Under the pieces are notes generated by a model that did no database searches, was not told the origin of the DNA, and was given only the letters and a program-made list of their open reading frames with translations. The position numbers and the translations under genes were made by a program. From Ruminococcus sp. (GTDB lineage: Bacteria > Bacillota > Clostridia > Oscillospirales > Ruminococcaceae), in contig NZ_JAFUAG010000004.1 in NCBI RefSeq assembly GCF_017464355.1, positions 62,001 through 126,000 on the forward strand: a DNA stretch of 64,000 bases, given 5' to 3'. Below are positions 1 to 64,000 of this stretch, in pieces; within the stretch, counting starts at the first letter, position 1, and each line of letters begins with the position of its first letter.

Positions 1-756
1 TATGAATTCAAACCCCAGCTCCTCAAAGAAAGTGCTGTGCAGCAGCATATTCTTAAAAGCATTCTTGGATGAACGAACGACCTTTTTCACAGGGGCGCCC
101 ACCACGGGAGTAACATCAAGCATACGCTCCACCGCTGATTTGGTCTTCTTGTAGGAAGATCTGGTGCGCATCTTAGAGAGATATTTCGCCATACTGCCCA
201 CGTTGCGGGATATGGACATCTCGTTATAATTTAGTATAACGATCATGTTAGTATCGCTTTTGCCTGCATTGTTCAGGCCTTCGTAGCTGAGGCCGCCCGA
301 CATTGCACCGTCACCAAGAACAGCAATGGCATGGTGGTCATCGCCCTGGAGCTTTTTAGCGTAGGCAATGCCCAGTGCTGCTGATATGGAATTTGAGCTG
401 TGGCCGCTTATGAAAGCATCATGCTTGGACTCATCAGGTCTGCAAAAGCCCGAGATACCGCCCTCTTTACGGAGAGTACCGAACTTATCCAGCCTGCCTG
501 TGAGTATTTTGTGGGTATAAGCCTGATGTCCCACGTCCCAGACTATCTTGTCTTCAGGTGAATCGAAGACCCTGTGCAGAGCCATGGTCAGTTCCACCGT
601 GCCCAGGTTTGAAGCAAGGTGTCCGCCGTTTTTGGAAACTGTCTTTATCAGCACCGTCCTTATCTGCCTGCAAAGGTCATTACACTGTTCGATATCCAGC
701 TTTTTCAGATCCTCAGGCAGCTTAAGGCTGTAAAGATCAACTTTCTTGTTCGCCAT
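1..756 (-). CDS. dxs: 1-deoxy-D-xylulose-5-phosphate synthase (partial, N-terminal 252 codons)
   Basis: The enzyme condenses pyruvate and glyceraldehyde 3-phosphate to DXP, the first step of the MEP isoprenoid pathway, using thiamine diphosphate in the cytoplasm. Visible are the N-terminal segment GGHLASNLGTVELT (about residues 44-57), DVGHQAYTHKILTGR (74-88) and the ThDP motif GDGAMSGG (148-155) with a downstream LNYN. The ATG at 756 follows a GGGAGG ribosome binding site. The gene runs off the left edge, so the transketolase-type C-terminal domains are unseen. It lies 23 bp after ispA, and the two form a coherent isoprenoid unit at the end of the nusB-xseAB operon. Confidence 0.95.
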   Translation of the reverse strand, partial: MANKKVDLYSLKLPEDLKKLDIEQCNDLCRQIRTVLIKTVSKNGGHLASNLGTVELTMALHRVFDSPEDKIVWDVGHQAYTHKILTGRLDKFGTLRKEGGISGFCRPDESKHDAFISGHSSNSISAALGIAYAKKLQGDDHHAIAVLGDGAMSGGLSYEGLNNAGKSDTNMIVILNYNEMSISRNVGSMAKYLSKMRTRSSYKKTKSAVERMLDVTPVVGAPVKKVVRSSKNAFKNMLLHSTFFEELGFEFI

Positions 757-779
757 AATCTATGATTCCTCCCATAAGA

Positions 780-1673
780 TCATGAACGTCTGTTGAGCAG
801 TTCCCGGGTAAGCTCATACATAAACTCGTTGTTGTCGAACTTCTTGATATGAGCCAGAGCCTGTACTGTCAGCTGAGAAGCAATCTGCTTTGACCTGTCA
901 AGTCCCAGCAGGCTGACATAAGTGTTCTTGTGCTGCTCACTGTCACTGCCGATAGGCTTGCCCAGTTCTTCAAAGGTACCTGTTACATCGAGGATATCAT
1001 CTACTATCTGGAAAGCCCTGCCCATAGCCTGAGCATAATCTGCGGCGGCGGGTATCATCTCCAGCTTGCCCGAGAGTATAACGCCCATTACGCAGGCAGC
1101 TTCAATAAGCGCACCTGTTTTGCAGGCCTGGAGTTCGTTGAGGGTCTCAACGCTTATCTCCTCGTTCTCTGTCTGAAGGTCGATGACCTGTCCGCCTATC
1201 ATGCCGCTTGTGCCGATAGCCTTTGAGAGAACTGATATGAGCATGACCGCCTTGTCAGCCGAAACAGTGCCTTCCACAGCGCAGTCCGAGATAACTTCAA
1301 AGGCCAGAGTGTTCAGCGCATCGCCTGCAAGCAGTGCTATATCCTCGCTGAAAGCCTTATGGCAGGAGGGTTTCCCTCTGCGGTAATCATCATTGTCCAT
1401 ACAGGGCAGGTCGTCATGTATCAGTGAATAGGTGTGTATCAGTTCAACCGAGCAGGCAAGCTTGAGCATTGAGTCGATATCTTCCCCGCCGCACATACGG
1501 TAAAACTCCAGCATGAGCATTGGCCTCAGCCTTTTGCCCCCTGCACTCAGGGAATACTCCATAGCCTCCAGAACGACTCCCTGCAGTTCGGGCTTGTCCT
1601 CAGTGAACTTCAGCAGCTGCTCATTTATCTTCTCGGCATAGGCCTTCATCAGCAGCTTATTATTCTCAGTCAT
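780..1673 (-). CDS. ispA: Polyprenyl (farnesyl/geranyl) diphosphate synthase
   Basis: A trans-isoprenyl diphosphate synthase that condenses IPP with allylic diphosphates, probably to farnesyl diphosphate. Both aspartate-rich motifs are present: LIHDDLPCMDNDD near residues 85-96 and FQIVDDILD near 222. Also visible are GGKRLRP for substrate binding and the family length (about 297 aa). Two ATGs compete, at 1679 and 1673. The GGAG lying inside the end of xseB is 3 nt from the first and 9 nt from the second, so 1673 is preferred. The start overlaps the xseB stop, which indicates translational coupling. Product chain length cannot be read from sequence alone. Confidence 0.93.
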   Translation of the reverse strand: MTENNKLLMKAYAEKINEQLLKFTEDKPELQGVVLEAMEYSLSAGGKRLRPMLMLEFYRMCGGEDIDSMLKLACSVELIHTYSLIHDDLPCMDNDDYRRGKPSCHKAFSEDIALLAGDALNTLAFEVISDCAVEGTVSADKAVMLISVLSKAIGTSGMIGGQVIDLQTENEEISVETLNELQACKTGALIEAACVMGVILSGKLEMIPAAADYAQAMGRAFQIVDDILDVTGTFEELGKPIGSDSEQHKNTYVSLLGLDRSKQIASQLTVQALAHIKKFDNNEFMYELTRELLNRRS

Positions 1674-1854
1674 TATCATTTTCTCCGTTCATAGTTTTTA
1701 CTGTAAGCTTGGCATTTTCAAGGACCTTCTTGCTGTCAACTGTCAGCCCGACACCTTCCTTGTAAAGTTCCAGCGCCTGATCCAGGGGCAGCTTATCGCT
1801 TTCAAGCTGCCTGACTATTTCGTCAAGCCTTTTAAGATTATCTTCAAAAGTCAT
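1666..1854 (-). CDS. xseB: Exodeoxyribonuclease VII small subunit
   Basis: Small subunit of exonuclease VII, which degrades single-stranded DNA to oligonucleotides; several XseB chains bind one XseA. The 62-aa product starts MTFEDNLKRLDEIVRQLES, the family signature, followed by an acidic/hydrophobic heptad region (LPLDQALELYKEG) expected to form the helical hairpin. The ATG at 1854 has AAAGG 9 nt upstream. An upstream in-frame TTG at 1875 would add seven residues not usual for the family. The gene lies 25 bp after xseA and overlaps ispA by 8 bp. Confidence 0.93.
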   Translation of the reverse strand: MTFEDNLKRLDEIVRQLESDKLPLDQALELYKEGVGLTVDSKKVLENAKLTVKTMNGENDND

Positions 1855-1879
1855 ATATTTCAGCCTTTCGGTCAATATT

Positions 1880-3064
1880 CTATTCTATGACAGCATTTGC
1901 TGTGCCGTCGGAAAATCGTACAGTTACTTTGTCACCCGAAGCAAGTTCCTTAACTGAGGTAACTGCTTCACCGTCACGTTCGACCAGCGTATAGCCCCTT
2001 GAAAGCACGTTGAAAGGGCTCAGGGTCTGAAGCTGGGAAACTCCCCTGTCAAGCTTCAGCTCGCACATTCTCAGCTTATTTTCCATCAGCAGACGCAGCC
2101 TGCTCTCTATTTCGGATAAATGCTTTTCCGACTCAGAAAGCCTGCGCTTGGGAGATGAAGCTTTCAGCCTTGTATCCAGTTTTTCCAGCTCTATCATTCT
2201 GCTGCGCAGGTACATACCGAAGCTGCTGCCCAGTCTTGCTTTCATCAGTTCAACAGAAGCATACATATCAACGATATCGGGTGTAGCCAGTTCAGCTGCC
2301 GCCGATGGTGTTGGCGCCCGCATATCCGCGGCATAGTCCGCAAGGGTGGTATCAGTTTCATGGCCCACCGCTGAGATAACAGGGGTGTTGCATTCAGCAA
2401 CGGCCATGACCACATTTTCTGAATTGAAAGCTTCAAGGTTCTCCGCAGAGCCTCCGCCTCGGGAAAGTATGATAGTATCTGCCCCGCTTTTATCAGCTCT
2501 GAGCAGCGCCTCACTTACTGACTGCGGTGCGGTATCACCCTGTACCGTGGCAGAATAAACTTCCACTGTGCAGAGAGGGTAACGCCTGCCGATGATATTC
2601 AGTATATCCTGCAGGGCTGCACCTGTCAGCGAGGTGACGACAGCTATCTTCTTTGGTACCGGAGGTATCTGCTTTTTGCGGCTCGCTTCAAAAACACCGA
2701 GTTTTTTCAGCTTTTCTTTTACCAGTTCTGTCTGGGCATGAACAAGGCCGCTGTCACCAATGACCGCTATCTCGGTAGCGATTATCTGGCAACTGCCTTC
2801 TCTTTCATAGACCTCAACATCGCCCATTACCAGCACGCTCATGCCGTCAGAGGGCAGGGCACGCAGCTTTTTTACACGGCCTGCAAACATTATGCATTTT
2901 ATGGAACTGTTCTCGTCCTTTATGGTAAAGAAAGCATGGCCTGTTTTATAATGTATATTGAAATTGGAGATCTCACCTTTTACGGCAGCCCCCCTGAATT
3001 TCAGTTCCTGTTTGATTTTGAAAGCCAGCAGTTTGTTCAGCTGGCTGACCGTCAGCACACTCAT
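1880..3064 (-). CDS. xseA: Exodeoxyribonuclease VII large subunit
   Basis: Catalytic subunit of exonuclease VII. The N-terminal OB-fold (MSVLTVSQLNKLL, then GEISNFNIHYKTGHAFFTIKD) binds single-stranded DNA. The catalytic core contains VVTSLTGAALQDILNI, RGGGSAENLEAFN and SAVGHETDTTLADYAAD. A coiled-coil region and a C-terminal segment with LSRGYTLVERDG follow. The length (394 aa) is normal. The ATG overlaps the stop of the upstream TsaD-like gene (ATGA), so the two are probably translationally coupled. The substitution of GLTG-type motifs by SLTG is minor. Confidence 0.95.
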   Translation of the reverse strand: MSVLTVSQLNKLLAFKIKQELKFRGAAVKGEISNFNIHYKTGHAFFTIKDENSSIKCIMFAGRVKKLRALPSDGMSVLVMGDVEVYEREGSCQIIATEIAVIGDSGLVHAQTELVKEKLKKLGVFEASRKKQIPPVPKKIAVVTSLTGAALQDILNIIGRRYPLCTVEVYSATVQGDTAPQSVSEALLRADKSGADTIILSRGGGSAENLEAFNSENVVMAVAECNTPVISAVGHETDTTLADYAADMRAPTPSAAAELATPDIVDMYASVELMKARLGSSFGMYLRSRMIELEKLDTRLKASSPKRRLSESEKHLSEIESRLRLLMENKLRMCELKLDRGVSQLQTLSPFNVLSRGYTLVERDGEAVTSVKELASGDKVTVRFSDGTANAVIE

Positions 3065-4002
3065 CAGCTGTTTCCTTTCATTGCAGCATATATGGCTATG
3101 CCCACCGCATTATCCCCCGAAAGCTCGGGTGCAGCAAAGTAAGCATCAAATCTGGCGGCAAGCTTGTCAGCAATAAGCTTATCCGCCATGACACCGCCTG
3201 CGAAGATAACGGGCATATCGCCGTATTTCTCCAGTGCCGCAGCGGTCATAGCCTCCAGTGTAACGCAGATATATTCAAGGCAGAACCTGGCAATATCCTC
3301 GTGAGGCTCACCATCTTTCAGCATTTTCATGCACTTGTTCTCGACCCCAGAAAGGGAGCAGTCAAGGCCTTTCACAGAAGGTCTTATCTTAAAGGTGCGC
3401 TCACTTTTGCAGGCAAGTTTTTCCAGCTCTTCGCCGCTGGGGAAACTAAGCCCCAGGCTAACACCTGCCCTGTCGATACACTGCCCTGCTTTAAGGTCGG
3501 TGGAATGACCTATCTCCTGCAAATAAACGACCTTTTCTTCATCTCGTCTGCAGAGCAGCAGGTCGGTAGTACCGCCGCTGACATGAAACGCAAGAAAAGG
3601 TTCGTCACTATTTAATAATTCAAGTTTTCCGCAGGAATAAAGCGCTGCCAGCACATGGCCTTTCTGGTGAGAGGTTCGGTGCAGAGGCAGTTTTTCTGCT
3701 GCTGCGATAGTTCTTCCGACGCCTTCTCCCACGAGAAAACAAGGCATATAAGAGTCCTCGACTTCCCTTGGTGCATAGGAATAGGCACAGCCCGAAAGTT
3801 CGGTCTTCTCAGAAAACAATTCCTCCATAAGCTCAGGCAGCTGTCTCGTATGGTGAAACACCGCATCAGACTGCCGCAGCCCGCGCTCACCCTGTTTTAC
3901 GGGCAGCAGCCTGCGGCAGGACTTTGTTTTCCCGCTTTCGCTGTCATACAGCGCGCAGCTCGTCCTGTAATTACTGGTATCTAATCCCAGGTAGATACCC
4001 AT
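3064..4002 (-). CDS. TsaD/Kae1-family paralogue (peptidase M22-like)
   Basis: Belongs to the ASKHA-fold family of TsaD, the tRNA t6A threonylcarbamoyltransferase, but is shorter (312 aa against about 340). Visible are the N-terminal phosphate loop GLDTSNYRTSCALYD, a metal-binding HxxxH as SHQKGH (His112, His116), the SGGTTDLLL loop and a C-terminal AGGVMAD. The family's usual ETSCDET start is changed to DTSNYRT. Such a short second copy commonly sits between nusB and xseA in Clostridia. Its substrate is unknown, and whether it makes t6A is doubtful. It overlaps nusB by one base and xseA by one base. Confidence 0.75.
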   Translation of the reverse strand: MGIYLGLDTSNYRTSCALYDSESGKTKSCRRLLPVKQGERGLRQSDAVFHHTRQLPELMEELFSEKTELSGCAYSYAPREVEDSYMPCFLVGEGVGRTIAAAEKLPLHRTSHQKGHVLAALYSCGKLELLNSDEPFLAFHVSGGTTDLLLCRRDEEKVVYLQEIGHSTDLKAGQCIDRAGVSLGLSFPSGEELEKLACKSERTFKIRPSVKGLDCSLSGVENKCMKMLKDGEPHEDIARFCLEYICVTLEAMTAAALEKYGDMPVIFAGGVMADKLIADKLAARFDAYFAAPELSGDNAVGIAIYAAMKGNS

Positions 4003-4415
4003 TACTCCTCGTCCTTCTTGATATCCTTGGCAAAAGAACCAAGCAGACCATTCACGAAAGAGATATCAGGGTCAAGGGCATACTTTTCTGTAAGCCCCAC
4101 AGCCTCACTGATAGCCACGTTTACAGGCACCTTGTCATCATAAAGCGCCTCATATATCGCAAGCCTCAGCACAGCCAGATCCACCTTGGGTATACGGCTG
4201 ACCGCACGCTTGTCCGAATATCTAGAGATGATACCGTCCAGTTCGTCCTGCTTATCAAACAGGCTGCGCACCAGTTTCTTCACCTCATCGTCTACCAGTA
4301 TGAATTCATCGAGAGCCTCAGCGCCCTCAAATATCTTTTCAAGATCGTCGTCTAAAAACAGCTTTTCAAAAGACAGCAAAAAAGCAGCCTGTCTTACCTC
4401 ACGTCTTCCTGCCAC
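4002..4415 (-). CDS. nusB: Transcription antitermination factor NusB
   Basis: NusB binds boxA RNA together with ribosomal protein S10 and supports rRNA transcription antitermination. The 137-aa all-helical protein carries the N-terminal RREVRQAAFLLSFEKLF and the C-terminal VNVAISEAVGLTEKYALDP, FVNGLLGS typical of the family. Translation starts at a GTG (4415) with AGGAG 7 nt upstream. It lies 29 bp downstream of asp23, in the operon driven by the promoter at 4861-4889. Confidence 0.95.
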   Translation of the reverse strand: MAGRREVRQAAFLLSFEKLFLDDDLEKIFEGAEALDEFILVDDEVKKLVRSLFDKQDELDGIISRYSDKRAVSRIPKVDLAVLRLAIYEALYDDKVPVNVAISEAVGLTEKYALDPDISFVNGLLGSFAKDIKKDEE

Positions 4416-4444
4416 AGAAACACTCCTAACCCTAGTTTATTGCA

Positions 4445-4798
4445 TTAGTTATCGCTGAAATGTACACCGCATACAGTAACATTCACCTTAGCCACTGTCA
4501 GACCCAGCATAGTCTGCACCGAGCTTTTGATCTGCTCCTGTATCTGCTCAGCTGCAGCAACTGCATTGGTGCCGTTTTCAAGAATAACACCTATCGAAAC
4601 GGAAAGTACATCTTCCACAAGACCTATCCTGATATTGCCCACACTTTCCTGTCTGAGCCAGATCTGTCTGGGAGTTTTCATAACAGGTGCTACACCATAA
4701 ACTCCCGGTATCTCTGCGATGGAGTTGGTAATGATCTGCGCGATAACGTCTTGATTTATATGAAGACTCTTTTCAACTTTATTGGTATTTTCTGACAT
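4445..4798 (-). CDS. Asp23/Gls24-family envelope stress protein
   Basis: A 117-aa member of the Asp23/Gls24 (YloU/AmaP-associated) family, which localises near the membrane and is linked to envelope stress in Firmicutes; the biochemical function is not settled. Family features are IAQIITNSIAEIPGVYGVAP, a central beta segment LSVSIGVILENGTN, and AAEQIQEQIKSSVQTMLGL followed by VAKVNVTVCGV. The ATG at 4798 is 6 nt after GGGAGG; an upstream in-frame start is not supported. It is the first gene of the nusB-xseAB-ispA-dxs operon. Confidence 0.9.
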   Translation of the reverse strand: MSENTNKVEKSLHINQDVIAQIITNSIAEIPGVYGVAPVMKTPRQIWLRQESVGNIRIGLVEDVLSVSIGVILENGTNAVAAAEQIQEQIKSSVQTMLGLTVAKVNVTVCGVHFSDN

Positions 4799-4860
4799 AA
4801 TTATACCTCCCGTCAATACACTTACGAGCATACAGCTCCTGTATTTGTATACTTGAACTT

Positions 4861-4889
4861 ATTATAACATATTTTTCTCATAGTTACAA
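4861..4889 (-). promoter_or_regulatory. Sigma-A promoter of the asp23-nusB-xseAB-ispA-dxs operon
   Basis: TTGTAA and TATAAT are separated by 17 bp on the minus strand, about 65 bp before the asp23 start. No better promoter was seen further down the operon, whose genes are closely spaced or overlapping. Confidence 0.75.
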
Positions 4890-4946
4890 GTGCTTTTTGA
4901 TGATTTTTTTATAAGTTAACAATTTTTTCGTTTGTAACATAAAAAT

Positions 4947-4989
4947 GTCCGCACCCGTAAAGACAAGCCTGTGTCTATCGGGTGCGGAC
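4947..4989 (-). terminator. Intrinsic terminator after the spoIIIA operon
   Basis: A perfect 11-bp stem (GTCCGCACCCG with CGGGTGCGGAC) lies 38 bp after the spoIIIAH stop. On the minus strand it is followed by ATTTTTA. It separates spoIIIA transcription from the asp23 operon promoter. Confidence 0.85.
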
Positions 4990-5026
4990 TTTTATTGGGA
5001 GAAGAATATGGATAAAGAATAATAGC

Positions 5027-5572
5027 TCATTCAACGTCGAATATGCGTATATTTTCGGTGGGAATAGTTACCTCGCTGAGGAGTATATCCTTGATCTGGG
5101 CAGCTTCGCTGGCAATAAGTCCCTCGGGGCCTGACTGCACTACGATGTTGGCATTTTCGCCGTCAAGGTAGCAGACACAATCTGTAAAGCCTGCGGCCTT
5201 TACAAGCGATTCCACCTTGCTCTCCGACTCCATAAGGCCTGTCATTGCGGCAGCTTCTTCGGCTGCGACGGCTTTTTCTTCCTCGGTGGCATCTCCGCCG
5301 CCCATTATATTCTTAAGGGTCTCCTTGGCTTCATCGCGTGCATTCATTCGCTCTATGCGTGCCTCGGAGAAATAGTCTGTGGTATTCTTATCGGCGTTAA
5401 CAAGTTCTGCCTCGCCATAGTTTACGCTCTGTTTCTCGATCTTGTCGGTGGCCTTTATCTTACCACCCGAGGAAGTAACTGCGTAATTTGCGTATACAGC
5501 AATGCCCAGCATAAGTGTCATACCTGCCAGAAGTATCTGTTTTTTGCCTATAACTAGAGATGGTTTTCTCAT
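5027..5572 (-). CDS. spoIIIAH: Stage III sporulation protein AH
   Basis: Mother-cell membrane protein that forms a ring interacting with forespore SpoIIQ across the intermembrane space. The 181-aa product has a short basic N-terminus, one membrane segment (ILLAGMTLMLGIAVYANYA, residues 14-32), an acidic linker and a C-terminal ring-building domain including DCVCYLDGENANIVVQSG. A GAGG site precedes the ATG at 5572. It is the last gene of the spoIIIA operon, 21 bp after spoIIIAG. No SpoIIQ gene is in the window; the engulfment partner SpoIIP is at 41 kb. Confidence 0.92.
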   Translation of the reverse strand: MRKPSLVIGKKQILLAGMTLMLGIAVYANYAVTSSGGKIKATDKIEKQSVNYGEAELVNADKNTTDYFSEARIERMNARDEAKETLKNIMGGGDATEEEKAVAAEEAAAMTGLMESESKVESLVKAAGFTDCVCYLDGENANIVVQSGPEGLIASEAAQIKDILLSEVTIPTENIRIFDVE

Positions 5573-5593
5573 AATATGTACCTCTTTTCCTGT

Positions 5594-6142
5594 TTATCTG
5601 CATTTTGCTTCCACATATACCCTGCTGCTTGAGATGTTCAGGGCGGTCGAAACAGTTCTGAGTACCCTTTCATTGACCTTTATGTTCCCTCCTCCGTCGC
5701 ATACTACCACGACCCCGCTTACCTGCGGACGAATTATCTTTCTGACCAGAGCCTGTTTGCTGCCGTCTGCATCTACCAGCACCACGTTCTCGTCCAGCTT
5801 ATCGCTTTTTCTGTCAGCATTCTCATCGGTGTAGCGGCTGATGTTTTCTGCGTAGACATACTCTGTTGTCCCTTCAACGGAAAGCATGACCTCACACTCC
5901 CCCACACCGTCTATCTGTTCCAGCAGAGCTTTCAGCTCACGCTCGGTATCTTCCCTGAAGCTTTCGCTCTTGTCGTTATCCTCAGCCTTTGTTTCTGCCG
6001 AAGTATCAGCTGAACGCTTAGCAGGCAGCATTTCAGAGAGCATGATGAGCAGTATCCCTACCGAGCCGAGTATCACTGCGAGCCTCAGCTTATTCGGGCT
6101 GTTTTTCAGTTTGCTCAGATATTTCTTCATCTGTTCCGTCAT
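5594..6142 (-). CDS. spoIIIAG: Stage III sporulation protein AG
   Basis: Component of the SpoIIIA-SpoIIQ channel; SpoIIIAG forms a large secretin-like ring. The protein has one membrane segment (LRLAVILGSVGILLIMLSEML) near the N-terminus, a Glu/Asp/Lys-rich stretch, then a C-terminal domain with GECEVMLSVEGTTEYVYAEN and SGVVVVCDGGGN, the conserved core. Start choice is uncertain: ATGs at 6142 and 6130 both lie inside the end of spoIIIAF, and a TTG at 6157 is also possible. AGGTGG lies before 6142. Confidence 0.88.
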   Translation of the reverse strand: MTEQMKKYLSKLKNSPNKLRLAVILGSVGILLIMLSEMLPAKRSADTSAETKAEDNDKSESFREDTERELKALLEQIDGVGECEVMLSVEGTTEYVYAENISRYTDENADRKSDKLDENVVLVDADGSKQALVRKIIRPQVSGVVVVCDGGGNIKVNERVLRTVSTALNISSSRVYVEAKCR

Positions 6143-6617
6143 CTTCCACCTGCTCAATAATTATCTCCGTTTCGGGAACTTCCTGCCAGATAAGTTTTCT
6201 TGCATCATCTCCCTGCGAAGTGTCATACAAGATCACTCTTATACTTTTTATGAAAAGCTCGCCCTCCGCATTGAATTCCAGCGAAGTAACTGTTTTCTTT
6301 GTTCTGATATCATTCTTATTCATCAGGTCTGTGAAATATTCGTTGTATCTTTCGGCGGCTTCACTGAAAAATATGTCGTTGACTTCTTCTTCGGCTGAAT
6401 AGGTATCGGAGGCAATGTCGTTTTCAAGGCTGATATCATCAAGGGTCAGCCTGAAACCGTCCTCTGCAAAAGGGTCCAGCACTGCAAGCAGCGCTATTAT
6501 ACCAAGAACAGAGATAAGGTGCTTTTTCAGACTGCTGCCCGGGGCAATGATATTTATCATAGTGCTTATGATACCCATGAAACAGGCTATCAGCAAAGCT
6601 TGTTTTATTTTATCCAT
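6090..6617 (-). CDS. spoIIIAF: Stage III sporulation protein AF
   Basis: Mother-cell membrane component of the SpoIIIA complex. Two membrane segments occupy the first 60 residues (ALLIACFMGIISTMINIIAP and LISVLGIIALLAVLDPF), followed by a soluble domain with NDIFFSEAAERYNEYFTDL. GGGGG is 5 nt before the ATG at 6617, and the start follows the spoIIIAE stop by one base. The C-terminus is very acidic (EQVEDDGTDEEISEQTEK). It overlaps the start of spoIIIAG. Confidence 0.88.
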   Translation of the reverse strand: MDKIKQALLIACFMGIISTMINIIAPGSSLKKHLISVLGIIALLAVLDPFAEDGFRLTLDDISLENDIASDTYSAEEEVNDIFFSEAAERYNEYFTDLMNKNDIRTKKTVTSLEFNAEGELFIKSIRVILYDTSQGDDARKLIWQEVPETEIIIEQVEDDGTDEEISEQTEKQPE

Positions 6618-6618
6618 T

Positions 6619-7743
6619 TCAGCCCCCTTGTGTGACAACAGCCATGAGCGCAGCAGTTGCTATCAAAAATGCAGCTGTTATGGTGATGAGTATACTGATA
6701 CCGACTGATAGCACTGAATTTATGCTTTTCAGAAAATCAGCCGTCCGATGCAGCCCGAGAAGTTCATTGGCTACCCTGCCTGCCCATATAGTAAGCTTCA
6801 TAGAAAATATAAGCAGGAACGGTCTTACAGCTATGGCAAATACTGCCAGCATACCGAAGCCGCCAACTGCAGTTCTTATCACACCCATTCCGCTCTTGAC
6901 AGCCAGAAAAGCGTCTGACACCGAACTGCCTATGACGGGTATAAAGCTTGAAGCTGCAAATCTCAGTGTTCTTGAAAGAAGGTTATCTGCGGCACTGCCT
7001 GTAACACCCTGTACGGTCATCAGCCCGACAAAGATAAGCATTACCGTAGCCAGCAGCCAGGTAGTGAGCTTGCGGATGCTGTCTGCCACACCTGAGATCT
7101 TAAGCTTGGGGTCGATAGAGGAAACTATGCTTATGGCAGTTACCGCTGAAAGAAAGGGTATGAGCAGCTTTGAACTGACAAGCTCCGTTACTTCACACAC
7201 AAGTATGGTCGATGAACTGTAAACACCCGCCGCAGCGGGATGTCCCCCTGCGGTGGTGACAGCAGCAAAAACAGGTATGTATGATACCATGAAGGTATTT
7301 ATTGCAGATATAGAGTCTTGTAAAGCTTCAAAGCTTGATGAGAGAGCATCAGACATTAGTGATACAGTACCCGTCACGCACACTGTTCCGAAAGCATCTT
7401 TCAGCTCACCGTTTTCTGTCGAAAGCAGTTCAAAGGCCGAATATATCAGCGAAACTGCCAGTATCTTCCCGAACATTCTTACAGGCTCTGCGGCGGTCTG
7501 TTTCAGCTTGTCCAGAAGGTCTTCAAAAAACGAGCGCTGATCCATCTGCGTGATAGCTTCACTATCTGTAGGCGTGACTCCTTTTTCGCTTAATTCACCG
7601 AGTATATCCTCATCAAGAGAATTTTCAAGGCGCTGATCTATCTGCTGCTTCAGGCTGTCAAGGTCTTCGCTTTCGGCATATGTCACGGGGCAGAAGATGA
7701 CGACCAAAAGAAATGCAAGTATCAGCGCAGAAAGCTTTTTCAT
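6619..7743 (-). CDS. spoIIIAE: Stage III sporulation protein AE
   Basis: Polytopic membrane protein thought to form the transport core of the SpoIIIA channel. An N-terminal signal peptide is visible (MKKLSALILAFLLVVIFCP... ending TYA), then a charged region and at least five hydrophobic segments, including AVFAIAVRPFLLIFSMKL and the C-terminal ILITITAAFLIATAALMAVV. GAGG lies 6 nt before the ATG at 7743. An ATG at 7755 overlaps the spoIIIAD stop and would add four residues. About 374 aa, the usual size. Confidence 0.92.
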   Translation of the reverse strand: MKKLSALILAFLLVVIFCPVTYAESEDLDSLKQQIDQRLENSLDEDILGELSEKGVTPTDSEAITQMDQRSFFEDLLDKLKQTAAEPVRMFGKILAVSLIYSAFELLSTENGELKDAFGTVCVTGTVSLMSDALSSSFEALQDSISAINTFMVSYIPVFAAVTTAGGHPAAAGVYSSSTILVCEVTELVSSKLLIPFLSAVTAISIVSSIDPKLKISGVADSIRKLTTWLLATVMLIFVGLMTVQGVTGSAADNLLSRTLRFAASSFIPVIGSSVSDAFLAVKSGMGVIRTAVGGFGMLAVFAIAVRPFLLIFSMKLTIWAGRVANELLGLHRTADFLKSINSVLSVGISILITITAAFLIATAALMAVVTQGG

Positions 7744-7751
7744 ATCCCACC

Positions 7752-8138
7752 TCATATAAGCAGTGTTTTTATTATCTCTGTCAGGGCTTCTATCATGGGA
7801 AGTGCGGTTATCAGCAATGCTACTTTTCCCGCCAGAAGCGTGTGCTCGGCCAGTGTCTGCTCACCGCTGTCACGGCAGACACCTGAAGCAAAGTTGGTTA
7901 TATAGCATATCCCCAGACTTTTCAGCAGTATGCGTATGTAGTCAGAGTCAATACCGCCGTCTGAGAACATGGACCTTATCTCTGCGATGATACTGCCAAG
8001 AGACCCTGCGGCTTTCAGAAATACGGCGGCAGAAGCACCGATGATAAGTATCAGCCTTATCTCTCGGGCGCTGACTTCCAGCGTTTTACAGAGCATTGCG
8101 GCCACCACGGCAAAGGCGCACACAACAAGAATTTCCAT
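7752..8138 (-). CDS. spoIIIAD: Stage III sporulation protein AD
   Basis: A 128-aa membrane protein of the SpoIIIA complex with four hydrophobic segments, beginning MEILVVCAFAVVAAML and including IRLILIIGASAAVFLKA and the conserved DYIRILLKSLGICYITNFAS. Its ATG overlaps the spoIIIAC stop by one base at 8138, and its stop overlaps a possible spoIIIAE start. These overlaps indicate coupled translation of AC, AD and AE. Confidence 0.92.
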   Translation of the reverse strand: MEILVVCAFAVVAAMLCKTLEVSAREIRLILIIGASAAVFLKAAGSLGSIIAEIRSMFSDGGIDSDYIRILLKSLGICYITNFASGVCRDSGEQTLAEHTLLAGKVALLITALPMIEALTEIIKTLLI

Positions 8139-8335
8139 TAGTACAACCCGAAAATGCTTTTTATAGTTTCAAAAAGCTCGCCTATTTTGCTGACTATCAT
8201 CATAAGCACCACAACAAGCCCCGCAAGGGTGGTCATCATGGCCTGCTCGTCCCTTTCGGCACGTTTGAGCAGCTGGTTCAGCACCGCTACGATGATACCC
8301 ACAGCTGCAATTTTAAATATGAGATCAATATCCAT
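8138..8335 (-). CDS. spoIIIAC: Stage III sporulation protein AC
   Basis: A 65-aa protein with two membrane helices (IFKIAAVGIIVAVLNQLLK and TLAGLVVVLMMIVSKIGELF) separated by the conserved charged loop RAERDEQAMM. This is the complete family length. It is related to the N-terminal part of SpoIIIAD. It lies 8 bp after spoIIIAB and overlaps spoIIIAD by one base. Confidence 0.92.
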   Translation of the reverse strand: MDIDLIFKIAAVGIIVAVLNQLLKRAERDEQAMMTTLAGLVVVLMMIVSKIGELFETIKSIFGLY

Positions 8336-8343
8336 TATTTCAC

Positions 8344-8817
8344 CTAAAGTAACAGCAGTGCTGCCATTATCCCGACCGACAGCCCGCCGACCCGATATAA
8401 CTTTGCATATCTGTCATAGCTGGCTGCTGCATTTTTGTATTCTGTATCGACTTCGTAACTGAACAGCCTGTGCAGCGAAAGCTGACCTTTCAGGTCTGTT
8501 TTCCCGAACCCTGCGATGTAATCTGCAAGCTTGTCTTTCATTTCAAGGGAACTTGTCCTGATATCACTGGATATATCATCTGTAAAGTGATTTGACTTTA
8601 CAGAGAACAGTCTGCCGTAATTTCCGCCTTTACGATATATTTCCATGAATAGTTCTTCTGTTGACATACCGTAGGAAGTAAGCCATATCTCCATATGTCC
8701 CAGCATGGTGACAAGTTCTTTTAGCTGACACTTTCTGATGCGCGCTCTCTCGGCAAAATACTCACCGCAAAGAAAACCTGAGACTGTGATAAAAAGCGAA
8801 GCTATAAGCCTGAGCAT
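8344..8817 (-). CDS. spoIIIAB: Stage III sporulation protein AB
   Basis: A 157-aa membrane-anchored helical protein of the SpoIIIA complex, structurally similar to pilus assembly proteins of the GspF type. Visible are an N-terminal hydrophobic anchor (LRLIASLFITVSGFLCGEYFA), a helical cytoplasmic middle with LKELVTMLGHMEIWL, and a hydrophobic C-terminal end GLSVGIMAALLLL. The start overlaps the end of spoIIIAA by 16 bp. It is expected to work with the ATPase SpoIIIAA. Confidence 0.9.
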   Translation of the reverse strand: MLRLIASLFITVSGFLCGEYFAERARIRKCQLKELVTMLGHMEIWLTSYGMSTEELFMEIYRKGGNYGRLFSVKSNHFTDDISSDIRTSSLEMKDKLADYIAGFGKTDLKGQLSLHRLFSYEVDTEYKNAAASYDRYAKLYRVGGLSVGIMAALLLL

Positions 8818-9701
8818 TTTTCTTCCCTCAGAACCCTCATTTGTTTGACCTTGCAGTTTTCAAGAAGAACAGCGTAGTCAAAGATCTGCGTTTTGATAAG
8901 CTCAGATATATTCGGTTTATTTGCAAGATCTTCAAGATCCCCGCAGTGGCAGGTGGCGATGAGGCTCACTCCCGATCTTATTGCATAACCCAAGGTCTGC
9001 ACATCTTCTGCAGAACCTATCTCGTCGCATACGATCATCTGTGGTGACATCGCCCGCACCGCCGTTTCAATGGCTTCTTTTCGGGGATAATCATCGAATA
9101 TATCCGTAAGCAGACCGACATCGTTTGTGGGTATCCCAAAGGATATCCCTGCCAGTTCCCCTCTTTCATCGATGAGAGCTGTGCGGTATCTTCCGCCGCA
9201 AAGCCTTGTCAGGTCCCTGAGGTATGTGGTCTTGCCTGATGAGGGTGCGCCGCATATCAGCAGTGAGGCGGGTCTTTCTGAAAGGCAGCTTTGAAATATA
9301 TCCTCGCTGCAGCCTATGATCTCACGAGGTATGCGTATGCACAGGGAGCTTATCTGCTTTATGCTGACTATCTTCCCGTTTTCGCGGCAGGCTGTCCCCG
9401 ATAAACCGACCCTGCAGCCATTCTCGTAAGTAACATAGCCCGCACACAGCCTGTCAGTACTGCTGTGTATAGAATTTCGAAACGCACGGGCAGCGGTTTC
9501 GGCGATGTCTTCCTTTGTCACCTCAGGACAATCAGGTATTTTTTCAGCGCCTTCAACACAGGTCAGGGTAGGCGGTCTTCCTGTGCGAAGCCTTATCTCT
9601 CTTATCTGTGATATCTTCTCCTCGGGAAGAACTTCCAGTTTCTGTATAATGTGTTCGGGAAGAAGCTTCAATGCGCTCATAAGCCCCTTTTTGCTCAGCA
9701 T
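8802..9701 (-). CDS. spoIIIAA: Stage III sporulation protein AA, ATPase
   Basis: Cytoplasmic AAA-type ATPase related to secretion ATPases, proposed to power the SpoIIIA channel from the mother cell. It contains Walker A as GAPSSGKTTYL, a Walker B-like MIVCDEIG, and the N-terminal EIRLRTGRPPTL. About 299 aa, full length. The ATG at 9701 has AAAGGAG upstream; a GTG at 9710 lies inside this site and is less likely. First gene of the operon, with a weak sigma-E-like promoter about 30 bp upstream. Confidence 0.94.
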   Translation of the reverse strand: MLSKKGLMSALKLLPEHIIQKLEVLPEEKISQIREIRLRTGRPPTLTCVEGAEKIPDCPEVTKEDIAETAARAFRNSIHSSTDRLCAGYVTYENGCRVGLSGTACRENGKIVSIKQISSLCIRIPREIIGCSEDIFQSCLSERPASLLICGAPSSGKTTYLRDLTRLCGGRYRTALIDERGELAGISFGIPTNDVGLLTDIFDDYPRKEAIETAVRAMSPQMIVCDEIGSAEDVQTLGYAIRSGVSLIATCHCGDLEDLANKPNISELIKTQIFDYAVLLENCKVKQMRVLREEKCSGL

Positions 9702-9731
9702 TTTTACCACTCCTTTGCTTTCACCTGGTAA

Positions 9732-9760
9732 ATATTATGCTTTTAGTGACAGCTTTATTC
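9732..9760 (-). promoter_or_regulatory. Possible sigma-E promoter of spoIIIA
   Basis: On the minus strand GAATAAA and CATAATAT are separated by 14 bp. They match the Bacillus sigma-E consensus (KMATATT, 13-15 bp, CATACAHT) at 5 of 7 and 6 of 8 positions. spoIIIA is a sigma-E regulon member in Bacillus, and sigE is encoded in this window. No sigma-A promoter was seen on this strand here. Confidence 0.35.
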
Positions 9761-9811
9761 CATGACGGCTTTTTTTATTTGATCTCAATGGTGAAAATTC
9801 TGTGATTTGTC

Positions 9812-9840
9812 TTGAAAAATATACTGCTATATGTTATAAT
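9812..9840 (+). promoter_or_regulatory. Sigma-A promoter of the MoxR operon
   Basis: TTGAAA and a perfect TATAAT are 17 bp apart, 46 bp before the moxR-like ATG. It is divergent from spoIIIA. Confidence 0.8.
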
Positions 9841-9885
9841 TATTGTATATGTAGTCAATATCAAATAAAGATGGGAGAAGAATAA

Positions 9886-10854
9886 ATGAGCACAAATCTT
9901 ACAGACGGACAGCGTGCCGTACTGAGTATGTCACAGGAAGTTATAGGCGAGGTAAAAAAAGTCGTTATCGGTAAAGACGAGATCATAATCAAGGTACTGC
10001 TTTCGATACTGGCTGGCGGACATATACTTATCGAAGATATCCCCGGTGTGGGCAAGACCACACTGGCGGTCGCTTTGTCAAAGGCACTTTCTCTTGATTA
10101 TAAAAGACTTCAGTTTACACCTGATGTCCTGCCTACCGATGTAACGGGTTTCAATATCCTCAATAAGCAGACCCAGCGCTTTGAGTACAAGGAGGGCGCA
10201 GCTCTCACAAATCTGTTCCTGGCAGACGAGATAAACAGAACTTCATCAAAGACACAGTCGGCTCTGCTGGAGATTATGGAAGAGGGCAAGGTAACTGTTG
10301 ACGGTGTTACCAGAAAAGCCCCTGATCCCTATATAGTTATAGCTACCCAGAACCCCATTGGTTCTATCGGTACACAGATGCTGCCTGAATCCCAGATGGA
10401 CAGATTTATCGTAAGGCTCACCATGGGCTACCCCTCGGTGGAGAACGAGGTCATGATGCTCAAAGCCAAGCAGAGCCTTGTGCCTATGGATAATGTCAGA
10501 GCAGTGGTAAGCGCCCAGGATATAATCAATGCAAGAAAAGAAGTCGAAAACATCTACGTTGCAGACCAGGTCTTCGATTACATTGCAAGGCTGGCAGCCG
10601 CCACAAGAAATCACCCCATGATAAAGCTGGGGCTTTCACCCAGAGGTACCATTGCACTGCTGAGAATGACCAAGGCCACAGCACTTCTTAAGGGAAGAGA
10701 TTATGTTATACCCGATGATGTGGCATACACCTTCAACGATGTGGTGCTGCACCGCGTTATCTTCAATTCAAAGGCCAAGATAAACGGCGTGACAGGTCAG
10801 CAGGTGCTCAGGGAGATCATATCAACGGTCGATGTACCAAGAATAAGCAGATAA
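9886..10854 (+). CDS. MoxR-family AAA+ ATPase
   Basis: AAA+ ATPase of the MoxR class, which acts as a chaperone-like partner of neighbouring DUF58 and transglutaminase or VWA proteins. Walker A is PGVGKTTL (residues 53-60), Walker B LFLADEINR (about 110-118), sensor 1 VIATQNP, and the C-terminal helical lid contains GLSPRGTIALLRMTKA and YVIPDDV. 322 aa, typical. GGGAGAAG precedes the ATG. First of four close genes; the partner for assembly is probably the DUF58 protein next to it. Substrate unknown. Confidence 0.93.
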   Translation: MSTNLTDGQRAVLSMSQEVIGEVKKVVIGKDEIIIKVLLSILAGGHILIEDIPGVGKTTLAVALSKALSLDYKRLQFTPDVLPTDVTGFNILNKQTQRFEYKEGAALTNLFLADEINRTSSKTQSALLEIMEEGKVTVDGVTRKAPDPYIVIATQNPIGSIGTQMLPESQMDRFIVRLTMGYPSVENEVMMLKAKQSLVPMDNVRAVVSAQDIINARKEVENIYVADQVFDYIARLAAATRNHPMIKLGLSPRGTIALLRMTKATALLKGRDYVIPDDVAYTFNDVVLHRVIFNSKAKINGVTGQQVLREIISTVDVPRISR

Positions 10855-10867
10855 AAGGAGCAGAAAT

Positions 10868-12064
10868 ATGCCATTTTTATATTCGGTGCTGCTCGTAGCT
10901 TCGGTATTTTTCTACATACTTTACGAGCACCCATTTTCCTTTTACCTGTTTGCTTTCCTGCTGGTGGTGCCCATAGTGCTGTTCATCATGACGCTTTACA
11001 CCGCACGCAGGACGAAAGTGAGCTTTCTTGAAGCAAATACCACCACAGGCAGGTCGGCAAAGCTGCCTGTCAGGCTGAGGGTCTCAAATACATCGGGACT
11101 TCCCTGCCCCAATCTCATGATCGAGATAGAATACTGCAATCTGCTGGACGGCAAAAAGAACATCATGAAGATAAACACCCCTGTTTATCCCAACGAATCC
11201 CAGCTGATGACCCTGACGGTGTCGGGGATACACTGCGGCACTGTCGATTTCAGGATAAAGCGCTGCAAGCTTTCGGATATGCTGAGACTCTTTTCTTTCA
11301 GGGTAGACCGCAGGTCTAGGATGAATTTTGATTCAAAATGCACTATCACTATCCTGCCCGAATATACGCCCCTTGAAAACGGCATTGCCAATTATGCTGA
11401 TATGGGTCTGGAAACTGATGAGTATTCCAAGACTCAGAAAGGCGATGACCCATCGGAAGTTTTTGATGTAAGAGATTATATCGAGGGCGACAAGCTCAAC
11501 CGTGTACACTGGAAGCTTTCCGCCAAGCAGGATAAGACCATGGTCAAGGATTATTCGCTGCCTATAGCAAATTCAATAGTCCTGATGCCTGATATGATGC
11601 GGCCTGTAAATAAGCAGGATGAGCTGGAGCTGTTCGATACACTCATCGAGACGGTGGCTTCTGTTTCAAATTATCTGCTGGAAAGCGCTGTGCCCCACAG
11701 GGTAGTGTTTTTCAATAACAGCACTAAAAGGCTGGAGGAACTCAACATTACTGATGATGAGAGCCACGGCACCATGGTGGCCATGCTTCTGCAGGCACAG
11801 CTTTATGATGAGAACGACAGATCCCTTGTTGAGTATGCGAACGCTTCTGAAAATCAGCGCTGCGGGCACCTGATATATATGTCCGCAAATTACAGCCCCA
11901 CAGCGGGGGAACTTATGAGCGACTCGGAGCTGGCGATGAAATATACATATCTGCTGGTGGCTGATGATAACCTGTCCGCAGGCGCTTTATATGACGATTA
12001 TGCTGAGCTTGTTCCCGTTTACCCGGGCAGGATAGCAGAATCATTGCAGGAACTCTGCTTATAA
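10868..12064 (+). CDS. DUF58 domain-containing membrane protein
   Basis: A 398-aa protein with two hydrophobic segments at the N-terminus (LYSVLLVASVFFYILYE and FYLFAFLLVVPIVLFIM), an extracytoplasmic-looking beta region, and the DUF58 core around residues 190-220 with DPSEVFDVRDYIEGDKLNR and VHWKLSAKQD. DUF58 proteins carry a VWA-like fold and pair with MoxR ATPases. It starts 13 bp after the MoxR gene with an AAAGGAG site, and a transglutaminase-like protein follows 19 bp later, the usual three-gene set. Exact role unknown. Confidence 0.88.
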   Translation: MPFLYSVLLVASVFFYILYEHPFSFYLFAFLLVVPIVLFIMTLYTARRTKVSFLEANTTTGRSAKLPVRLRVSNTSGLPCPNLMIEIEYCNLLDGKKNIMKINTPVYPNESQLMTLTVSGIHCGTVDFRIKRCKLSDMLRLFSFRVDRRSRMNFDSKCTITILPEYTPLENGIANYADMGLETDEYSKTQKGDDPSEVFDVRDYIEGDKLNRVHWKLSAKQDKTMVKDYSLPIANSIVLMPDMMRPVNKQDELELFDTLIETVASVSNYLLESAVPHRVVFFNNSTKRLEELNITDDESHGTMVAMLLQAQLYDENDRSLVEYANASENQRCGHLIYMSANYSPTAGELMSDSELAMKYTYLLVADDNLSAGALYDDYAELVPVYPGRIAESLQELCL

Positions 12065-12083
12065 ATAGAACAAAGGTGACAAG

Positions 12084-14780
12084 ATGAGAAACGATAAACT
12101 TAACGAAGCGGGGCTCACGGGCAGCGGAGGCATCTGCATTGACGGTGATATCGGGTTGAAATTCAGCCATTATCACTCCCCTGCGCTCTACTTCTCTTTC
12201 AGGATATTTTTAGCATTTCTGGCTACCTTCACAACGGCATCGCTGGCCAACAGCTTCACCAATGCGCAGATACAGCCGTTCATGCTCTTTTATGATAGTG
12301 CTGTCGCAGTTCTTGCGCTCAGCCTGCTGTTTTCAAAACACATTGTTATAAAAATATGCGCGGGTCTGGTAACGGTAATGTACCTGATACCCATAGTGCT
12401 GCACCTGAATTTGGTGCGGTACGGCTTCTGGGCAGCGGCCAACCGCTATCTTACCAAGGGCGATTTGCCTGAGCAGTCAACAGGGCTTTACAAGCACGTG
12501 CTTACTACCAGGGCTGAGGTAGAACAGAGCCTGTTCTACTTCTTCTGTGCGCTTATCTTTATCGAGGCGCTGGGGGCTGTCATAGCCTGTGTTATCAGGA
12601 TAGACTTCCCTGTGCTGTTCGTATTTACTTTCCCTGTGGTGGAACTGGGGCTTTACCTCGGGTTCGATGTTCCCACCTATGCGGCGCTGATGATAATAGT
12701 TTCATGGGTGACGCTGCTGTCGCTGAACATCATCAATCATACTACCAACAAGGCAGGACGAAAAAACACCTTTGCCGTCCACGAACGATCAAAGACTTTC
12801 TTCTTTACTTCCTCTGAGGCTAAAGCAGAATTCTATTCGGTTTACATCAGGTTCGTTGCTCTGGTGACGGCAGCTGTTTTTCTGCTGATAGTTGTTTTCT
12901 CTAAGGTAAGCGGTTTTTACAGACCCGACTCCTTTGAAGAACTCAGATATAATCTCCACCATGCGGTGGAACGTTTTGACCTTACCCATGCTGATGACTT
13001 TCTTATAGATGTCAACGGCGGTTCAAACCTATTCGGTGTAACTACCGTCGGCGGCACTAACGGAGGTGTGCTTGGTACCACCAACGGCATAAGCTTCAAC
13101 GGTTCAAAGGCACTTATACTTAACACCGAGAAGTTCAATTACTCCATGTATCTGCGAGGCTACATAGCGGGCAGCTACGAAGACAACAAGTGGCAGCCCA
13201 CCGAGGGCGACCGTGTCAGCGGTGAGGTAAGTGATGAGATGGCGGTATCGGGACTGTGGATACAGGACCAGGATTTCCTGCTTATAAACGGAAATGAAAC
13301 TGAAACTGTTTCGCATAATGCTGTCATGGACATCACGGTGAAAGGTGCCTGCTCAAAATTTGTTTATGCGCCCTACGCATCGTTCTACAGCAACACTGCT
13401 TTTGAGCTTGGTGAAGAAGCGGACATGACACCCTACAACGATTCGTATGTGCGCATCAGCCAGTCGAAAAAGAATTACAGCTTCTTCTATAAATCCTTCG
13501 ACCACACAAGCTGGACAGAAAGGTCAAAGCAGCTGCGCAATGCAGGGCTGACAGTTGATCCTGTCTACAGACCTACACTGGAAATGTATCAGGACTATGT
13601 TTACGATACCTATACCGAGGCTGTGGATATCGAGTCGCTGAATAAAGCTTATGATTATATCAGCAAGCATTACCTTGACGGTTCTCCCGAGAATTACACC
13701 TACGAGCAGATATACTCCGCAATAAAAAGCTATTTCACTGATATGAAATTCACCTACAACACCAACCCCGGCAAGACCCCTGAGGGAAGAGATTTCATCG
13801 AATATTTCCTGACGGAGCAGAAAAAGGGCTACTGCACATATTTTGCGACCGTAGGCACTCAGCTGCTGAGAAAGTTCGGCTTCCCTGCCAGGTATGTGGA
13901 GGGCTATATGGTGCTTCCCGGGCAGCTTAACAACAGCCCCGAAAAAAATGGTGTGTACGAGGTAACTGTAAAGGACAAATGCGCCCACGCATGGGCTGAG
14001 GTCTACATTGACAATGTGGGCTGGATGCCCGCAGAGTTCACACCGGGCTATGACAGGGACAACCCCAACCTTACTCAGGAAGAAAAGGGCCAAAAGAAGA
14101 CCGAAGACAGCAGCAGTGAAAGCAGCAAAAAAGAAGTTGCCGAAAGCAGCAGCAAGGCTCAGACCTCAAGCAGCAAGGCTCAGAGCAACTCAAGCAAAAA
14201 GTCTGACACTGACAGCAAGAAGTCAAGTTCTTCCGCCAAGGACAGCACCAGCAGTAAGACTGACAGCAATTCAAAGGCACAGGGCGGTACCCCAGGCGGC
14301 AAGGGCGGCGGAAATGGCAGCCCACAGGAAACATCGCCTGTGGTAAAGACCGTCTGCATGACACTGGTAGCTATAGCGCTGGGAGTTGCAGCTGTGATAA
14401 TCAACCGAAGACGAAGTCTTGCCAAGATGAAAGAAAGCTGCACTCAGGCTGACCTCAATAAGCGTGTAATGGCGATATATTCGTATTCACTGAAATATCT
14501 GGCCGCAATGAACATAGAGGTCAAAAAGAATGTATCGGATATGCAGCTGTGCAATGAGCTGCTGGCTAAATGCCATGCCCAGCGGATACACGAGCTTGAC
14601 GAGAAGCTTTCCGAGCTGACAGTTATAGCTGTAAAGGCGCACATGAGCCCCGACAGTATAACAGAGGCAGAGGCCGAAGCAGCAGTAGAGATAATGAGAT
14701 GTATAGCAGATGATGTGGTCGCAAAGAAACTCAGTGCAGTGAATATGCTTTCCGCTAAATATCTGTATTGTCTGTATTAA
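12084..14780 (+). CDS. Transglutaminase-like membrane protein (TgpA-type)
   Basis: An 898-aa protein with several membrane segments in the first 270 residues, a large outer region, a transglutaminase core, a low-complexity Ser/Lys linker (about 670-750), a further membrane helix (about 752-775) and a cytoplasmic C-terminus. The core has KKGYCTYFATVGTQLLRKFG with the nucleophile at Cys584, CAHAWAEVYI with His635, and GWMPAEFTPGYD, where Glu replaces the usual third-residue Asp. It probably acts on envelope proteins or peptides with the MoxR and DUF58 partners. Cross-linking and protease activity cannot be told apart from sequence. Confidence 0.85.
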   Translation: MRNDKLNEAGLTGSGGICIDGDIGLKFSHYHSPALYFSFRIFLAFLATFTTASLANSFTNAQIQPFMLFYDSAVAVLALSLLFSKHIVIKICAGLVTVMYLIPIVLHLNLVRYGFWAAANRYLTKGDLPEQSTGLYKHVLTTRAEVEQSLFYFFCALIFIEALGAVIACVIRIDFPVLFVFTFPVVELGLYLGFDVPTYAALMIIVSWVTLLSLNIINHTTNKAGRKNTFAVHERSKTFFFTSSEAKAEFYSVYIRFVALVTAAVFLLIVVFSKVSGFYRPDSFEELRYNLHHAVERFDLTHADDFLIDVNGGSNLFGVTTVGGTNGGVLGTTNGISFNGSKALILNTEKFNYSMYLRGYIAGSYEDNKWQPTEGDRVSGEVSDEMAVSGLWIQDQDFLLINGNETETVSHNAVMDITVKGACSKFVYAPYASFYSNTAFELGEEADMTPYNDSYVRISQSKKNYSFFYKSFDHTSWTERSKQLRNAGLTVDPVYRPTLEMYQDYVYDTYTEAVDIESLNKAYDYISKHYLDGSPENYTYEQIYSAIKSYFTDMKFTYNTNPGKTPEGRDFIEYFLTEQKKGYCTYFATVGTQLLRKFGFPARYVEGYMVLPGQLNNSPEKNGVYEVTVKDKCAHAWAEVYIDNVGWMPAEFTPGYDRDNPNLTQEEKGQKKTEDSSSESSKKEVAESSSKAQTSSSKAQSNSSKKSDTDSKKSSSSAKDSTSSKTDSNSKAQGGTPGGKGGGNGSPQETSPVVKTVCMTLVAIALGVAAVIINRRRSLAKMKESCTQADLNKRVMAIYSYSLKYLAAMNIEVKKNVSDMQLCNELLAKCHAQRIHELDEKLSELTVIAVKAHMSPDSITEAEAEAAVEIMRCIADDVVAKKLSAVNMLSAKYLYCLY

Positions 14781-14801
14781 TTTTGAAAGGATATGATCTC
14801 A

Positions 14802-15020
14802 ATGGCAAACAAGAAGAAAAACAGGTACGGAAATCCTCAGAAGAACATTGAAGCCCAGAAGGCGGCAGAAGCTGCAAAGCTGGCAAAGGAAGTTGACAGA
14901 TCACTGGTTCAGCAGCAGAAAAAGACCAGTGACAAACCCATGCTCATGAGGATCATAGTGCTGGCTGTAGCTGCTGTTATGATACTGGGCGTCGTTATCA
15001 GCGCAGTGATGAATTACTGA
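14802..15020 (+). CDS. Small single-pass membrane protein, unknown function
   Basis: A 72-aa protein with a Lys/Gln/Ala-rich, very basic N-terminal half (MANKKKNRYGNPQKN...) predicted to be helical and cytoplasmic, and one C-terminal membrane helix (LMRIIVLAVAAVMILGVVIS, residues 48-67). The ATG at 14802 has AAAGG 11 nt upstream; an ATG at 14793 is too close to that site. It follows the transglutaminase gene by 21 bp and its stop overlaps the ung start (TGATG). Not recognised as a named family. Confidence 0.75.
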   Translation: MANKKKNRYGNPQKNIEAQKAAEAAKLAKEVDRSLVQQQKKTSDKPMLMRIIVLAVAAVMILGVVISAVMNY

Positions 15021-15694
15021 TGGTAAACATAGGCAACAGCTGGGACAATATCCTGGCAGAGGAATTCAAGAGCCCGTACTATTTGCAGCTGCGGGAATTT
15101 CTGAAAAAGGAATATTCCACTCAGACCATTTACCCTGATATGTATGATATCTTCAATGCCCTTAAGTACACGGCTTATGAAGATGTCAAGGTGGTCATCA
15201 TCGGGCAGGATCCATACCATGGCCCCGGGCAGGCACACGGGCTGTGCTTCTCGGTGAAGCGCGGTGTGGCACCGCCGCCCAGTCTGCAGAACATATTCAA
15301 GGAACTGCAGAACGATGTGGGCTTTCAAATGCCGAACAACGGCGAGCTGACCGACTGGACAAAGCAGGGCGTACTGCTGCTCAATGCGGTGCTGACAGTG
15401 CGGGCGGGACAGGCAAATTCTCACCGCGGCATGGGCTGGGAACAGCTGACAGATGCTGTAATAAGAAAACTCAATGAACGTGAAAAGCCCATTGTTTTCA
15501 TGCTGTGGGGCAGGAATGCCAAGGAAAAGCAGAAGCTGATAACCAACGAACGTCATCTGGTGCTGACAGCTGCTCACCCCTCCCCTCTTTCGGCTTACAA
15601 CGGATTTTTCGGGTGCAGGCATTTTTCCATTGCCAACGATTTTCTTGCAAAAACATCACAGCAGCCGATCGACTGGAGCATATCCGATAAGTAA
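15020..15694 (+). CDS. ung: Uracil-DNA glycosylase, family 1
   Basis: Removes uracil from DNA to start base-excision repair. The water-activating loop GQDPYHGPGQAHGLCFS (Asp64) and the C-terminal HPSPLSAYNGFFGCRHFS loop, which holds the catalytic His, are intact. VFMLWGRNAK matches the family core. 224 aa, full length. The start overlaps the previous stop, so translation is probably coupled. A strong bidirectional terminator follows 4 bp later. Confidence 0.97.
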   Translation: MVNIGNSWDNILAEEFKSPYYLQLREFLKKEYSTQTIYPDMYDIFNALKYTAYEDVKVVIIGQDPYHGPGQAHGLCFSVKRGVAPPPSLQNIFKELQNDVGFQMPNNGELTDWTKQGVLLLNAVLTVRAGQANSHRGMGWEQLTDAVIRKLNEREKPIVFMLWGRNAKEKQKLITNERHLVLTAAHPSPLSAYNGFFGCRHFSIANDFLAKTSQQPIDWSISDK

Positions 15695-15698
15695 AAAA

Positions 15699-15727
15699 CT
15701 CCCGACTTACTATTTGTAAGTCGGGAG
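15699..15727. terminator. Bidirectional intrinsic terminator between ung and the LRR gene
   Basis: A perfect 12-bp stem (CTCCCGACTTAC with GTAAGTCGGGAG) and a 5-nt loop. It is followed by ATATTTTTA on the plus strand and TTTTTTAC on the minus strand, serving two convergent genes. Confidence 0.92.
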
Positions 15728-15733
15728 ATATTT

Positions 15734-16936
15734 TTATTTCTGAGAAAGCTTATCGTTGTAGGCCAAAAACAGTTCGTGGACCGGTCTGCATGACTCAGAT
15801 CTTTCAAGCAGGCGCTTTATGTTGCGCTTTGTGACCATTTCGCCCATATCCAGCAGCTGCTGTAACTTTCGGACGTCAGCCTTGTCTATCAGGTCATTTA
15901 TCATCTTTGAGAAATTCTTCTTGACATACTCAGCAGCACCCTCGATACCTGCAAAGTACATACGTAATATGAGGTCATACTTTATGCCGTGATCCAGTAT
16001 TACAGAATATTCACGCTGCAGCGCAAGTATAAAACACTCATTCATCGGTGTTTCACGAGGATAGAAGGTCATTTCGCCCAGTTTGCCGCTGACATGGATA
16101 CAGGTATCTCTTGCAAACTCAGGATCGCCCTCAAATTCAAGACCCTCGGGGATATGTATCTCCTTTAAAGACGATGTACCCCTGAAAGCATAACTGCAAA
16201 CGCGTTTCAGGCTTGCAGGCAGTTCAAGAGCCTCCAGCTTGCCACAGCCTGCAAATGCATAACCGCCTATCTCCTCCAGAGTATCGGGCAGTGACGCTGT
16301 TCTGTTTGCAGCAGAGCAGTAAACAAGCTTTTTCATATCCTTATCAAAGATCATACCGTCCCTTAAAGCAAAATAGGGGCTTTCCTCGTTGAGAATGACC
16401 GTATCAAGAGAACTGCAGTTGGCGAATGCGGCAGGCTCTATCTTGGAAAGGGTAGCAGGAAGCACGATACGTCTGAGGTTTCCGCAGAAAAGAAATGCTC
16501 CGTTACCGATACTTTGTGTGCCCTCACTTATGACAACATCAGTAAGGCTCTCACAGTCCCTGAAAGCCGCTGAGCCGATAGTTTTCAGGCTTTCGGGCAG
16601 CACTATCTCTTTGAGTCTTTTGCAGTCGAAAAAAGCATATTCTTCGATGGTGCGCACGCCCTCATCGAAAGTGACTTTCACCAGATCCTTACAGCCGCGA
16701 AAAGCGCTTTCGCATATCTCTTCAACACCTGATGGGATATGCACTTCCGTCACCCCCGACCACATGAATGCGTCTTCGCCTATTTTCTTAAGGGACAGCG
16801 GGAGCATGACCTTTTTGAGTTTGCCTGCGCCGAGAAATGCGCTGTCAGCTATCTCGGTGACACCATCGGGAACTGTATAGCATTCATATCCGTCTTCTTG
16901 GTACTGTATAAGAATACCGTTTTCTATCTCGGTCAT
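15734..16936 (-). CDS. BspA-type leucine-rich repeat protein
   Basis: A 400-aa protein made mostly of LRR_5/BspA repeats of about 23 residues with the pattern I...AF.....L..V.LP.SL..I, for example ADSAFLGAGKLKKVMLP, IEEYAFFDCKRLKEIVLP and IGSAAFRDCESLTDVVI. No signal peptide, membrane segment or sortase motif is visible, so it looks cytoplasmic, unlike surface BspA proteins. The last 110 residues are helical and charged, ending in an ankyrin-like VRKLQQLLDMGEMVTKRNI. The ATG at 16936 has GGAGG 8 nt upstream. Binding partner unknown. Confidence 0.85.
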   Translation of the reverse strand: MTEIENGILIQYQEDGYECYTVPDGVTEIADSAFLGAGKLKKVMLPLSLKKIGEDAFMWSGVTEVHIPSGVEEICESAFRGCKDLVKVTFDEGVRTIEEYAFFDCKRLKEIVLPESLKTIGSAAFRDCESLTDVVISEGTQSIGNGAFLFCGNLRRIVLPATLSKIEPAAFANCSSLDTVILNEESPYFALRDGMIFDKDMKKLVYCSAANRTASLPDTLEEIGGYAFAGCGKLEALELPASLKRVCSYAFRGTSSLKEIHIPEGLEFEGDPEFARDTCIHVSGKLGEMTFYPRETPMNECFILALQREYSVILDHGIKYDLILRMYFAGIEGAAEYVKKNFSKMINDLIDKADVRKLQQLLDMGEMVTKRNIKRLLERSESCRPVHELFLAYNDKLSQK

Positions 16937-16958
16937 GTCCCTGCCCTCCGATAAAAGT

Positions 16959-18227
16959 TTATTTTTCAAGATATTTGTCCATTATTCCTGTGAAATCAAA
17001 GGTCGCAAAATAATCAGCGGGAGTTTCGGCACGTCTTATCAGCTGAACATCGCCGTCCTCCTTGAGAAGCAGTTCAGCGGAACGCAGCTTGCCGTTATAG
17101 TTGTAGCCCATGGAGAAGCCGTGAGCGCCCGTGTCGTGTATGCAAAGGATATCGCCTTTCTCCAGCTCGGGCAGCATACGGTCGATGGCAAACTTATCGT
17201 TGTTCTCGCAGAGGCCGCCTGTAACATCATACATATGGTCGCAGGGCTTATCCTCCTTGCCGAGGACAGTGATGTGGTGGTAAGCGCCGTACATGGCAGG
17301 CCTCATGAGGTTGCAGGCACAAGCGTCAACACCTGCGTATTCCTTATAGGTGTGCTTGAAGTGCTTTACCGTGGTGATGAGGTGGCCGTAGGGCGCCAGC
17401 ATATATCTGCCAAGCTCGGTGAAAATGGCAACATCACCGAGTCCGGCGGGAACAAGTATCTCATCAAAGGCCTTGTGAACGCCCTCGCCTATAGCGAATA
17501 TATCATTCTGAGGTTTGTCGGGTTCATAAGCTATACCTACACCGCCCGAAAGGTTGATGAATTTGAACTGCACGCCTGTCTTCTCCTTGATCTCGACAGC
17601 CAGTTCAAACAGTATGCGTGCAAGCTTAGGGTAATACTCATTGGTAACAGTGTTTGAAGCCAGGAAAGCGTGTATACCGAAGTACTTAGCGCCTTTCTCT
17701 TTCAGCAGCTTAAAACCCTCGATTATCTGGTCATGGGTGAAGCCGTACTTTGCGTCACCGGGGTTATCCATTATCTTGGTGGCAATGGAGAACTTTCCGC
17801 CGGGGTTGTAGCGGCAGCAGATAGTCTCGGGGATACCGCAGAGCTCATCAAGATACTCGATGTGGGTAAAGTCATCAAGATTTATGTAAGCGCCAAGCTC
17901 ACGGGCTTTCAGGTAATCCTCAGCAGGGGTAACGTTGGAGGAGAACATGATATCCTCGCCCTTGAAACCGCAGCATTCGCTCATCATAAGTTCTGTCAGT
18001 GAAGAGCAGTCAACACCGCAGCCTTCCTCCTGCAGTATCTTAAGTATATAGGGATTAGGGGTAGCCTTTACCGCGAAATACTCCTTATAACCCTTGTTCC
18101 AGCTGAAAGCCTTGTTAAGGTTCCTTGCATTTTCGCGTATGCCCTTTTCGTCATAAATATGGAAAGGTGTGGGATAAGCCTTGATTATCTCCTCAGCCTT
18201 TTCTTTGGTGATAAATGGTTTCTTCAT
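16959..18227 (-). CDS. lysA: Diaminopimelate decarboxylase
   Basis: PLP-dependent decarboxylation of meso-diaminopimelate to L-lysine, the last step of lysine synthesis. The PLP-lysine motif is EYFAVKATPNPYILK (Lys about residue 54); GVDCSSLTELMM, the glycine-rich NLSGGVGIAY and the active-site Cys region GGLCENNDKFA are also present. 422 aa, family length. AAAGGA lies 8-10 nt before the ATG. It has its own promoter at 18268-18296. No lysine riboswitch is recognisable in the short leader, about 35 nt. Confidence 0.93.
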   Translation of the reverse strand: MKKPFITKEKAEEIIKAYPTPFHIYDEKGIRENARNLNKAFSWNKGYKEYFAVKATPNPYILKILQEEGCGVDCSSLTELMMSECCGFKGEDIMFSSNVTPAEDYLKARELGAYINLDDFTHIEYLDELCGIPETICCRYNPGGKFSIATKIMDNPGDAKYGFTHDQIIEGFKLLKEKGAKYFGIHAFLASNTVTNEYYPKLARILFELAVEIKEKTGVQFKFINLSGGVGIAYEPDKPQNDIFAIGEGVHKAFDEILVPAGLGDVAIFTELGRYMLAPYGHLITTVKHFKHTYKEYAGVDACACNLMRPAMYGAYHHITVLGKEDKPCDHMYDVTGGLCENNDKFAIDRMLPELEKGDILCIHDTGAHGFSMGYNYNGKLRSAELLLKEDGDVQLIRRAETPADYFATFDFTGIMDKYLEK

Positions 18228-18267
18228 ATTTCATCGTCCTTTGCTGTAAAATTCAAATTACCACTAT

Positions 18268-18296
18268 ATGATAACATTTTTTTACGGATAAGTCAA
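18268..18296 (-). promoter_or_regulatory. Sigma-A promoter of lysA
   Basis: TTGACT and TATCAT are separated by 17 bp on the minus strand, 41 bp before the lysA ATG. Confidence 0.78.
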
Positions 18297-18449
18297 GTGT
18301 ATATGCAGACTTTCCCCCACGTTCCTGCATATTTCTCTAATTTGTGAGGTAGTTATGAAAAGGGCTCTCAGGCTTGAGGTTTGTAAAAAGCATACCGGGA
18401 GTGAGTTCAGGTAAAGATTTTAAAAATGTCTTAATTTTGTTAAATCGTC

Positions 18450-18478
18450 TTGCAAATATCTCTTAACAGTGCTATAAT
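18450..18478 (+). promoter_or_regulatory. Sigma-A promoter of the DUF951-prfA unit
   Basis: TTGCAA and a perfect TATAAT lie 17 bp apart, 60 bp before the DUF951 ATG. The rest of the 310-bp gap 18228-18537 holds the lysA promoter, an 8-bp inverted repeat (18301-18308 with 18325-18332), this promoter and the palindrome at 18492-18510. Confidence 0.78.
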
Positions 18479-18491
18479 AAAATAGTATGTT

Positions 18492-18510
18492 GATGTATGC
18501 AGCATACATC
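18492..18510. promoter_or_regulatory. 19-bp perfect palindrome at about +7 to +25, operator-like
   Basis: GATGTATGCAGCATACATC has two 9-bp arms around a single central A. It sits just downstream of the TATAAT at 18473-18478 and upstream of the ribosome binding site of the DUF951 gene. The position suits a repressor operator. No regulator gene is adjacent, so the ligand and protein are unknown. Confidence 0.5.
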
Positions 18511-18537
18511 TCTGAAAACGAAAGGACGGTGGAGCGA

Positions 18538-18726
18538 ATGGACATCATCAAGGGCGACAGGCTTGTTATGAAGAAAAAGCACCCCTGCGGCAGCAATGAG
18601 ATGCTGGTGCTGCGCTCGGGTATGGATTTCAAGCTTCGCTGTGCAGGCTGCGGACGGGAGTTCATGATACCCAGAAGCAAGGCTGAAAAAAACGTTAAAA
18701 ATGTTATCCGTGAAGCGGAGCCTTAG
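18538..18726 (+). CDS. DUF951-family small zinc-ribbon protein
   Basis: A 62-aa protein of the DUF951 family with MDIIKGDRLVMKKKHPCGSN, then FKLRCAGCGREFMIPRSKAE. The Cys of HPCG and the C-x2-C pair are the likely zinc ligands. A role in nucleic-acid binding is suggested by the fold but not shown. In Firmicutes it often accompanies ychF or parB genes. Here it precedes prfA by 75 bp, and no terminator separates them, so prfA may share its promoter. GGTGGAG precedes the ATG. Confidence 0.88.
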   Translation: MDIIKGDRLVMKKKHPCGSNEMLVLRSGMDFKLRCAGCGREFMIPRSKAEKNVKNVIREAEP

Positions 18727-18801
18727 CAGAGCAAAAAGCTAAAGTCTAAATACGAAGAAATAACGATATGAATTCAAAACGGATAATAAGGAGAAATATC
18801 A

Positions 18802-19881
18802 ATGTTTGATAAATTAAGAACACTTGAAGATAAATTCAATGAGATAAACGAAAGGCTCATGCAGCCTGAGGTAGTCAATGATTCCAAGCTTTACACCGAG
18901 CTTATGATAGAGTACAGAAATCTTGAACCGATAGTTGAGAAGCTTCGTGAATACGACCAGGCTAAGGCTGAGTTTGATGAAGCTGTGGAAATGTCCGAAG
19001 ATGCAGACCTTGACAAGGACATGAAAGAAATGGTGCAGGAGCAGTACAACGAGTCCAAGGAAGCCATGACAAGGCTGGAGGGTGAGCTTAAGATACTTCT
19101 GCTGCCCAAGGACCCCAATGATGACAAGAACGTCATAGTTGAGATAAGAGGCGGCGCAGGCGGAGAAGAAGCCGCACTGTTCGCTAATTCCCTTTACCGT
19201 ATGTATACCATGTATGCTGCCCAGAAAAACTGGCAGATCGAGGTAATGAGCGCCAATGAAACAGAGCTTGGCGGTTACAAGGAGATCACCTTTACAGTAT
19301 CGGGACAGGGGGCTTATTCAAGGCTGAAATACGAAAGCGGTGTACACCGTGTTCAGCGTGTGCCTGAGACCGAGAGTCAGGGGCGTGTACATACTTCAAC
19401 CGTAACAGTTGCGGTGCTTCCCGAGGCGGAAGATGTTGAACTGGAGATAAATGAGGAGAAGGAAATAAAAATGGAAGTTTTCCGTTCCTCGGGTGCAGGC
19501 GGTCAGCACATAAACAAGACCTCCTCGGCGGTAAGACTTATACACATACCCACAGGCACTGTTGTGGAATGCCAGAATGAGCGTTCACAGTTCCAGAACA
19601 GGGAGAAAGCCCTGAAAATGCTGAAAGCCAAGCTGCTTGACGAAAAGGTCAGGGCGCAGGAAAATGAGATAGCCTCCAACAGGCGTTCACAGGTGGGCAC
19701 AGGCGACCGTTCGGAGAAGATAAGGACTTACAACTTCCCTGAGAGCCGTATATCCGACCACCGCATAAAGCTTACTCTCTATAAGCTGGAGCAGATACTC
19801 AACGGCAACCTCGATGAAGTTATAGATGCCCTTGCCACAGCTGACCAGGCTGCAAAGCTGGCAGCACAGGAGGAAGAATGA
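18802..19881 (+). CDS. prfA: Peptide chain release factor 1
   Basis: RF1 ends translation at UAA and UAG. The peptidyl-hydrolysis motif SSGAGGQHINKTSSAVRL contains GGQ, and the codon-recognition PxT motif occurs as RVPETESQGRVHTS. 359 aa, standard. AAGGAG lies before the ATG. It is followed 9 bp later by a nucleotidyltransferase-like gene and then the Sua5-type gene. In many Firmicutes prfA, prmC and sua5 are close; prmC is not present here. Confidence 0.96.
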   Translation: MFDKLRTLEDKFNEINERLMQPEVVNDSKLYTELMIEYRNLEPIVEKLREYDQAKAEFDEAVEMSEDADLDKDMKEMVQEQYNESKEAMTRLEGELKILLLPKDPNDDKNVIVEIRGGAGGEEAALFANSLYRMYTMYAAQKNWQIEVMSANETELGGYKEITFTVSGQGAYSRLKYESGVHRVQRVPETESQGRVHTSTVTVAVLPEAEDVELEINEEKEIKMEVFRSSGAGGQHINKTSSAVRLIHIPTGTVVECQNERSQFQNREKALKMLKAKLLDEKVRAQENEIASNRRSQVGTGDRSEKIRTYNFPESRISDHRIKLTLYKLEQILNGNLDEVIDALATADQAAKLAAQEEE

Positions 19882-19890
19882 TCATCTGCT

Positions 19891-20658
19891 ATGGAAAGAT
19901 ATAAGCAGCTGCTCGACGCTTTCGTACATGAAAGCAAAGACATCTTAGGCGGTGAACTTACGGGGATATATCTTCACGGTTCAGCGGCTATGGGCTGTTT
20001 TGCACCCGATAAGAGCGACCTTGATATTCTTATCGTTGTCAAAGGAAAACTCAGCGATGAGGTAAAAAAGCGATACATGGAAATGGTCGTGAGGCTCAAT
20101 GAGAAAGCCCCTGCAAAAGGGATAGAGATGAGCATTGTCACAGAAAATGTGTGCAGGCCTTTTGTTTATCCCACTCCCTTTGAGCTGCATTTCTCTGCGG
20201 CACATCTTGAATGGTACAGAAATGCCCCTGATGACTATATCAGGAAAATGAACGGCAAGGATAAAGACCTTGCTGCTCATGTAACGATAACTAAAGCCCG
20301 TGGAAAGACCCTTTTCGGCAAACCGATAGATGAGGTCTTCGGCGAAGTGGGAAAGGGCTTCTACTTTGACAGTATATGGTGTGACGTCGAAAATGCAGAA
20401 GACGATATTCTGCGGGAACCTGTGTACATTATTCTCAATCTGGCAAGAGTGCTTGCCTTTGCTAAGGACGGGCTGATACTTTCCAAGAGTGAAGGCGGCT
20501 GCTGGGGCAGGAAAAATCTGCCCGATAGATTTCATGTACTTCTCAGCGATGCTATGGCAGAATATGAAAGCGGGAAGACTTCCTGCTATGACAGAGAATT
20601 ATCCGAAAGTTACGCAGGCTTCATGCTTGACGAAATAAGGAAGTATAAAAATGTTTGA
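19891..20658 (+). CDS. Aminoglycoside nucleotidyltransferase-like protein (AadA/ANT(9) type)
   Basis: A 255-aa protein with the nucleotidyltransferase fold motif GSAAMGCFAPDKSDLDILI (Gly30-Ser31, Asp43 and Asp45 as metal ligands), followed by an AadA-type C-terminal domain including PTPFELHFS, ARGKTLFGKPI and REPVYIILNLARVLAF. ANT(3'')/ANT(9) enzymes adenylylate streptomycin or spectinomycin. Whether this chromosomal copy confers resistance or modifies another metabolite is unknown. Base use matches its neighbours and no mobile element is near, which argues for a resident gene. It overlaps the next start by 8 bp. Confidence 0.8.
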   Translation: MERYKQLLDAFVHESKDILGGELTGIYLHGSAAMGCFAPDKSDLDILIVVKGKLSDEVKKRYMEMVVRLNEKAPAKGIEMSIVTENVCRPFVYPTPFELHFSAAHLEWYRNAPDDYIRKMNGKDKDLAAHVTITKARGKTLFGKPIDEVFGEVGKGFYFDSIWCDVENAEDDILREPVYIILNLARVLAFAKDGLILSKSEGGCWGRKNLPDRFHVLLSDAMAEYESGKTSCYDRELSESYAGFMLDEIRKYKNV

Positions 20659-21667
20659 AACTAAGATACTGGGTACCGATGAAAAGTCGGTAAGGCTGGC
20701 GGCTGAGCTGATCAAGTCGGGTGAGGTCGTTGGCATACCTACCGAAACAGTTTACGGACTTGGCGCTGATGCCTTTGATGAGGCTGCTGTGCGCAAGATA
20801 TTTGCGGCCAAGGGCAGACCTGCGGATAACCCGCTTATAGTCCATGTAAGCGCCTTTGATGAGATAGCGCCACTTGTTATTGAGATACCTGAGCTTGCAA
20901 AAAAATGCGCAGAAAAGTTCTGGCCCGGGCCCCTGACCATGATAATGCCAAAATCTAACAGGATACCCCTTGTCACAAGCGGCGGACTTGATACCGTGGG
21001 GATAAGAATGCCCTCAAATTCAACCGCGAGGGCTGTGATAAGAGAAAGCGGCTGTCCCATAGCGGCACCGTCGGCTAACCTTTCGGGAAGCCCCTCACCT
21101 ACTACAGCACAGCACGTTTTCGCGGACATGAACGGCCGCATACCCGCCATTGTTGACGGCGGCGCCTGCGGTGTGGGTGTGGAAAGCACGGTCATCTCCT
21201 TTGAGGGTGATGGTATAAGACTTCTCCGCCCCGGGTTCATCTCGGTGGAAGACCTGAAAGAAGTGACCGAAAACGTCATGGTGGACAAAGGTGTTCTGGA
21301 AATGCTGGGCAATGATGTGAAGGTCAGCAGCCCGGGCATGAAGTACAAGCACTATGCCCCAAAGGCCGAGGTAACTATAGTTGACGGCAGCAGTATGCAG
21401 TTCAATGAATTCTGCAAGGCCAATGCCGATGAAAGCGACACCCTCATGGTATTTACCGAGGCTGATGCAGAGGGACTTTATAACCGAAAGATAGTTCTTG
21501 GGGCAAGCGACGAGGAACAGGCACAGCACCTCTTTGATGCGCTGAGGGAACTTGATGTTATGGGTGCAGAAAAGGTCTATGCTAGATGCCCCCGCAAAAC
21601 GGGAGTTGGTCTGGCTGTATATAACCGACTGCTTCGTGCGGCGGCTTTCAGGGTGATACATATATGA
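20651..21667 (+). CDS. ywlC: L-threonylcarbamoyladenylate synthase (Sua5 type)
   Basis: Makes threonylcarbamoyl-AMP from threonine, bicarbonate and ATP for tRNA t6A modification. The YrdC domain covers about residues 10-200 with VVGIPTETVYGLGADAF, KGRPADNPLIVH, WPGPLTMIM and APSANLSGSPSPTTAQHV. A C-terminal Sua5 domain starts after a linker with SPGMKYKHYAPKAEV. 338 aa, the Sua5 length. It overlaps genes on both sides (8 bp, and ATGA with coaE). A TsaD-family protein is encoded at 3.1 kb but looks like the paralogue, not the t6A enzyme. Confidence 0.92.
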   Translation: MFETKILGTDEKSVRLAAELIKSGEVVGIPTETVYGLGADAFDEAAVRKIFAAKGRPADNPLIVHVSAFDEIAPLVIEIPELAKKCAEKFWPGPLTMIMPKSNRIPLVTSGGLDTVGIRMPSNSTARAVIRESGCPIAAPSANLSGSPSPTTAQHVFADMNGRIPAIVDGGACGVGVESTVISFEGDGIRLLRPGFISVEDLKEVTENVMVDKGVLEMLGNDVKVSSPGMKYKHYAPKAEVTIVDGSSMQFNEFCKANADESDTLMVFTEADAEGLYNRKIVLGASDEEQAQHLFDALRELDVMGAEKVYARCPRKTGVGLAVYNRLLRAAAFRVIHI

Positions 21668-22278
21668 GCAGGATAGTTGGTCTGACAGGACAAAGCGGTG
21701 CAGGCAAGACCCTTGTTTCCGCCATATTTGAGCGTGAGGGCTTTGGTATAATAAACTGCGACTATGTGGCAAGAGAAGTCACCGAGGCAGGCAGTGAATG
21801 CAACAAAGAACTGGCCATGCACTTCCCTACCTGCTTCGATGAAGAACTTATACTGGACAGACAGGCTTTAGGTCAGATAGTTTTCAGTGACAGAGAAAAG
21901 CTTGATCTGCTAAACAGCATTATTTTCAGGTATATCTGTGAGCTTATCGACAAAAAAATCGAAGAACTCGGTTTATCCTATGAATACATACTGCTGGACG
22001 CGCCTACGCTTTTTGAAGCAGGGGCTGACAGCAAATGCGATGTCATCGTGGCTGTGACCGCCGATGAGAATATCAGGCTGGGCAGGATAACCGAGCGTGA
22101 CAGCATAAGCTCCGAGCAGGCGCTGAAACGCTTTGCTTCACAGCACAGCAGTGAGTTTTTCAAGACAAACAGTGACTATGTGATAAACAACGAGGGTACT
22201 CGGGAAGACACAGAGAAACAGGTCATGATAGTAATAAATAAGATAAAGGACGATAAAATTGGCGGCAGCAAAAGGTAA
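21664..22278 (+). CDS. coaE: Dephospho-CoA kinase
   Basis: Phosphorylates dephospho-CoA in the last step of coenzyme A synthesis. The P-loop is GQSGAGKT (residues 9-16), followed by INCDYVAREV with the conserved Asp, DAPTLFEAG, and the lid region RLGRITERDSISSEQALKRFASQ. The family's usual PLLFE is here PTLFE. 204 aa, full length. The start overlaps the ywlC stop (ATGA) and the stop overlaps the next gene by 20 bp. Confidence 0.93.
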   Translation: MSRIVGLTGQSGAGKTLVSAIFEREGFGIINCDYVAREVTEAGSECNKELAMHFPTCFDEELILDRQALGQIVFSDREKLDLLNSIIFRYICELIDKKIEELGLSYEYILLDAPTLFEAGADSKCDVIVAVTADENIRLGRITERDSISSEQALKRFASQHSSEFFKTNSDYVINNEGTREDTEKQVMIVINKIKDDKIGGSKR

Positions 22279-22963
22279 TACAAGAAGAAAGAAAAAAGGC
22301 GGTCCCTCTGCGGGCAATATGATAGCTGTATTGTTTGGTATCGCAGCGGCTTTCGGGATACTGTTGTTTACGGTCTTCCTGCTTAAGCGCGGTATCAGCG
22401 ACGGGCTGAAAGAGGTCAAGAATAAGACCGAGGAATATGTGCCCAACGGCTTTACATACCCTACCGAATATGAGGAATATGTTATAAAATACAGCGAGGA
22501 ATTTGATGTTGACCCTGTGCTGGTCTTCTCGGTCATAAAAGTCGAGAGCAACTTTCAGCCGAATGCGACTTCCAGTGTAGGCGCAAGAGGGCTCATGCAG
22601 CTTATGGAAGATGCTTACGACTGGGTCAAGTTCAGGCTGGACGACGACAGCGAAAGCTATGATGACATGTATGACCCCGAAACTAACATAAGGTACGGCG
22701 CTTACTACCTCAGCTTTCTGATGGAGAGATATGATAATTCCATTGACCTGACAGCTGCAGCTTATCACTGCGGCATGGGTCAGGTGGACAGCTGGCTGGA
22801 GGACGGTACTATCAGCGCAGAGAATTTTGACGTTGGTGATATCCCACCCGAGAATGACCAGACATCGCACTATGTAAACAAGATCAACGATGCATACTCG
22901 GCTTACAAAAAGATTCTTTCCGAAAATAAAATGGATAGTCTTTATGAAGAAGCTGAAGAATGA
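22259..22963 (+). CDS. Membrane-anchored lytic transglycosylase (SLT domain)
   Basis: Cleaves peptidoglycan glycan strands to 1,6-anhydro products. The 234-aa protein has a basic N-terminus (MAAAKGNTRRKKKG), one membrane helix (NMIAVLFGIAAAFGILLFTV) and an outer SLT domain with the catalytic Glu in FSVIKVESNFQP, then VGARGLMQLM, NIRYGAYYLSFLM and AAAYHCGMGQV. Translation seems to start at TTG 22259, with AAGGA 8 nt upstream inside coaE; no ATG precedes the membrane helix. The M18 gene follows. Confidence 0.9.
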   Translation: MAAAKGNTRRKKKGGPSAGNMIAVLFGIAAAFGILLFTVFLLKRGISDGLKEVKNKTEEYVPNGFTYPTEYEEYVIKYSEEFDVDPVLVFSVIKVESNFQPNATSSVGARGLMQLMEDAYDWVKFRLDDDSESYDDMYDPETNIRYGAYYLSFLMERYDNSIDLTAAAYHCGMGQVDSWLEDGTISAENFDVGDIPPENDQTSHYVNKINDAYSAYKKILSENKMDSLYEEAEE

Positions 22964-22992
22964 TAGATATTATTTTTCAAGGAGGTATTATA

Positions 22993-24405
22993 ATGGCAGA
23001 CAATAAGAAGAAGTCCGCGGCTGAGGAACTGGCTGAAAAGCTGCTCTCAAAGCCCAAAAACGGCATACTGCGGACAGACGACAAGGAGCTTAAGGCTTGC
23101 GATGAGTTCAACGAGGGTTACAAGGATTTCCTGAACACCGCAAAGACCGAGCGTGAGGCGACAGAAGAGATCGTAAAGCAGGCAGAGGCTGCAGGCTTCA
23201 AGCCCTTTGAAAGAGGCAAGAAGTACAAGGCAGGCGATAAGTTCTACTTTGTTAACCGCGGCAAGGCTGTTATACTTACTGTTATGGGCAAGAAGAGCAT
23301 CAGCGAGGGCATCAGGCTTGCAGCAGCCCACATCGACTCACCCAGACTTGACATGAAGCAGAACCCTCTCTATGAGGACAAGGAGATAGCTTACTTCAAG
23401 ACCCACTATTACGGCGGTATCAAGAAGTATCAGTGGCCTACCGTGCCCCTTTCTCTCCATGGTGTTATCATCAAGGCTGACGGCAGCAGCGTAAAGGTAC
23501 GCATAGGCGAAGACGAGGGCGACCCTGTTTTCTGCATAAGCGATATTCTTCCTCATCTGGCTGAGTCCCAGTACAAGAGGCCTGCACCCAAGCTCATAAC
23601 AGGCGAGGAGCTGAACATCATAGTTGGTTCAAGGCCTTTCAAGGACGACAAGATATCAAACAAGGTAAAGCTGAACATCATGGCTATACTTAACGAGAAG
23701 TACGGTATTGTTGAAGATGATTTTGTTTCCGCTGAACTGGAAGCGGTTCCCGCATTCAAGGCTGTTGATGTCGGCTTTGACAGAAGCCTGGTAGGCTCCT
23801 ACGGTCAGGACGACAGAGTTTGCGCTTACACAGCTCTGCAGGCCACACTTCAGCTGAAAAAGCCTGAGTACACCTGCATGACAGTTCTCACCGACAAGGA
23901 AGAAACAGGCAGCGACGGCAACACAGGCCTGAACAGCTCTTATCTGCCTTACTTCATCAATGACCTGGCTGAGGTATACGGTGTTAACGGCTACAATGTA
24001 ATGAGCAAGTCCGAGTGCCTGTCTGCTGACGTTAATGCAGCTGTAGACCCCACTTTCATCGAGCCTTTCGAGGTACGCAACTGCTCACAGCTGAACTACG
24101 GTGTAGTTGCCACAAAGTTCACAGGAGCCAGGGGCAAGTCGGGCACATCTGACGCTTCTGCTGAATTTGTCGGCAGGATCAGGAACCTGTTCGACAAGAA
24201 CGGCATCATCTGGCAGACAGGTGAACTTGGCAAGGTCGATGCAGGCGGCGGCGGAACTGTAGCACAGTTCATCGCAAACCTGGACTTCGATGTTATCGAC
24301 GTTGGTGTTTCGGTGCTTTCCATGCACGCACCTTTCGAGATAACATCAAAGCTTGACAACTACATGGCTTACAAGGCATTCAAGGTATTCTTTGAGGACA
24401 AATAA
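22993..24405 (+). CDS. M18-family aminopeptidase
   Basis: Zinc aminopeptidase of the aspartyl aminopeptidase (M18) family, about 470 aa. The metal ligands and catalytic residues lie in AAHIDSPRLDMK, GQDDRVCAYTAL, TDKEETGSDGN, SADVNAAVDP and VSVLSMHAPFEI, matching the H-D-E-D-H ligand order. No signal peptide, so cytoplasmic. AGGAGG is 8 nt before the ATG at 22993; an in-frame start at 22960 overlaps the previous gene and lacks a site. Likely role is peptide turnover. Followed by a terminator. Confidence 0.93.
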   Translation: MADNKKKSAAEELAEKLLSKPKNGILRTDDKELKACDEFNEGYKDFLNTAKTEREATEEIVKQAEAAGFKPFERGKKYKAGDKFYFVNRGKAVILTVMGKKSISEGIRLAAAHIDSPRLDMKQNPLYEDKEIAYFKTHYYGGIKKYQWPTVPLSLHGVIIKADGSSVKVRIGEDEGDPVFCISDILPHLAESQYKRPAPKLITGEELNIIVGSRPFKDDKISNKVKLNIMAILNEKYGIVEDDFVSAELEAVPAFKAVDVGFDRSLVGSYGQDDRVCAYTALQATLQLKKPEYTCMTVLTDKEETGSDGNTGLNSSYLPYFINDLAEVYGVNGYNVMSKSECLSADVNAAVDPTFIEPFEVRNCSQLNYGVVATKFTGARGKSGTSDASAEFVGRIRNLFDKNGIIWQTGELGKVDAGGGGTVAQFIANLDFDVIDVGVSVLSMHAPFEITSKLDNYMAYKAFKVFFEDK

Positions 24406-24416
24406 ATAAGCTTCAC

Positions 24417-24454
24417 TTCCCTGCTGCGGTGTTCTGCGGCAGGGAACTTTTTTT
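24417..24454 (+). terminator. Intrinsic terminator after the M18 gene
   Basis: Stem TTCCCTGCTGC with GCGGCAGGGAA (one G-U pair), 8-nt loop, then seven T. Confidence 0.9.
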
Positions 24455-24473
24455 ATTTTTGACGTTCATCTTA

Positions 24474-24507
24474 TGCGACATTTTTCTTCTGCCGTCCGAG
24501 GTATAAT
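24474..24507 (+). promoter_or_regulatory. Possible Spo0A-controlled promoter of spoIIGA-sigE
   Basis: A perfect TATAAT (24502-24507) has no proper -35 box at 17 bp. TGCGACA (24474-24480) matches the Spo0A box TTCGACA at 6 of 7 bases and ends 21 bp before the -10. In Bacillus the spoIIG promoter has the same unusual wide spacing and is activated by Spo0A. Assignment is by analogy. Confidence 0.45.
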
Positions 24508-24535
24508 ATATCCATTGAACAAGGGGCGGTGTGGA

Positions 24536-25366
24536 ATGAAGATATATCTTGATGTCCTTATAGTTACAAACTGTATCGTTGAACTTATATACTTACAGAC
24601 CACTGCCCTGCTCACCCACCGCAGACTTACCTCAGGCAGGCTGTGCTCAGCTTGCCTGACAGGAGGTCTGCTTTCATTGCTGATATGCGCCGACGGCGGA
24701 ACTTTCGTTGGGGCGCTCATAATAACCATTGCCAAGCTGATAGGTATCATAATGACCCTGTTCATCGGGATAAAGCCCGAAAGCCCCGGCAGCTTTTTCA
24801 AGACACTGATAGTATATGCTGCTGTCAGGATAGCCTTTGCAGGCATGATGATAATGTACTGGGAGCTTTCAGACAGCAAGCGGATATACGTCCGCAACTA
24901 TACCACCTATTTTGACATCTCACTGCTGAGGCTGTCGGGGGCTGTTATCACGGCCTACCTGCTGCTCAGCATATACAGTTTCATCATAAAACGGCTTCGT
25001 GACAGGCGTACAAAATATGAGGCTGTTTTCAGCTGTGGTGACTATGAAGTTCGTCTGCCTGCGGTGGCAGATACGGGCAACAAGCTTTGCGACAGCTTTA
25101 CGGGGCTGCCTGTGGTCATTTTCTGCTGCAATGAGATGCACCGCCACTATGCGCTTTATGATGCTGAAGCAGGTGCAAGATACGGCTTCAGGCTGACACC
25201 CTATTCGACCATAAACGGCAGCGGCCTGATAGCTGTTACCTCCAAAGGAAGTGTAACTATCACCGATGACAAAGGCAATGTCAGGAAACTGCGCTGCTGT
25301 GCAGGCGTGAAGGAATGCGAGGGTCAGCCAAGCATAGCCATATTTGACCCCGATGTGCTGGAATGA
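24536..25366 (+). CDS. spoIIGA: Sigma-E processing peptidase SpoIIGA
   Basis: Membrane aspartic protease that removes the pro-peptide from pro-sigma-E after asymmetric division. The N-terminal half has about five membrane segments (for example [18 protein letters not shown] and [17 protein letters not shown]). The C-terminal half holds the protease domain with the catalytic motif [11 protein letters not shown] (Asp179). The ATG at 24536 follows GGTGTGG, and the in-frame TTG or ATG candidates upstream lie over the promoter. 276 aa. It sits directly before sigE, its substrate. Confidence 0.93.
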
Positions 25367-25379
25367 AAGGAGAAAGAAA

Positions 25380-26087
25380 ATGAGAAGTATAAGAGAGATC
25401 CTGCGAAGCTATTTGACAAAGCTTATAGGTACGACTGTCAGCGTGGATTATATCAACGGTGCAGAAAGGCTTCCCCCGCCCCTTAGCAAGGAGGAAGAGC
25501 GCAAAGCTTTCGAGCTTTTTGCCACAGATGAGAAAAAAGCCCGTGAACTGCTCATAGTGCATAATCTCAGGCTGGTCGTGTATATCTCAAAAAAGTTTGA
25601 AAACGCAGGTGTGGGGCTTGAAGACCTTATCTCCATTGGTTCTATCGGACTTATTAAGGCGGTCAACACCTTTCGGCCTGACAAAAATATCAAGCTGGCT
25701 ACCTATGCTTCACGCTGTATCGAAAACGAGATACTTATGTTTCTGCGCAAAGCCTCTCAGCGCCGCAGTGAGATATCCATAGACGAACCACTGAACACCG
25801 ATTGGGACGGAAACGAGCTGCTGCTATCTGATATACTTGGTACTGATGAAGACGATGTACACAAGGGCATTGAGAGCGAGGTGGAGAAAGCTCTGCTCAG
25901 GCGGGAGATAGACAAGCTCAGCGAAAGGGAGAAGAACATAATGGAAATGCGCTTCGGCCTTAACGGACACAAGGAGATGACCCAGAAAGAAGTGGCGCAA
26001 ACGGTAGGTATATCCCAGTCATATATCTCAAGGCTTGAAAAGAAAACGCTTAAAGCTATCCGTGAGAACTTAGAAAAAATATGCTGA
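25380..26087 (+). CDS. sigE: RNA polymerase sporulation sigma factor SigE
   Basis: Mother-cell sigma factor, made as an inactive precursor. The first ~28 residues ([17 protein letters not shown]...) form the hydrophobic/basic pro-sequence removed by SpoIIGA, with the likely cut before the region-1.2 part [13 protein letters not shown]. Region 2 has [32 protein letters not shown] and [16 protein letters not shown]; region 4 has [15 protein letters not shown] and [11 protein letters not shown]. 235 aa. AAAGGAG precedes the ATG. Its likely targets in the window include spoIIIA and spoIIP. Confidence 0.96.
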
Positions 26088-26108
26088 ACTCAGAAGAGTC
26101 CAGCATAT
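26074..26108 (-). terminator. Terminator of the PPK2 gene, overlapping the 3' end of sigE
   Basis: A 13-bp stem (26079-26091 with 26096-26108) is followed on the minus strand by TTTTTT. One pair is a G-U on the minus RNA but an A/C mismatch on the plus RNA, so it is optimised for the minus direction. It lies over the last codons and stop of sigE. Confidence 0.8.
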
Positions 26109-26116
26109 CAAAAATT

Positions 26117-27625
26117 TTAATCCAGTTCCAGCAGCCTGTCTTCAAGACGCTTGCAGATGGTCTTCAGCGCCTTTATACGGGCATACTTCTTGTCATTGCC
26201 CTCAACTATGGTCCAGGGGGCAAAATTAGTCGAAGTCAGCTCCACCATGCGGTCAACGGCCTTTTCGTACTCGTCCCACTTCTCACGGTTGCGCCAGTCT
26301 TCGTCGGTTATCTTCCATTGCTTTGAGGGTGTGTTCTCACGCTCCTTGAAACGGCGGTACTGCTCGTCCTTGTCAATGTTTATCCAGAATTTTATAACAA
26401 CAGCGCCCCACTCGGTCAGCTGGTGTTCAAACTCATTTATCTCCTGATAAGCCATGTCTGCCCTTTCCTGAGGGGTTATTTTCTCAATGGGCTCTACCAT
26501 TACCCTGCCGTACCAGGTACGGTCAAATATGGTGAAATGGCCGTCGTTTTCAAGCCTTGTCCAGAAACGCCAGAGATAATGCCTTGCCAGCTCTGAGGGC
26601 TCAGGTGCAGCAATGGGCTTCACCTCGTAGCCTCTGGGGTCAAGGGCTGACGCCACACGCTTGATATTGCCGCCCTTTCCACCTGCGTCCCAGCCTTCAT
26701 AGGCAACGATGACAGGTATCTTCTTCTGGTAGCAGCGGTTCTGCAGTTCAAACAGACGGGTCTGGTACTTTTCAAGCTTGGCAGCATACTCCTCATCTGT
26801 CAGGCTCTTGTCCATATCGACCTCGGAAAGTTTCTTCGACTTTGCCATTTTGAACTCGGGCTTTTTATACTCGATAGTCGGGAACTCGGGCTTGTCAAAG
26901 AACTGCTTGCCCTCTGCCTTTGCTGCACAGGCACCCTTGATAGCGTTGGTAACAGTCATCATTATGGAGAACTGTGCTGTTACCTTATCGTTGGCTGCAA
27001 TTATATGCCAGGGCGCAAAATCTGTGTTTGTGCGCATAAGGGTCTTGTCGTAGCGCTTGAAGAACTTCTCGTAATTCTCGTTGTTGATGATATCCTGTGC
27101 GTTGACTCTCCAGCGGGTTATCTCAGAGCTTGAAAGCTTCTGCAGCCGCTTGGCCTGCTCCTCCTTGCTGATATGCAAAAAGAACTTTATGATGAGATAG
27201 CCGTCATCAGCCAGCTGTCTTTCAAAGGTCTTGATATCCTCGATACGATCTTTATATTCAGCTTTGCTGATCTCATCGAACATATATGCATTGACAGTAT
27301 CGCGGTACCAGCTGCCGTCAAGTATGAGAAATTCCCCCTGCTTGGGCAATCTCTGCCAGAAACGGTGCAGCCAGGGCTTGCGCAGCTCCACAACGTTAGG
27401 TGTGCGTATAGACTCAACATTGTAAAATCTGGGGTCCATATACTTTATGAGCTTTGCTATCTGCGAGCCCTTTCCTGATGCCGACCAACCGTCAATGGTG
27501 ATCATAACGGGTATCTTGTTTACCTTGGCCGCATTTGCCAGGTCGATAAGCTCCTCGCGCATGGCGGTGAGTTCGTTCATGGCGTCGGCTTTTCTTGTTT
27601 TTTTCTGTTCGATAGTTTCAAGCAT
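26117..27625 (-). CDS. Polyphosphate:AMP phosphotransferase (two-domain PPK2)
   Basis: A 502-aa protein with two tandem PPK2 domains, the class II architecture that phosphorylates AMP to ADP with polyphosphate. Each domain has a P-loop-like motif (TIDGWSASGKGSQI near residue 43, AYEGWDAGGKGGNI near 310) and an aromatic Walker B region (LDGSWYRD, IFDRTWYGR). In the known family the C-terminal copy is catalytic, and the second motif here is the canonical form. AAGGAG lies 8 nt before the ATG. It is 37 bp after a small unknown gene. PPK1, which makes the polymer, is at 53 kb. Confidence 0.9.
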   Translation of the reverse strand: MLETIEQKKTRKADAMNELTAMREELIDLANAAKVNKIPVMITIDGWSASGKGSQIAKLIKYMDPRFYNVESIRTPNVVELRKPWLHRFWQRLPKQGEFLILDGSWYRDTVNAYMFDEISKAEYKDRIEDIKTFERQLADDGYLIIKFFLHISKEEQAKRLQKLSSSEITRWRVNAQDIINNENYEKFFKRYDKTLMRTNTDFAPWHIIAANDKVTAQFSIMMTVTNAIKGACAAKAEGKQFFDKPEFPTIEYKKPEFKMAKSKKLSEVDMDKSLTDEEYAAKLEKYQTRLFELQNRCYQKKIPVIVAYEGWDAGGKGGNIKRVASALDPRGYEVKPIAAPEPSELARHYLWRFWTRLENDGHFTIFDRTWYGRVMVEPIEKITPQERADMAYQEINEFEHQLTEWGAVVIKFWINIDKDEQYRRFKERENTPSKQWKITDEDWRNREKWDEYEKAVDRMVELTSTNFAPWTIVEGNDKKYARIKALKTICKRLEDRLLELD

Positions 27626-27661
27626 ACTGCTTCACTCCTTGTCAATTCCTGCCTCGGGTCA

Positions 27662-27895
27662 TCATGCCCTCAGGCGGCATAATCGTCTTATATCTCTGTC
27701 ATAGACAAAGTCGGGTCGGTCAAAGACCTTGATCTCTTCCCAGCCGAATTTTCTGCATAGTAATAGTGTAAAATCATCGCTCTTTCTGTCATGGAGCTTT
27801 TCGGCTTCATCAAGCTGTCGTTTCAGCTCGTTGTAGTCTATCGTCTTGCCAATAAGCTGTGTATCGCCTTTGTAATACTCGATCTCCAGGATCAT
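27662..27895 (-). CDS. Small protein of unknown function upstream of the PPK2 gene
   Basis: A 77-aa soluble protein beginning MILEIEYYKGDTQLIGK with a charged helical middle (DYNELKRQLDEAEKLHDRK) and an aromatic/acidic end (FDRPDFVYDRDIRR). AAAAGGAG is 7 nt upstream of the ATG at 27895. The gene lies 36 bp before the PPK2 gene with no terminator between, so they are probably co-transcribed. No family recognised. Its leader carries a hairpin and a very short upstream reading frame (27918-27953). Confidence 0.65.
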   Translation of the reverse strand: MILEIEYYKGDTQLIGKTIDYNELKRQLDEAEKLHDRKSDDFTLLLCRKFGWEEIKVFDRPDFVYDRDIRRLCRLRA

Positions 27896-27917
27896 AAGAA
27901 ACTCCTTTTCTATTATT

Positions 27918-27953
27918 TCAGACAATCGTTGATTTGATTTTTCCCGACCGCAT
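27918..27953 (-). CDS. Possible 11-codon upstream peptide
   Basis: MRSGKIKSTIV with an AGGAGGGAG site about 6-9 nt upstream, ending 23 bp before the start of the 77-aa gene. The site is stronger than needed by chance, but the peptide is too short to judge. The rest of the gap to 28156 contains a perfect 8-bp hairpin (27988-27995 with 28002-28009) without a T run. Confidence 0.3.
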   Translation of the reverse strand: MRSGKIKSTIV

Positions 27954-28156
27954 CTATGCTCCCTCCTGTAAGCACGGTCCTGATGATCAGCCCGAAAACG
28001 ATCGGGCTGTCCAACCTACATACTATTATTATAAACAAAAAATCCGCTAAAGTATATTGACATTTTATATAAAAAAACTGCTTTCATTTTGTTAATACGG
28101 AGTTAATAATCGTAAGCTATAATAATTGACATATTTAATTGAAAGGTCAATATAGC

Positions 28157-29146
28157 ATGGCAAAAAAGAAAATAGACATAGAAAAGCTCGAACTTGAGCA
28201 GGATGATTACGAATACGAAAAGAAACTAGCCGAAGAAGAACGTATAGCAAAGCAGCAGCGTGAGGAACGTCTGGCGGCCGAGGAGGCCGAACGGGAAAAG
28301 CAGGAGCGTGAGGCGGCGAAAGAACGTGAACGTCAGCTGGCAGAGGAAAAGCTTGAACTGCTGAAAATAAAGTCGGGGCTTACAGATGAAGAAAGCTCAG
28401 AGATGACCAGAAAAGACGAAGCCTACGAAAAGCCCCATGGCTGGGCGGCAGTGGCAAATTTCTGGTATCACTACAAGTTTATAGTTTCCTTCTCGCTGGT
28501 GGCGCTTATCATTGTGGGATTTCTTGTATATACAGAGGCCACCCGCAAGCGCGATGACCTTTGCGTAATGGTAGTTACCGACAACGACCTGACTCAGCGC
28601 ACCGAAGAGGTTGAAGCTTTCTTTGAAAAGTATGTTGATGACCTTGACGGCAACGGTTACGTCCATGTTGGTGTGATAGCCATTCCCATAAACAAGAACC
28701 TCGACCCTGTAACAGAAAACACCTACACCCAGAAGTTCATTGCTCAGGTGCAGACAGGCGAGGGCATGATAGTCATAACCGATTCTCACACCAGAGAGGA
28801 TTTCATGGAGTTCATGAAGACAGACCTGACCAATGATTTTCCTGATAACAAGTATGTGAATGAACAGGGATTCAGCTTTAACTCAAAGGTAATGGCGCAG
28901 GAGCTGAAATATGAGCTTATGCCGAATGATGTGTATATGTCCATAAGATTCCCTCAGGCAACTATGGGCATGGATCAGAAAGAAGCCGAGGAAGACTACG
29001 CTGAAAGCTTTGAGGTCTACAAGAAGATAGTCGATGACATAACAGCCCGCTGTGAGGAGACCAATGACCCGGGGCTTACCACAGAACCTATAAAATACGA
29101 TGATGACGACAGCAGTGATACTGCTGCTTCAGAAATTTCAGAATAA
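28157..29146 (+). CDS. Coiled-coil, single-pass membrane protein of unknown function
   Basis: A 329-aa protein. Residues 1-80 are extremely charged and predicted coiled coil (for example AEEERIAKQQREERLAAEEA). A short linker ends in KPHGWAAVANFWYHYKF, then one membrane helix (FIVSFSLVALIIVGFLVYTEA) and an outer domain of about 200 residues with a beta/alpha look (DDLCVMVVTDNDL, YVHVGVIAIPI). The C-terminus is acidic. The ATG at 28157 has AAAGG 10 nt upstream; a TTG at 28139 is less likely. Not recognised as a named family. A terminator follows. Confidence 0.8.
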   Translation: MAKKKIDIEKLELEQDDYEYEKKLAEEERIAKQQREERLAAEEAEREKQEREAAKERERQLAEEKLELLKIKSGLTDEESSEMTRKDEAYEKPHGWAAVANFWYHYKFIVSFSLVALIIVGFLVYTEATRKRDDLCVMVVTDNDLTQRTEEVEAFFEKYVDDLDGNGYVHVGVIAIPINKNLDPVTENTYTQKFIAQVQTGEGMIVITDSHTREDFMEFMKTDLTNDFPDNKYVNEQGFSFNSKVMAQELKYELMPNDVYMSIRFPQATMGMDQKEAEEDYAESFEVYKKIVDDITARCEETNDPGLTTEPIKYDDDDSSDTAASEISE

Positions 29147-29155
29147 CAGAGATAG

Positions 29156-29182
29156 GCTGCCGTTTTTTGCGGCAGCTTTTTT
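29156..29182 (+). terminator. Intrinsic terminator after the coiled-coil membrane protein gene
   Basis: 7-bp stem GCTGCCG with CGGCAGC followed by six T. It is 20 bp before the next lipoprotein gene, which then needs readthrough or a promoter I did not recognise. Confidence 0.8.
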
Positions 29183-29201
29183 CAGATAAGGAAGATGTAT
29201 A

Positions 29202-29846
29202 ATGAATAAAAGAATAATTCTGTTATGTACGGCAGCAATGCTTTTAGCAGGCTGCGGAACAGAGATAAAAGAGAACAAGGCCGCTGAGATAACGGCACGA
29301 TCAGAAACAACAGCAGTGACGGAGGAAACACCTGCTGAAACAGAAACAACTACCGAAACCTCAGCCCCCGGACACGAAAGCAGCACTGAAACCATAGAAG
29401 AGACAGAAAGCAAAGCCCCCGAGATAACTGAGGAAACCGATGAAGTTCCTGCTATCCTTGAAAGTGCAGAAGATCTGAACTTATATGACATTGACGGCAT
29501 GAACGCAAATTTCGCTTTTACCTATGGGGAAGAAGAATTCTATGCCTATTACACTGAGGATAACTGGAAGATAGTAGACTCATACAAAATTGAAAATCAG
29601 GCTGATATGGAGATCATTTGTCAGGCACTGGCAGATATACACCCTATCCACGGCAGTGACGGCGAGTCCTACAGAACTGCAGAAGATATGGCCTATGAGT
29701 GGGAACAGCATAACATCGCCTACAAGATACTTCCCGATGACACCCCCTGGAAACAGAACGTAAAAGACGTAGATATAAACCCTGCGGACCAGGGCAAGTC
29801 CTTCTACCAGATGTACAAGGAGAGAATGGGCAGTGATAACGGCTAG
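29202..29846 (+). CDS. Lipoprotein with Thr/Glu-rich linker, unknown function
   Basis: A 214-aa lipoprotein. The signal MNKRIILLCTAAMLLAGC ends in the lipobox LAGC (Cys18). Residues 25-85 are a low-complexity Thr/Glu/Pro linker, then a C-terminal domain of about 125 residues rich in Tyr, Asp and Trp (FAFTYGEEEFYAYYTEDNW). No family recognised. AAGGAAG precedes the ATG. Two further lipoproteins with similar linkers but different C-terminal domains are at 48.7 and 55.6 kb. Confidence 0.82.
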   Translation: MNKRIILLCTAAMLLAGCGTEIKENKAAEITARSETTAVTEETPAETETTTETSAPGHESSTETIEETESKAPEITEETDEVPAILESAEDLNLYDIDGMNANFAFTYGEEEFYAYYTEDNWKIVDSYKIENQADMEIICQALADIHPIHGSDGESYRTAEDMAYEWEQHNIAYKILPDDTPWKQNVKDVDINPADQGKSFYQMYKERMGSDNG

Positions 29847-29879
29847 GATAATATAATTACAAGTCGCATTATATTTATA

Positions 29880-29908
29880 TTGACTTTATCTTTAAGATGT
29901 GATATATT
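29880..29908 (+). promoter_or_regulatory. Sigma-A promoter of the Nudix-NADAR-nadE operon
   Basis: TTGACT and TATATT separated by 17 bp, about 55 bp before the likely start at 29962. Confidence 0.7.
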
Positions 29909-29961
29909 GTAATAAACCAATAGTTACGAACTCTTTGTTACAATGAATGAGGTGAGCAAAA

Positions 29962-30711
29962 CTGTATTCCATAGAAGAATATGAAAGGCCGTCTGTAGCT
30001 GCAGATGCTGTGGTATTCGGTGTTGACAGCATAAAATCAGACAACAGAAAAAGCCTTGATACCAAAAAGATAAAGCTTCTGCTGATCAGACGTGGAGAAG
30101 AACCCTTTTTAGGCAGCTATTCCCTGCCAGGTGGTTTTCTTCGCAAGGGTGAAACTATCGAAGAGGCCGCTGAACGTGAGCTTAAAGAAGAAGCGGGCGT
30201 AAACGAGCCCAAGCTTATAGAACTTGGTGTCTACAGCAAGCCGGGCCGTGATCCCAGGGGCTGGATAATCTCCTGCTGTTTTATTGCGCTGACTAATACG
30301 GTAGCCCTTTCCACTGCCGCAAATTCCGATGCGGCTTCTGCCCATTGGGTCGAACTTGAAAGCAGCGATAAGGACGGCAGAACGTCCATAAAGCTGACCG
30401 ACGGTGAAAAGACCATATTCGAGTATTCTGACGGCAGTATCATCTCGAACTTGCTGGCTTTCGACCACGGCGAAATGGTAAGAGATGCTTACTTCAAGCT
30501 GCGGGACGAGGTCATAAATCACGACATGATATTCGACCTTATGCCTGAGCTTTTCACCATATCAGACCTGCAGCAGCCCTATGAGACTATCACGGGCATA
30601 AAGCTTTCGCCCCAGGGTTTCCGCAAGAAGATGATAAGCAAGCTGGAGGAAACAGAGCATTTCGATGAAGCAGCTGCCCACAGGACATCAAGGCTTTACA
30701 GAAAAGCATGA
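29962..30711 (+). CDS. NrtR-like Nudix hydrolase/transcription regulator
   Basis: A Nudix domain (GGFLRKGETIEEAAERELKE...EAGV, full Nudix box) is followed by a C-terminal winged-helix region (LFTISDLQQPYETITGI, SPQGFRKKMISKLEE), the architecture of NrtR, an ADP-ribose-sensing repressor of NAD genes. The conserved N-terminus SIEEYERPSVAAD lies upstream of any ATG, GTG or TTG in frame; the frame is open only from a CTG at 29962, which has GAGGTG 8 nt upstream. Either CTG is the start or one A is extra in the AAAA before it. The operon context with NADAR and nadE supports an NAD role. Confidence 0.85.
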   Translation: MYSIEEYERPSVAADAVVFGVDSIKSDNRKSLDTKKIKLLLIRRGEEPFLGSYSLPGGFLRKGETIEEAAERELKEEAGVNEPKLIELGVYSKPGRDPRGWIISCCFIALTNTVALSTAANSDAASAHWVELESSDKDGRTSIKLTDGEKTIFEYSDGSIISNLLAFDHGEMVRDAYFKLRDEVINHDMIFDLMPELFTISDLQQPYETITGIKLSPQGFRKKMISKLEETEHFDEAAAHRTSRLYRKA

Positions 30712-30726
30712 TACGGAGGTGCTGTT

Positions 30727-31143
30727 ATGATAGACAGTTTCAGAGGAGAATATTACTTTCTCAGCAATTTTTACGAGAGCAAAGTGACTTATGAGGGTGT
30801 TACCTATCTCAATAACGAAGCGGCTTTTCAATCCATAAAAACTTTGGATATGGAGGAGCGCAAAAGCTTTGCTTCCCTTGACCCTACGGCTGCCAAAAAG
30901 GCTGGAAGAAAGGTCAGCCTGAGGAAAGACTGGGAAAACATCAAGATAAATGTAATGTACGAGATATGCAAGGCAAAGTTCACCCAGAACGAGGAACTGA
31001 AAGAAAAGCTGCTTGCCACAGGTGACGAAGAACTTGTGGAAGGCAATAACTGGAACGATAGGATATGGGGTAAGGTGAACGGCGTAGGTGCCAACAATTT
31101 AGGTAAGATCCTTATGCGGATCAGAGAGGAGTTAAGACAATGA
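30727..31143 (+). CDS. NADAR-family protein (YbiA-like)
   Basis: A 138-aa NADAR (DUF1768) protein, family members of which are N-glycosidases acting on riboflavin intermediates or on ADP-ribose attached to nucleic acid. Family motifs visible are FRGEYYFLSNFYES, the YLNNEAAFQSIK segment with conserved Glu and Gln, and NNWNDRIWGKVNGVGANNLGK. ATG with GGAGGTG upstream. It sits between the NrtR-like gene and nadE, overlapping nadE by 4 bp, which ties it to NAD/ADP-ribose metabolism. Exact substrate cannot be read. Confidence 0.9.
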   Translation: MIDSFRGEYYFLSNFYESKVTYEGVTYLNNEAAFQSIKTLDMEERKSFASLDPTAAKKAGRKVSLRKDWENIKINVMYEICKAKFTQNEELKEKLLATGDEELVEGNNWNDRIWGKVNGVGANNLGKILMRIREELRQ

Positions 31144-31889
31144 GCAATTTTGATGCGAAGAAAGTCATGGACGACATCGTAAAATGGATAAGGGAGTATA
31201 TGGCGGCAAACGCTTCTCCCGATACTAAGGTAGTTATCGGCATATCGGGCGGCAAGGACAGTTCCGTTGCGGCAGGCCTGTGCGTTGAGGCGCTGGGCAA
31301 GGAGCGTGTTATAGGCGTGCTTATGCCCCAGGGTGAGCAGTTCGACATCGACTGCAGCAAGCAGCTGGTAGCTCATCTGGGTATAAAGAGCTATGAGATC
31401 AACGTTGGAAGCACTGTTGCAGCGCTGCTGGGCGAGTTAGGCAAGGAGCTTGACATCAAGGAACAGGCTAAGGTGAATACTCCCCCGAGAGTAAGAATGA
31501 CTACCCTCTACGCAGTAGCTGCCTGCGTAGGCGGAAGAGTTGTGAACACCTGCAATATGTCTGAAGACTGGGTAGGCTATTCTACCAAGTTCGGAGACAG
31601 TGCGGGAGATTTCAGCCCACTCTCCGAACTGGTGGTAAGAGAGGTCATCGCTGTGGGCGACGCACTGGGCATTCCCTACGAACTGACACACAAGACTCCT
31701 ATAGACGGTCTTTGCGGAAAGACCGATGAGGACAACCTGGGCTTCACCTATGCCGAGCTTGACAGCTATATCCGAAAAGATACCGACCTCAGCGACAAGC
31801 CCGAATTAAAGGCAAAGATAGACGGTATGCACGCAAGAAATCTGCATAAGCTGCTGCCTATGCCCAAGTTTGAATACGACCCCGAATAA
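31140..31889 (+). CDS. nadE: Ammonia-dependent NAD+ synthetase
   Basis: Amidates nicotinic acid adenine dinucleotide to NAD+ with ATP. The N-type ATP pyrophosphatase P-loop is SGGKDSS (residues 36-42). Also seen are NTCNMSEDWVGYSTKFGD, FSPLSELVVREV, and a C-terminal HKLLPMPKFEYDP. 249 aa without a glutaminase domain, so ammonia-dependent. The start overlaps the NADAR stop (ATGA). A terminator follows. Confidence 0.95.
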   Translation: MSNFDAKKVMDDIVKWIREYMAANASPDTKVVIGISGGKDSSVAAGLCVEALGKERVIGVLMPQGEQFDIDCSKQLVAHLGIKSYEINVGSTVAALLGELGKELDIKEQAKVNTPPRVRMTTLYAVAACVGGRVVNTCNMSEDWVGYSTKFGDSAGDFSPLSELVVREVIAVGDALGIPYELTHKTPIDGLCGKTDEDNLGFTYAELDSYIRKDTDLSDKPELKAKIDGMHARNLHKLLPMPKFEYDPE

Positions 31890-31896
31890 CAAGAAT

Positions 31897-31928
31897 GCCC
31901 CTGTTCAGCACGAACAGGGGCTGTTTTT
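31897..31928 (+). terminator. Intrinsic terminator after nadE
   Basis: 10-bp stem GCCCCTGTTC with GAACAGGGGC, 5-nt loop, then TGTTTTT. Its T run touches the 3' end of convergent pepT. Confidence 0.88.
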
Positions 31929-33162
31929 ATCTCATAGGTTTTGTGACAAGCTTAAGCAGAAGTCCAACTATCTGCTCCATTGACTCAACACAGCAGTACT
32001 CATATCTGCCGTGGTAGTTGTGCCCGCCCGTGCAGATGTTGGGGCAAGGCAGACCCTTGAAAGAAAGGCTGGAGCCATCTGTGCCGCCGCGGATAGGCTG
32101 TATGACAGGCTTAATGCCAAGCTCGTTCATGCATTCAACGGCATTGTCGATAAGGAACATGAAATCAGGCTCTATCTTCTCACGCATATTGTAGTAGGTG
32201 TCATTTACTTTCGCAGTGACAACTCCCCTGCCGTATTTCATGTTGAGAAGTTCAGTGATAAGGCCGATAGTTTTCTTCTTGTCCTCGAACTTAGCCTTGT
32301 CATGGTCACGGATAAGATATGAGAGCGAAGCATATTCAGTGCTGCCCTCAATGCTCATCAGGTGGAAGAAGCCTTCCCTGCCCTCAGTGAATTCAGGCTT
32401 TGCCTCCGCAGGCAGCATATTGTCAAATTCTGCCGCGATACGGGCTGCGTTTATCATCTTGTTCTTGGCCTCACCTGTATGCACGTTTACACCATGTATC
32501 TCGACATCAGCCGAAGCCGCATTGAAAGTTTCATACTCCAGCTCACCTATCCCGCCGCCGTCAACAGTGTAGGCATAGTCCGCACCGAAACGCACAAGGT
32601 CGAACCTGTCGGTGCCTGCCCCTATCTCCTCATCAGGGGTGAAGGCTATGGCTATCTCGCCGTGCTTTATCTCAGGGTCGGATAAAAGCCTTTCTGCCAT
32701 GGACATTATCTCAGCCACACCCGCTTTGTCGTCAGCACCCAGCAGTGTGGTGCCGTCAGTGACGATCAGCGACTTGCCCTTATAAGCCTTTATCTCGGGG
32801 AAGACCTCTGTTTTCAGGACTATCCCCTGCTTAGAATTGAGCATTATGTCCTCACCGTCATAATCCTCGATGATACGGGGATCAACGTCTTTGCCCGAGG
32901 TCTCGGGCGAGGTATCCATATGGGAGATAAATCCCAGGGTCTTTTTCTGCGCCCCGCCGTCATTGGCAGGTATTTTTGCGTAGACATAGCAGTTCTCCTC
33001 ATCAAGGAAAACATCAGCTGCACCCAGTTCTTTCAGCTCATCATACAGCACCCTTGCCAGGTCGAACTGCTTAGCCGTGCTTGGGTGTGTCTGCGAATCT
33101 TCATCAGACTGGGTGTCTATCTTTACATACTTCAAAAATCTTTCTATGACCTTAGTCATCAT
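31927..33162 (-). CDS. pepT: Peptidase T (tripeptide aminopeptidase)
   Basis: Zinc M20B peptidase removing the N-terminal residue of tripeptides. Zinc and catalytic motifs: FISHMDTSPETSGKDV, TTLLGADDKAGVAEIM, AFTPDEEIGAG, YTVDGGGIGELEYE, and C-terminal GGTDGSSLSFKGLPCPNICTGGHNYHG. About 411 aa, family length. AGGAG lies 5 nt from the ATG at 33162 and 8 nt from the one at 33159. Monocistronic, ending against the nadE terminator. Confidence 0.95.
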   Translation of the reverse strand: MMTKVIERFLKYVKIDTQSDEDSQTHPSTAKQFDLARVLYDELKELGAADVFLDEENCYVYAKIPANDGGAQKKTLGFISHMDTSPETSGKDVDPRIIEDYDGEDIMLNSKQGIVLKTEVFPEIKAYKGKSLIVTDGTTLLGADDKAGVAEIMSMAERLLSDPEIKHGEIAIAFTPDEEIGAGTDRFDLVRFGADYAYTVDGGGIGELEYETFNAASADVEIHGVNVHTGEAKNKMINAARIAAEFDNMLPAEAKPEFTEGREGFFHLMSIEGSTEYASLSYLIRDHDKAKFEDKKKTIGLITELLNMKYGRGVVTAKVNDTYYNMREKIEPDFMFLIDNAVECMNELGIKPVIQPIRGGTDGSSLSFKGLPCPNICTGGHNYHGRYEYCCVESMEQIVGLLLKLVTKPMR

Positions 33163-33223
33163 TACCACTCCTTGCTATACTCTAATTATATCACAACCAT
33201 GTTGTTAAATGCAAGTAGTCACA

Positions 33224-33257
33224 AAAATTTCCCGACACCTTTGTGAGATGTCGGGAA
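33224..33257 (-). terminator. Intrinsic terminator after pfkA
   Basis: 9-bp stem TTCCCGACA with TGTCGGGAA, 11-nt loop, followed on the minus strand by ATTTTTG. It ends the phosphofructokinase transcript. Confidence 0.85.
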
Positions 33258-33263
33258 TTAATA

Positions 33264-34337
33264 TTAATCACCAAAAGAAACGCCCAGCGCTTTTGCGTAT
33301 TTTACCATCTGATCGTCCTCAGGCACGAACTTGGTCTTGCCTGCAACGTCCTCAAGCTTGTTCTCGGAAACTACTTCCTTTATCATAGCTACAGCATAGC
33401 CATACTTTTCCTTAGCTACCAGTTCAGCAGCATGAACACCGAACTTGGTTGCAAGCACTCTGTCGTAAGCAGAGGGGCTGCCGCCTCTGAGCATATGTCC
33501 GGGTATGCAGACCCTTGTTTCTCTGCCTGTCATCTGCTCTATCTGCTTGGCTATGCGGGAGGTCGCAGTGGTCAGGCCCTGTTCTGCACGGACCTTTGCA
33601 CGCTCCTTCTTCTTCATCTTAGCCTCAGCCTTATCGAAGGCGCCCTCAGCTACTGCCATTATGGAGAAGCCCTTGGAATCACGCTTTTCGCAGGCTTCAG
33701 CCAGCTTTTCGATATCATAGGGTATCTCAGGTATGACTATCATGTCTGCGCCGCCTGCTATGCCCGAATAGAGGGTGAGCCAGCCTGCCTTGTTGCCCAT
33801 TATCTCGGCTACCAGTATTCTTCCGTGGGAATTTGCGGTAGAATGTAATCTGTCGATAACATCTGTTGCAGTATCCACAGCAGTGTGGAAACCGAAAGTA
33901 ACGCTGGTGCCCCAGATGTCGTTGTCGATAGTCTTGGGCAGACCGATGACATTCAGCCCCTCGGTGGAAAGCAGGTTAGCCGTCTTGTGGGTGCCGTTGC
34001 CGCCCAGGGTCAGCAGACAATCCAGCTTCTGCTTTTTGTAGGTGGCTTTCATGGCCTTGACCTTGTCAACATTATCATCCTCGATGACCTGCATCATCTT
34101 GAAAGGAGTTCTCTTTGTACCGAAGATAGTACCGCCTGTGGTGAGTATGCCTGAAAAATCAGACTGCTTCATCTCCTTGCAGAGGCCGTTGATAAGTCCG
34201 TAGTAACCGTCGTGTATACCGATGATCTCTACATCTTCACCGAACTTTTCATAACAGGCCTTAGCCACACCTCTAATAGTAGCGTTAAGTCCGGGGCAGT
34301 CACCGCCGCTGGTCAGGATACCTATTCTTCTTTTCAT
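33264..34337 (-). CDS. pfkA: 6-phosphofructokinase (donor ATP or PPi uncertain)
   Basis: Phosphorylates fructose 6-phosphate. Family motifs: ILTSGGDCPGLNATIRG, LGGNGTHKTANLL, PKTIDNDIWGTSVTFGF, AEIMGNKAGWL. The donor-site motif is GGNGT with Gly115, typical of ATP enzymes (PPi enzymes have Asp), but Asn114 replaces the usual Asp and PKTIDND (Lys135) is the form common in PPi enzymes and group III ATP enzymes. The ATG at 34337 has AAAGGA 9 nt upstream. 357 aa. It starts 30 bp after a chemoreceptor gene with no terminator visible, so they may be co-transcribed. Confidence 0.9.
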   Translation of the reverse strand: MKRRIGILTSGGDCPGLNATIRGVAKACYEKFGEDVEIIGIHDGYYGLINGLCKEMKQSDFSGILTTGGTIFGTKRTPFKMMQVIEDDNVDKVKAMKATYKKQKLDCLLTLGGNGTHKTANLLSTEGLNVIGLPKTIDNDIWGTSVTFGFHTAVDTATDVIDRLHSTANSHGRILVAEIMGNKAGWLTLYSGIAGGADMIVIPEIPYDIEKLAEACEKRDSKGFSIMAVAEGAFDKAEAKMKKKERAKVRAEQGLTTATSRIAKQIEQMTGRETRVCIPGHMLRGGSPSAYDRVLATKFGVHAAELVAKEKYGYAVAMIKEVVSENKLEDVAGKTKFVPEDDQMVKYAKALGVSFGD

Positions 34338-34367
34338 ATTATCAATTCCTTTCTCTGGCAAAATTTA

Positions 34368-36470
34368 TCAATACTTATCGTCTTCGTCATCAGTAAATGC
34401 AGTTTCACCGTATTGGTCTTCCATACCGCTGTCGGCGGCCTCGGGGGTGAAATCCTCGGCATCATTGTAATCATACTTCATAACACCGCTGATAGGTCTT
34501 ACCTCGTCGCTGAGCCTGAATCTTGCTATCATGTTCTTGAGTATGAGCGATTGACTTGAAAGCTCTTCGCTGGCGGAGGCTGTACCTACTGACGCGGAAG
34601 TGTTAGCTGAAACAACAGAGGATATCTGGACAAGACCTGTGTTTATCTGAGCGATAGCTTCTGTCTGAGCCTCGGAAGCGTCAGAGATGTTCTTTACCAG
34701 CGCCTGTATCTCGTTGGAGCCCTCAACTATGCTGCCCAGAGATTCGGCTGTCTTTTCAGCTATCTGTGAACCCTTGGATACAGCAGAGGAAGAATTCTCG
34801 ATGAGTGAAGCCGTCTGCTTTGCTGCCTCTGCCGAACGGGAAGCAAGTCTTCTCACTTCGTCTGCTACGACACCGAAGCCCTTTGAACCCTCGCGGGCAG
34901 CTTCAACTGCCGCATTAAGTGCAAGTATGTTGGTCTGGAAAGCGATGTCATCAATGACCTTGATGATCTTGGATATCTCTTCTGAAGATATGCGTATCTC
35001 ATTGATAGCGCTGAGCATATTGCTCATGTCATCGTTGCAGGTGCCGATAGCATCAGCATTTCTGGCAACGATAGTGTTTGCGTTCTTGGCGTCATTAGCA
35101 TTCTGCTCGACCTGCTTTGAAACATCTTTCAGTGTAACGGAAAGCTCCTCTATAGCCGAAGCCTGTTGAGTAGAACCCTGTGACACAGACTGTGCCGAAT
35201 TAGACACCTGCACCGCCCCTGTGTTGACCTGTTCAGCAGCGGTATTTATAGAAGCAAATGTATCTGACAGTGAATTGAGTATCTCGTTGAAGGTATTCTT
35301 TATTTGCTGGAAATCTCCCTTGAAAGTACCCTCCATGCGGTGGCAGAGGTTGCCTTCGGAGATCTGGTTGAGGGCTATGGTGATAAGGTTGATATACTGC
35401 CTCAGGCAGACGATAGTTTCCTCCAGTGAGCTTGTCAGTACACCAAGCTCGTCCTTGGAATACCATACATCAACAGGTGCTGAAAGGTTGCCCTGGGCAA
35501 GCTGTCTTATACGTGCGGTAGCCGAAACGATAGGCTTTGATATCCTTCTGGAGAATATGATAGAGAGCAGTATAGTCAGCACCAGCAGGATTATGGCTAT
35601 AATGATTATCCAGCGGAAGGTAACTGATGTCATATCGCTGAAATCATCGGGGGTAAGGGCATAAACTATCATGGAGTTGAAGTAGACCGTATCAGCCGAA
35701 CCGTAAACATATTCATGTCCGTTGAAGCTGAATTCGCCCGAACTTTCTTTCTTGGATATCATCTGCTGGGCAGCCTCACCGAGAGATTTGAATGATGAGT
35801 CGGAGCCTGCGCTGGAGATAAGGTTCACATTTTCAAGCTCGGAAACAGTGTCGGTATGCATCAGAACACTGCCCTCGCTGTCAAGAATGAAAGCGTAACC
35901 TGCCTCACCAGTAGAGGCCTTTGCAAAGGTCTCTTCCAGTACAGAAGAATCAATGACGGCAGCCGCTATCAGATCTCTGCCGCCCTTGAAAAAGCTCTGA
36001 AGTACACAGAATTTGCGGCCTTTCCTGTTGTTGCGGTTGTAGTAATATAGCTTGCTGACGACAGGTGACTGCTGCTGCACGGCCTTATCTATATATTCCC
36101 TCTGTATAAGTGAAAAATCATCATTATTTGTGGAATACATCATCTGTCCCGCAGAACCGATTATGGAATAAGAGATCTTGCCCTGCAGCTCATCAGGAAA
36201 CTGTCCCGCAAGAACTTCGACCATCTGTTCCTCGTCTTCGGCATAGGTAAATGCCGTGCTGGAACAAGCCTGGTACATATCATTGACATATTCCTGCACC
36301 GAGCCGTTGAAATTGTTGGCACCCTGTATAGCCAGCGGCTTCGCCGAACTCATGAGTGTGTCCTTGGTGGTCTTGCTTATGGCTTTTATAGCCACAAAAT
36401 CCAGGACAAAAATGATGACCAATGCTGCAACGAACATTATCAGCAGCAATTTTGTACGAATTGTTTTCAT
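34368..36470 (-). CDS. Methyl-accepting chemotaxis protein with extracellular Cache-like domain
   Basis: A 700-aa chemoreceptor. Membrane helix 1 is at residues 8-30 (LLLIMFVAALVIIFVLDFVA), an outer dCache-like region with YYNRNNRKGRKFCVLQSFFKGG and GYAFILDSEGSVLMHTD extends to about 275, and helix 2 (WIIIIAIILLVLTILLSIIF) is followed by HAMP (RRISKPIVSATARIRQLAQG) and the signalling domain with the hairpin DIAFQTNILALNAAVEAAR. It relays ligand binding to CheA/CheW, none of which is in the window. GGGAGG precedes the ATG. The C-terminal tail is acidic with no CheR-binding pentapeptide recognised. Confidence 0.94.
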   Translation of the reverse strand: MKTIRTKLLLIMFVAALVIIFVLDFVAIKAISKTTKDTLMSSAKPLAIQGANNFNGSVQEYVNDMYQACSSTAFTYAEDEEQMVEVLAGQFPDELQGKISYSIIGSAGQMMYSTNNDDFSLIQREYIDKAVQQQSPVVSKLYYYNRNNRKGRKFCVLQSFFKGGRDLIAAAVIDSSVLEETFAKASTGEAGYAFILDSEGSVLMHTDTVSELENVNLISSAGSDSSFKSLGEAAQQMISKKESSGEFSFNGHEYVYGSADTVYFNSMIVYALTPDDFSDMTSVTFRWIIIIAIILLVLTILLSIIFSRRISKPIVSATARIRQLAQGNLSAPVDVWYSKDELGVLTSSLEETIVCLRQYINLITIALNQISEGNLCHRMEGTFKGDFQQIKNTFNEILNSLSDTFASINTAAEQVNTGAVQVSNSAQSVSQGSTQQASAIEELSVTLKDVSKQVEQNANDAKNANTIVARNADAIGTCNDDMSNMLSAINEIRISSEEISKIIKVIDDIAFQTNILALNAAVEAAREGSKGFGVVADEVRRLASRSAEAAKQTASLIENSSSAVSKGSQIAEKTAESLGSIVEGSNEIQALVKNISDASEAQTEAIAQINTGLVQISSVVSANTSASVGTASASEELSSQSLILKNMIARFRLSDEVRPISGVMKYDYNDAEDFTPEAADSGMEDQYGETAFTDDEDDKY

Positions 36471-36532
36471 CGCGGTACCTCCCCGTTAAAAAATTTATCA
36501 AAATGCTTAAATTCATATTTCATCTGAATAAA

Positions 36533-36561
36533 AGTATATCATATTTGCACAATTTTTTCAA
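36533..36561 (-). promoter_or_regulatory. Sigma-A promoter of the chemoreceptor gene
   Basis: TTGAAA and TATACT separated by 17 bp on the minus strand, 63 bp before the ATG. The plus-strand deacetylase gene starts divergently. Confidence 0.75.
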
Positions 36562-36658
36562 GAGCGTAAAGTCATTTTTTTGAATTTTTTCAGAAGAAAC
36601 AGCATATATACTAAAAGAAAGGTGCCAAATATATTATTCTTGACATGGAGGTATAGCA

Positions 36659-37552
36659 GTGTTCAAAACGATAAAACTCAGCAAACTGCTTGTTGCAGTG
36701 CTTGCAATGCTTGTACTGTCAGCGGGCGCTTTCACCTGTTTCAGCGGGAAAGCACAGGTGAACAAAGAAGAAAAGTCAGCAAGGGAAGGCATAGAAGTAC
36801 CTATAATAATGTATCACAGCGTACAGCTTGACCCCGACAAATGCAATGAATACACAGTTACACTTGACCAGCTGGAAAGTGACATAGAATATATAAAGCA
36901 AAATAACTTTACACCTGTTTTCATGAATGACCTCATAAGATATGTCAACTATAACGGCGAGCTGCCTGACAAGCCGATCGTCTTGACATTTGATGACGGC
37001 TTTTACAACAATTATGAGTACATGATAGGTCTGCTTAAAAAGGAGAAAGTCAAGGCAGTGATATCAGTTGTGGGGTCATATACGATAAATGCCTCCGAAA
37101 GCGGCGATGTACCCTCGGCTGCATACTCATATCTGCGGTGGTGCGATATAAACGAGATGAGAGAAAGCGGCTACTATGAATTCTGCAACCACAGCTACGA
37201 TATGCACAAGCTGGAAGACAGGAAAGGTGTGCTGAAACGCAGTGATGAGTCCCCCGACGCTTACCGCCATGCCCTGATAACAGATATAGACGGGTTGCAG
37301 AAGCTGTTTGAAACAAACTGCGATTTCAGGCCTAATGTTTTCACATACCCCTACGGCTTCAACAGCGAAGCCTCCGAAGAAACCCTGAAAGCCCTGGGTT
37401 TTGAGGCTACCCTTGGTGTGGAGGAAAAGCCTAATTACATAGTAAAAGGCTGCAGCGAATGTCTTTACAGGCTGAACAGATATAACCGTTCGGGACTGAC
37501 AGATACTGAAAGCTTTATGAAAGTTGTGCTTGGAAACAGTGAAAACAGTTGA
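36659..37552 (+). CDS. Polysaccharide deacetylase (NodB-type), secreted or membrane-anchored
   Basis: Carbohydrate esterase 4 family, removing acetyl groups from peptidoglycan or other glycans. The N-terminus has a hydrophobic segment (LLVAVLAMLVLSAGAFTCF). Motif 1 is LTFDDGFYNN (catalytic Asp and metal Asp), motif 2 EFCNHSYDMH with the metal His pair, motif 3 TYPYGF. IIMYHSVQLD is typical of the family start. 297 aa. Translation starts at GTG 36659 with GGAGG 7 nt upstream. The cohesin-like gene starts 56 bp later from its own promoter. Confidence 0.9.
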   Translation: MFKTIKLSKLLVAVLAMLVLSAGAFTCFSGKAQVNKEEKSAREGIEVPIIMYHSVQLDPDKCNEYTVTLDQLESDIEYIKQNNFTPVFMNDLIRYVNYNGELPDKPIVLTFDDGFYNNYEYMIGLLKKEKVKAVISVVGSYTINASESGDVPSAAYSYLRWCDINEMRESGYYEFCNHSYDMHKLEDRKGVLKRSDESPDAYRHALITDIDGLQKLFETNCDFRPNVFTYPYGFNSEASEETLKALGFEATLGVEEKPNYIVKGCSECLYRLNRYNRSGLTDTESFMKVVLGNSENS

Positions 37553-37577
37553 CCTCACTGAAAATCTGTTGTATAAT
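37549..37577 (+). promoter_or_regulatory. Sigma-A promoter of the cohesin-like gene
   Basis: TTGACC and a perfect TATAAT separated by 17 bp. The -35 box overlaps the stop codon of the deacetylase gene. Confidence 0.8.
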
Positions 37578-37607
37578 ATAAAGACAGAGATATATAGGAG
37601 GTACAAC

Positions 37608-38660
37608 ATGAAACTAAAAACCATCGCCTGCACGTTAGCGGCCGCAGCCCTCATGCAGATGACCGCAGCCGCAGACACTATTGAAACATTGAATGTTCCG
37701 TCTTCTCAGATAACAGGAGATACTTTCCCTGTTCAGATAACCATTAACTCAGACCAGAACATTGGCTATATGCAGGCTGTACTTAATTATGATGACAGCA
37801 TCATCGAATTTGTTGACGGTGATGCCGTTGGCGGAGGTGGTGCAATAACCGTCAACACCTTCCCCATGTCGAACCCTGACCAGATCGATTGTGTGCTGAA
37901 TTTCAGGGCTGTCGGAGAGGGCTATTCAGATATAACCCTTGGCAACGGATATGTTTTCTCACCTGACGGCATTGTTCTTGCGGAACTGAATTCTACCGCT
38001 TCTGTGGAAGTGATTTCCGACCAGCCTCAGCAGCCTGATGATGCGGAGGATAAAGACACCCCCGATGCTCCCGCAGAAACAGTTTCGCAGGAAACAGAAA
38101 GCAAGCCCGAAGATGACAGCAGCGAGGCAGCAGTGACTTCTGCGCCCGATGAGAGCGTCCACGAGTCACAGGCAGAAACTCAGCCTGAAACTTCTCAGCC
38201 CGAGGCTGCTGTTGTCCCAAAGGGCTACCTTGCTTCCCTATCCTGTGATGCAGGTGTGCTTGACCCTGCATTTTCCTACGATGTATTTGCGTATACCGTT
38301 TACGTTGACAGTGATACCGAGAACGTCAAGTTCAATGCTGTCCCATCAGACACAAATGATGTCATAACTTATTCATCAGACGGAAAGCTTGACCATGGCA
38401 AGAATGTAAGGAAGATAACTGTGACCTCCGATGAGGGCACAGAAACTGTTTACACAGTTACTGTTTTCCGTGATGAAGAGGGCGCGGACAGCAGCAGTAA
38501 AAGCGACAGTTCCGACGGAAAAACTGAGCGCGATAAGTTCAAAGATCTGCTGAACCCTGCGCTGGCAATTATTCTTGTGACACTTGTGGTGGCTCTGTTC
38601 ATAGTCATCATGTGGATAAAGAGCCTTGGCAAAAACAAGAAAGGCAAGAGAAAGAAATGA
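37608..38660 (+). CDS. Cell-surface protein: cohesin-like domain, cadherin-like beta-sandwich, C-terminal membrane anchor
   Basis: A 350-aa secreted protein. A signal peptide (MKLKTIACTLAAAALMQMTA) leads into a cohesin-like beta-sandwich of about 120 residues with PVQITINSDQNIGYMQAVLN and YDDSIIEFV. A Pro/Glu/Thr linker follows, then a cadherin-like beta-sandwich (LASLSCDAGVLDPAFSYDVF, ending TVTVFRDE), a Ser/Asp stretch, one membrane helix (LAIILVTLVVALFIVIMWI) and a basic tail. Cohesins bind dockerins on secreted enzymes in cellulosome-forming ruminococci; no dockerin gene is in the window. AGGAGG is 6 nt before the ATG. Dockerin binding is inferred. Confidence 0.78.
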   Translation: MKLKTIACTLAAAALMQMTAAADTIETLNVPSSQITGDTFPVQITINSDQNIGYMQAVLNYDDSIIEFVDGDAVGGGGAITVNTFPMSNPDQIDCVLNFRAVGEGYSDITLGNGYVFSPDGIVLAELNSTASVEVISDQPQQPDDAEDKDTPDAPAETVSQETESKPEDDSSEAAVTSAPDESVHESQAETQPETSQPEAAVVPKGYLASLSCDAGVLDPAFSYDVFAYTVYVDSDTENVKFNAVPSDTNDVITYSSDGKLDHGKNVRKITVTSDEGTETVYTVTVFRDEEGADSSSKSDSSDGKTERDKFKDLLNPALAIILVTLVVALFIVIMWIKSLGKNKKGKRKK

Positions 38661-38666
38661 ATGATA

Positions 38667-38699
38667 AAGCCCGAAAGCTTGCACTTTCGGGCTTTTTTT
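38667..38699 (+). terminator. Intrinsic terminator after the cohesin-like gene
   Basis: Stem GCCCGAAAG with CTTTCGGGC, 6-nt loop, followed by seven T. It abuts the stop of the convergent SDR gene. Confidence 0.93.
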
Positions 38700-38700
38700 A

Positions 38701-39717
38701 TCAGAAGTCTATTATCCTGAAATCCTTGAAAAATGTTCCGCTGTCCTTTATCTTTTCGTCATCAAGGTGGAGAGTCATGGGGTAAAGTACCCTGACAGCA
38801 CCGTCCTCATAGGAAAGATAGGGCGTGAAATCCTTGCTTATCTCATACCCGGGAGGAAACTGGTTTGACACCCAGCCGGGGTCAGTAGAATAGACAAAGA
38901 TACGGTCACGGGCATAGTCTGAGGCTATGGAATGGGTCATCATATTCAAAGAAGCTTTAGCCATATTGGTGTGGACATGGCGGGCTAGCTTCTGCTTGGT
39001 ATTGAACCTGCCCTCGACCGAACTTACATTGAGTACAAAAGTGTTCACCTTACTGCTGTAAGCCAGACAAACCCGCAGGCCGCTTGTCAGCATGAAAGGC
39101 GCTGTCACATTTATCAGCTGTACTTCCAGCAGCTCCTGTGGGGTTATCTCCTCAGACTTTCTTACCCAGGAGTTGTTGTTATCGGTCTCGCCGTAATCTA
39201 CCGCATTTATGCTTGGCATGATAGAAAAGCTGTTTTCTGCCTGCACCATGGGAAACAGCTTGCTGCTCTCAAGCCGAAGCTCGCTTTCGTGGGCGATAAG
39301 CTGTCGGTAATATTCATTTGATCTCTTCACCGTCTGGGCAGCGTTGTTAACGAGGATATCCAGCTTTCCGCCGCACTGCACCTTTATCTGCTGAATAAGC
39401 TCATGCAGGCGGTCAACACGCATAAGGTCAAAGCCTATTATAGTAAGCCTGTCCCTGAATTTTTCATAGTCGGGCTCCTGCATATATTTTTCCAGGGCAG
39501 ACCTGGGATATCTGGTAACGGCGATGACATTGGCACCCTGTCTTAACAGCCTCAGACACACAGCATAGCCTATCTTTATGCGGCCGCCTGTGACAAGAGC
39601 ATTCCTGCCTGTCAGGTCGCAGAAGACGCCACGCATCTCATCGTTGAGCGCTCTGCACTCGGGACAAATGCCGTATTCCTCCATATTCCGTTTTCTGCAC
39701 ATCAGACATATCCTCAT
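38701..39717 (-). CDS. SDR-family protein with N-terminal zinc ribbon and altered active site
   Basis: A 338-aa Rossmann-fold protein of the short-chain dehydrogenase family. The N-terminus has two CxxC pairs (Cys4, Cys7, Cys18, Cys21), likely a zinc ribbon. The NAD(P)-binding loop is ALVTGGRIKIGYAV, and DILVNNAAQT (NNAG-like) and NVSS are conserved. The catalytic YxxxK is replaced by T250-NMA-K254, so classical proton transfer by Tyr is missing. Such HTNMAK-type SDRs form a recognisable subgroup, also seen in eukaryotes. GGAGG lies 7 nt before the ATG. Substrate unknown. Confidence 0.85.
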   Translation of the reverse strand: MRICLMCRKRNMEEYGICPECRALNDEMRGVFCDLTGRNALVTGGRIKIGYAVCLRLLRQGANVIAVTRYPRSALEKYMQEPDYEKFRDRLTIIGFDLMRVDRLHELIQQIKVQCGGKLDILVNNAAQTVKRSNEYYRQLIAHESELRLESSKLFPMVQAENSFSIMPSINAVDYGETDNNNSWVRKSEEITPQELLEVQLINVTAPFMLTSGLRVCLAYSSKVNTFVLNVSSVEGRFNTKQKLARHVHTNMAKASLNMMTHSIASDYARDRIFVYSTDPGWVSNQFPPGYEISKDFTPYLSYEDGAVRVLYPMTLHLDDEKIKDSGTFFKDFRIIDF

Positions 39718-39811
39718 GCTGTTCCTCCGCACCGACTAAGCTTAGCTGTCGGCATTTAATGTTATAATACACTGATGATTATAGCACAGCATGATAAAAA
39801 AGTCAAACTGT

Positions 39812-40663
39812 TCAGGTCATGAACTCGACCTTTCCCGAGTACCTTGCCCTGTCTATGACTTCGTTGAAATCATTGCAAAGCACCGAATATTTCAGATCTT
39901 CCCCGATCCTTACAGCGCCGCAGTGCAGCGAGACCGGGACTACTCCGCCGGAATATGCCACCTTATCACCGTTCCGTGAAAGCACTTTTTCCGCCAGGAC
40001 TGATACTTTGTCAGTATCGCAGCTTTCGGTGATCATGGCAAACTCATCACCGCCAAGCCTCAGGCAGATCATGTTATCCTCAGCAGCTTCATTTATCCTG
40101 CGGAAAGCTTCCAGTATGACCTTATCCCCAGCTTCTCTGCCAAGCTGCTCATTTACGGGCATAAGGTTGATGACATCAAAACACAGGACGTAAGTACCTG
40201 CCTTAGAACCAAGATAATCATAGAATTCGCTGATATCGTACTTCTTGACTCTCATATAATCATTCCTCTCAACATACTCAGGGTTAAGGGCGGGATAAAG
40301 ACCGCAGTCGCCTTTCCAGTTTTTCCTGAACTTTGATGGTGACACGCCCCATACCTTAGTAAAGGCCCGTGTGAAGACTTCGTGGGAGTTATAGCCGTAT
40401 TTCATGGCAGCATCAAGCACCGAGATCTCATGCTCCATAAGGTCTCGGCCTGCAAGGGTAAGGCGACGCTTCTGGATATACTCTTTTATGCTGTAGTGAG
40501 TGCAGTATTTCCAGGTCTTCTGAAGAGAGGAAAGCGAAACATAACAAGCCGCAGCGATGTCCTCCTGTGATATCTCCTCACAAAGATGACTTTCGATGTA
40601 CCCCAGCGCAGTTACGAACGTTGTAAAGCCGTGGTCAAATCTCTGTTCTTCTTTAGTTGTCAT
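39812..40663 (-). CDS. AraC-type HTH protein fused to a GGDEF domain
   Basis: A 283-aa protein. Residues 10-115 form an AraC/XylS DNA-binding domain (HLCEEISQEDIAAACYVSLS, GYNSHEVFTRAFTKVWGVSPS). Residues 145-283 form a GGDEF domain with the intact motif LRLGGDEFAMI (204-208) and VCFDVINLMPVNEQLG. GGDEF domains make or bind cyclic di-GMP, so the protein could couple it to transcription. The GGDEF part is short and lacks an obvious RxxD inhibitory site. AAAGGGG is 8 nt before the ATG. Target genes unknown. Confidence 0.85.
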   Translation of the reverse strand: MTTKEEQRFDHGFTTFVTALGYIESHLCEEISQEDIAAACYVSLSSLQKTWKYCTHYSIKEYIQKRRLTLAGRDLMEHEISVLDAAMKYGYNSHEVFTRAFTKVWGVSPSKFRKNWKGDCGLYPALNPEYVERNDYMRVKKYDISEFYDYLGSKAGTYVLCFDVINLMPVNEQLGREAGDKVILEAFRRINEAAEDNMICLRLGGDEFAMITESCDTDKVSVLAEKVLSRNGDKVAYSGGVVPVSLHCGAVRIGEDLKYSVLCNDFNEVIDRARYSGKVEFMT

Positions 40664-40753
40664 ATGTTTCACCCCTTTATTGAGATATCAGTATATCTAC
40701 TATAGTTCTATTATAGCACGCTTTTTCATAACTGTCTTGATTTTTTGAGTATT

Positions 40754-41881
40754 TCAAGAAAATAATCCTGCCAGGGTCTCGCCTATAAGTTCCCCCGAAT
40801 ACTGAGCCTGTTCTAAGGAGTTGCCGTGGCTGCCGACTTCAATGAGAAGAGCCCCTGTGGAAAGATCCTGATTATAGAACCTCGTATCAAAGAGTACAGG
40901 CCGTGTCAGGCCGTTATGCTCACTTTCAAGCCGTGACTGAAGCTTGCAGGCAAACTTGAAGTTCTCCCTGAAATCAGGAAGATCACCAGAACCTTCATCA
41001 GCACAGGATATGAGCATTATCTGCGCCGCTTCCCTGCCATCTATATCTGCCACGGGAGCAATTCTGGTGCCGTCCTCCCGTTCAATGCCGTCACGGTGAA
41101 CATCAAGACATACCTTTATTGAGGGATACTTCGCAAGTATCTTCTGTACAGCATCTCGGCTGGAATAATAAGCGTCATCATAGCTGGGCTGGTCATGGAC
41201 AAGAGTATCGTGAATATAGGGAACGCCTGCCTCGTCCAGCTTGGCGCATATCCTGTCGCCTACCGAGATTATGTTCTTGTCACGCTCAGTGGTCTTGCCG
41301 TAAAAATCCTTGTCATACCATTCTTTGTCCTCCAGCGCAAAGCTTTCGGTGGCATGAGTATGGTAGATGAGTATGACAGGCTCGCCCTCGTTGAACTCCG
41401 TGTCAAAAGGCAGGTCTTCCCTGCTGAGTTCGATCAGTTCCCTGTTTGGTATATCAGTGCAGTTACGCACCTGTCCTCCGCCGTCAAGGTCAAAGAAAGC
41501 GTCATCATCATAGTGACCATAGGTGTACTTTTGTATGACCCCGTCATGGTCAGTAAGACCTGTGGGGTATGGTATGAGGTCATTGATATCATCTGCGGGC
41601 AAGGGGCTGGGTATCTCGGCAGAAGTCCGTTCCGGCTCAGTTTCCTCTTTTGCTGTAGCGATATCCCAGTATGAAAACTCAGATATCTCTGCCCCCGCAG
41701 GTACAGCCTGCTTTGGACCCACAGACTTTTTCCTTTCTTTCACCAGCATTAACCTTGAAGCTCCCTCAGCTATAGCTGTGAACTTATGGGAGTATCTGGC
41801 AAAGCCGAAAATTGTCATAGGCAACACAAAAGCCCCGAAGATAACAAGCACAGCCCGTCTGCAAACAATTTTTAGTTCCAT
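40754..41881 (-). CDS. spoIIP: Stage II sporulation protein P
   Basis: Peptidoglycan amidase/endopeptidase of the SpoIID-M-P engulfment machine in the mother-cell membrane. One N-terminal membrane segment (AVLVIFGAFVLPMTIFGFA) precedes a variable linker and the amidase domain with PVILIYHTHATESF, SVGDRICAKLDEAGVPYIHD, HDQPSYDDAYYSSRDAV and VCLDVHRDG. The C-terminal LLIEVGSHGNSLEQA is the family signature. 375 aa. It is in the sigma-E regulon in Bacillus; no clear promoter was seen. Divergent from the VanY-like gene at 41975. Confidence 0.94.
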   Translation of the reverse strand: MELKIVCRRAVLVIFGAFVLPMTIFGFARYSHKFTAIAEGASRLMLVKERKKSVGPKQAVPAGAEISEFSYWDIATAKEETEPERTSAEIPSPLPADDINDLIPYPTGLTDHDGVIQKYTYGHYDDDAFFDLDGGGQVRNCTDIPNRELIELSREDLPFDTEFNEGEPVILIYHTHATESFALEDKEWYDKDFYGKTTERDKNIISVGDRICAKLDEAGVPYIHDTLVHDQPSYDDAYYSSRDAVQKILAKYPSIKVCLDVHRDGIEREDGTRIAPVADIDGREAAQIMLISCADEGSGDLPDFRENFKFACKLQSRLESEHNGLTRPVLFDTRFYNQDLSTGALLIEVGSHGNSLEQAQYSGELIGETLAGLFS

Positions 41882-41974
41882 AAAACCACCTCAGGATAAT
41901 TATATTCGGGACAGGCAGTATTATGCGAACAAAACTCAGAACAACTGCATATGATAATAAAAACGGAGGATCAC

Positions 41975-42556
41975 ATGGACTATCTTATACTTGTCAACAA
42001 CCTTGAACCCCTGCCAGCAGGGTATTCAGACGGGCTTACGCTCAGAGAAGTCAGGGGAAAGCTATTTGAGAGCGTAACAGCAACACACCTTGAAAAGCTG
42101 CTTACCGCTGCTGAAAATGAGGGCATTTACCTAAGTGTGATATCAGGTTATCGCAGTGAAGACTACCAGCAAATGCTCTGGGAAAAGGAGATCAGCGCGG
42201 AAATGGGCAGAGGGCTGAGCTACAAAGAGGCGGCAGCAAAAGTCGGCAAGACCCTGGCACTTCCCGGGTGCAGTGAGCACAGCACAGGTCTTGCGGCTGA
42301 CTTTGGTGTGCGGGGCAGCGATGATATCGATCCCCGCTTCAATCGCACTGCCGAGGGCAGGTGGCTGTGCCGAAACTGCGCAGAATTCGGCTTTATACTG
42401 CGATATCCCCCCATGAAAGAGCATATCACGGGCATCGATCATGAGCCCTGGCATTTTCGCTATGTGGGGCATGAAGCAGCTGAGCTCATGACCCGCAGCG
42501 GTATCTGCCTGGAAGAATTTCTGCATTTTTACTCGGATAAATATACTTCTTGCTGA
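41975..42556 (+). CDS. D-alanyl-D-alanine carboxypeptidase (VanY/M15 family), cytoplasmic form
   Basis: A 193-aa zinc M15B peptidase that trims the terminal D-Ala of peptidoglycan precursors. Motifs: ISGYRSEDYQQ, GCSEHSTGLAADFG (zinc His and Asp) and HEPWHFRYVGHEAA (catalytic Glu, zinc His). It has no signal peptide or membrane segment, unlike its paralogue at 43812-44660. ACGGAGG precedes the ATG at 41975. A cytoplasmic VanX/VanXY-like activity on D-Ala-D-Ala is possible but not proven. Confidence 0.9.
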   Translation: MDYLILVNNLEPLPAGYSDGLTLREVRGKLFESVTATHLEKLLTAAENEGIYLSVISGYRSEDYQQMLWEKEISAEMGRGLSYKEAAAKVGKTLALPGCSEHSTGLAADFGVRGSDDIDPRFNRTAEGRWLCRNCAEFGFILRYPPMKEHITGIDHEPWHFRYVGHEAAELMTRSGICLEEFLHFYSDKYTSC

Positions 42557-42572
42557 AAAGTATGTGAAATGC

Positions 42573-42601
42573 TTGACTTTACTTTGTGAATGTAGTATAA
42601 T
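42573..42601 (+). promoter_or_regulatory. Sigma-A promoter of the 50-aa membrane protein gene
   Basis: TTGACT and a perfect TATAAT separated by 17 bp, 40 bp before the ATG at 42642. Confidence 0.82.
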
Positions 42602-42641
42602 TATCACTATAAAAATATAGATTAGAAAGGACGTGCAGAAA

Positions 42642-42794
42642 ATGTCAAAAAAGTATTCTGAGAGGAAGTCCTTCTGGGCTTTGATGGGCGGCCTGCTGCT
42701 GGTGGTCGCTTCTACTGCATATTTAGTGTATAAATATTTCGAGGAAAAAGAGCATTACGAAAAGTGGAAAGACTACGACGAATGCGGAATCTGA
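42642..42794 (+). CDS. 50-aa single-pass membrane protein
   Basis: A small gene with its own strong promoter and terminator. The product starts MSKKYSERKSFWALMGG, has one membrane helix (LLLVVASTAYLVYKYF, about residues 18-33), and ends in a charged tail EEKEHYEKWKDYDECGI. AAAGGA lies 11-12 nt upstream of the ATG. The basic N-terminus suggests N-in topology. It is not a recognised family and is too short for many gene finders. Confidence 0.8.
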   Translation: MSKKYSERKSFWALMGGLLLVVASTAYLVYKYFEEKEHYEKWKDYDECGI

Positions 42795-42802
42795 TATTTA
42801 TC

Positions 42803-42830
42803 CGACCCGAGAACATCGGGTCGTTTTTTT
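42803..42830 (+). terminator. Intrinsic terminator after the 50-aa gene
   Basis: 8-bp stem CGACCCGA with TCGGGTCG, 5-nt loop, then seven T. Confidence 0.92.
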
Positions 42831-42865
42831 GTCTGTAAATATCCACTTTCTGGAAATCGGGATAA

Positions 42866-42976
42866 AACAAAAAGGCAGTCTGTTGACTGCCTCCTGCTTG
42901 TGTAAAAATTTTGGAGAGGATGAAACGAGCTAAGAGTAATTTCTTAGTGTTCATTCTTTTCTTTCTTTGTTCTACA
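42866..42976 (-). ncRNA. Candidate small RNA, about 110 nt
   Basis: A minus-strand unit with a promoter (42983-43011) and an intrinsic terminator (GGCAGTC with GACTGCC at 42874-42891, then TTTTTGTTTT). Between them is a 6-bp hairpin (CTAAGA with TCTTAG) followed by an unpaired, C-rich TTCATCCTCTCC, complementary to ribosome binding sites. A reading frame starting MNTKKLLLARF is open but lacks a proper ribosome site. It matches no RNA family I recognise. Confidence 0.5.
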
Positions 42977-42982
42977 TCTAAA

Positions 42983-43011
42983 ATTATAATGCATAACGGC
43001 ATTTTTTACAA
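42983..43011 (-). promoter_or_regulatory. Sigma-A promoter of the candidate small RNA
   Basis: TTGTAA and a perfect TATAAT separated by 17 bp on the minus strand. It lies downstream of pyrE, which has its own promoter. Confidence 0.65.
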
Positions 43012-43086
43012 GAACAAAGCTATTACATATTGTTGCATTTAGATTACAAATGATTGCAATTTGTAATAATTCAGAAAATCAAAATT

Positions 43087-43743
43087 TTAAACCACGCCGT
43101 ACTGCTCGCGGTAAGCCTTCATCTGCTCCAGATACTCCTTACCGTCAACAATGCCGTCTTCAATGGCCTTGATGATGTCGTTCATATTAACGATGGAGTA
43201 TACCTTGACACCGTAGTCCTTGTATGCCTGCTGTACAGCGGAAAGCTCAGTGTTCAGAGCCTTTTCCATACGGTCAACAGTGATGACCATGCCTGTTACG
43301 TTAACGTCAGCAGCACTCTTCAGCTTGGGCATGGACTCACCCAGTGCCTTGCCCGAAGTCATAACATCGTCGATGATGACTACCTTTTCGCCGTCAGTCA
43401 GCTTCTTGCCGACGAACATACCGCCCTCGCCGTGATCCTTGGCTTCCTTTCTGTCAAAGCAGTAAGAAACATCATAGCCGAACTTGTTGCTCAGGGCCAC
43501 AACAGCAGATACTGCCAGAGGTATACCCTTATAAGCAGGTCCGAAGAGAGTCTCAACGGGGATATCGTTATCCTTTATGCACTCAGCATAATACTCGCCC
43601 AGCTTAGCCAGCTGTGCGCCTGTCTTATAGTTGCCGCAGTTGATGAAATAAGGGGCTTTTCTGCCGCTTTTCAGTGTGAACTCACCAAAGGTCAGCACAC
43701 CGCTGTCTACCATGAATTTGATAAATTCTTCCTTGTAAGTCAT
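43087..43743 (-). CDS. pyrE: Orotate phosphoribosyltransferase
   Basis: Converts orotate and PRPP to OMP in pyrimidine synthesis. The PRPP motif is VVIIDDVMTSGKAL; also FGPAYKGIPLA, the flexible-loop FDRKEAKDHGEGGMF with its catalytic Lys, and SGRKAPYFINCG. 218 aa. AAAGGA is 9 nt before the ATG. Stand-alone with its own promoter; no other pyr genes are in the window, and no PyrR-type leader is visible. Confidence 0.95.
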   Translation of the reverse strand: MTYKEEFIKFMVDSGVLTFGEFTLKSGRKAPYFINCGNYKTGAQLAKLGEYYAECIKDNDIPVETLFGPAYKGIPLAVSAVVALSNKFGYDVSYCFDRKEAKDHGEGGMFVGKKLTDGEKVVIIDDVMTSGKALGESMPKLKSAADVNVTGMVITVDRMEKALNTELSAVQQAYKDYGVKVYSIVNMNDIIKAIEDGIVDGKEYLEQMKAYREQYGVV

Positions 43744-43775
43744 AAAGCATTTTCCTTTCGGTAATTGATGAGTAT

Positions 43776-43804
43776 ATTATACCACACTTTATTTCAGATT
43801 TCAA
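43776..43804 (-). promoter_or_regulatory. Sigma-A promoter of pyrE
   Basis: TTGAAA and TATAAT separated by 17 bp on the minus strand, 33 bp before the pyrE ATG. Confidence 0.78.
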
Positions 43805-43811
43805 GAGGCTG

Positions 43812-44660
43812 TCATTTTTTAGCTGTAATAATATATCCGCCGCAGTTGTCCTCAGATACCTTTACTTTGTAACCCTCGGGTATCTCAAGGGTATTACCCT
43901 GCTGGCGGGAGATGATATAGCCGCCGTACTCATAGTATCTGCCGACCTCAAGGCTGCCTATATACTCTTCAAGGGTCAGACCGTTATCAGTGATTATCTC
44001 AGCATGGGGCATACCCACGTATCTGTAATGCCAGGGTTCGTAATCAATACCCGTTATGTCTGTTTCCATGGGCGGATACCTGAGTATGAAACCGTGGTCT
44101 GCCGCATGGGCGGTAAGGTATCTTCCTCCGTCACACTTGTTTATCGCAGCACCCGCATAACTCTCAAAATAAAGGTCCTGTGCCAGACCTGTTTCATGCT
44201 CACTGCAAGCTTTCGGAAGAGCTGTACTGCTTCCCTGCTCGTCGAAGATCTCCTCCTGCTCGTCAGCATCACGGTATGATGACATCACATACAGCTTTTC
44301 GCCTGTGTGCTCCGAGATATCCTTTGAAAGCTCGGCAAAGCTGTCCACTGAAAATGCTGACATGATCACTCCGCTGTCCTTATACTCTTCCAGTGAGGGA
44401 GCATATTCTTCGGGCAGAGGGTGTTCTCTGTTGACCAGCATAAGCTCACTGCTTACCTTCATGCTGTCAGCATCTGCCTGCTTGAGATGAAGCTCATCTG
44501 CACTGACTTCATCCAGTGAAAAACTGCCCAGCGTATATTTGAGAGCCTGTTCGCAGTATACTCTCTTGTCTGGTCTTATCATAAAAAATCCGGTGACCAT
44601 AGTTATCACAGCAAGCCCTGCCGCAACTACAGAGGCGGCCGTTATGCTTTTCTTTTTCAT
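43812..44660 (-). CDS. Membrane-anchored D-alanyl-D-alanine carboxypeptidase (VanY type)
   Basis: A 282-aa M15B peptidase with a basic N-terminus and one membrane segment (ITAASVVAAGLAVITMVTGFFM). The outer domain has VMSSYRDADEQEEIF, ACSEHETGLAQDLYF (zinc ligands) and YEPWHYRYVGMPHAE. It is the third gene of a response regulator-histidine kinase-carboxypeptidase set, an order like vanR-vanS-vanY. No vanHAX genes are present, so a role in cell-wall homeostasis is more likely than glycopeptide resistance. A C-terminal extension of 50 residues (GGYIISRQQGNTLEIPEG) is beyond the catalytic core. Confidence 0.88.
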   Translation of the reverse strand: MKKKSITAASVVAAGLAVITMVTGFFMIRPDKRVYCEQALKYTLGSFSLDEVSADELHLKQADADSMKVSSELMLVNREHPLPEEYAPSLEEYKDSGVIMSAFSVDSFAELSKDISEHTGEKLYVMSSYRDADEQEEIFDEQGSSTALPKACSEHETGLAQDLYFESYAGAAINKCDGGRYLTAHAADHGFILRYPPMETDITGIDYEPWHYRYVGMPHAEIITDNGLTLEEYIGSLEVGRYYEYGGYIISRQQGNTLEIPEGYKVKVSEDNCGGYIITAKK

Positions 44661-44713
44661 TTTGTATCTCCTCTCTTATGATTTCAGCACCCCTAAAGGA
44701 GTGCTGAAAAAAA

Positions 44714-47272
44714 TTATAATATATCTTTCTCTTCGTTCTTTTCTTCCTCTTTTATTTCTCTTATGGGAAGAGTCAGTATGGCCTTGAACATATCGCCGTC
44801 AAGCTCTATGTCGAAGGTACCGCCGCAGGCCTCAGTGAAGCTTTTTGCTATGGAAAGCCCCAGACCGCTGCCGCCGTCTGTTCTTGACTTATCTCCGCGG
44901 ACGAACCTTTCTGTTATCTCGTCCGCGGTAAAGTCGATCGGGTAGGAGGATGTATTCTTGGCTATGAATACAACGCTGTTATCTTTACGGGTAAGTTCAA
45001 GGAATATCCTTGAGCCCTCCATGGAGTATTTCAGTGCATTGTCGATAAGGTTCTGCAGAACTCTGTAAAGCTTGGCACCGTCACCCATGACAGGTGCTGT
45101 TTGCTCGGTCACTGTCAGCTTTATCGTTTTTCCGCTGCTCGAAATTTTATCTTCGGCATCGGCATAACTCTGGTTGAACAGCATTACAAAATCAAGCTCT
45201 TCCATATTTACATCAATGCCGCTGGTAGCTTTTGCCAGGCTGAATACATCGGCAACTATACTTTTTAGCTTCTGGGATTTCTTGTCAAGTATCTCCACAT
45301 AGGCCGCGGCTTCATCGTCAAGCTCGGATTTTTTCAGCAGGTCGATGTAGCTGATTATGGAGGTCAGGGGCGTTTTCAGGTCATGGGAAACATTGGCCAC
45401 CAGCTCTATCTTCATACGCTCGGACTTCAGCCTTTCCTCGACCGCTTCATTGACAGCCTCTGATATGCTCTCAAGCTTGTCTATATCCGCCTTTATCTCG
45501 GAGTTATCAGCGATCTCCTCGTCAAAGGGCTCGTCATGTTTAAGCGCATCTATACGTTTTTCCAGCTTTGATATCTCACCTGCCAGGAAAAGATTTCTTA
45601 CAAGCATATAGATCGTGTAAACACCCGCTGCAAAGATCAGCAGTAAAACTACGCCTTCAAAGTCCCAACTTTCTGCGGCAATAAGAACTATTACAGCTGC
45701 CACCGCTATACCACATATGATAAATGTATTTATCGTTCTTCTTTTCAGCTTTTCACCCGCAGGTATCAGTCTTATCTTCTGATATATCGCGGTAGAATGA
45801 TAGTAGTTGGTAAGCCGCCTTATAAGCTTTGGCAGGCCGAAGCTCTTTCTCAGCCTGCCGCCGAAGACAGTTCGCAGTATCTGCATGAGTATGAATATAT
45901 CTGCAGCTGAGAGCAGCAAGCCTGCGGCAAAGTACACCACGTTCCCGATCAGCGCCGAACGTGTGATGGAATGCAGGGGCTGTGTAAACGAACTATAACT
46001 GTAGATATGTCCGCTTACGAGATATGAGGATATGAGGACGAATGCCAGCAGCAAAAACTCAATAGGCACCCTGCCCGAAAACAGCTGTCCCTCTTCCCTG
46101 CAAAGACCACTTATCACTGCAGCCGCCGCAAGGTAAAGTATCATCAGCAATGCCAATACTGCCGATACTGTTTCGATATTTCTGTACAGCTCGTACTCGC
46201 TGACTTCACGGGCATAAGCCGTGCTGTATTCCTCCAGCAGACCCGCTTTAGGCGCTATGAATACTGTCAGCCCCGAGGTTTCACCTGCATAGGCCTTGTA
46301 GTCGGGCATTTCAAAAATTGAACGGGAGTAGAAAACTCCCTCCTCATTCTGCCACATAGTATCATATATTTCAGGTTCATAAATGACGGTATCGGTCTTG
46401 ATGTCCGTGTATTCCTGTCTGGCTATCCGACCTTCCTCGGTCGTCTCGGGATATGCAAAAAACCTTATAGGCTCATGGTTTCCGAAATTGAACACGTATC
46501 TTCCGTAGCTGTCATGATACCAGCCGCCCATGGGCAGGAAGTTATCCGGGTAGGCTTCATCTGTGTAATCAGCAGAGAGCTTTCCGTCTTCCACCGTCTT
46601 GTAGCTGTAATATAGCATTGACCCCGAGGAGGTCATATCAGAAGTCATCACATCATCTGCACGGAGTATATAAGAAGAAAAGCTGTCCTGTAGTCTGCTG
46701 AGCCGTTCTTTCTCTGTCATGCCTTCGCTGATGACATCGGAGGTAAGATTTGTCGCAAACAAGGTCATGTCCTCTGCCTGAACTTCTTCCGCCGTTTCTT
46801 CAGCTGTCATTTCGCTGTCAGTGCTTTCTTCATCTTCGGAAAGCTCATCTGCCGCAGCATCACGGGGCCTTGTGTACGAAACATAGTAATCGAACATATC
46901 CGATACAGGCCTTATCCCTTTATCGGTCTTCTTGTAGCCATAGTGATTGTAATCAAGATAGTACAGCAGGTCGGACATGATGTATTTATTGCCCATGTAG
47001 TTCATTTCTTCATCGCAGTTGGCAAGCTCGCATATCCCGAGTATGCAAAGCTCCTCATACATATCTTTCAACTGATCTCTGTATTCTTCCGATGACGCAT
47101 AGCTGGTCTCTATCTCGTCATAAGCGTCCGCTTTCCTCAGGGAGTAGCTTTTGTTTCTCGCTGTCGCTTCGCTGAAAAGCATAGTTCCGCTGAACACGCA
47201 GGCCAATATGAATGCTGTGATCCTTGCAGCCCTCGGGAAGAACCTAGCTGCATTTTTCGATTTTATAGCCAA
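44714..47272 (-). CDS. Sensor histidine kinase with large extracytoplasmic region
   Basis: An 852-aa kinase. A first membrane segment (ARITAFILACVFSGTMLF) is followed by about 360 outer residues with an acidic insert, then several membrane helices (about 380-540), a dimerisation domain with ANVSHDLKTPLTSIISYI (phospho-His630), the N box LIDNALKYSMEG, and the G2 box GGSGLGLSIAKSF. The likely start is TTG 47272, inside the end of the response regulator gene; there is no in-frame ATG before the first helix. Its signal is unknown, but the downstream carboxypeptidase suggests an envelope cue. Confidence 0.9.
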   Translation of the reverse strand: MAIKSKNAARFFPRAARITAFILACVFSGTMLFSEATARNKSYSLRKADAYDEIETSYASSEEYRDQLKDMYEELCILGICELANCDEEMNYMGNKYIMSDLLYYLDYNHYGYKKTDKGIRPVSDMFDYYVSYTRPRDAAADELSEDEESTDSEMTAEETAEEVQAEDMTLFATNLTSDVISEGMTEKERLSRLQDSFSSYILRADDVMTSDMTSSGSMLYYSYKTVEDGKLSADYTDEAYPDNFLPMGGWYHDSYGRYVFNFGNHEPIRFFAYPETTEEGRIARQEYTDIKTDTVIYEPEIYDTMWQNEEGVFYSRSIFEMPDYKAYAGETSGLTVFIAPKAGLLEEYSTAYAREVSEYELYRNIETVSAVLALLMILYLAAAAVISGLCREEGQLFSGRVPIEFLLLAFVLISSYLVSGHIYSYSSFTQPLHSITRSALIGNVVYFAAGLLLSAADIFILMQILRTVFGGRLRKSFGLPKLIRRLTNYYHSTAIYQKIRLIPAGEKLKRRTINTFIICGIAVAAVIVLIAAESWDFEGVVLLLIFAAGVYTIYMLVRNLFLAGEISKLEKRIDALKHDEPFDEEIADNSEIKADIDKLESISEAVNEAVEERLKSERMKIELVANVSHDLKTPLTSIISYIDLLKKSELDDEAAAYVEILDKKSQKLKSIVADVFSLAKATSGIDVNMEELDFVMLFNQSYADAEDKISSSGKTIKLTVTEQTAPVMGDGAKLYRVLQNLIDNALKYSMEGSRIFLELTRKDNSVVFIAKNTSSYPIDFTADEITERFVRGDKSRTDGGSGLGLSIAKSFTEACGGTFDIELDGDMFKAILTLPIREIKEEEKNEEKDIL

Positions 47273-47954
47273 TGCCCCACACCACTTTCAAATATCTCGG
47301 GTCCTTCGGGTCGATCTCTATTTTCTCCCGAATATGTCTTATATGTACCATTACCGTATTCTCCACCGCATAGGCATCTTCGTTCCAAACCTTGCGGTAT
47401 ATCTCCTCCGCCGAAAATACACGGCCTGCATTCTCCATGAGCAGTTCAAGTATCTTCAACTCGGTCGCTGTCAGCCTGACGGGCTCTCCGTCCACCGTCA
47501 CCTGCTTGGCGCTCTTGTCAAGCTCCAGACCGCCTATTTTTATAACGTCCGTTTTGTTTATGCTGCCTATGTCCCCCAGCTGTATATACCGCCGCAGGCT
47601 GCTCTTCACCCTGGCGATGAGCTCCATAGGGTTATAGGGTTTGGTGATATAGTCATCCGCCCCCATGGAAAGCCCTAGTATCTTGTCAGTATCCTCAGAC
47701 TTGGCAGACAGAACGATTATAGGGATATTGCGTTTATCTCTTATCTTCATTATAGCCGAAAGACCGTCCATGCGGGGCATCATCACATCTATGAGGATAA
47801 GCTGTATATCGTTCTCAGCCAGCTTCTCCAGCGCTTCTATACCGTCATATGCCCTGATAGTATCATAGCCTTCCATCTCCAGCAGCTTCGCGATAGCCGC
47901 CACGATATCCCTGTCATCGTCCACTACTAATATCTTTGCTGCAAGCTGTTCCAT
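47244..47954 (-). CDS. OmpR/PhoB-type response regulator
   Basis: A 236-aa regulator with a receiver domain (KILVVDDDRDIV, phospho-acceptor Asp56 in LILIDVMMP, LSAKSEDTD with the conserved Lys) and a C-terminal winged helix (VRLTATELKILELLMENAGR, NTVMVHIRHIREKIE, YLKVVWGIGYKIE). AAAGGA precedes the ATG. It overlaps the kinase gene by 29 bp. It is the first gene of the set that ends in the VanY-type carboxypeptidase, the likely target of regulation. Confidence 0.95.
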   Translation of the reverse strand: MEQLAAKILVVDDDRDIVAAIAKLLEMEGYDTIRAYDGIEALEKLAENDIQLILIDVMMPRMDGLSAIMKIRDKRNIPIIVLSAKSEDTDKILGLSMGADDYITKPYNPMELIARVKSSLRRYIQLGDIGSINKTDVIKIGGLELDKSAKQVTVDGEPVRLTATELKILELLMENAGRVFSAEEIYRKVWNEDAYAVENTVMVHIRHIREKIEIDPKDPRYLKVVWGIGYKIEKCS

Positions 47955-48067
47955 AACGTCATGTCCTTTCCTTGTATGCTTATATAATAAGCTATTATTC
48001 TTAAATTGAAGTTGATAGAATTCTTAAGATTAACTTAAATTATACCACAAATCCCGTCTCAATGCAA

Positions 48068-48097
48068 CTAAAAAGCGGCAGAAAACATATCTGCCGC
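48068..48097 (-). terminator. Intrinsic terminator of the 33-codon peptide gene
   Basis: 8-bp stem GCGGCAGA with TCTGCCGC, followed on the minus strand by TTTTTAG. It separates this locus from the two-component system. Confidence 0.88.
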
Positions 48098-48206
48098 TAA
48101 CAATTATTTATTGATGTATTCGAGACTTGATACTTTCCATGGCTGCAAGTGCTTCGGTAGGTATCCCTATTTTCTTATTGTCGCTCTCATGCTGTATCAC
48201 CACATT

Positions 48207-48308
48207 TCACGCGATTGTTCTTACAACGTATACGACCGCTGAGATAAGCACTGCAACTTCCACTATACCCAAGACAGCCAAGCCTGTAACTCTTAAAATC
48301 TTTTTCAT
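48207..48308 (-). CDS. 33-aa hydrophobic peptide, type I toxin-like; frame continues after an in-frame TGA
   Basis: A peptide starting MKKILRVTGLAVLGIVEVA with a single membrane helix that runs nearly to its end (LISAVVYVVRTIA). AAAGGG lies about 11 nt before the ATG. After the TGA at 48207-48209 the same frame stays open for 32 codons to a TAA at 48108, with a hydrophilic sequence (KKIGIPTEALAAMESIKSRI). Two readings fit: a complete small hydrophobic peptide of the Fst/TxpA class size, or a 66-aa membrane protein broken by one nonsense change. A terminator follows the second stop. Confidence 0.5.
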   Translation of the reverse strand: MKKILRVTGLAVLGIVEVAVLISAVVYVVRTIA

Positions 48309-48313
48309 GATAC

Positions 48314-48342
48314 TTAACACCCTTTCGTATTTATGCTATACA
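48314..48342 (+). promoter_or_regulatory. Sigma-A-like promoter of the plus-strand small RNA
   Basis: TTAACA and TATACA separated by 17 bp. It lies antisense to the leader just upstream of the 33-codon peptide gene. Confidence 0.5.
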
Positions 48343-48348
48343 TAGCGG

Positions 48349-48445
48349 ATCGCTAATATCAGAATGCCGATCGTACCGGCTGTCTGTATAGTCTGTAGAC
48401 CAGTTTATCGACTTTGACCAGAAGTCGATAAACTGGTCTTTTTTT
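48349..48445 (+). ncRNA. Candidate antisense small RNA, about 97 nt
   Basis: A predicted transcript from the promoter at 48314-48342 to a very strong terminator at 48398-48445. No ribosome site or credible reading frame is present. It is fully complementary to the predicted 5' leader of the minus-strand peptide gene, whose promoter is at 48505-48532. The arrangement resembles RNA antitoxins of type I systems. Confidence 0.5.
48398..48445 (+). terminator. 17-bp perfect terminator stem with no upstream plus-strand gene
   Basis: GACCAGTTTATCGACTT (48398-48414) pairs perfectly with 48422-48438 around a 7-nt loop, followed by seven T. The nearest plus-strand gene upstream ends at 42794, so it must end a separate small transcript. 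Confidence 0.85.
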
Positions 48446-48504
48446 GAGCAAGTCCTGCAATCCGAGTACCACGATCAACAACAACGAAGGCTTTGTTTTA
48501 TCAT

Positions 48505-48532
48505 AGTATAGCATATCCTTTCGGAAAATCAA
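48505..48532 (-). promoter_or_regulatory. Promoter of the minus-strand 33-codon peptide gene
   Basis: TTGATT and TATACT separated by 16 bp on the minus strand. It implies a leader of about 190 nt before the ATG at 48308. The remaining gap 48533-48658 is AT-rich and shows nothing I can assign. Confidence 0.5.
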
Positions 48533-48658
48533 GAATAGTAAATTTTTACGGCAACAATAACAAAGCTTTAGGCCTGATCTTCACATTGGAAACAATACAA
48601 AATTCCAAATCATAAGTATTTTAACATTGGATAATTCGTCGAAAAAAGGTGCATTTTG

Positions 48659-48687
48659 TTGACACAGGTATAATTATTTGATATACT
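48659..48687 (+). promoter_or_regulatory. Sigma-A promoter of the lipoprotein gene at 48731
   Basis: A perfect TTGACA and TATACT separated by 17 bp, 43 bp before the ATG. Confidence 0.82.
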
Positions 48688-48730
48688 TAACTTTGTAATA
48701 AGGACCATTTTGTTTTGAGGAGAGTTTAAA

Positions 48731-49531
48731 ATGAATAAAAAGATTTTAGCGGTCATGGCCGCATTTTTAATGTGCGCAGGACTTTCCGCCTGCAGCGAAG
48801 CACCTGCCGAGAACGAGAGCAGTGAGGCCGAGAAGACCATAGCCGCAGCAGACCCTGTTGTTCCCGATGAAGAAACTACCCCCGATGAAGAGACCACCCC
48901 TGATGAAACTACAACCGAGGAAGAAACAACATCTGCTGAGGTAAATATAATAGAGAAAAGCTCAGATGACGGTCTGCTGACCACCACCTCAAATCTCGTG
49001 CCCCTTGATGATGAGTACGGCTTCTATCTGGAGCTGGATCTTTCAAAGGAAAAGCTCGATGAAGATACAACAGTTTCTCTGTATGACGCTAAAGGGCAGA
49101 AGGTCGCTGAGATGATGGACGACGGCGATATGGACGAAAGCGGCGACAGAACTGCAGATGATGGTATTTACAGCTGTTTCTTCAAGCCTGAGTCAGATGA
49201 ATGTGAGACCTATGAAGTGACCGCTGAGTACGGCGACAAGACCTCGAACATGGTAAGGCTGCGCACTTACACCGATGACATACCCGAGGAACTTTCAGAA
49301 GATTTTAACGGTGTTATGGAAGAATTCAGCAAGATATCGGAAAAGTACTCAAATACTCTTGGTGAATACAGCAGCGAAAATGCAGTCAAGGCTACCAAGG
49401 AAGCCACTGCGCTGGCAGAGAAGCTTTACGCTGACGGCAGGATAGTTTCCTACCGTTCAGGTGACGGCAATGTTGTCATCAAGCACCTCTGCGGCACCAC
49501 TTATATATTCTCGACCGAGACCATGAAATAG
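48731..49531 (+). CDS. Lipoprotein with choice-of-anchor type linker, unknown function
   Basis: A 266-aa lipoprotein with a signal ending in LSAC (Cys21). A low-complexity linker (residues 25-70) contains the repeat PDEETTPDEETTPDETTTEE. The C-terminal domain has a beta-sandwich look: FYLELDLSKEKLDEDTTVSL, then the segment ESGDRTADDGIYSCFFKP, which resembles bacterial Ig-like or choice-of-anchor X domains with a Ca-binding DxDxDG-like turn. The end is helical (VMEEFSKISEKYSNTLGEY). GAGGAG precedes the ATG. Monocistronic, ended by the terminator at 49542. Confidence 0.82.
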   Translation: MNKKILAVMAAFLMCAGLSACSEAPAENESSEAEKTIAAADPVVPDEETTPDEETTPDETTTEEETTSAEVNIIEKSSDDGLLTTTSNLVPLDDEYGFYLELDLSKEKLDEDTTVSLYDAKGQKVAEMMDDGDMDESGDRTADDGIYSCFFKPESDECETYEVTAEYGDKTSNMVRLRTYTDDIPEELSEDFNGVMEEFSKISEKYSNTLGEYSSENAVKATKEATALAEKLYADGRIVSYRSGDGNVVIKHLCGTTYIFSTETMK

Positions 49532-49541
49532 CATAAAAAAC

Positions 49542-49578
49542 AAAGCAGCAATGGACGCGATGTTCATTGCTGCTTTTT
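49542..49578. terminator. Bidirectional terminator between the lipoprotein and ABC exporter genes
   Basis: 12-bp stem AAAGCAGCAATG with CATTGCTGCTTT. T runs occur on both strands (TTTTTAC on plus, GTTTTTT on minus), fitting the convergent genes. Confidence 0.9.
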
Positions 49579-49584
49579 ACTGTC

Positions 49585-51342
49585 TTAATCTGCTGCGAAC
49601 TGGGAATTGTAAAGCTCGCTGTAAAAGCCGCCTTTAGCCATAAGGCTGTCATGAGTTCCCTGCTCGATGATATGTCCTGACTTCATGACTATGATGTTCT
49701 CTGCCTCCTTGATAGTGGAAAGGCGGTGGGCGATGATGAAACTTGTCCTGCCTTTCATCATCTTGGCAAAGGCACGCTGTACTATTATCTCGGTACGGGT
49801 ATCAATGGAAGATGTAGCTTCGTCAAGTATTAGCATGGGGGGCAGCTTAAGCATTACCCTGGCGATACATAAAAGCTGCTTCTGACCCTGGGAGAGAGTG
49901 CTGAAAGCATCGGATATGACCGTATCATAGCCCTTTGGCAGGCGCTTTATAAAGCTGTGGCAATGGGCTGACTTTGCGGCTGCTATTACCTCATCATCGG
50001 TGGCATCGGGTTTCCCGTAGCGGATATTGTCACGGATAGTCGCCGTTTTCAGCCAGGTCTCCTGCAGCACCATGCCATACATTGAGCGCATGGAACTTCT
50101 GGTGCATTCTGTTACAGGTTTGCCGCTTATCCTGATCTCGCCGCTGTCAGTATCATAAAAGCGCATCAGCAGATTTATCATAGTAGTCTTGCCGCATCCC
50201 GTTGGGCCGACGATAGCCGTGCGCTCACCTGCCTTGACATGGAGATTGAAGTCCTCGATAAGCTTTATCTCAGGGTCGTAGCTGAAATATACGTGTTCAG
50301 CATCAACAGTGCCGTCTACCTCGTTAAGCACATATGCGTCAGATGTATCGGGTATCTCCTCTTCCTCTTCGATAAGGTCAAAGACACGTCTTGCAGATGC
50401 CAGCGCATTTTGCAGCTCAGTGATGACCCCGGATATCTCGTTGAAAGGCTTGGTGTACTGGTTGGCATATGTCAGGAAACTGGAGAGATTACCGACTGTA
50501 AATCCGCCGCCGTTGAACACTGTCAGGGCTCCGATAATGCCTACAGAGGTATAGACAAGTCCGTTGACGAAACGGGTGCAGGGGTTTGTCAGTGAGGAGA
50601 AGAATATGGCCTTAACGCCCACATTTTTTAGCTTCTGATTATAGACATCAAATCTTTCCTCGGCTTCGTCCTCATAGGAGAAAGCCTGTACGGTCTTAAG
50701 GTTTCCTGTTACTTCCTCCACCAGTGATGTGAGTTCGCCGCGTGCTTCGGATTGCTTGTGGAAAAGTACAAAGGTATTGCGGGCAATAAATCTTGCCACG
50801 AAAAGGGACAGGGGTGTCAGGAAAATAACTATCAGGGATATCTTGACATTTATCGTCAGCATGAAGATTATAGTACCAAAAATTGTACATATTCCCGTAA
50901 ACAGCTGGGCAAAGCCCATGAGCAGACCGTCTGATATCTGGTCGATATCGGTAATGATACGGCTGATTATATCACCGTGGGGGTGGGCATCGATGTAGGA
51001 CAGGGGCAGCTTATCCAGCTTGGCGAAGGCCTCGTTGCGGATATCTCTTACAACGAAGAAGGTTATCTTGTTGGTGCATAGGGACATCAGCCACTGGGAA
51101 AGGGCTGTTATGGAAACAGTGACAGCAAGCTTGATAACGATAGACAATAGCTTGTGAAAAACCACCTGTCCTCTGCCGACCATGACATCGACAGCCTGAC
51201 CGATGAGTATAGGCGCATAAAGGGTCGTGGCAACAGTTACCAGAGCCAGCACCATGGACACGACAAACAGCCAGATATATGGCTTTGCATAAGCCAGCAG
51301 GGGCTTAAGAACGGGCTTTTGTTTTATGCTTTGCTTAGCCAA
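49585..51342 (-). CDS. ABC exporter half-transporter B (ATPase/permease)
   Basis: A 585-aa type IV exporter subunit: six membrane helices in residues 15-310, then an ATPase with Walker A VGPTGCGKTTMI, signature LSQGQKQLL, Walker B MLILDEATSSID with catalytic Glu, and H-loop IIAHRLST. Translation starts at TTG 51342, with GGAGG 9-14 nt upstream inside the preceding gene. It overlaps the partner gene by 8 bp, so the two are made together. The signature LSQGQ replaces LSGGQ. Substrate (drug, peptide or lipid) unknown. Confidence 0.93.
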   Translation of the reverse strand: MAKQSIKQKPVLKPLLAYAKPYIWLFVVSMVLALVTVATTLYAPILIGQAVDVMVGRGQVVFHKLLSIVIKLAVTVSITALSQWLMSLCTNKITFFVVRDIRNEAFAKLDKLPLSYIDAHPHGDIISRIITDIDQISDGLLMGFAQLFTGICTIFGTIIFMLTINVKISLIVIFLTPLSLFVARFIARNTFVLFHKQSEARGELTSLVEEVTGNLKTVQAFSYEDEAEERFDVYNQKLKNVGVKAIFFSSLTNPCTRFVNGLVYTSVGIIGALTVFNGGGFTVGNLSSFLTYANQYTKPFNEISGVITELQNALASARRVFDLIEEEEEIPDTSDAYVLNEVDGTVDAEHVYFSYDPEIKLIEDFNLHVKAGERTAIVGPTGCGKTTMINLLMRFYDTDSGEIRISGKPVTECTRSSMRSMYGMVLQETWLKTATIRDNIRYGKPDATDDEVIAAAKSAHCHSFIKRLPKGYDTVISDAFSTLSQGQKQLLCIARVMLKLPPMLILDEATSSIDTRTEIIVQRAFAKMMKGRTSFIIAHRLSTIKEAENIIVMKSGHIIEQGTHDSLMAKGGFYSELYNSQFAAD

Positions 51343-53074
51343 TCTCCTTCACCTCCTTTTCGGAAAGCTGTGACAGACATATCTCCTTATAGATATCACA
51401 GCTGCGGTAGAGGTCACGGTGGGTGCCTATACCTGCTATCCTGCCGTCATCAAGGACGATTACCTTATCAACGTTTTTGATCGAGGATATCCTCTGGGAA
51501 ACGATGAACACTGTCATGCCCTCTGTTTCCTCGGCAATGGCCTTTCTCAGCCTTGCATCGGTGGCAAGGTCAAGGGCTGAGGCGGAGTCATCGAGAATGA
51601 CTATCTCGGGCGAACCCACAAAAGCCCTTGCAATTGTCAGCCTCTGGCGCTGACCGCCTGAAAGGTTTTTACCCTCCTGATTTATCATAAGGTCGAGCTT
51701 ACTTTTCTTTTCCATGACAAAGTCGTAGGCCTGGGCTATTTTCAGAGCCTTTATCAATTCTTCGTCAGTGGCTGACTTATCCCTCCAGCGCAGGTTATCA
51801 CGGACAGTTCCCTTGAACAGCACTGCACGCTGGGGCACCAGGCCGATCTTATGGCGAAGCTGTTTAAAGGGATATTTTTTTACATCTTCACCGTCTACCA
51901 GTACCTGACCCTTTGATACATCGTAAAAACGAGGTATAAGGTTGATGACCGAGCTTTTGCCCGAACCTGTACCGCCTATGATGCCCACGGTCTCTCCCCT
52001 GCTTACGGTGAAGCTTATGTTTTCCAGGGCATACTCCTCGCTGTCGTGGTAGGAGAAGCTTACATCGCGGAATTCAACTGCGGGGGCAGACTTATCTTCT
52101 GTGACCTCAGTACAGCCCTCATCTGAAACGGAAGGCTTTATATCAAAGACATCATTTATGCGTATGGCAGAAGCCTGCATTTTCGTGATGTTGGTGACAA
52201 GTATACTCATGGCAAGAAGTGCCAGCAGTATCTGGTTCATGTAGTTTATCAACGCTACCATATCGCCCTTGGTAAGTGCGCCGCTGTCAACAGACTTTCC
52301 TCCCGCCCACAGCAGAACGACAACTGCAAAATTCACGATAACGTAGGTCAGGGGGTTCATGAGAGCGCTTATCTTTCCTGCGGCTATCTGCAGGTCTTTC
52401 AGTTCATCGTTGAGGGAGAAAAACTCCTTCTCCTCGTCCTTCTGCCTGGAAAAAGCTCGGATGACTCTTGCGCCTGTCAGTGCCTCCCCCGTCAGCAGAT
52501 TTGTGCGGTCAAGGGTCTTCTGGATATGCTTGTATCTCGGGATAGTAATGCTCATTATCTTATAGATGACGAAGGCAAGACAAGGCGCTGCCACCAGGAA
52601 AATGAACGTCAGCTTTACAGAAAAAGTAAAGGCCATGATTATGGCGCCTACCACGATAAAGGGTGAACGCAGCAGAAGTCTTAACAGGATATTTACACCG
52701 GACTGGGCGGTGTTTATATCGGCGGTCATGCGGGTTATGAGGGTGCTGCTGCCTATACTGTCTATCTCGGCATATGAGAATTTGTTGATATGGTGCAGAA
52801 GGTCTGTACGCAGTGCCGTACCAAATCCCACAGAAGCCTTTGCGGCAAAATACTGGGCTGTCAGCGCACAGGATAATCCCAGCACGCCCAGCAGCACCAT
52901 TATGCCGCCCATGCGCAGGATATAGCTGATATCTTCATTTACTATACCGATATCTATTATACGCTTCATCACAACAGGCACCGCAAGTTCAAAGCAGGCC
53001 TCGATCAGCTTGAACAGGGGGCCTATGATACTTTCCTTTTTGTAGTTTTTCAAATATCTGAACAATCTGAACAT
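51335..53074 (-). CDS. ABC exporter half-transporter A (degenerate ATPase site)
   Basis: A 579-aa partner of the previous entry, with six membrane helices and an ATPase: Walker A IGGTGSGKSSVI, signature LSGGQRQRLTIARAF, Walker B VILDDSASALD. The catalytic Glu after Walker B is Asp, and the switch His is Gln (VSQRIS instead of AHRLS). These changes mark the inactive site of heterodimeric exporters such as TM287/288 and BmrCD. GGAGAAA precedes the ATG. Transcribed 54 bp after ppk1. Confidence 0.93.
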   Translation of the reverse strand: MFRLFRYLKNYKKESIIGPLFKLIEACFELAVPVVMKRIIDIGIVNEDISYILRMGGIMVLLGVLGLSCALTAQYFAAKASVGFGTALRTDLLHHINKFSYAEIDSIGSSTLITRMTADINTAQSGVNILLRLLLRSPFIVVGAIIMAFTFSVKLTFIFLVAAPCLAFVIYKIMSITIPRYKHIQKTLDRTNLLTGEALTGARVIRAFSRQKDEEKEFFSLNDELKDLQIAAGKISALMNPLTYVIVNFAVVVLLWAGGKSVDSGALTKGDMVALINYMNQILLALLAMSILVTNITKMQASAIRINDVFDIKPSVSDEGCTEVTEDKSAPAVEFRDVSFSYHDSEEYALENISFTVSRGETVGIIGGTGSGKSSVINLIPRFYDVSKGQVLVDGEDVKKYPFKQLRHKIGLVPQRAVLFKGTVRDNLRWRDKSATDEELIKALKIAQAYDFVMEKKSKLDLMINQEGKNLSGGQRQRLTIARAFVGSPEIVILDDSASALDLATDARLRKAIAEETEGMTVFIVSQRISSIKNVDKVIVLDDGRIAGIGTHRDLYRSCDIYKEICLSQLSEKEVKEIG

Positions 53075-53095
53075 TTTATTTCTCCATACATGATT

Positions 53096-53122
53096 TGACG
53101 GACAGCACCTTACTGTCCGTCA
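53096..53122 (-). terminator. Hairpin between ppk1 and the ABC genes
   Basis: 10-bp perfect stem TGACGGACAG with CTGTCCGTCA, 7-nt loop. No proper T run on the minus strand, so termination is probably partial or absent. Confidence 0.4.
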
Positions 53123-53127
53123 GAACA

Positions 53128-55347
53128 TTATTTTTTCTTTTTAACCTTTACCTTTACGACGGAATAACGCGATGAACCTTGACCACAAGCTTTTTTTTTT
53201 ACAGGTCCCTCGGGCTTTGGCTCAGGCTGTACTTCTTCGGGAGCAGACTTTTCCTCCTGAAGTGCCACAGGCTCGGGGGCGGGCTGAGGCTTCGGCTTGG
53301 GCTTGGGAACATTTGCGTAAGCCTCGGCAAAAAGTCTGCCCTGGGCATCTACCGCAGGCTCGGTATGTTTGCTCATGAGATATGTGCCGTCGGGCTGCAT
53401 ATCTCTTGCCTTGACGTTATCGTTCATCTGGGTATCGAATAGGTCGAGTATCCGCTTTTTGATATCTTCATCAAGAACTGGGGCGGCCACTTCCACACGG
53501 CGTGTCGTGTTCCGGGTCATGTAGTCAGCGGAGGATATGTAGACATTCTTCCTGACACCGCTGCCGAAAATATATATCCTTGCGTGTTCAAGGTACCTGC
53601 CGACGATAGAGCGTATGCGGATATTCTCCGTCACCCCCGCAACACCTGCCACAAGGCAGGAGATACCTCTTATCATCATCTCGACCTTTACACCTGCCTG
53701 GGAGCATTCGATGAGCTTATCTATGATGACCTTATCTGTGAGGGAATTTAGCTTTGCGCCCACATAGCCCTCTCCGCCTGCTTTTGCTATGGCGATCTCA
53801 TTATCCATCATTTCCAGCACACGGTTTTGCAGACAGTGGGGCGCTACCAGCAGCAGCCTGCTGTCTTCCACCAGTTCACCAATGGACAGTGTGCGGAATA
53901 CTTCCTCTGCCTCACGGGCTATCTGTTCATTTGAGGTCATCAGGCAGAGGTCGGTATAGAGGCCTGCGGTCTTCTCATTATAGTTGCCTGTGCCTATCTG
54001 GGTGGTGTATTTAACACCATCGGCAGTCTTGCGGGTGATAAGGCATAGCTTTGAATGCACCTTAAGACCCTTGGGGCCGTACATTACCCGACAGCCTGCT
54101 TCTTCAAGCTGCTTTGACCAGCCGATGTTGTTCTCTTCGTCAAATCTGGCACGCAGTTCCACAAGAACAACAACTTCCTTGCCGTTTTCAGCGGCGGCGC
54201 ACAGTGCCTTTACTACCTTTGAATGCTTTGCCACACGGTAAAGTGTCATCTTTATGGAAACAACGCTGTCGTCCTTGGCGGCTTCATTCAGCATTCTGAT
54301 AAAAGGCTGTATCGACTCATAGGGATAGGACAGGAACAGATTCCTCTCATCGACCTGCTCGATCATGGGTCGGCTTTCATCTATCATGCGGGAAAGCTGA
54401 GGTGACTGAGGTTCAAAGAAAAGCTCTTTCCTGCTCTCGGCTTTGTCGAACACCGTGAATACATATGACAGGTCAAGGGGCGTTTTCTCAACGAACACTT
54501 GCTTTTTGGAAAGCTCCAGCCTGGTGCAGAGTTCTTTCAGCAGGGGCTCGGATATCTGCCTGGAAAGCTGTAATCTCACAGGGCAGAGCCTTTTGCGCTT
54601 ATTTATCAGCACAGACATATTCTGCCTGAAATCAAGTTCACGGTCAAAGCTTTCGTCAACGTCGATATCAGCATTTCGGGTAACGCGGATAAGGGTCTTT
54701 TCCTCGACTTTATACCCGGGGAATATCTTATCTGTGAAGTGGTATATAAGCTCCTCCACCAGCACATACGCGATAGTGTCGTCCTGTCTGGGCAGAAAGA
54801 TCACTCTGTCAAACTTCTCGCTGCAGCCTATAAGACCAACAGTGATACCGCTTTTGGAAGTCAGCTTTGCAGCCACATAAATGCTCTTGTTTGCCAGGAA
54901 TGGGAACGGGTGCCTTTTGTCGATAATGATAGCATTAAGAAAAGGCTTTATCTCATAGGCATAGTAAGCTTCAAGAAATTCAAGGTCCTGTATGGTCAGG
55001 TTTTTCATGCTCTTATGCATGATATTCTTTGGTTCAAGGGCCTTGTGTATGGCCTTGAAGCTTTCGTCCTCCACAGCGATAAGCTCCCGCACCCTGGCGA
55101 AGATAGCGCTGAGCTGCTCAGAGGGCTTCATCTTAGATTTGTTGTCTTTATTAGAGTCGTCCACCAGCGAAGCATCATACAGCGAGCCCACCCTGACCAT
55201 AAAAAACTCATCAAGGTTGCTGCCGTATATGGATTGGAACAGCAGCCTTTCCAGCAGCGGGTTGCGCTCATCTCTTGCTTCTTCCAGCACACGCTCATTG
55301 AATTTGAGCCACGAAAGCTCTCGGTTATCATATACCCTGTTTTTCAC
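53128..55347 (-). CDS. ppk1: Polyphosphate kinase 1 with Pro/Lys-rich C-terminal extension
   Basis: Makes polyphosphate from ATP. N-terminal NRELSWLKFNERVLEEA, then SIKMTLYRVAKHSKV, the autophosphorylated His in VHSKLCLITRK (His431), the second active-site region SADYMTRNTTRRVEV, and the usual end near residue 665. About 70 extra residues follow: a Pro/Lys/Glu-rich linker (KPKPKPQPAPEPVALQ) and a basic tail ending KVKVKKKK. An A10 tract (53191-53200) lies inside this tail. The family is usually about 690 aa. Own promoter at 55380. Confidence 0.95.
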   Translation of the reverse strand: MKNRVYDNRELSWLKFNERVLEEARDERNPLLERLLFQSIYGSNLDEFFMVRVGSLYDASLVDDSNKDNKSKMKPSEQLSAIFARVRELIAVEDESFKAIHKALEPKNIMHKSMKNLTIQDLEFLEAYYAYEIKPFLNAIIIDKRHPFPFLANKSIYVAAKLTSKSGITVGLIGCSEKFDRVIFLPRQDDTIAYVLVEELIYHFTDKIFPGYKVEEKTLIRVTRNADIDVDESFDRELDFRQNMSVLINKRKRLCPVRLQLSRQISEPLLKELCTRLELSKKQVFVEKTPLDLSYVFTVFDKAESRKELFFEPQSPQLSRMIDESRPMIEQVDERNLFLSYPYESIQPFIRMLNEAAKDDSVVSIKMTLYRVAKHSKVVKALCAAAENGKEVVVLVELRARFDEENNIGWSKQLEEAGCRVMYGPKGLKVHSKLCLITRKTADGVKYTTQIGTGNYNEKTAGLYTDLCLMTSNEQIAREAEEVFRTLSIGELVEDSRLLLVAPHCLQNRVLEMMDNEIAIAKAGGEGYVGAKLNSLTDKVIIDKLIECSQAGVKVEMMIRGISCLVAGVAGVTENIRIRSIVGRYLEHARIYIFGSGVRKNVYISSADYMTRNTTRRVEVAAPVLDEDIKKRILDLFDTQMNDNVKARDMQPDGTYLMSKHTEPAVDAQGRLFAEAYANVPKPKPKPQPAPEPVALQEEKSAPEEVQPEPKPEGPVKKKACGQGSSRYSVVKVKVKKKK

Positions 55348-55379
55348 GGTATTTCTCCTATCATAAATTAGATATATTT

Positions 55380-55408
55380 ATTATAGTACATATTTCGGGT
55401 ATTGTCAA
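55380..55408 (-). promoter_or_regulatory. Sigma-A promoter of ppk1
   Basis: Perfect TTGACA and perfect TATAAT separated by 17 bp on the minus strand, 33 bp before the ppk1 ATG. Confidence 0.9.
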
Positions 55409-55434
55409 CAATAATAAGCTATAACTTTTTTAAC

Positions 55435-55464
55435 AAAAAACAGCGTCCGCAGGCTGGGACGCTG
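55435..55464 (-). terminator. Terminator after the lipoprotein gene at 55579
   Basis: 8-bp stem CAGCGTCC with GGACGCTG, followed on the minus strand by TTTTTTG. Confidence 0.85.
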
Positions 55465-55488
55465 TGATTATCTATACAGATGATGGAA

Positions 55489-55517
55489 AGTCAGAAAACT
55501 TTAGAAGTTTTCTGACT
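55489..55517. repeat. 13-bp perfect inverted repeat with 3-nt loop
   Basis: AGTCAGAAAACTT (55489-55501) pairs with 55505-55517. It lies between the lipoprotein stop and the terminator at 55435-55464. There is no T run on either side, so it may protect the 3' end of the mRNA; function unknown. Confidence 0.6.
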
Positions 55518-55578
55518 CGTTTATGAAATTTATCTTAATCCATTTATAGCATAATGATCTTATAACATCATTTTGTTA

Positions 55579-56148
55579 CTATCCAAGATATGTTACCTGT
55601 AAATCATAACCTTCAACATAGTCCCATAATGGTTCAATTACAAGATTTCCTAAACCATATTCTATATTTGAATCATAAGCATCCAGCCCCCCATTCATCT
55701 CACGATAAACAAATTTTGTTCCGTCTTCGCAAGTTGCAACATAAGACGAAACATTCTCATCAAAAGAAATATCAATAACTTTTTGCTCATAAAAATCTTC
55801 TACAAACCTCCTAAAGCACTCCTCCATAGGATAAAGTCCGTCAGGATTATCTTCCATAGTAACAATACCTGTTTCTTCGGGGGTATCTGACACAGCAGCT
55901 TCGGTCTCTGTCTCAGGTTCGGAAGTTTCGACAGGCTCGGTCTCTGTCACTGCTTCGGTGGTCGTAGTGGTCTCGGTCTCGGGCTCGGCTGTTGTGGTCG
56001 TGGTTTCGGCAGCAGCTTCGGTCTCTGCGGGAGCTGTTGTTGTAGTGGTCGTGTTCTCTGACTTGGAGCTGTTATCTGCGCTTTCGCTGCCGCAGGCGGC
56101 AAACACCAGCATTACAGCCATGATACCCGCTATCAGTTTAATGTTCAT
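55579..56148 (-). CDS. Lipoprotein with Thr/Glu linker, unknown function
   Basis: A 189-aa lipoprotein with signal ending FAAC (Cys19), a low-complexity Thr/Glu/Ala linker of about 75 residues, and a C-terminal domain of about 90 residues (YPMEECFRRFVEDFYEQKVI, YVATCEDGTKFVYREMNGG). The C-terminal part uses A/T-ended codons far more than the linker and the neighbouring genes, hinting at a different origin for that domain. AAGGAGG precedes the ATG. A terminator hairpin ends immediately before this site, so expression seems to depend on readthrough. Confidence 0.8.
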   Translation of the reverse strand: MNIKLIAGIMAVMLVFAACGSESADNSSKSENTTTTTTAPAETEAAAETTTTTAEPETETTTTTEAVTETEPVETSEPETETEAAVSDTPEETGIVTMEDNPDGLYPMEECFRRFVEDFYEQKVIDISFDENVSSYVATCEDGTKFVYREMNGGLDAYDSNIEYGLGNLVIEPLWDYVEGYDLQVTYLG

Positions 56149-56162
56149 TATATTTCCTCCTT

Positions 56163-56199
56163 ATAAAAACAGGCGCAGTACACCTATGCGTACTACGCC
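56163..56199 (-). terminator. Attenuator-like terminator directly before the lipoprotein ribosome site
   Basis: GGCGTAGTAC pairs with GTACTGCGCC on the minus RNA (one U-G pair; on the plus RNA it would be a mismatch), 8-nt loop, then TGTTTTTAT. The AAGGAGG of the lipoprotein gene follows within a few bases, leaving no room for a promoter between. Confidence 0.75.
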
Positions 56200-56249
56200 T
56201 TGATAACTATATCAGATGAAAATATGCACACTGAACAAAGGCTTACCTC

Positions 56250-56298
56250 AGGAAGCCCCCCCCCGTTCACAAATTGTTAATATGTCAAATGTGCTCAT
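56250..56298 (-). CDS. Leader peptide of 16 codons with a G9 tract
   Basis: ATG at 56298 after an AGAGGTGAG site encodes MSTFDILTICERGGAS. The end contains nine G in a row (56256-56264), which code for the Arg-Gly-Gly part. One more or fewer G would shift the frame and lengthen the peptide. It lies between the promoter at 56317-56345 and the terminator at 56163-56199, the usual place of a leader peptide. Confidence 0.45.
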
Positions 56299-56316
56299 AT
56301 TTCTCACCTCTGGTAA

Positions 56317-56345
56317 ATTATACACCGTCTATTTACATTTGTCAA
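56317..56345 (-). promoter_or_regulatory. Sigma-A promoter of the leader and lipoprotein gene
   Basis: Perfect TTGACA and perfect TATAAT separated by 17 bp on the minus strand. The -35 box begins 3 bp after the glpK stop. Confidence 0.88.
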
Positions 56346-56348
56346 GAA

Positions 56349-57839
56349 TTATTTCACCAAACTTCTCTCCACCGCCTTTTTCCAGCCCGCTGTCAGGCTT
56401 TCACGTTCATCGGCGGACATGGCAGGCATGAACTCACGGAACTTCTGAGAAACACGGTTGAGCTCCTCACGGCTTTCCCACATACCGCAGTGCAGGCCTG
56501 CCAGGAAAGCTGCGCCTGTTGCGGTGGACTCTACATTCCTGGGACGGATAATGCTCCTGCCGAGAATATCTGCCTGGAACTGCATGAGGAAATCATTCTG
56601 CGACGCTCCGCCGTCCACCTTGATAATGCCCAGGGCGGAGGTGTCATCCTCCATGGCATTGATGACATCAGCTGTCTGGTAAGCGATAGCTTCCAGCGCT
56701 GCACGGACGATGTGTGCCCTGCCCGAACCGCGGGTAAGGCCGCAGATAGTTCCGCGGGCGGCGCTGTCCCAGTAGGGGGTGCCAAGTCCCACGAAAGCGG
56801 GTACAAAGTAAACTCCCCCGTTGTCGGGAACGGAAGATGCAAGCCAGGCAGTTTCTTCCGCTGTGCTGATAATGCAAAGCTCATCACGCAGCCATTTGAC
56901 CACCGCCCCCGAAACGAATACCGAACCCTCCAGCGCATAGGTGACTTTGCCGTCAATGCCCCAGGCGATAGTCGTTAACAGGCCGTTCTTGCTCTCAACG
57001 CACTCATCGCCTGTGTTCATCAAAAGAAATCCCCCTGTGCCGTAAGTGTTCTTCACATCGCCCCTGAGGTAGCAGCACTGGCCGAAAAGAGCTGCCTGCT
57101 GGTCGCCTGCGCAGCCGCAGATCGGTATCTCGGCACCAAGCACGGCAGGGTCTGTCACACCGAAGTCCCCCGAAGAATTTCTGACCTCGGGCAGGATATT
57201 CTCTGGTATGCCCAGCAGACCCAGTATCTCCTTATCCCATTCAAGGCTGTGGATATTAAAGAGCATGGTGCGTGAAGCGTTGGTGTAGTCGGTGGCATGG
57301 ACTTTCCTGCCCGTTAAATTCCAGATGAGCCAGGTATCTACCGTGCCGAAGACAAGCTCGCCTTTCTGCGCCCTTTCACGGACACCCTCAACGTTGTCGA
57401 ATATCCACTTTATCTTAGTTGCGGAAAAATACGGGTCTATCAGCAGACCTGTCTTGCTGCGGAAGAACTTGTCCAGGCCCTGCTCCTTAAGCCTGCCGCA
57501 GGTGTCTGCGGTTCGGCGGCACTGCCAGACGATAGCATTGTAAACAGGTTCGCCTGTGTTTTTATCCCAGAGCATGGTAGTTTCACGCTGGTTGGTAACA
57601 CCGATAGCTGCTATCTCCGAGATATCACCGCCGTTATCGGAAAGATAGGCAAAACAGTCCCGCACAGCATGAAGCTGGGAGTCCAGTATATCCTTCGGGT
57701 CATGCTCGACCCAGCCTGCTTTCGGGAATATCTGGGGGAATTCATACTGGGCGGCAAAGACTTTATTACCGTCCTTATCGAACAGCACTGCACGGGAAGA
57801 AGTCGTGCCCTGGTCAAGGGAAAGAATATATTTTTTCAT
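56349..57839 (-). CDS. glpK: Glycerol kinase
   Basis: Phosphorylates glycerol to glycerol 3-phosphate. FGGY-family motifs: [50 protein letters not shown] and, at the C-terminal signature, [17 protein letters not shown]. 496 aa, full length. A phosphorylatable His loop for HPr control may lie near [12 protein letters not shown], but is not clear. It has its own promoter. No glpF, glpD or glpP is nearby. Confidence 0.97.
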
Positions 57840-57871
57840 AGCTCATCGTCCTTTCGCTATAGCTTTACTAT

Positions 57872-57900
57872 ATGATACTACTAATTTTTGTTGTTGTCAA
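57872..57900 (-). promoter_or_regulatory. Sigma-A promoter of glpK
   Basis: TTGACA and TATCAT separated by 17 bp on the minus strand, 33 bp before the ATG. The divergent tspO gene has a TATAAT at 57950-57955 with only a weak -35 (TTCATA). Confidence 0.78.
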
Positions 57901-57972
57901 CAGGAATTTTTGTTTATTGCACTCAATTCATATCACAAACCAATGGTCATATAATTAAGCGAGGTGATTACA

Positions 57973-58446
57973 ATGAAAAAGTTCAGACTAACAGAACTGT
58001 TGATCTGGGTCGTAGGTACAGAACTGGTCGGGGCGGTATCAGCGCTGATAGCAGGAGGCAATTTCGGCGAATCGTTCGCTTCGCTGGATAAGCCTCCCCT
58101 TTCGCCGCCCGCATGGGTCTTCCCCATAGCGTGGGCGGTGCTGTATGGGCTTATGGGATATTCGGGATATCTGATATATCTTTCAGATAATGCAAAGCGG
58201 GGCAGGGCGCTGAAACTTTTTGCGCTGCAGCTGATCGTCAACTTCATATGGGTGCCTGTGTTTTTCGGGAAGAAAAGTCTTATCGGAGGACTTGTTATCA
58301 TAATACTGCTGGATATACTTGTGGTGATGATGACAGCGGCATTTTGCAAAATACGAAAGAAAGCTGCCCTTGCGAACCTGCCCTATGTGGTCTGGTGCCT
58401 GTTTGCTACTTATCTTACCACAGGGCTTTACATACTGAATAAATAG
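57973..58446 (+). CDS. tspO: TspO/MBR-family membrane protein
   Basis: A 157-aa protein with five membrane helices, homologous to the tryptophan-rich sensory protein/peripheral benzodiazepine receptor that binds porphyrins. Visible are SLDKPPLSPPAWVFPIAWAV, the central YGLMGYSGYLIYL and NFIWVPVFFGKKS. GAGGTG is 6-8 nt before the ATG at 57973. Bacterial TspO proteins are linked to stress and tetrapyrrole handling; the function here is inferred from the family only. Confidence 0.93.
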   Translation: MKKFRLTELLIWVVGTELVGAVSALIAGGNFGESFASLDKPPLSPPAWVFPIAWAVLYGLMGYSGYLIYLSDNAKRGRALKLFALQLIVNFIWVPVFFGKKSLIGGLVIIILLDILVVMMTAAFCKIRKKAALANLPYVVWCLFATYLTTGLYILNK

Positions 58447-58493
58447 GGCTTTTTCGGGAAAAATCATTGTGAAAACTTTTCTAGTAATAAGTA

Positions 58494-58522
58494 TTGACAT
58501 TAAAAATTTGATTTGATACAAT
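58494..58522 (+). promoter_or_regulatory. Sigma-A promoter of the serine hydrolase gene
   Basis: Perfect TTGACA and TACAAT separated by 17 bp, 57 bp before the ATG. Confidence 0.8.
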
Positions 58523-58579
58523 ATAGATACTGTATGAAACTTCGATCGAATATACAGAACATTTTACGGAGGTATATTT

Positions 58580-59584
58580 ATGACCAAAATCGAACTTCAT
58601 AAGTATGTGGAAGAAAGCACTGGGAATGAAAGCAACATCTGCCAGATAAGTGCCGTGAAAAACGGCGGGATAGTCTACAGTGACAGCTGGCGGGGGTTCA
58701 CCCAAAGCAGCGCTGCGAATGTCAATTCTGTTACAAAAGGTATAATGGCTTTACTCACAGGTATAGCCCTGGACAAAGGCTTCATAAAAAGCACGGGACA
58801 GAAGGTGATGGAATTCTTCCCGAATTATACTGTTAAACGGGGAGAAAAGACCATCTATGATGTGACAGTTGAACATCTTCTTACCATGACCGCCCCCTAC
58901 AAATACCGCAGTGAACCCTGGACAAAGGTATGCACTTCCCCTGACTGGACAAAGGCCGCCCTTGACCTGCTGGGCGGTAAAAAGGGCATAACGGGGGAAT
59001 TCAAGTACGCTACCCTGGGTATACAGATATTAGCGGGCATAATCGAAAATGCCTCTGGCATGAAGTGCATCGACTTCGCCAATGAGTTCCTGTTTGGACC
59101 GCTGGATATCCCGAAACACAAGATACACGGCGAATCAAGCAAGGAAGACCAGTTCAATTTTATCATGAACAAACTGCCCATGGACAACGAGTGGTACTCA
59201 GACCCGCAGGACACAGTGACAGCGGGCTGGGGTCTGACGCTTTCTGCCAATGACATGGCTAAGATAGGCTATATGCTCATAAATAAGGGCATTTACGGCG
59301 GCAGGCAGGTACTTTCGGAGGAATGGATAAAACAAATGACCGCACCGAAAGTTCAGCTGGATAAAAAGTTCGGGAATATGCAGTATTGTTACCTGTGGTA
59401 CCTGCCCCGAAAGAACAGCAAGGCGTTTGCAGCCATTGGCGACTTCGGGAACATCATCTATGCGGACCCTGAAAAAGACATAGCTGTAGGCATAACCGGA
59501 ACTTTCAAGCCAAGGATATTTGACAGAGTTGATTTTATCGAGAAAAATGTGATACCTCTTGTCGAAAGCCTGTGGTACAAGTAA
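58580..59584 (+). CDS. Serine hydrolase of the beta-lactamase/class C family
   Basis: A 334-aa protein of the PBP-like/EstB family. The nucleophile motif SxxK is SVTK (Ser50-Lys53). The second motif is KYAT at about 137-140 instead of the usual YxN, and no KTG is present; GITGTF near the end may replace it. GWGLTLSANDMAKIGYMLI is the family's conserved middle. No signal peptide is visible, so it is cytoplasmic. GGAGG precedes the ATG. It probably hydrolyses an ester or peptide bond; beta-lactam resistance is unlikely. A terminator follows. Confidence 0.88.
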   Translation: MTKIELHKYVEESTGNESNICQISAVKNGGIVYSDSWRGFTQSSAANVNSVTKGIMALLTGIALDKGFIKSTGQKVMEFFPNYTVKRGEKTIYDVTVEHLLTMTAPYKYRSEPWTKVCTSPDWTKAALDLLGGKKGITGEFKYATLGIQILAGIIENASGMKCIDFANEFLFGPLDIPKHKIHGESSKEDQFNFIMNKLPMDNEWYSDPQDTVTAGWGLTLSANDMAKIGYMLINKGIYGGRQVLSEEWIKQMTAPKVQLDKKFGNMQYCYLWYLPRKNSKAFAAIGDFGNIIYADPEKDIAVGITGTFKPRIFDRVDFIEKNVIPLVESLWYK

Positions 59585-59592
59585 ATCAAGCT

Positions 59593-59624
59593 ATCCCTCG
59601 TATGTATTTACGGGGGATTTTTTT
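59593..59624 (+). terminator. Intrinsic terminator after the serine hydrolase gene
   Basis: 10-bp stem ATCCCTCGTA with TACGGGGGAT (one G-U pair) followed by seven T. Confidence 0.9.
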
Positions 59625-59659
59625 CGGGGCACAGCCATGATAATTTTTTCAGAAAAATG

Positions 59660-59688
59660 ATGACAAGGAAGAAAAAATGTGCTATAAT
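59660..59688 (+). promoter_or_regulatory. Sigma-A promoter of the Dabb-radA unit
   Basis: ATGACA and a perfect TATAAT separated by 17 bp, 54 bp before the Dabb gene. Confidence 0.72.
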
Positions 59689-59741
59689 ATATGGGTATAA
59701 AAACAGTGCCCTTAATGGGCGGGATATCGGAGGATAATAAA

Positions 59742-60032
59742 ATGATAAGACACATTTGTATGTTCAGATTAAAGAACGAAAACAAAGCTGAGTATGTAAA
59801 AGAGTTTTGCGAGAGGGCTGTGAGCCTGAAAACTCTTCCCCAGCTGAAAAGATATGAGGTAGTCACCAACGATGAGCGCACACCCGACAGCAACTATGAT
59901 GTTTCGCTGATATTCGATTTTGACAGCGTGGAAGACCTGAATGCTTACCAGACCTCGCCGACACATATCGAGTTCGGAAAATTTGTGGCTACGGTCAAGG
60001 AAGAAAGAGCCTGCATAGACTACGAGTTCTGA
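59742..60032 (+). CDS. Dabb-domain (stress-responsive alpha/beta barrel) protein
   Basis: A 96-aa dimeric ferredoxin-like barrel protein. MIRHICMFRLKNE holds the characteristic His near the N-terminus; YDVSLIFDFDSVEDLNAYQT and PTHIEFGKFV complete the family pattern. Dabb proteins range from polyketide cyclases to stress proteins, so the reaction is not predictable. CGGAGG precedes the ATG at 59742. radA follows by 8 bp and is likely co-transcribed. Confidence 0.9.
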   Translation: MIRHICMFRLKNENKAEYVKEFCERAVSLKTLPQLKRYEVVTNDERTPDSNYDVSLIFDFDSVEDLNAYQTSPTHIEFGKFVATVKEERACIDYEF

Positions 60033-60040
60033 GGGATAAA

Positions 60041-61417
60041 ATGGCTAAGGTAAAAACGACATATGTCTGCTCTAACTGCGGATATGAAACAAGCAAATGG
60101 AACGGTAAATGCCCCGATTGCGGCGAGTGGAACACCTTTGAAGAGGTGGAGGTGCAGGTCTCGGCAAGGACGGGCGGCAAGGCGAAAAGCGCCGCTATCA
60201 AGGACGTTTCTGACAGTATTTTAGGGATAAACTCCGTCGATGCCAGCCACCGTGAGATACGTTATGACACAGGCATGAAAGAGCTTGACCGTGTGCTTGG
60301 CGGTGGTCTTGTAAAGGGTTCGCTGGTGCTGCTGGGCGGTGAGCCCGGCATAGGTAAATCTACCATGCTTTTACAGATCTGCCAGACCATGGGCGATGAC
60401 CATACTATATTATATGTATCGGGAGAGGAGTCGGCAAGGCAGATCAAACTCAGGGCAAACAGACTTGGGGTAGACAGCGAGAACCTCTACCTGCTGGCTG
60501 AAACTGACGCGGAGAGCATTTGTGCGGCCATAACCAAGGAAAAGCCCGAGATAGTTATCATCGACTCCATACAGACCATGAGCATAAGCGGCATGACCTC
60601 GGCGCAGGGATCAATTACACAGGTGAGGGAATGCACCAACCTCTTCATGCGGACGGCCAAGTCTGAAGAGATACCTATCTTTATAGTAGGCCATGTCAAC
60701 AAAGACGGCGCCATTGCAGGCCCCAAGGTAATGGAGCATATCGTGGACTGTGTGCTGTACTTTGAGGGTCAGCGCAACATGACCTACAGGATACTCAGGG
60801 CGGTGAAGAACCGTTTCGGCTCCACCAACGAGATAGGTGTATTTGAAATGGTGGACAGCGGACTTCAGGAGGTTGACAACCCCTCCATGCTCATGCTTGA
60901 GGGAAGACCACTGAATGTATCCGGCAGCTGTGTGGCCTGTGTCATGGAAGGCTCGCGGCCTATAATGGCTGAGGTGCAGGCGCTGGTTTCAAAGAGCAGC
61001 ACTTCACAGCCAAAGCGTACAGCTACGGGTTTTGATTACTACAGAATGTCCATAATACTGGCAGTGCTGGAAAAGCGGCTGGGGTACTTCTTCGGCGGGC
61101 TGGACGTCTTTATTAATATAGTAGGGGGACTTAAGCTTGATGACACCGCCGCTGACCTTACGGTTGCAATGGCGCTATACTCCAGCGTAACAGACAAAGT
61201 CGTCGATGAAAAGACCATTGCCCTGGGCGAGATAGGCCTGGGCGGAGAACTGCGCAGTATCACCCATGCCGAGCAGCGCATTCAGGAGGCACAGCGAATG
61301 GGCTTTGAAAAATGCATTATCCCCTACTACACGATGAAAAAGATAGATACTTCAAAGTATGACATAGAGATAATCGGTGCGAAGTCCATAAAGGAAGCTT
61401 TTACGCAGGTCGGTTGA
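60041..61417 (+). CDS. radA: DNA repair protein RadA (Sms)
   Basis: A helicase that extends D-loops in recombination. Zinc finger CSNCGYETSKWNGKCPDC at the N-terminus, Walker A GGEPGIGKSTM (about residues 99-109), the RadA motif KNRFGSTNEIGVFEM, and a C-terminal Lon-protease-like domain (FFGGLDVFINIVGGLKL, EIGLGGELRS). 458 aa, full length. It lies 8 bp after the Dabb gene. The next gene has its own promoter 32 bp after the radA stop. Confidence 0.97.
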   Translation: MAKVKTTYVCSNCGYETSKWNGKCPDCGEWNTFEEVEVQVSARTGGKAKSAAIKDVSDSILGINSVDASHREIRYDTGMKELDRVLGGGLVKGSLVLLGGEPGIGKSTMLLQICQTMGDDHTILYVSGEESARQIKLRANRLGVDSENLYLLAETDAESICAAITKEKPEIVIIDSIQTMSISGMTSAQGSITQVRECTNLFMRTAKSEEIPIFIVGHVNKDGAIAGPKVMEHIVDCVLYFEGQRNMTYRILRAVKNRFGSTNEIGVFEMVDSGLQEVDNPSMLMLEGRPLNVSGSCVACVMEGSRPIMAEVQALVSKSSTSQPKRTATGFDYYRMSIILAVLEKRLGYFFGGLDVFINIVGGLKLDDTAADLTVAMALYSSVTDKVVDEKTIALGEIGLGGELRSITHAEQRIQEAQRMGFEKCIIPYYTMKKIDTSKYDIEIIGAKSIKEAFTQVG

Positions 61418-61449
61418 ATGTAAATTTTTTGTTAATCTAATTTAAGCTC

Positions 61450-61478
61450 TTGACTTTTATATTGAAGTATGTTATGAT
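61450..61478 (+). promoter_or_regulatory. Sigma-A promoter of rplU-prp-rpmA
   Basis: TTGACT and TATGAT separated by 17 bp, about 99 bp before rplU. Confidence 0.8.
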
Positions 61479-61484
61479 ATTCAT

Positions 61485-61560
61485 GCCGCTTGTTTACGGT
61501 CTATTAAGTGTGCCCTGATGAAAGTCGGGTCTCCACCGTACGCAGCGAGTTCATGTAAAG
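61485..61560 (+). promoter_or_regulatory. Probable L21 ribosomal-protein leader
   Basis: The 5' leader of rplU in Firmicutes carries a conserved autoregulatory structure. Here TACGGT (61495-61500) pairs with ACCGTA (61535-61540), enclosing the GC-rich CCCTGATGAAAGTCGGG. The position matches the known L21 leader. Identity rests on context and one stem, not on a covariance search. Confidence 0.6.
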
Positions 61561-61576
61561 GCAGGTGCATATAAAG

Positions 61577-61888
61577 ATGTACGCAGTAATTGAAACAGGC
61601 GGAAAGCAGTATCAGGTAAAGGCAGGCGACGAACTGTTCATCGAGAAGCTGGAAGCTAACGCTGACGAGACTGTTACTTTTGACAAGGTAATGGCAGTTG
61701 GTTCTGATGCAGGTATCAAGGTAGGCGCTCCTTATGTTGAGGGTGCTACTGTATCCGCAAAGGTTCTCAAGAACGGCAAGGCTAAGAAGATCACAGTCTT
61801 CACCTACAAGCCCAAGAAGGGTGAGAAGAGGAAGATGGGTCACAGACAGCCTTACACCAAGGTAGTTATCGAAGCTATCAACGCATAA
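61577..61888 (+). CDS. rplU: 50S ribosomal protein L21
   Basis: Large-subunit protein binding 23S rRNA. The 103-aa product starts [20 protein letters not shown], has the [20 protein letters not shown] middle and the C-terminal [20 protein letters not shown]. The ATG at 61577 has AGGTG 9 nt upstream. First gene of the rplU-prp-rpmA operon, typical of Firmicutes. Confidence 0.98.
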
Positions 61889-61906
61889 TTCGCAGGAGGC
61901 ATCTGA

Positions 61907-62224
61907 ATGATCGCCGCGGATTTTATCAAAAATTCAAATGATATGCTCACAGGCTTCTGCGTGACGGGTCATGCAGGCATGGCTGATTTCGGGTATGATG
62001 TGTGCTGTGCAAGCGTTTCATCGGCTGTTATGATGACAGCGAACACTATCACTGAGGCTTTCAGACTTGAGGCTGATGTTGAGGTGCTGGAGAACGACAT
62101 AAAGCTCAGCATGAAAACGGCAGACGAAAATGCCGATAAGATCATAATGGGTCTGCTTATACATTTGTATAATTTAAAAGACGAATTTCCCGGGCATATC
62201 AAGCTAAACGTCAGAAATTGCTGA
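61907..62224 (+). CDS. prp: Ribosomal-processing cysteine protease Prp
   Basis: Cleaves the N-terminal extension of ribosomal protein L27. A 105-aa protein with the catalytic pair His22 ([13 protein letters not shown]) and Cys34 (DVCCASVSS), both at the positions known from Staphylococcus Prp. AGGAGG precedes the ATG. It sits between rplU and rpmA, and its substrate site is present in the adjacent rpmA product. 32 bp separate it from rpmA. Confidence 0.95.
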
Positions 62225-62256
62225 CGGCTATTACATTTAACGGAGGTGTAATTCAA

Positions 62257-62538
62257 ATGATAAAGATCTCAATGCAGTTTTTCGCTCATAAGAAAGGTAT
62301 GGGTTCTACCAAGAACGGCCGTGAGTCTGAGTCCAAGAGACTTGGCGTGAAGAGAGCTGATGGTCAGTTCGTACTGGCAGGCAACATTCTGGTTCGTCAG
62401 AGAGGTACTCACATTCATCCGGGCGAGAACGTTAAGCGTGGTTCTGATGATACTCTGTTCGCAACCAGCGACGGTATCGTAAGATTTGAAAGAATGGGTA
62501 AAGACCGTAAAAAGGTTTCGGTTTATCCTCAGGCTTAA
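62257..62538 (+). CDS. rpmA: 50S ribosomal protein L27 with Prp-cleaved leader
   Basis: L27 lies near the peptidyl-transferase centre. The precursor starts MIKISMQFF and then [21 protein letters not shown]; cleavage by Prp after Phe9 would expose the mature AHKKG end, as in Firmicutes whose leader is (M)xKLNLQFF. 93 aa. The ATG at 62257 follows GGAGGTG. A strong terminator follows the gene. Confidence 0.98.
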
Positions 62539-62550
62539 TTACGCGATGAC

Positions 62551-62583
62551 AAGACCCTGAGCACCTGGCTCGGGGTCTTTTTT
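62551..62583 (+). terminator. Intrinsic terminator after rpmA
   Basis: 12-bp stem AAGACCCTGAGC with GCTCGGGGTCTT (one G-U pair), 5-nt loop, T run. Confidence 0.93.
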
Positions 62584-62707
62584 AAAAGAAAAAAATTCCG
62601 ATACGATAACGCTATTTTGCATCATCGGCAATACAAATCGAAATTTTGGGATAAATAAAGATAATTATATATAAAAGAACAAGAGATAACAAATTGGAGG
62701 CTTTGAT

Positions 62708-63502
62708 ATGAAAGCAACATCGGAACTCCACAGAAATATGAGCAACTCGTTTTTTAAATTCGGACTGCTGCTGCTCATAGCAGCAATAGGAACGTTTTTC
62801 TACAAAGACCATTTCGGCTACACAAAAGTCACGTTAGTTGGAACTTACAAGGACTGCCGCGTTTATACATCATCGAAATCTCCTGAATTCAGCACTAAGA
62901 ACGTGTACTATGTAAATGCTGTTCCTGAGGACTTCACTAAGATCGAAATAGATATGGAGAGGTTCCATACTGACGAAAACTATGATATATACACCGATTC
63001 CGTTTTTCGGATACACAGCGATAAAGTAATTTACAGCGGAAGTGTCAGCTGGTCACACCTTAAGCACTTTTTCAACTACAAAAGCAACGAACTGACCGTA
63101 TACAAAACGGAAGACGGGAAGGACTTCCCTGTTTACCATGTAAATGCTGATGAAAAAGAGGCAGAGCGTGAATTCAGAAAGATACGCGCGCCCTTAGCAT
63201 GGTACTGCTTTTATGCTATAGCAGGTACTTTGGGGCTGTTCTGTCTTTTTAATGCTTACAGGCTTGCAAAGGTGGCGGCCAATTATGAAAACAAGGATTA
63301 CACATATGTCCCTGAAAACTTTCATTATTGTTCTCCCGAGGAAGCTATGGCAATGATGGCTATAGCCAGGGAAAATATAAAGGATAAAAACATGGATGCA
63401 AAGAAGGCTGCTGACCTCCTGAATAATGATTTTTCGTATTATTCAGCCGATCACAGATCTGAAAGGTACGGTCGTCGTCGTCGTTGGAGGGACGAGTTAT
63501 GA
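62708..63502 (+). CDS. Two-helix membrane protein, unknown; first of a tandem paralogous pair
   Basis: A 264-aa protein with membrane helices near residues 15-32 (FKFGLLLLIAAIGTFFY) and 160-180 (PLAWYCFYAIAGTLGLFCLF). The segment between them is outside and beta-rich, with KVTLVGTYKDCRVYTSS and DFPVYHVNADEKEAEREFRK. The tail is cytoplasmic and helical, ending in a basic stretch (ERYGRRRRWRDEL). TTGGAGG precedes the ATG. It overlaps the next gene by 4 bp. Not a family I recognise. Confidence 0.82.
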   Translation: MKATSELHRNMSNSFFKFGLLLLIAAIGTFFYKDHFGYTKVTLVGTYKDCRVYTSSKSPEFSTKNVYYVNAVPEDFTKIEIDMERFHTDENYDIYTDSVFRIHSDKVIYSGSVSWSHLKHFFNYKSNELTVYKTEDGKDFPVYHVNADEKEAEREFRKIRAPLAWYCFYAIAGTLGLFCLFNAYRLAKVAANYENKDYTYVPENFHYCSPEEAMAMMAIARENIKDKNMDAKKAADLLNNDFSYYSADHRSERYGRRRRWRDEL

Positions 63503-64000
63503 ACGCTGTGCAGGAAATGAACAGGGATCTTGGCAGATCCTTTATCAGAACGGGTATCATAATACTTGTTATAACGGTCGTGGTGCTTGCAGTCAAGTCT
63601 ATGCTGGGCTATGTCGATGTGAAAAAGTATGAGACCTTTGACAACTGTAAAGTTTCTACGGACACTCAGACAGTACGAACCAGCAGGGGCAATAAAACAA
63701 CATATTTTGTCCGTGTGGAGCAGACCACCGAAGAAGGCCGCAAACTGCTTTTTTATGAGAAAGTGCCCGTCTGGTATTATGACGATTTTACATCATATAC
63801 TGCTAAGCACGTGACTTTTTATCAGACTTCATGGGGAAGAAAATTCCCTGTAAAGAATATAGAATGCACTCAAACTCAGGCGGAGCATGAATACAGAAAG
63901 CTTGACCCTCCGATTTTTTGGTATGGTCTGTATATAGCAGGTGCAGCTATTGGTATGCTTATGCTGGCATCAGGGCTGAAAGCTTCAAAGACAGCACGTA
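63499..64000 (+). CDS. Two-helix membrane protein, paralogue of the preceding gene (partial)
   Basis: The start overlaps the previous stop (ATGA) with GGAGG 8 nt upstream. The visible 167 codons have an N-terminal helix (GIIILVITVVVLAVKSMLG), an outer region and a second helix (FWYGLYIAGAAIGMLML). GRKFPVKNI with AEHEYRKLDPPIFWYGLY aligns with KDFPVYHVN and AEREFRKIRAPLAWYCFY of the previous product, so the two arose by duplication. It runs off the right edge. Confidence 0.82.
   Translation, partial: MNAVQEMNRDLGRSFIRTGIIILVITVVVLAVKSMLGYVDVKKYETFDNCKVSTDTQTVRTSRGNKTTYFVRVEQTTEEGRKLLFYEKVPVWYYDDFTSYTAKHVTFYQTSWGRKFPVKNIECTQTQAEHEYRKLDPPIFWYGLYIAGAAIGMLMLASGLKASKTAR

Follow-up and report, generated by a model that had tools for sequence, protein, structure and literature searches.

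Organization of the locus

The window is the whole 64,000-nt stretch of a Ruminococcus sp. contig that was analysed, and the locus described here lies within positions 48068–48532. It comprises the following features.

48505–48532, minus strand: promoter-like site TTGATT-16-TGcTATACT, derived from the prophage P2 promoter in inverted orientation, reading into the remnant
48462–48498, minus strand: 5' half of the P2 small RNA, by local alignment, its start assumed from the -10
At GGTACTCGG, minus strand: junction of the P2 RNA half with ORF1 from codon 4 onwards
48348–48460, minus strand: remnant of ORF1 (a 47-aa coiled-coil and membrane protein), frameshifted and without its native start region and its end
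48397–48439, plus strand: terminator-like stem of the predicted antisense RNA, identical with the palindromic coding stretch of ORF1
48314–48342, plus strand: degraded antisense promoter P3, TTAACA-17-TATACA, by comparison with 10 non-window copies
48207–48308, minus strand: ORF2, a 33-aa single-helix membrane peptide with intact frame, from the ORF list
48154–48206, minus strand: start of the regulator (RHH) gene, remainder deleted, by BLASTN against G018
48125–48152, minus strand: probably the 3' half of the P2 small RNA in antisense
48074–48098, minus strand: terminator-like hairpin, probably host sequence, from the terminator scan

The original prediction described a type I toxin-antitoxin-like pair, in which a minus-strand promoter, a leader of about 190 nt, a 33-aa peptide gene and a terminator (48068–48097) formed one unit opposed by a plus-strand antisense RNA. 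The peptide gene is present: the ORF2 frame starts with ATG at 48308 and runs for 33 codons to 48207 (the ORF list gives 37 aa from an upstream GTG), with a mean hydropathy of 2.61 over 19 residues. A terminator-like hairpin was found at 48098–48074, and the plus-strand terminator stem, placed at 48398–48445, corresponds to a hairpin of 19 counted pairs at 48397–48439 followed by TTTTTT. The supposed leader, however, is actually the frameshifted protein gene ORF1, as seen in the prophage alignment and by tblastn. At the plus-strand promoter TTAACA-17-TATACA can indeed be read, but it is absent from the promoter scan hits (the scan demands a T at the last -10 position) and is degraded compared with all ten related copies.

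Between 46500 and 50500 the consensus scan marked 14 promoter-like sites, where shuffled sequence gave 7.5 (sd 2.5), and 5 sites resembling terminators, where it gave 2.8 (sd 1.5). Because such scans find many sites by chance, single sites prove little. Rfam gave no match over the window. The main alignments of the window to its relatives on contig C48 and in genome G018 end before the hairpin at 48074–48098, which has short matches elsewhere in G002 and in G371; at the start of the RHH gene the BLASTN match to C48 ends a few bases earlier than that to G018. A lipoprotein-like gene (48731–49531) with a PDEETT repeat stretch adjoins the locus and is preceded by a near-consensus promoter, TTGACA-17-TATACT, at 48659–48687.

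Distribution of related copies

The 501-bp unit is found twice in the own genome, the second time on contig C48 (75%), and once in G018, a genome of the genus (78%). In the suggested check for synteny and for the peptide frame within the genus, 5 of 29 genomes had any DNA match, which spanned the cassette in two (the window's own and G018) and was short in the other three. Among 396 genomes of the family sample eight matched, all but the own one by short pieces; one of these, G166, is a distant member. An ORF1 profile detected 4/29 genomes in the genus (own, G018, G012 and G014), 3/396 in the family (own, G138 and G166), 1/394 in the order (own) and 6/291 in the class (own and five weak matches). 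The ORF1 of G138 reached E 4.1e-18 once its own sequence had been added to the profile, and those of G012 (E 3.1e-4) and G014 (E 0.0092, with an internal stop) are weaker matches but convincing by layout. The five weak class matches were judged to be noise; two of them, L035 and L038, were inspected.

Searching genome contigs with the ORF1 alignment returned four loci, L024 (evidently G018), L025, L026 (evidently G166) and L027. With the exact prophage P2 promoter sequence as query two IMG/VR contigs were obtained, L021 and L022, and two degenerate DNA patterns returned only the same two from viral contigs. No match to ORF1 was found at E<=0.1 in phage and plasmid records, and a P3-pattern search of 128 family genomes matched only the already known G138. 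The comparisons below use ten non-window copies (C48, G018, L021, L022, L014, L025, L027, L030, L041 and L042), among which ORF1 identity falls to 36%.

Anatomy and context of the fuller copies

The copies in C48, G018, L021 and L022 lie in prophages, behind holin-like and endolysin genes, in the order P1, ORF1, GC hairpin, ORF2, RHH gene and convergent P2 RNA gene. A Bro-N-type antirepressor gene follows in three of the four (C48, L021 and L022), a different gene in G018. By Pfam the C48 antirepressor matches Bro-N (E 4.3e-21), the endolysins of C48 and G018 are of CHAP and GH25 type, respectively, and G018 has a holin; the antirepressors, endolysins and holin-like genes of L021 and L022 were assigned by eye. 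ORF1 has 47 aa, with a coiled coil and a membrane helix, and ORF2 has 33–35 aa. Each bears one hydrophobic stretch, with mean hydropathies of 2.02–2.70 over 19 residues in 13 sequences. The ORF2 of the window is 93.8–96.7% identical over 30–32 aa to the copies in C48 and G018 (tblastn). P1 is at consensus in 9/10 non-window copies, L041 having CTGACA.

The prophage endolysins L012:7244-7774, L013:5929-6666, L022:5521-6306 and L021:1687-2247 carry a dockerin-like tail (GDLNGDGKVNVADV...-type, by eye). In Pfam, run on the C48 and G018 endolysins only, Dockerin_1 scored E 3.7e-4 on that of C48 (21.1 bits, cut-off 22.9) and was unreported for that of G018.

Within the genus, copies other than that of the window are found in prophages or next to an endolysin-like gene. 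In L014/L023 the cassette has a divergent XRE gene, and genes for a resolvase and for a MobV-type relaxase (Mob_Pre) are nearby (Pfam); L025 has the same surroundings and L027 a divergent XRE-like gene, both by eye. L030 lies in a terminase-bearing prophage (Pfam), and in L041 and L042 the cassette has an endolysin-like gene (by eye) on one side and a tRNA gene on the other (Rfam match for L041; asparagine anticodon by eye). A type II hammerhead ribozyme was found at L027:4783-4851, downstream of the cassette and within the mobile-element region (E 6.2e-8; 51.6 bits against a gathering threshold of 37).

The operon can also be without the two membrane ORFs. In L008 (G013) a 46-aa ORF of another kind comes after P1 and before the RHH gene, P2 and the antirepressor, and because this operon has neither ORF1 nor ORF2, ORF1-P3-ORF2 is regarded as a cassette within, or lost from, the antirepressor operon. 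The L008 operon (L008:856-1530) shares its RHH type and its P1 operator words with L022.

The position directly behind holin-like and endolysin genes in the Ruminococcus prophages, the operator-like words at P1 and the resemblance of ORF1 to a coiled coil plus membrane helix would fit another function, in which ORF1 and ORF2 of the fuller copies are phage lysis or superinfection-exclusion proteins with timing set by the antisense RNA. However, the cassette also occurs beside a MobV-type relaxase and a resolvase, where no lysis gene was seen by eye within 16.0 and 6.4 kb, and the G018 prophage already has a holin. We consider a lysis or exclusion role a serious possibility that nevertheless falls short of being probable; it concerns the family and is compatible with the window copy being a relic.

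Family assignment

The ORF1 variants matched PHROG 7712, a family recorded as of unknown function, with E-values of 4e-7 (L041), 4.1e-6 (L027), 1.4e-5 (L030), 7.9e-4 (L014) and 0.016 (G018 type), and the PHROG matches of ORF1 and ORF2 were almost only families of unknown function. Used against 299 phylum genomes, the PHROG 7712 profile gave five weak matches and none in the own genome or in 14 controls; since the own genome was missed, the profile is insensitive for this ORF1 subtype. Neither Pfam, run on two ORF2 sequences and one ORF1 sequence, nor NCBIfam, run on nine sequences, gave a hit to an Fst or Ldr family at E<=1; only weak hits to other families appeared. PADLOC gave no match. The earlier statement that no named family is recognised for the pair therefore holds for Pfam, NCBIfam and PADLOC. 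XhlA, of which ORF1 had been reminiscent, was rejected for want of a Pfam match. In the literature searched, with subscription papers mostly outside its scope, nothing was found on PHROG 7712, on type I toxin-antitoxin systems together with prophage and antisense RNA in Ruminococc-, or on a Ruminococcus prophage antirepressor with antisense.

A conserved promoter facing back into ORF1

In 10/10 non-window copies P3 (TTGACA/T-17-TATACT/TATAAT) is found just before ORF2, facing back and nearer to consensus than in the window. The predicted P3 RNA opens with a GC hairpin in all ten. The automatic end-finder placed its end at a T-run inside ORF1 in seven copies (134–153 nt) and halted early in L014, L025 and L027 (114–124 nt), where the terminator stem was located by hand. 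On the antisense strand of the relatives a T-run follows the ORF1 hairpin, so that the coding palindrome may double as antisense terminator. Peptide and antisense gene thus recur together in mobile elements, as the original pairing would have it, but the predicted RNA opposes the upstream 47-aa ORF1 and not the ORF2 peptide, its terminator lying inside the coding part of ORF1.

When the ORF1 hairpin and its following Ts were compared with 60 synonymous recodings, 0–3 recodings reached the native value in 9/9 sequences: none for C48, L022, L014, L027, L041 and L042, one for G018 and L025, and three for L030. In this test, which used codon weights from the ORFs themselves, L021 was left out and L042 cut at its internal stop; the nine sequences represent about five independent lineages. 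In the outer stem of six hand-picked sequences 96.4% of the cells were paired, against 20–51% in slid controls. The proposed check for covarying stems gave modest results: 2/10 pairs changed on both sides among the six sequences and the covariation score was reached by only 13 of 500 shuffles, whereas the pair count was reached by 111 and the number of pair types by 270.

It could be argued that promoter, stem and T-run on the plus strand came about by chance and that an antisense RNA gene never existed, given the many hits that consensus scans yield by chance and the modest covariation of the stem. Such a coincidence appears very improbable, as P3 occupies the same place in 10/10 non-window copies at ORF1 identities down to 36% and the hairpin exceeds the synonymous expectation in 9/9 sequences tested, from about five independent lineages. 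The antisense layout is beyond chance because of this recurrence of P3.

Rfam, run on eight relative loci, found nothing on the P2 or P3 RNAs; its other matches were a tRNA, the L027 hammerhead ribozyme and a sub-threshold miRNA hit, L006:1393-1464, which overlaps the P1 region.

Thirteen further IMG/VR contigs (L057-L069) carry a P3-like pattern in a similar layout, mostly between two small ORFs, and nine of them have a consensus promoter upstream on the sense strand. The two ORFs look membrane-bound in L061 and L068 and soluble in several others. An antisense terminator test on eight of the 13 loci (five were dropped as repeats or too short) was mixed: of 200 shuffles the stem was reached by one at two loci, by 10–17 at three and by 38 at one, and two loci had no stem; a different method likewise gave a mixed picture. 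These loci may belong to a wider class of antisense RNA genes and are given as a lead only.

Decay of the window copy

Decay was measured against the consensus of the four prophage copies (C48, G018, L021 and L022). Over the 203 columns of ORF1 and the intergenic part there are 9 substitutions and 5 indel events. The first 90 nt of ORF2 have 5 substitutions and no indels; 15 substitutions and 1 indel fall in the 56 columns that remain. The start region of ORF1 is gone and its frame broken, the pieces of the frame being found by tblastn. A deletion of ~46 nt took away the 5' GC hairpin of P3, and P3 itself lost one consensus base per hexamer (TTAACA, TATACA), including the last T of the -10. 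Most of the RHH regulator gene is gone.

The two stem arms are perfectly complementary in the window and imperfect in the four prophage copies, and L014 backs the prophage state at the changed arm. A single templated event explains the perfect stem more simply than three separate changes, so the stem is probably a mutational signature, best read as quasipalindrome repair by template switching, a mechanism treated in PMC8794818 and PMC7202029. A perfected stem, probably the product of template switching, can in this way make a dead copy more persuasive than the fuller ones.

These changes bear on whether the window copy could be a working, domesticated type I pair, with the P2-derived promoter driving ORF2 and a weakened antisense RNA tempering it. 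ORF2 is intact, preceded by a ribosome-binding-like sequence (by eye) and bracketed by promoter and terminator, and the antisense stem grew more, not less, perfect. A fully dead relic would not have to keep ORF2 intact: it has no indels, with ~2.2 expected (P ~0.11 by a Poisson estimate). Yet P3 lost a consensus base in each hexamer together with its 5' hairpin, and the antisense RNA would miss ORF2. The substitution density of ORF2 (5 per 90 nt) is about the same as, and not clearly below, that of the dead ORF1 beside it (9 in the ungapped part of the 203 columns). A working pair is therefore unlikely. We regard the window copy as the broken and inverted remains of a prophage control region, probably dead.

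Origin of the driving promoter

The minus-strand promoter at 48505–48532 is present as first described but is not the unit's own: by BLAST it matches prophage P2 on the opposite strand and has been displaced and inverted. The matching stretch covers the promoter and about the first 37 transcribed bases, in opposite orientation relative to the cassette. Local alignment with the P2 RNA of G018 scored 34, reached by 0/2000 mononucleotide shuffles, and with that of C48 22, reached by 3/2000. In the own genome the P2 core motif (<=2 mismatches) occurs only in the window and at P2 of C48, the control giving 0. The other half of the P2 RNA would lie at the far end of the locus, where a 28-base stretch matches G018 weakly (82%, E 0.002).

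The simplest account is that the cassette was inverted and that one of the breakpoints fell within the P2 RNA gene. Among the five copies with both cassette and P2 the inversion is seen only in the window. The long genus matches cover the response-regulator gene and end close to where it starts, which left no readable empty site. That P2 is merely a common host promoter was rejected, as the own genome has two sites only and the homology extends into the P2 RNA. A TTTCCGAAAGGATATGCTATA-like promoter motif was seen by eye before other genes in L015, L018 and L019, near position 1500, in other genera of the family; it is perhaps a shared regulatory promoter.

P2 RNA, RHH regulator and operator words

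The predicted P2 RNA has 71–80 nt and two hairpins in 5/5 copies (C48, G018, L021, L022 and L008). Hairpin 1 is almost unchanged and the second stem comes in three different forms, each with a T-rich tail. The RNA is predicted to stop short of the ribosome-binding site of the antirepressor. A small RHH gene precedes the antirepressor, assigned by Pfam in C48 and by eye in the others, in C48, L021, L022 and L008; three RHH types matched PHROG 876 (E 8.6e-15, 1e-8 and 8.1e-7), and the two types run in Pfam were below its cut-offs.

P1 bears repeated operator-like words. With one RHH type TGTATCCAC is present in two copies each in L022 and L008, and L021, of the same type, has one TGTATCCAC and CGTATCCAC; C48 has TGCGTACGCA twice and G018 TGGTCGACCA twice. 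The word type tracks the RHH type, which suggests the RHH protein as a putative repressor of P1.

A model for the cassette and its relic

Taken together, the window locus is likely a fragment, orphaned and in decay, of a prophage antirepressor operon whose fuller copies would be antisense-controlled. In these a repressible-looking P1 would head ORF1, ORF2, the Arc/RHH-type regulator and then, in three of four, the Bro-N-type antirepressor. P3 would make an RNA of ~135–155 nt that starts with the GC hairpin and ends at the terminator built into ORF1; by pairing with the ORF1 part of the mRNA it would hold ORF1 expression down in the lysogen. The convergent P2 would make the two-hairpin RNA of ~71–80 nt behind the regulator gene, and de-repression of P1 would release ORF1, ORF2 and the antirepressor. 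The sequences themselves show the anatomy, the homology, the decay and the inversion junction; transcription of these units, repression by P3, repressor action of the RHH protein and any toxicity of the peptides are predictions. In the window P2 is inverted upstream, ORF1 frameshifted, the P3 hairpin deleted and P3 damaged, which leaves ORF2 as at most an unopposed or weakly opposed leftover.

More broadly, we lean towards the view that prophages and mobilisable elements of gut Firmicutes share an undescribed ORF1 (PHROG 7712)-ORF2 cassette, whose antisense gene starts between the ORFs and ends in ORF1 codons, and that in Ruminococcus prophages it is nested in a P22 immI-like antirepressor operon, which two antisense RNAs and an RHH repressor would keep in check. 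Probably a fossil, the window copy is of little consequence in itself, but the relic leads to an undescribed family with fuller copies elsewhere in gut bacteria, in which two tiny membrane proteins face an opposing antisense RNA. If real, the family would lend PHROG 7712 a testable function and would be a further membrane-peptide cassette under antisense control, present in Ruminococcus and related mobile elements.

Comparison with known systems

Fst has 33 aa, and Fst/Ldr systems have convergent RNAs that share a bidirectional terminator. The comparison with Fst made at the outset extends to the similar length of the hydrophobic peptide only: no Fst/Ldr profile matched, the cassette layout is not convergent with a shared terminator, and the hairpin at 48397–48439 was scanned as a terminator on the plus strand only.

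The type I systems of Firmicutes prophages are closer. TxpA/RatA and BsrG/SR4 of B. subtilis have an overlapping antisense RNA in a convergent layout. PMC6563280, which reviews type I systems in clostridial prophages, covers small hydrophobic proteins of 28–60 aa, many of them prophage-encoded, with an overlapping antisense RNA in convergent orientation, e.g., C. difficile CD0977.1-RCd11. The cassette is alike in its small hydrophobic proteins (ORF1 and ORF2), its prophage setting and its predicted cis antisense RNA gene, P3, overlapping the putative toxin gene ORF1. It differs in that two membrane ORFs flank the antisense promoter and the terminator lies within the ORF1 coding part, and it has neither a lysine-rich C-terminus nor a named-family match. 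The type I layout of the original prediction is thus seen in the fuller copies, but in the window ORF1 is broken and P3 degraded.

In P22, sar is a short antisense RNA. The cassette's surroundings resemble P22 immI in that a small RHH-type gene is followed by a predicted short antisense RNA gene and then by an antirepressor gene; the likeness is one of layout. Unlike in P22, the predicted P2 RNA misses the ribosome-binding site of the antirepressor, the antirepressor is of Bro-N type, and two extra membrane ORFs with their own antisense RNA stand in front. The immI region, as described in PMC2629481, holds mnt, arc, sar and ant. The fuller cassette thus appears to be laid out like type I control placed in a P22 immI-like antirepressor operon.
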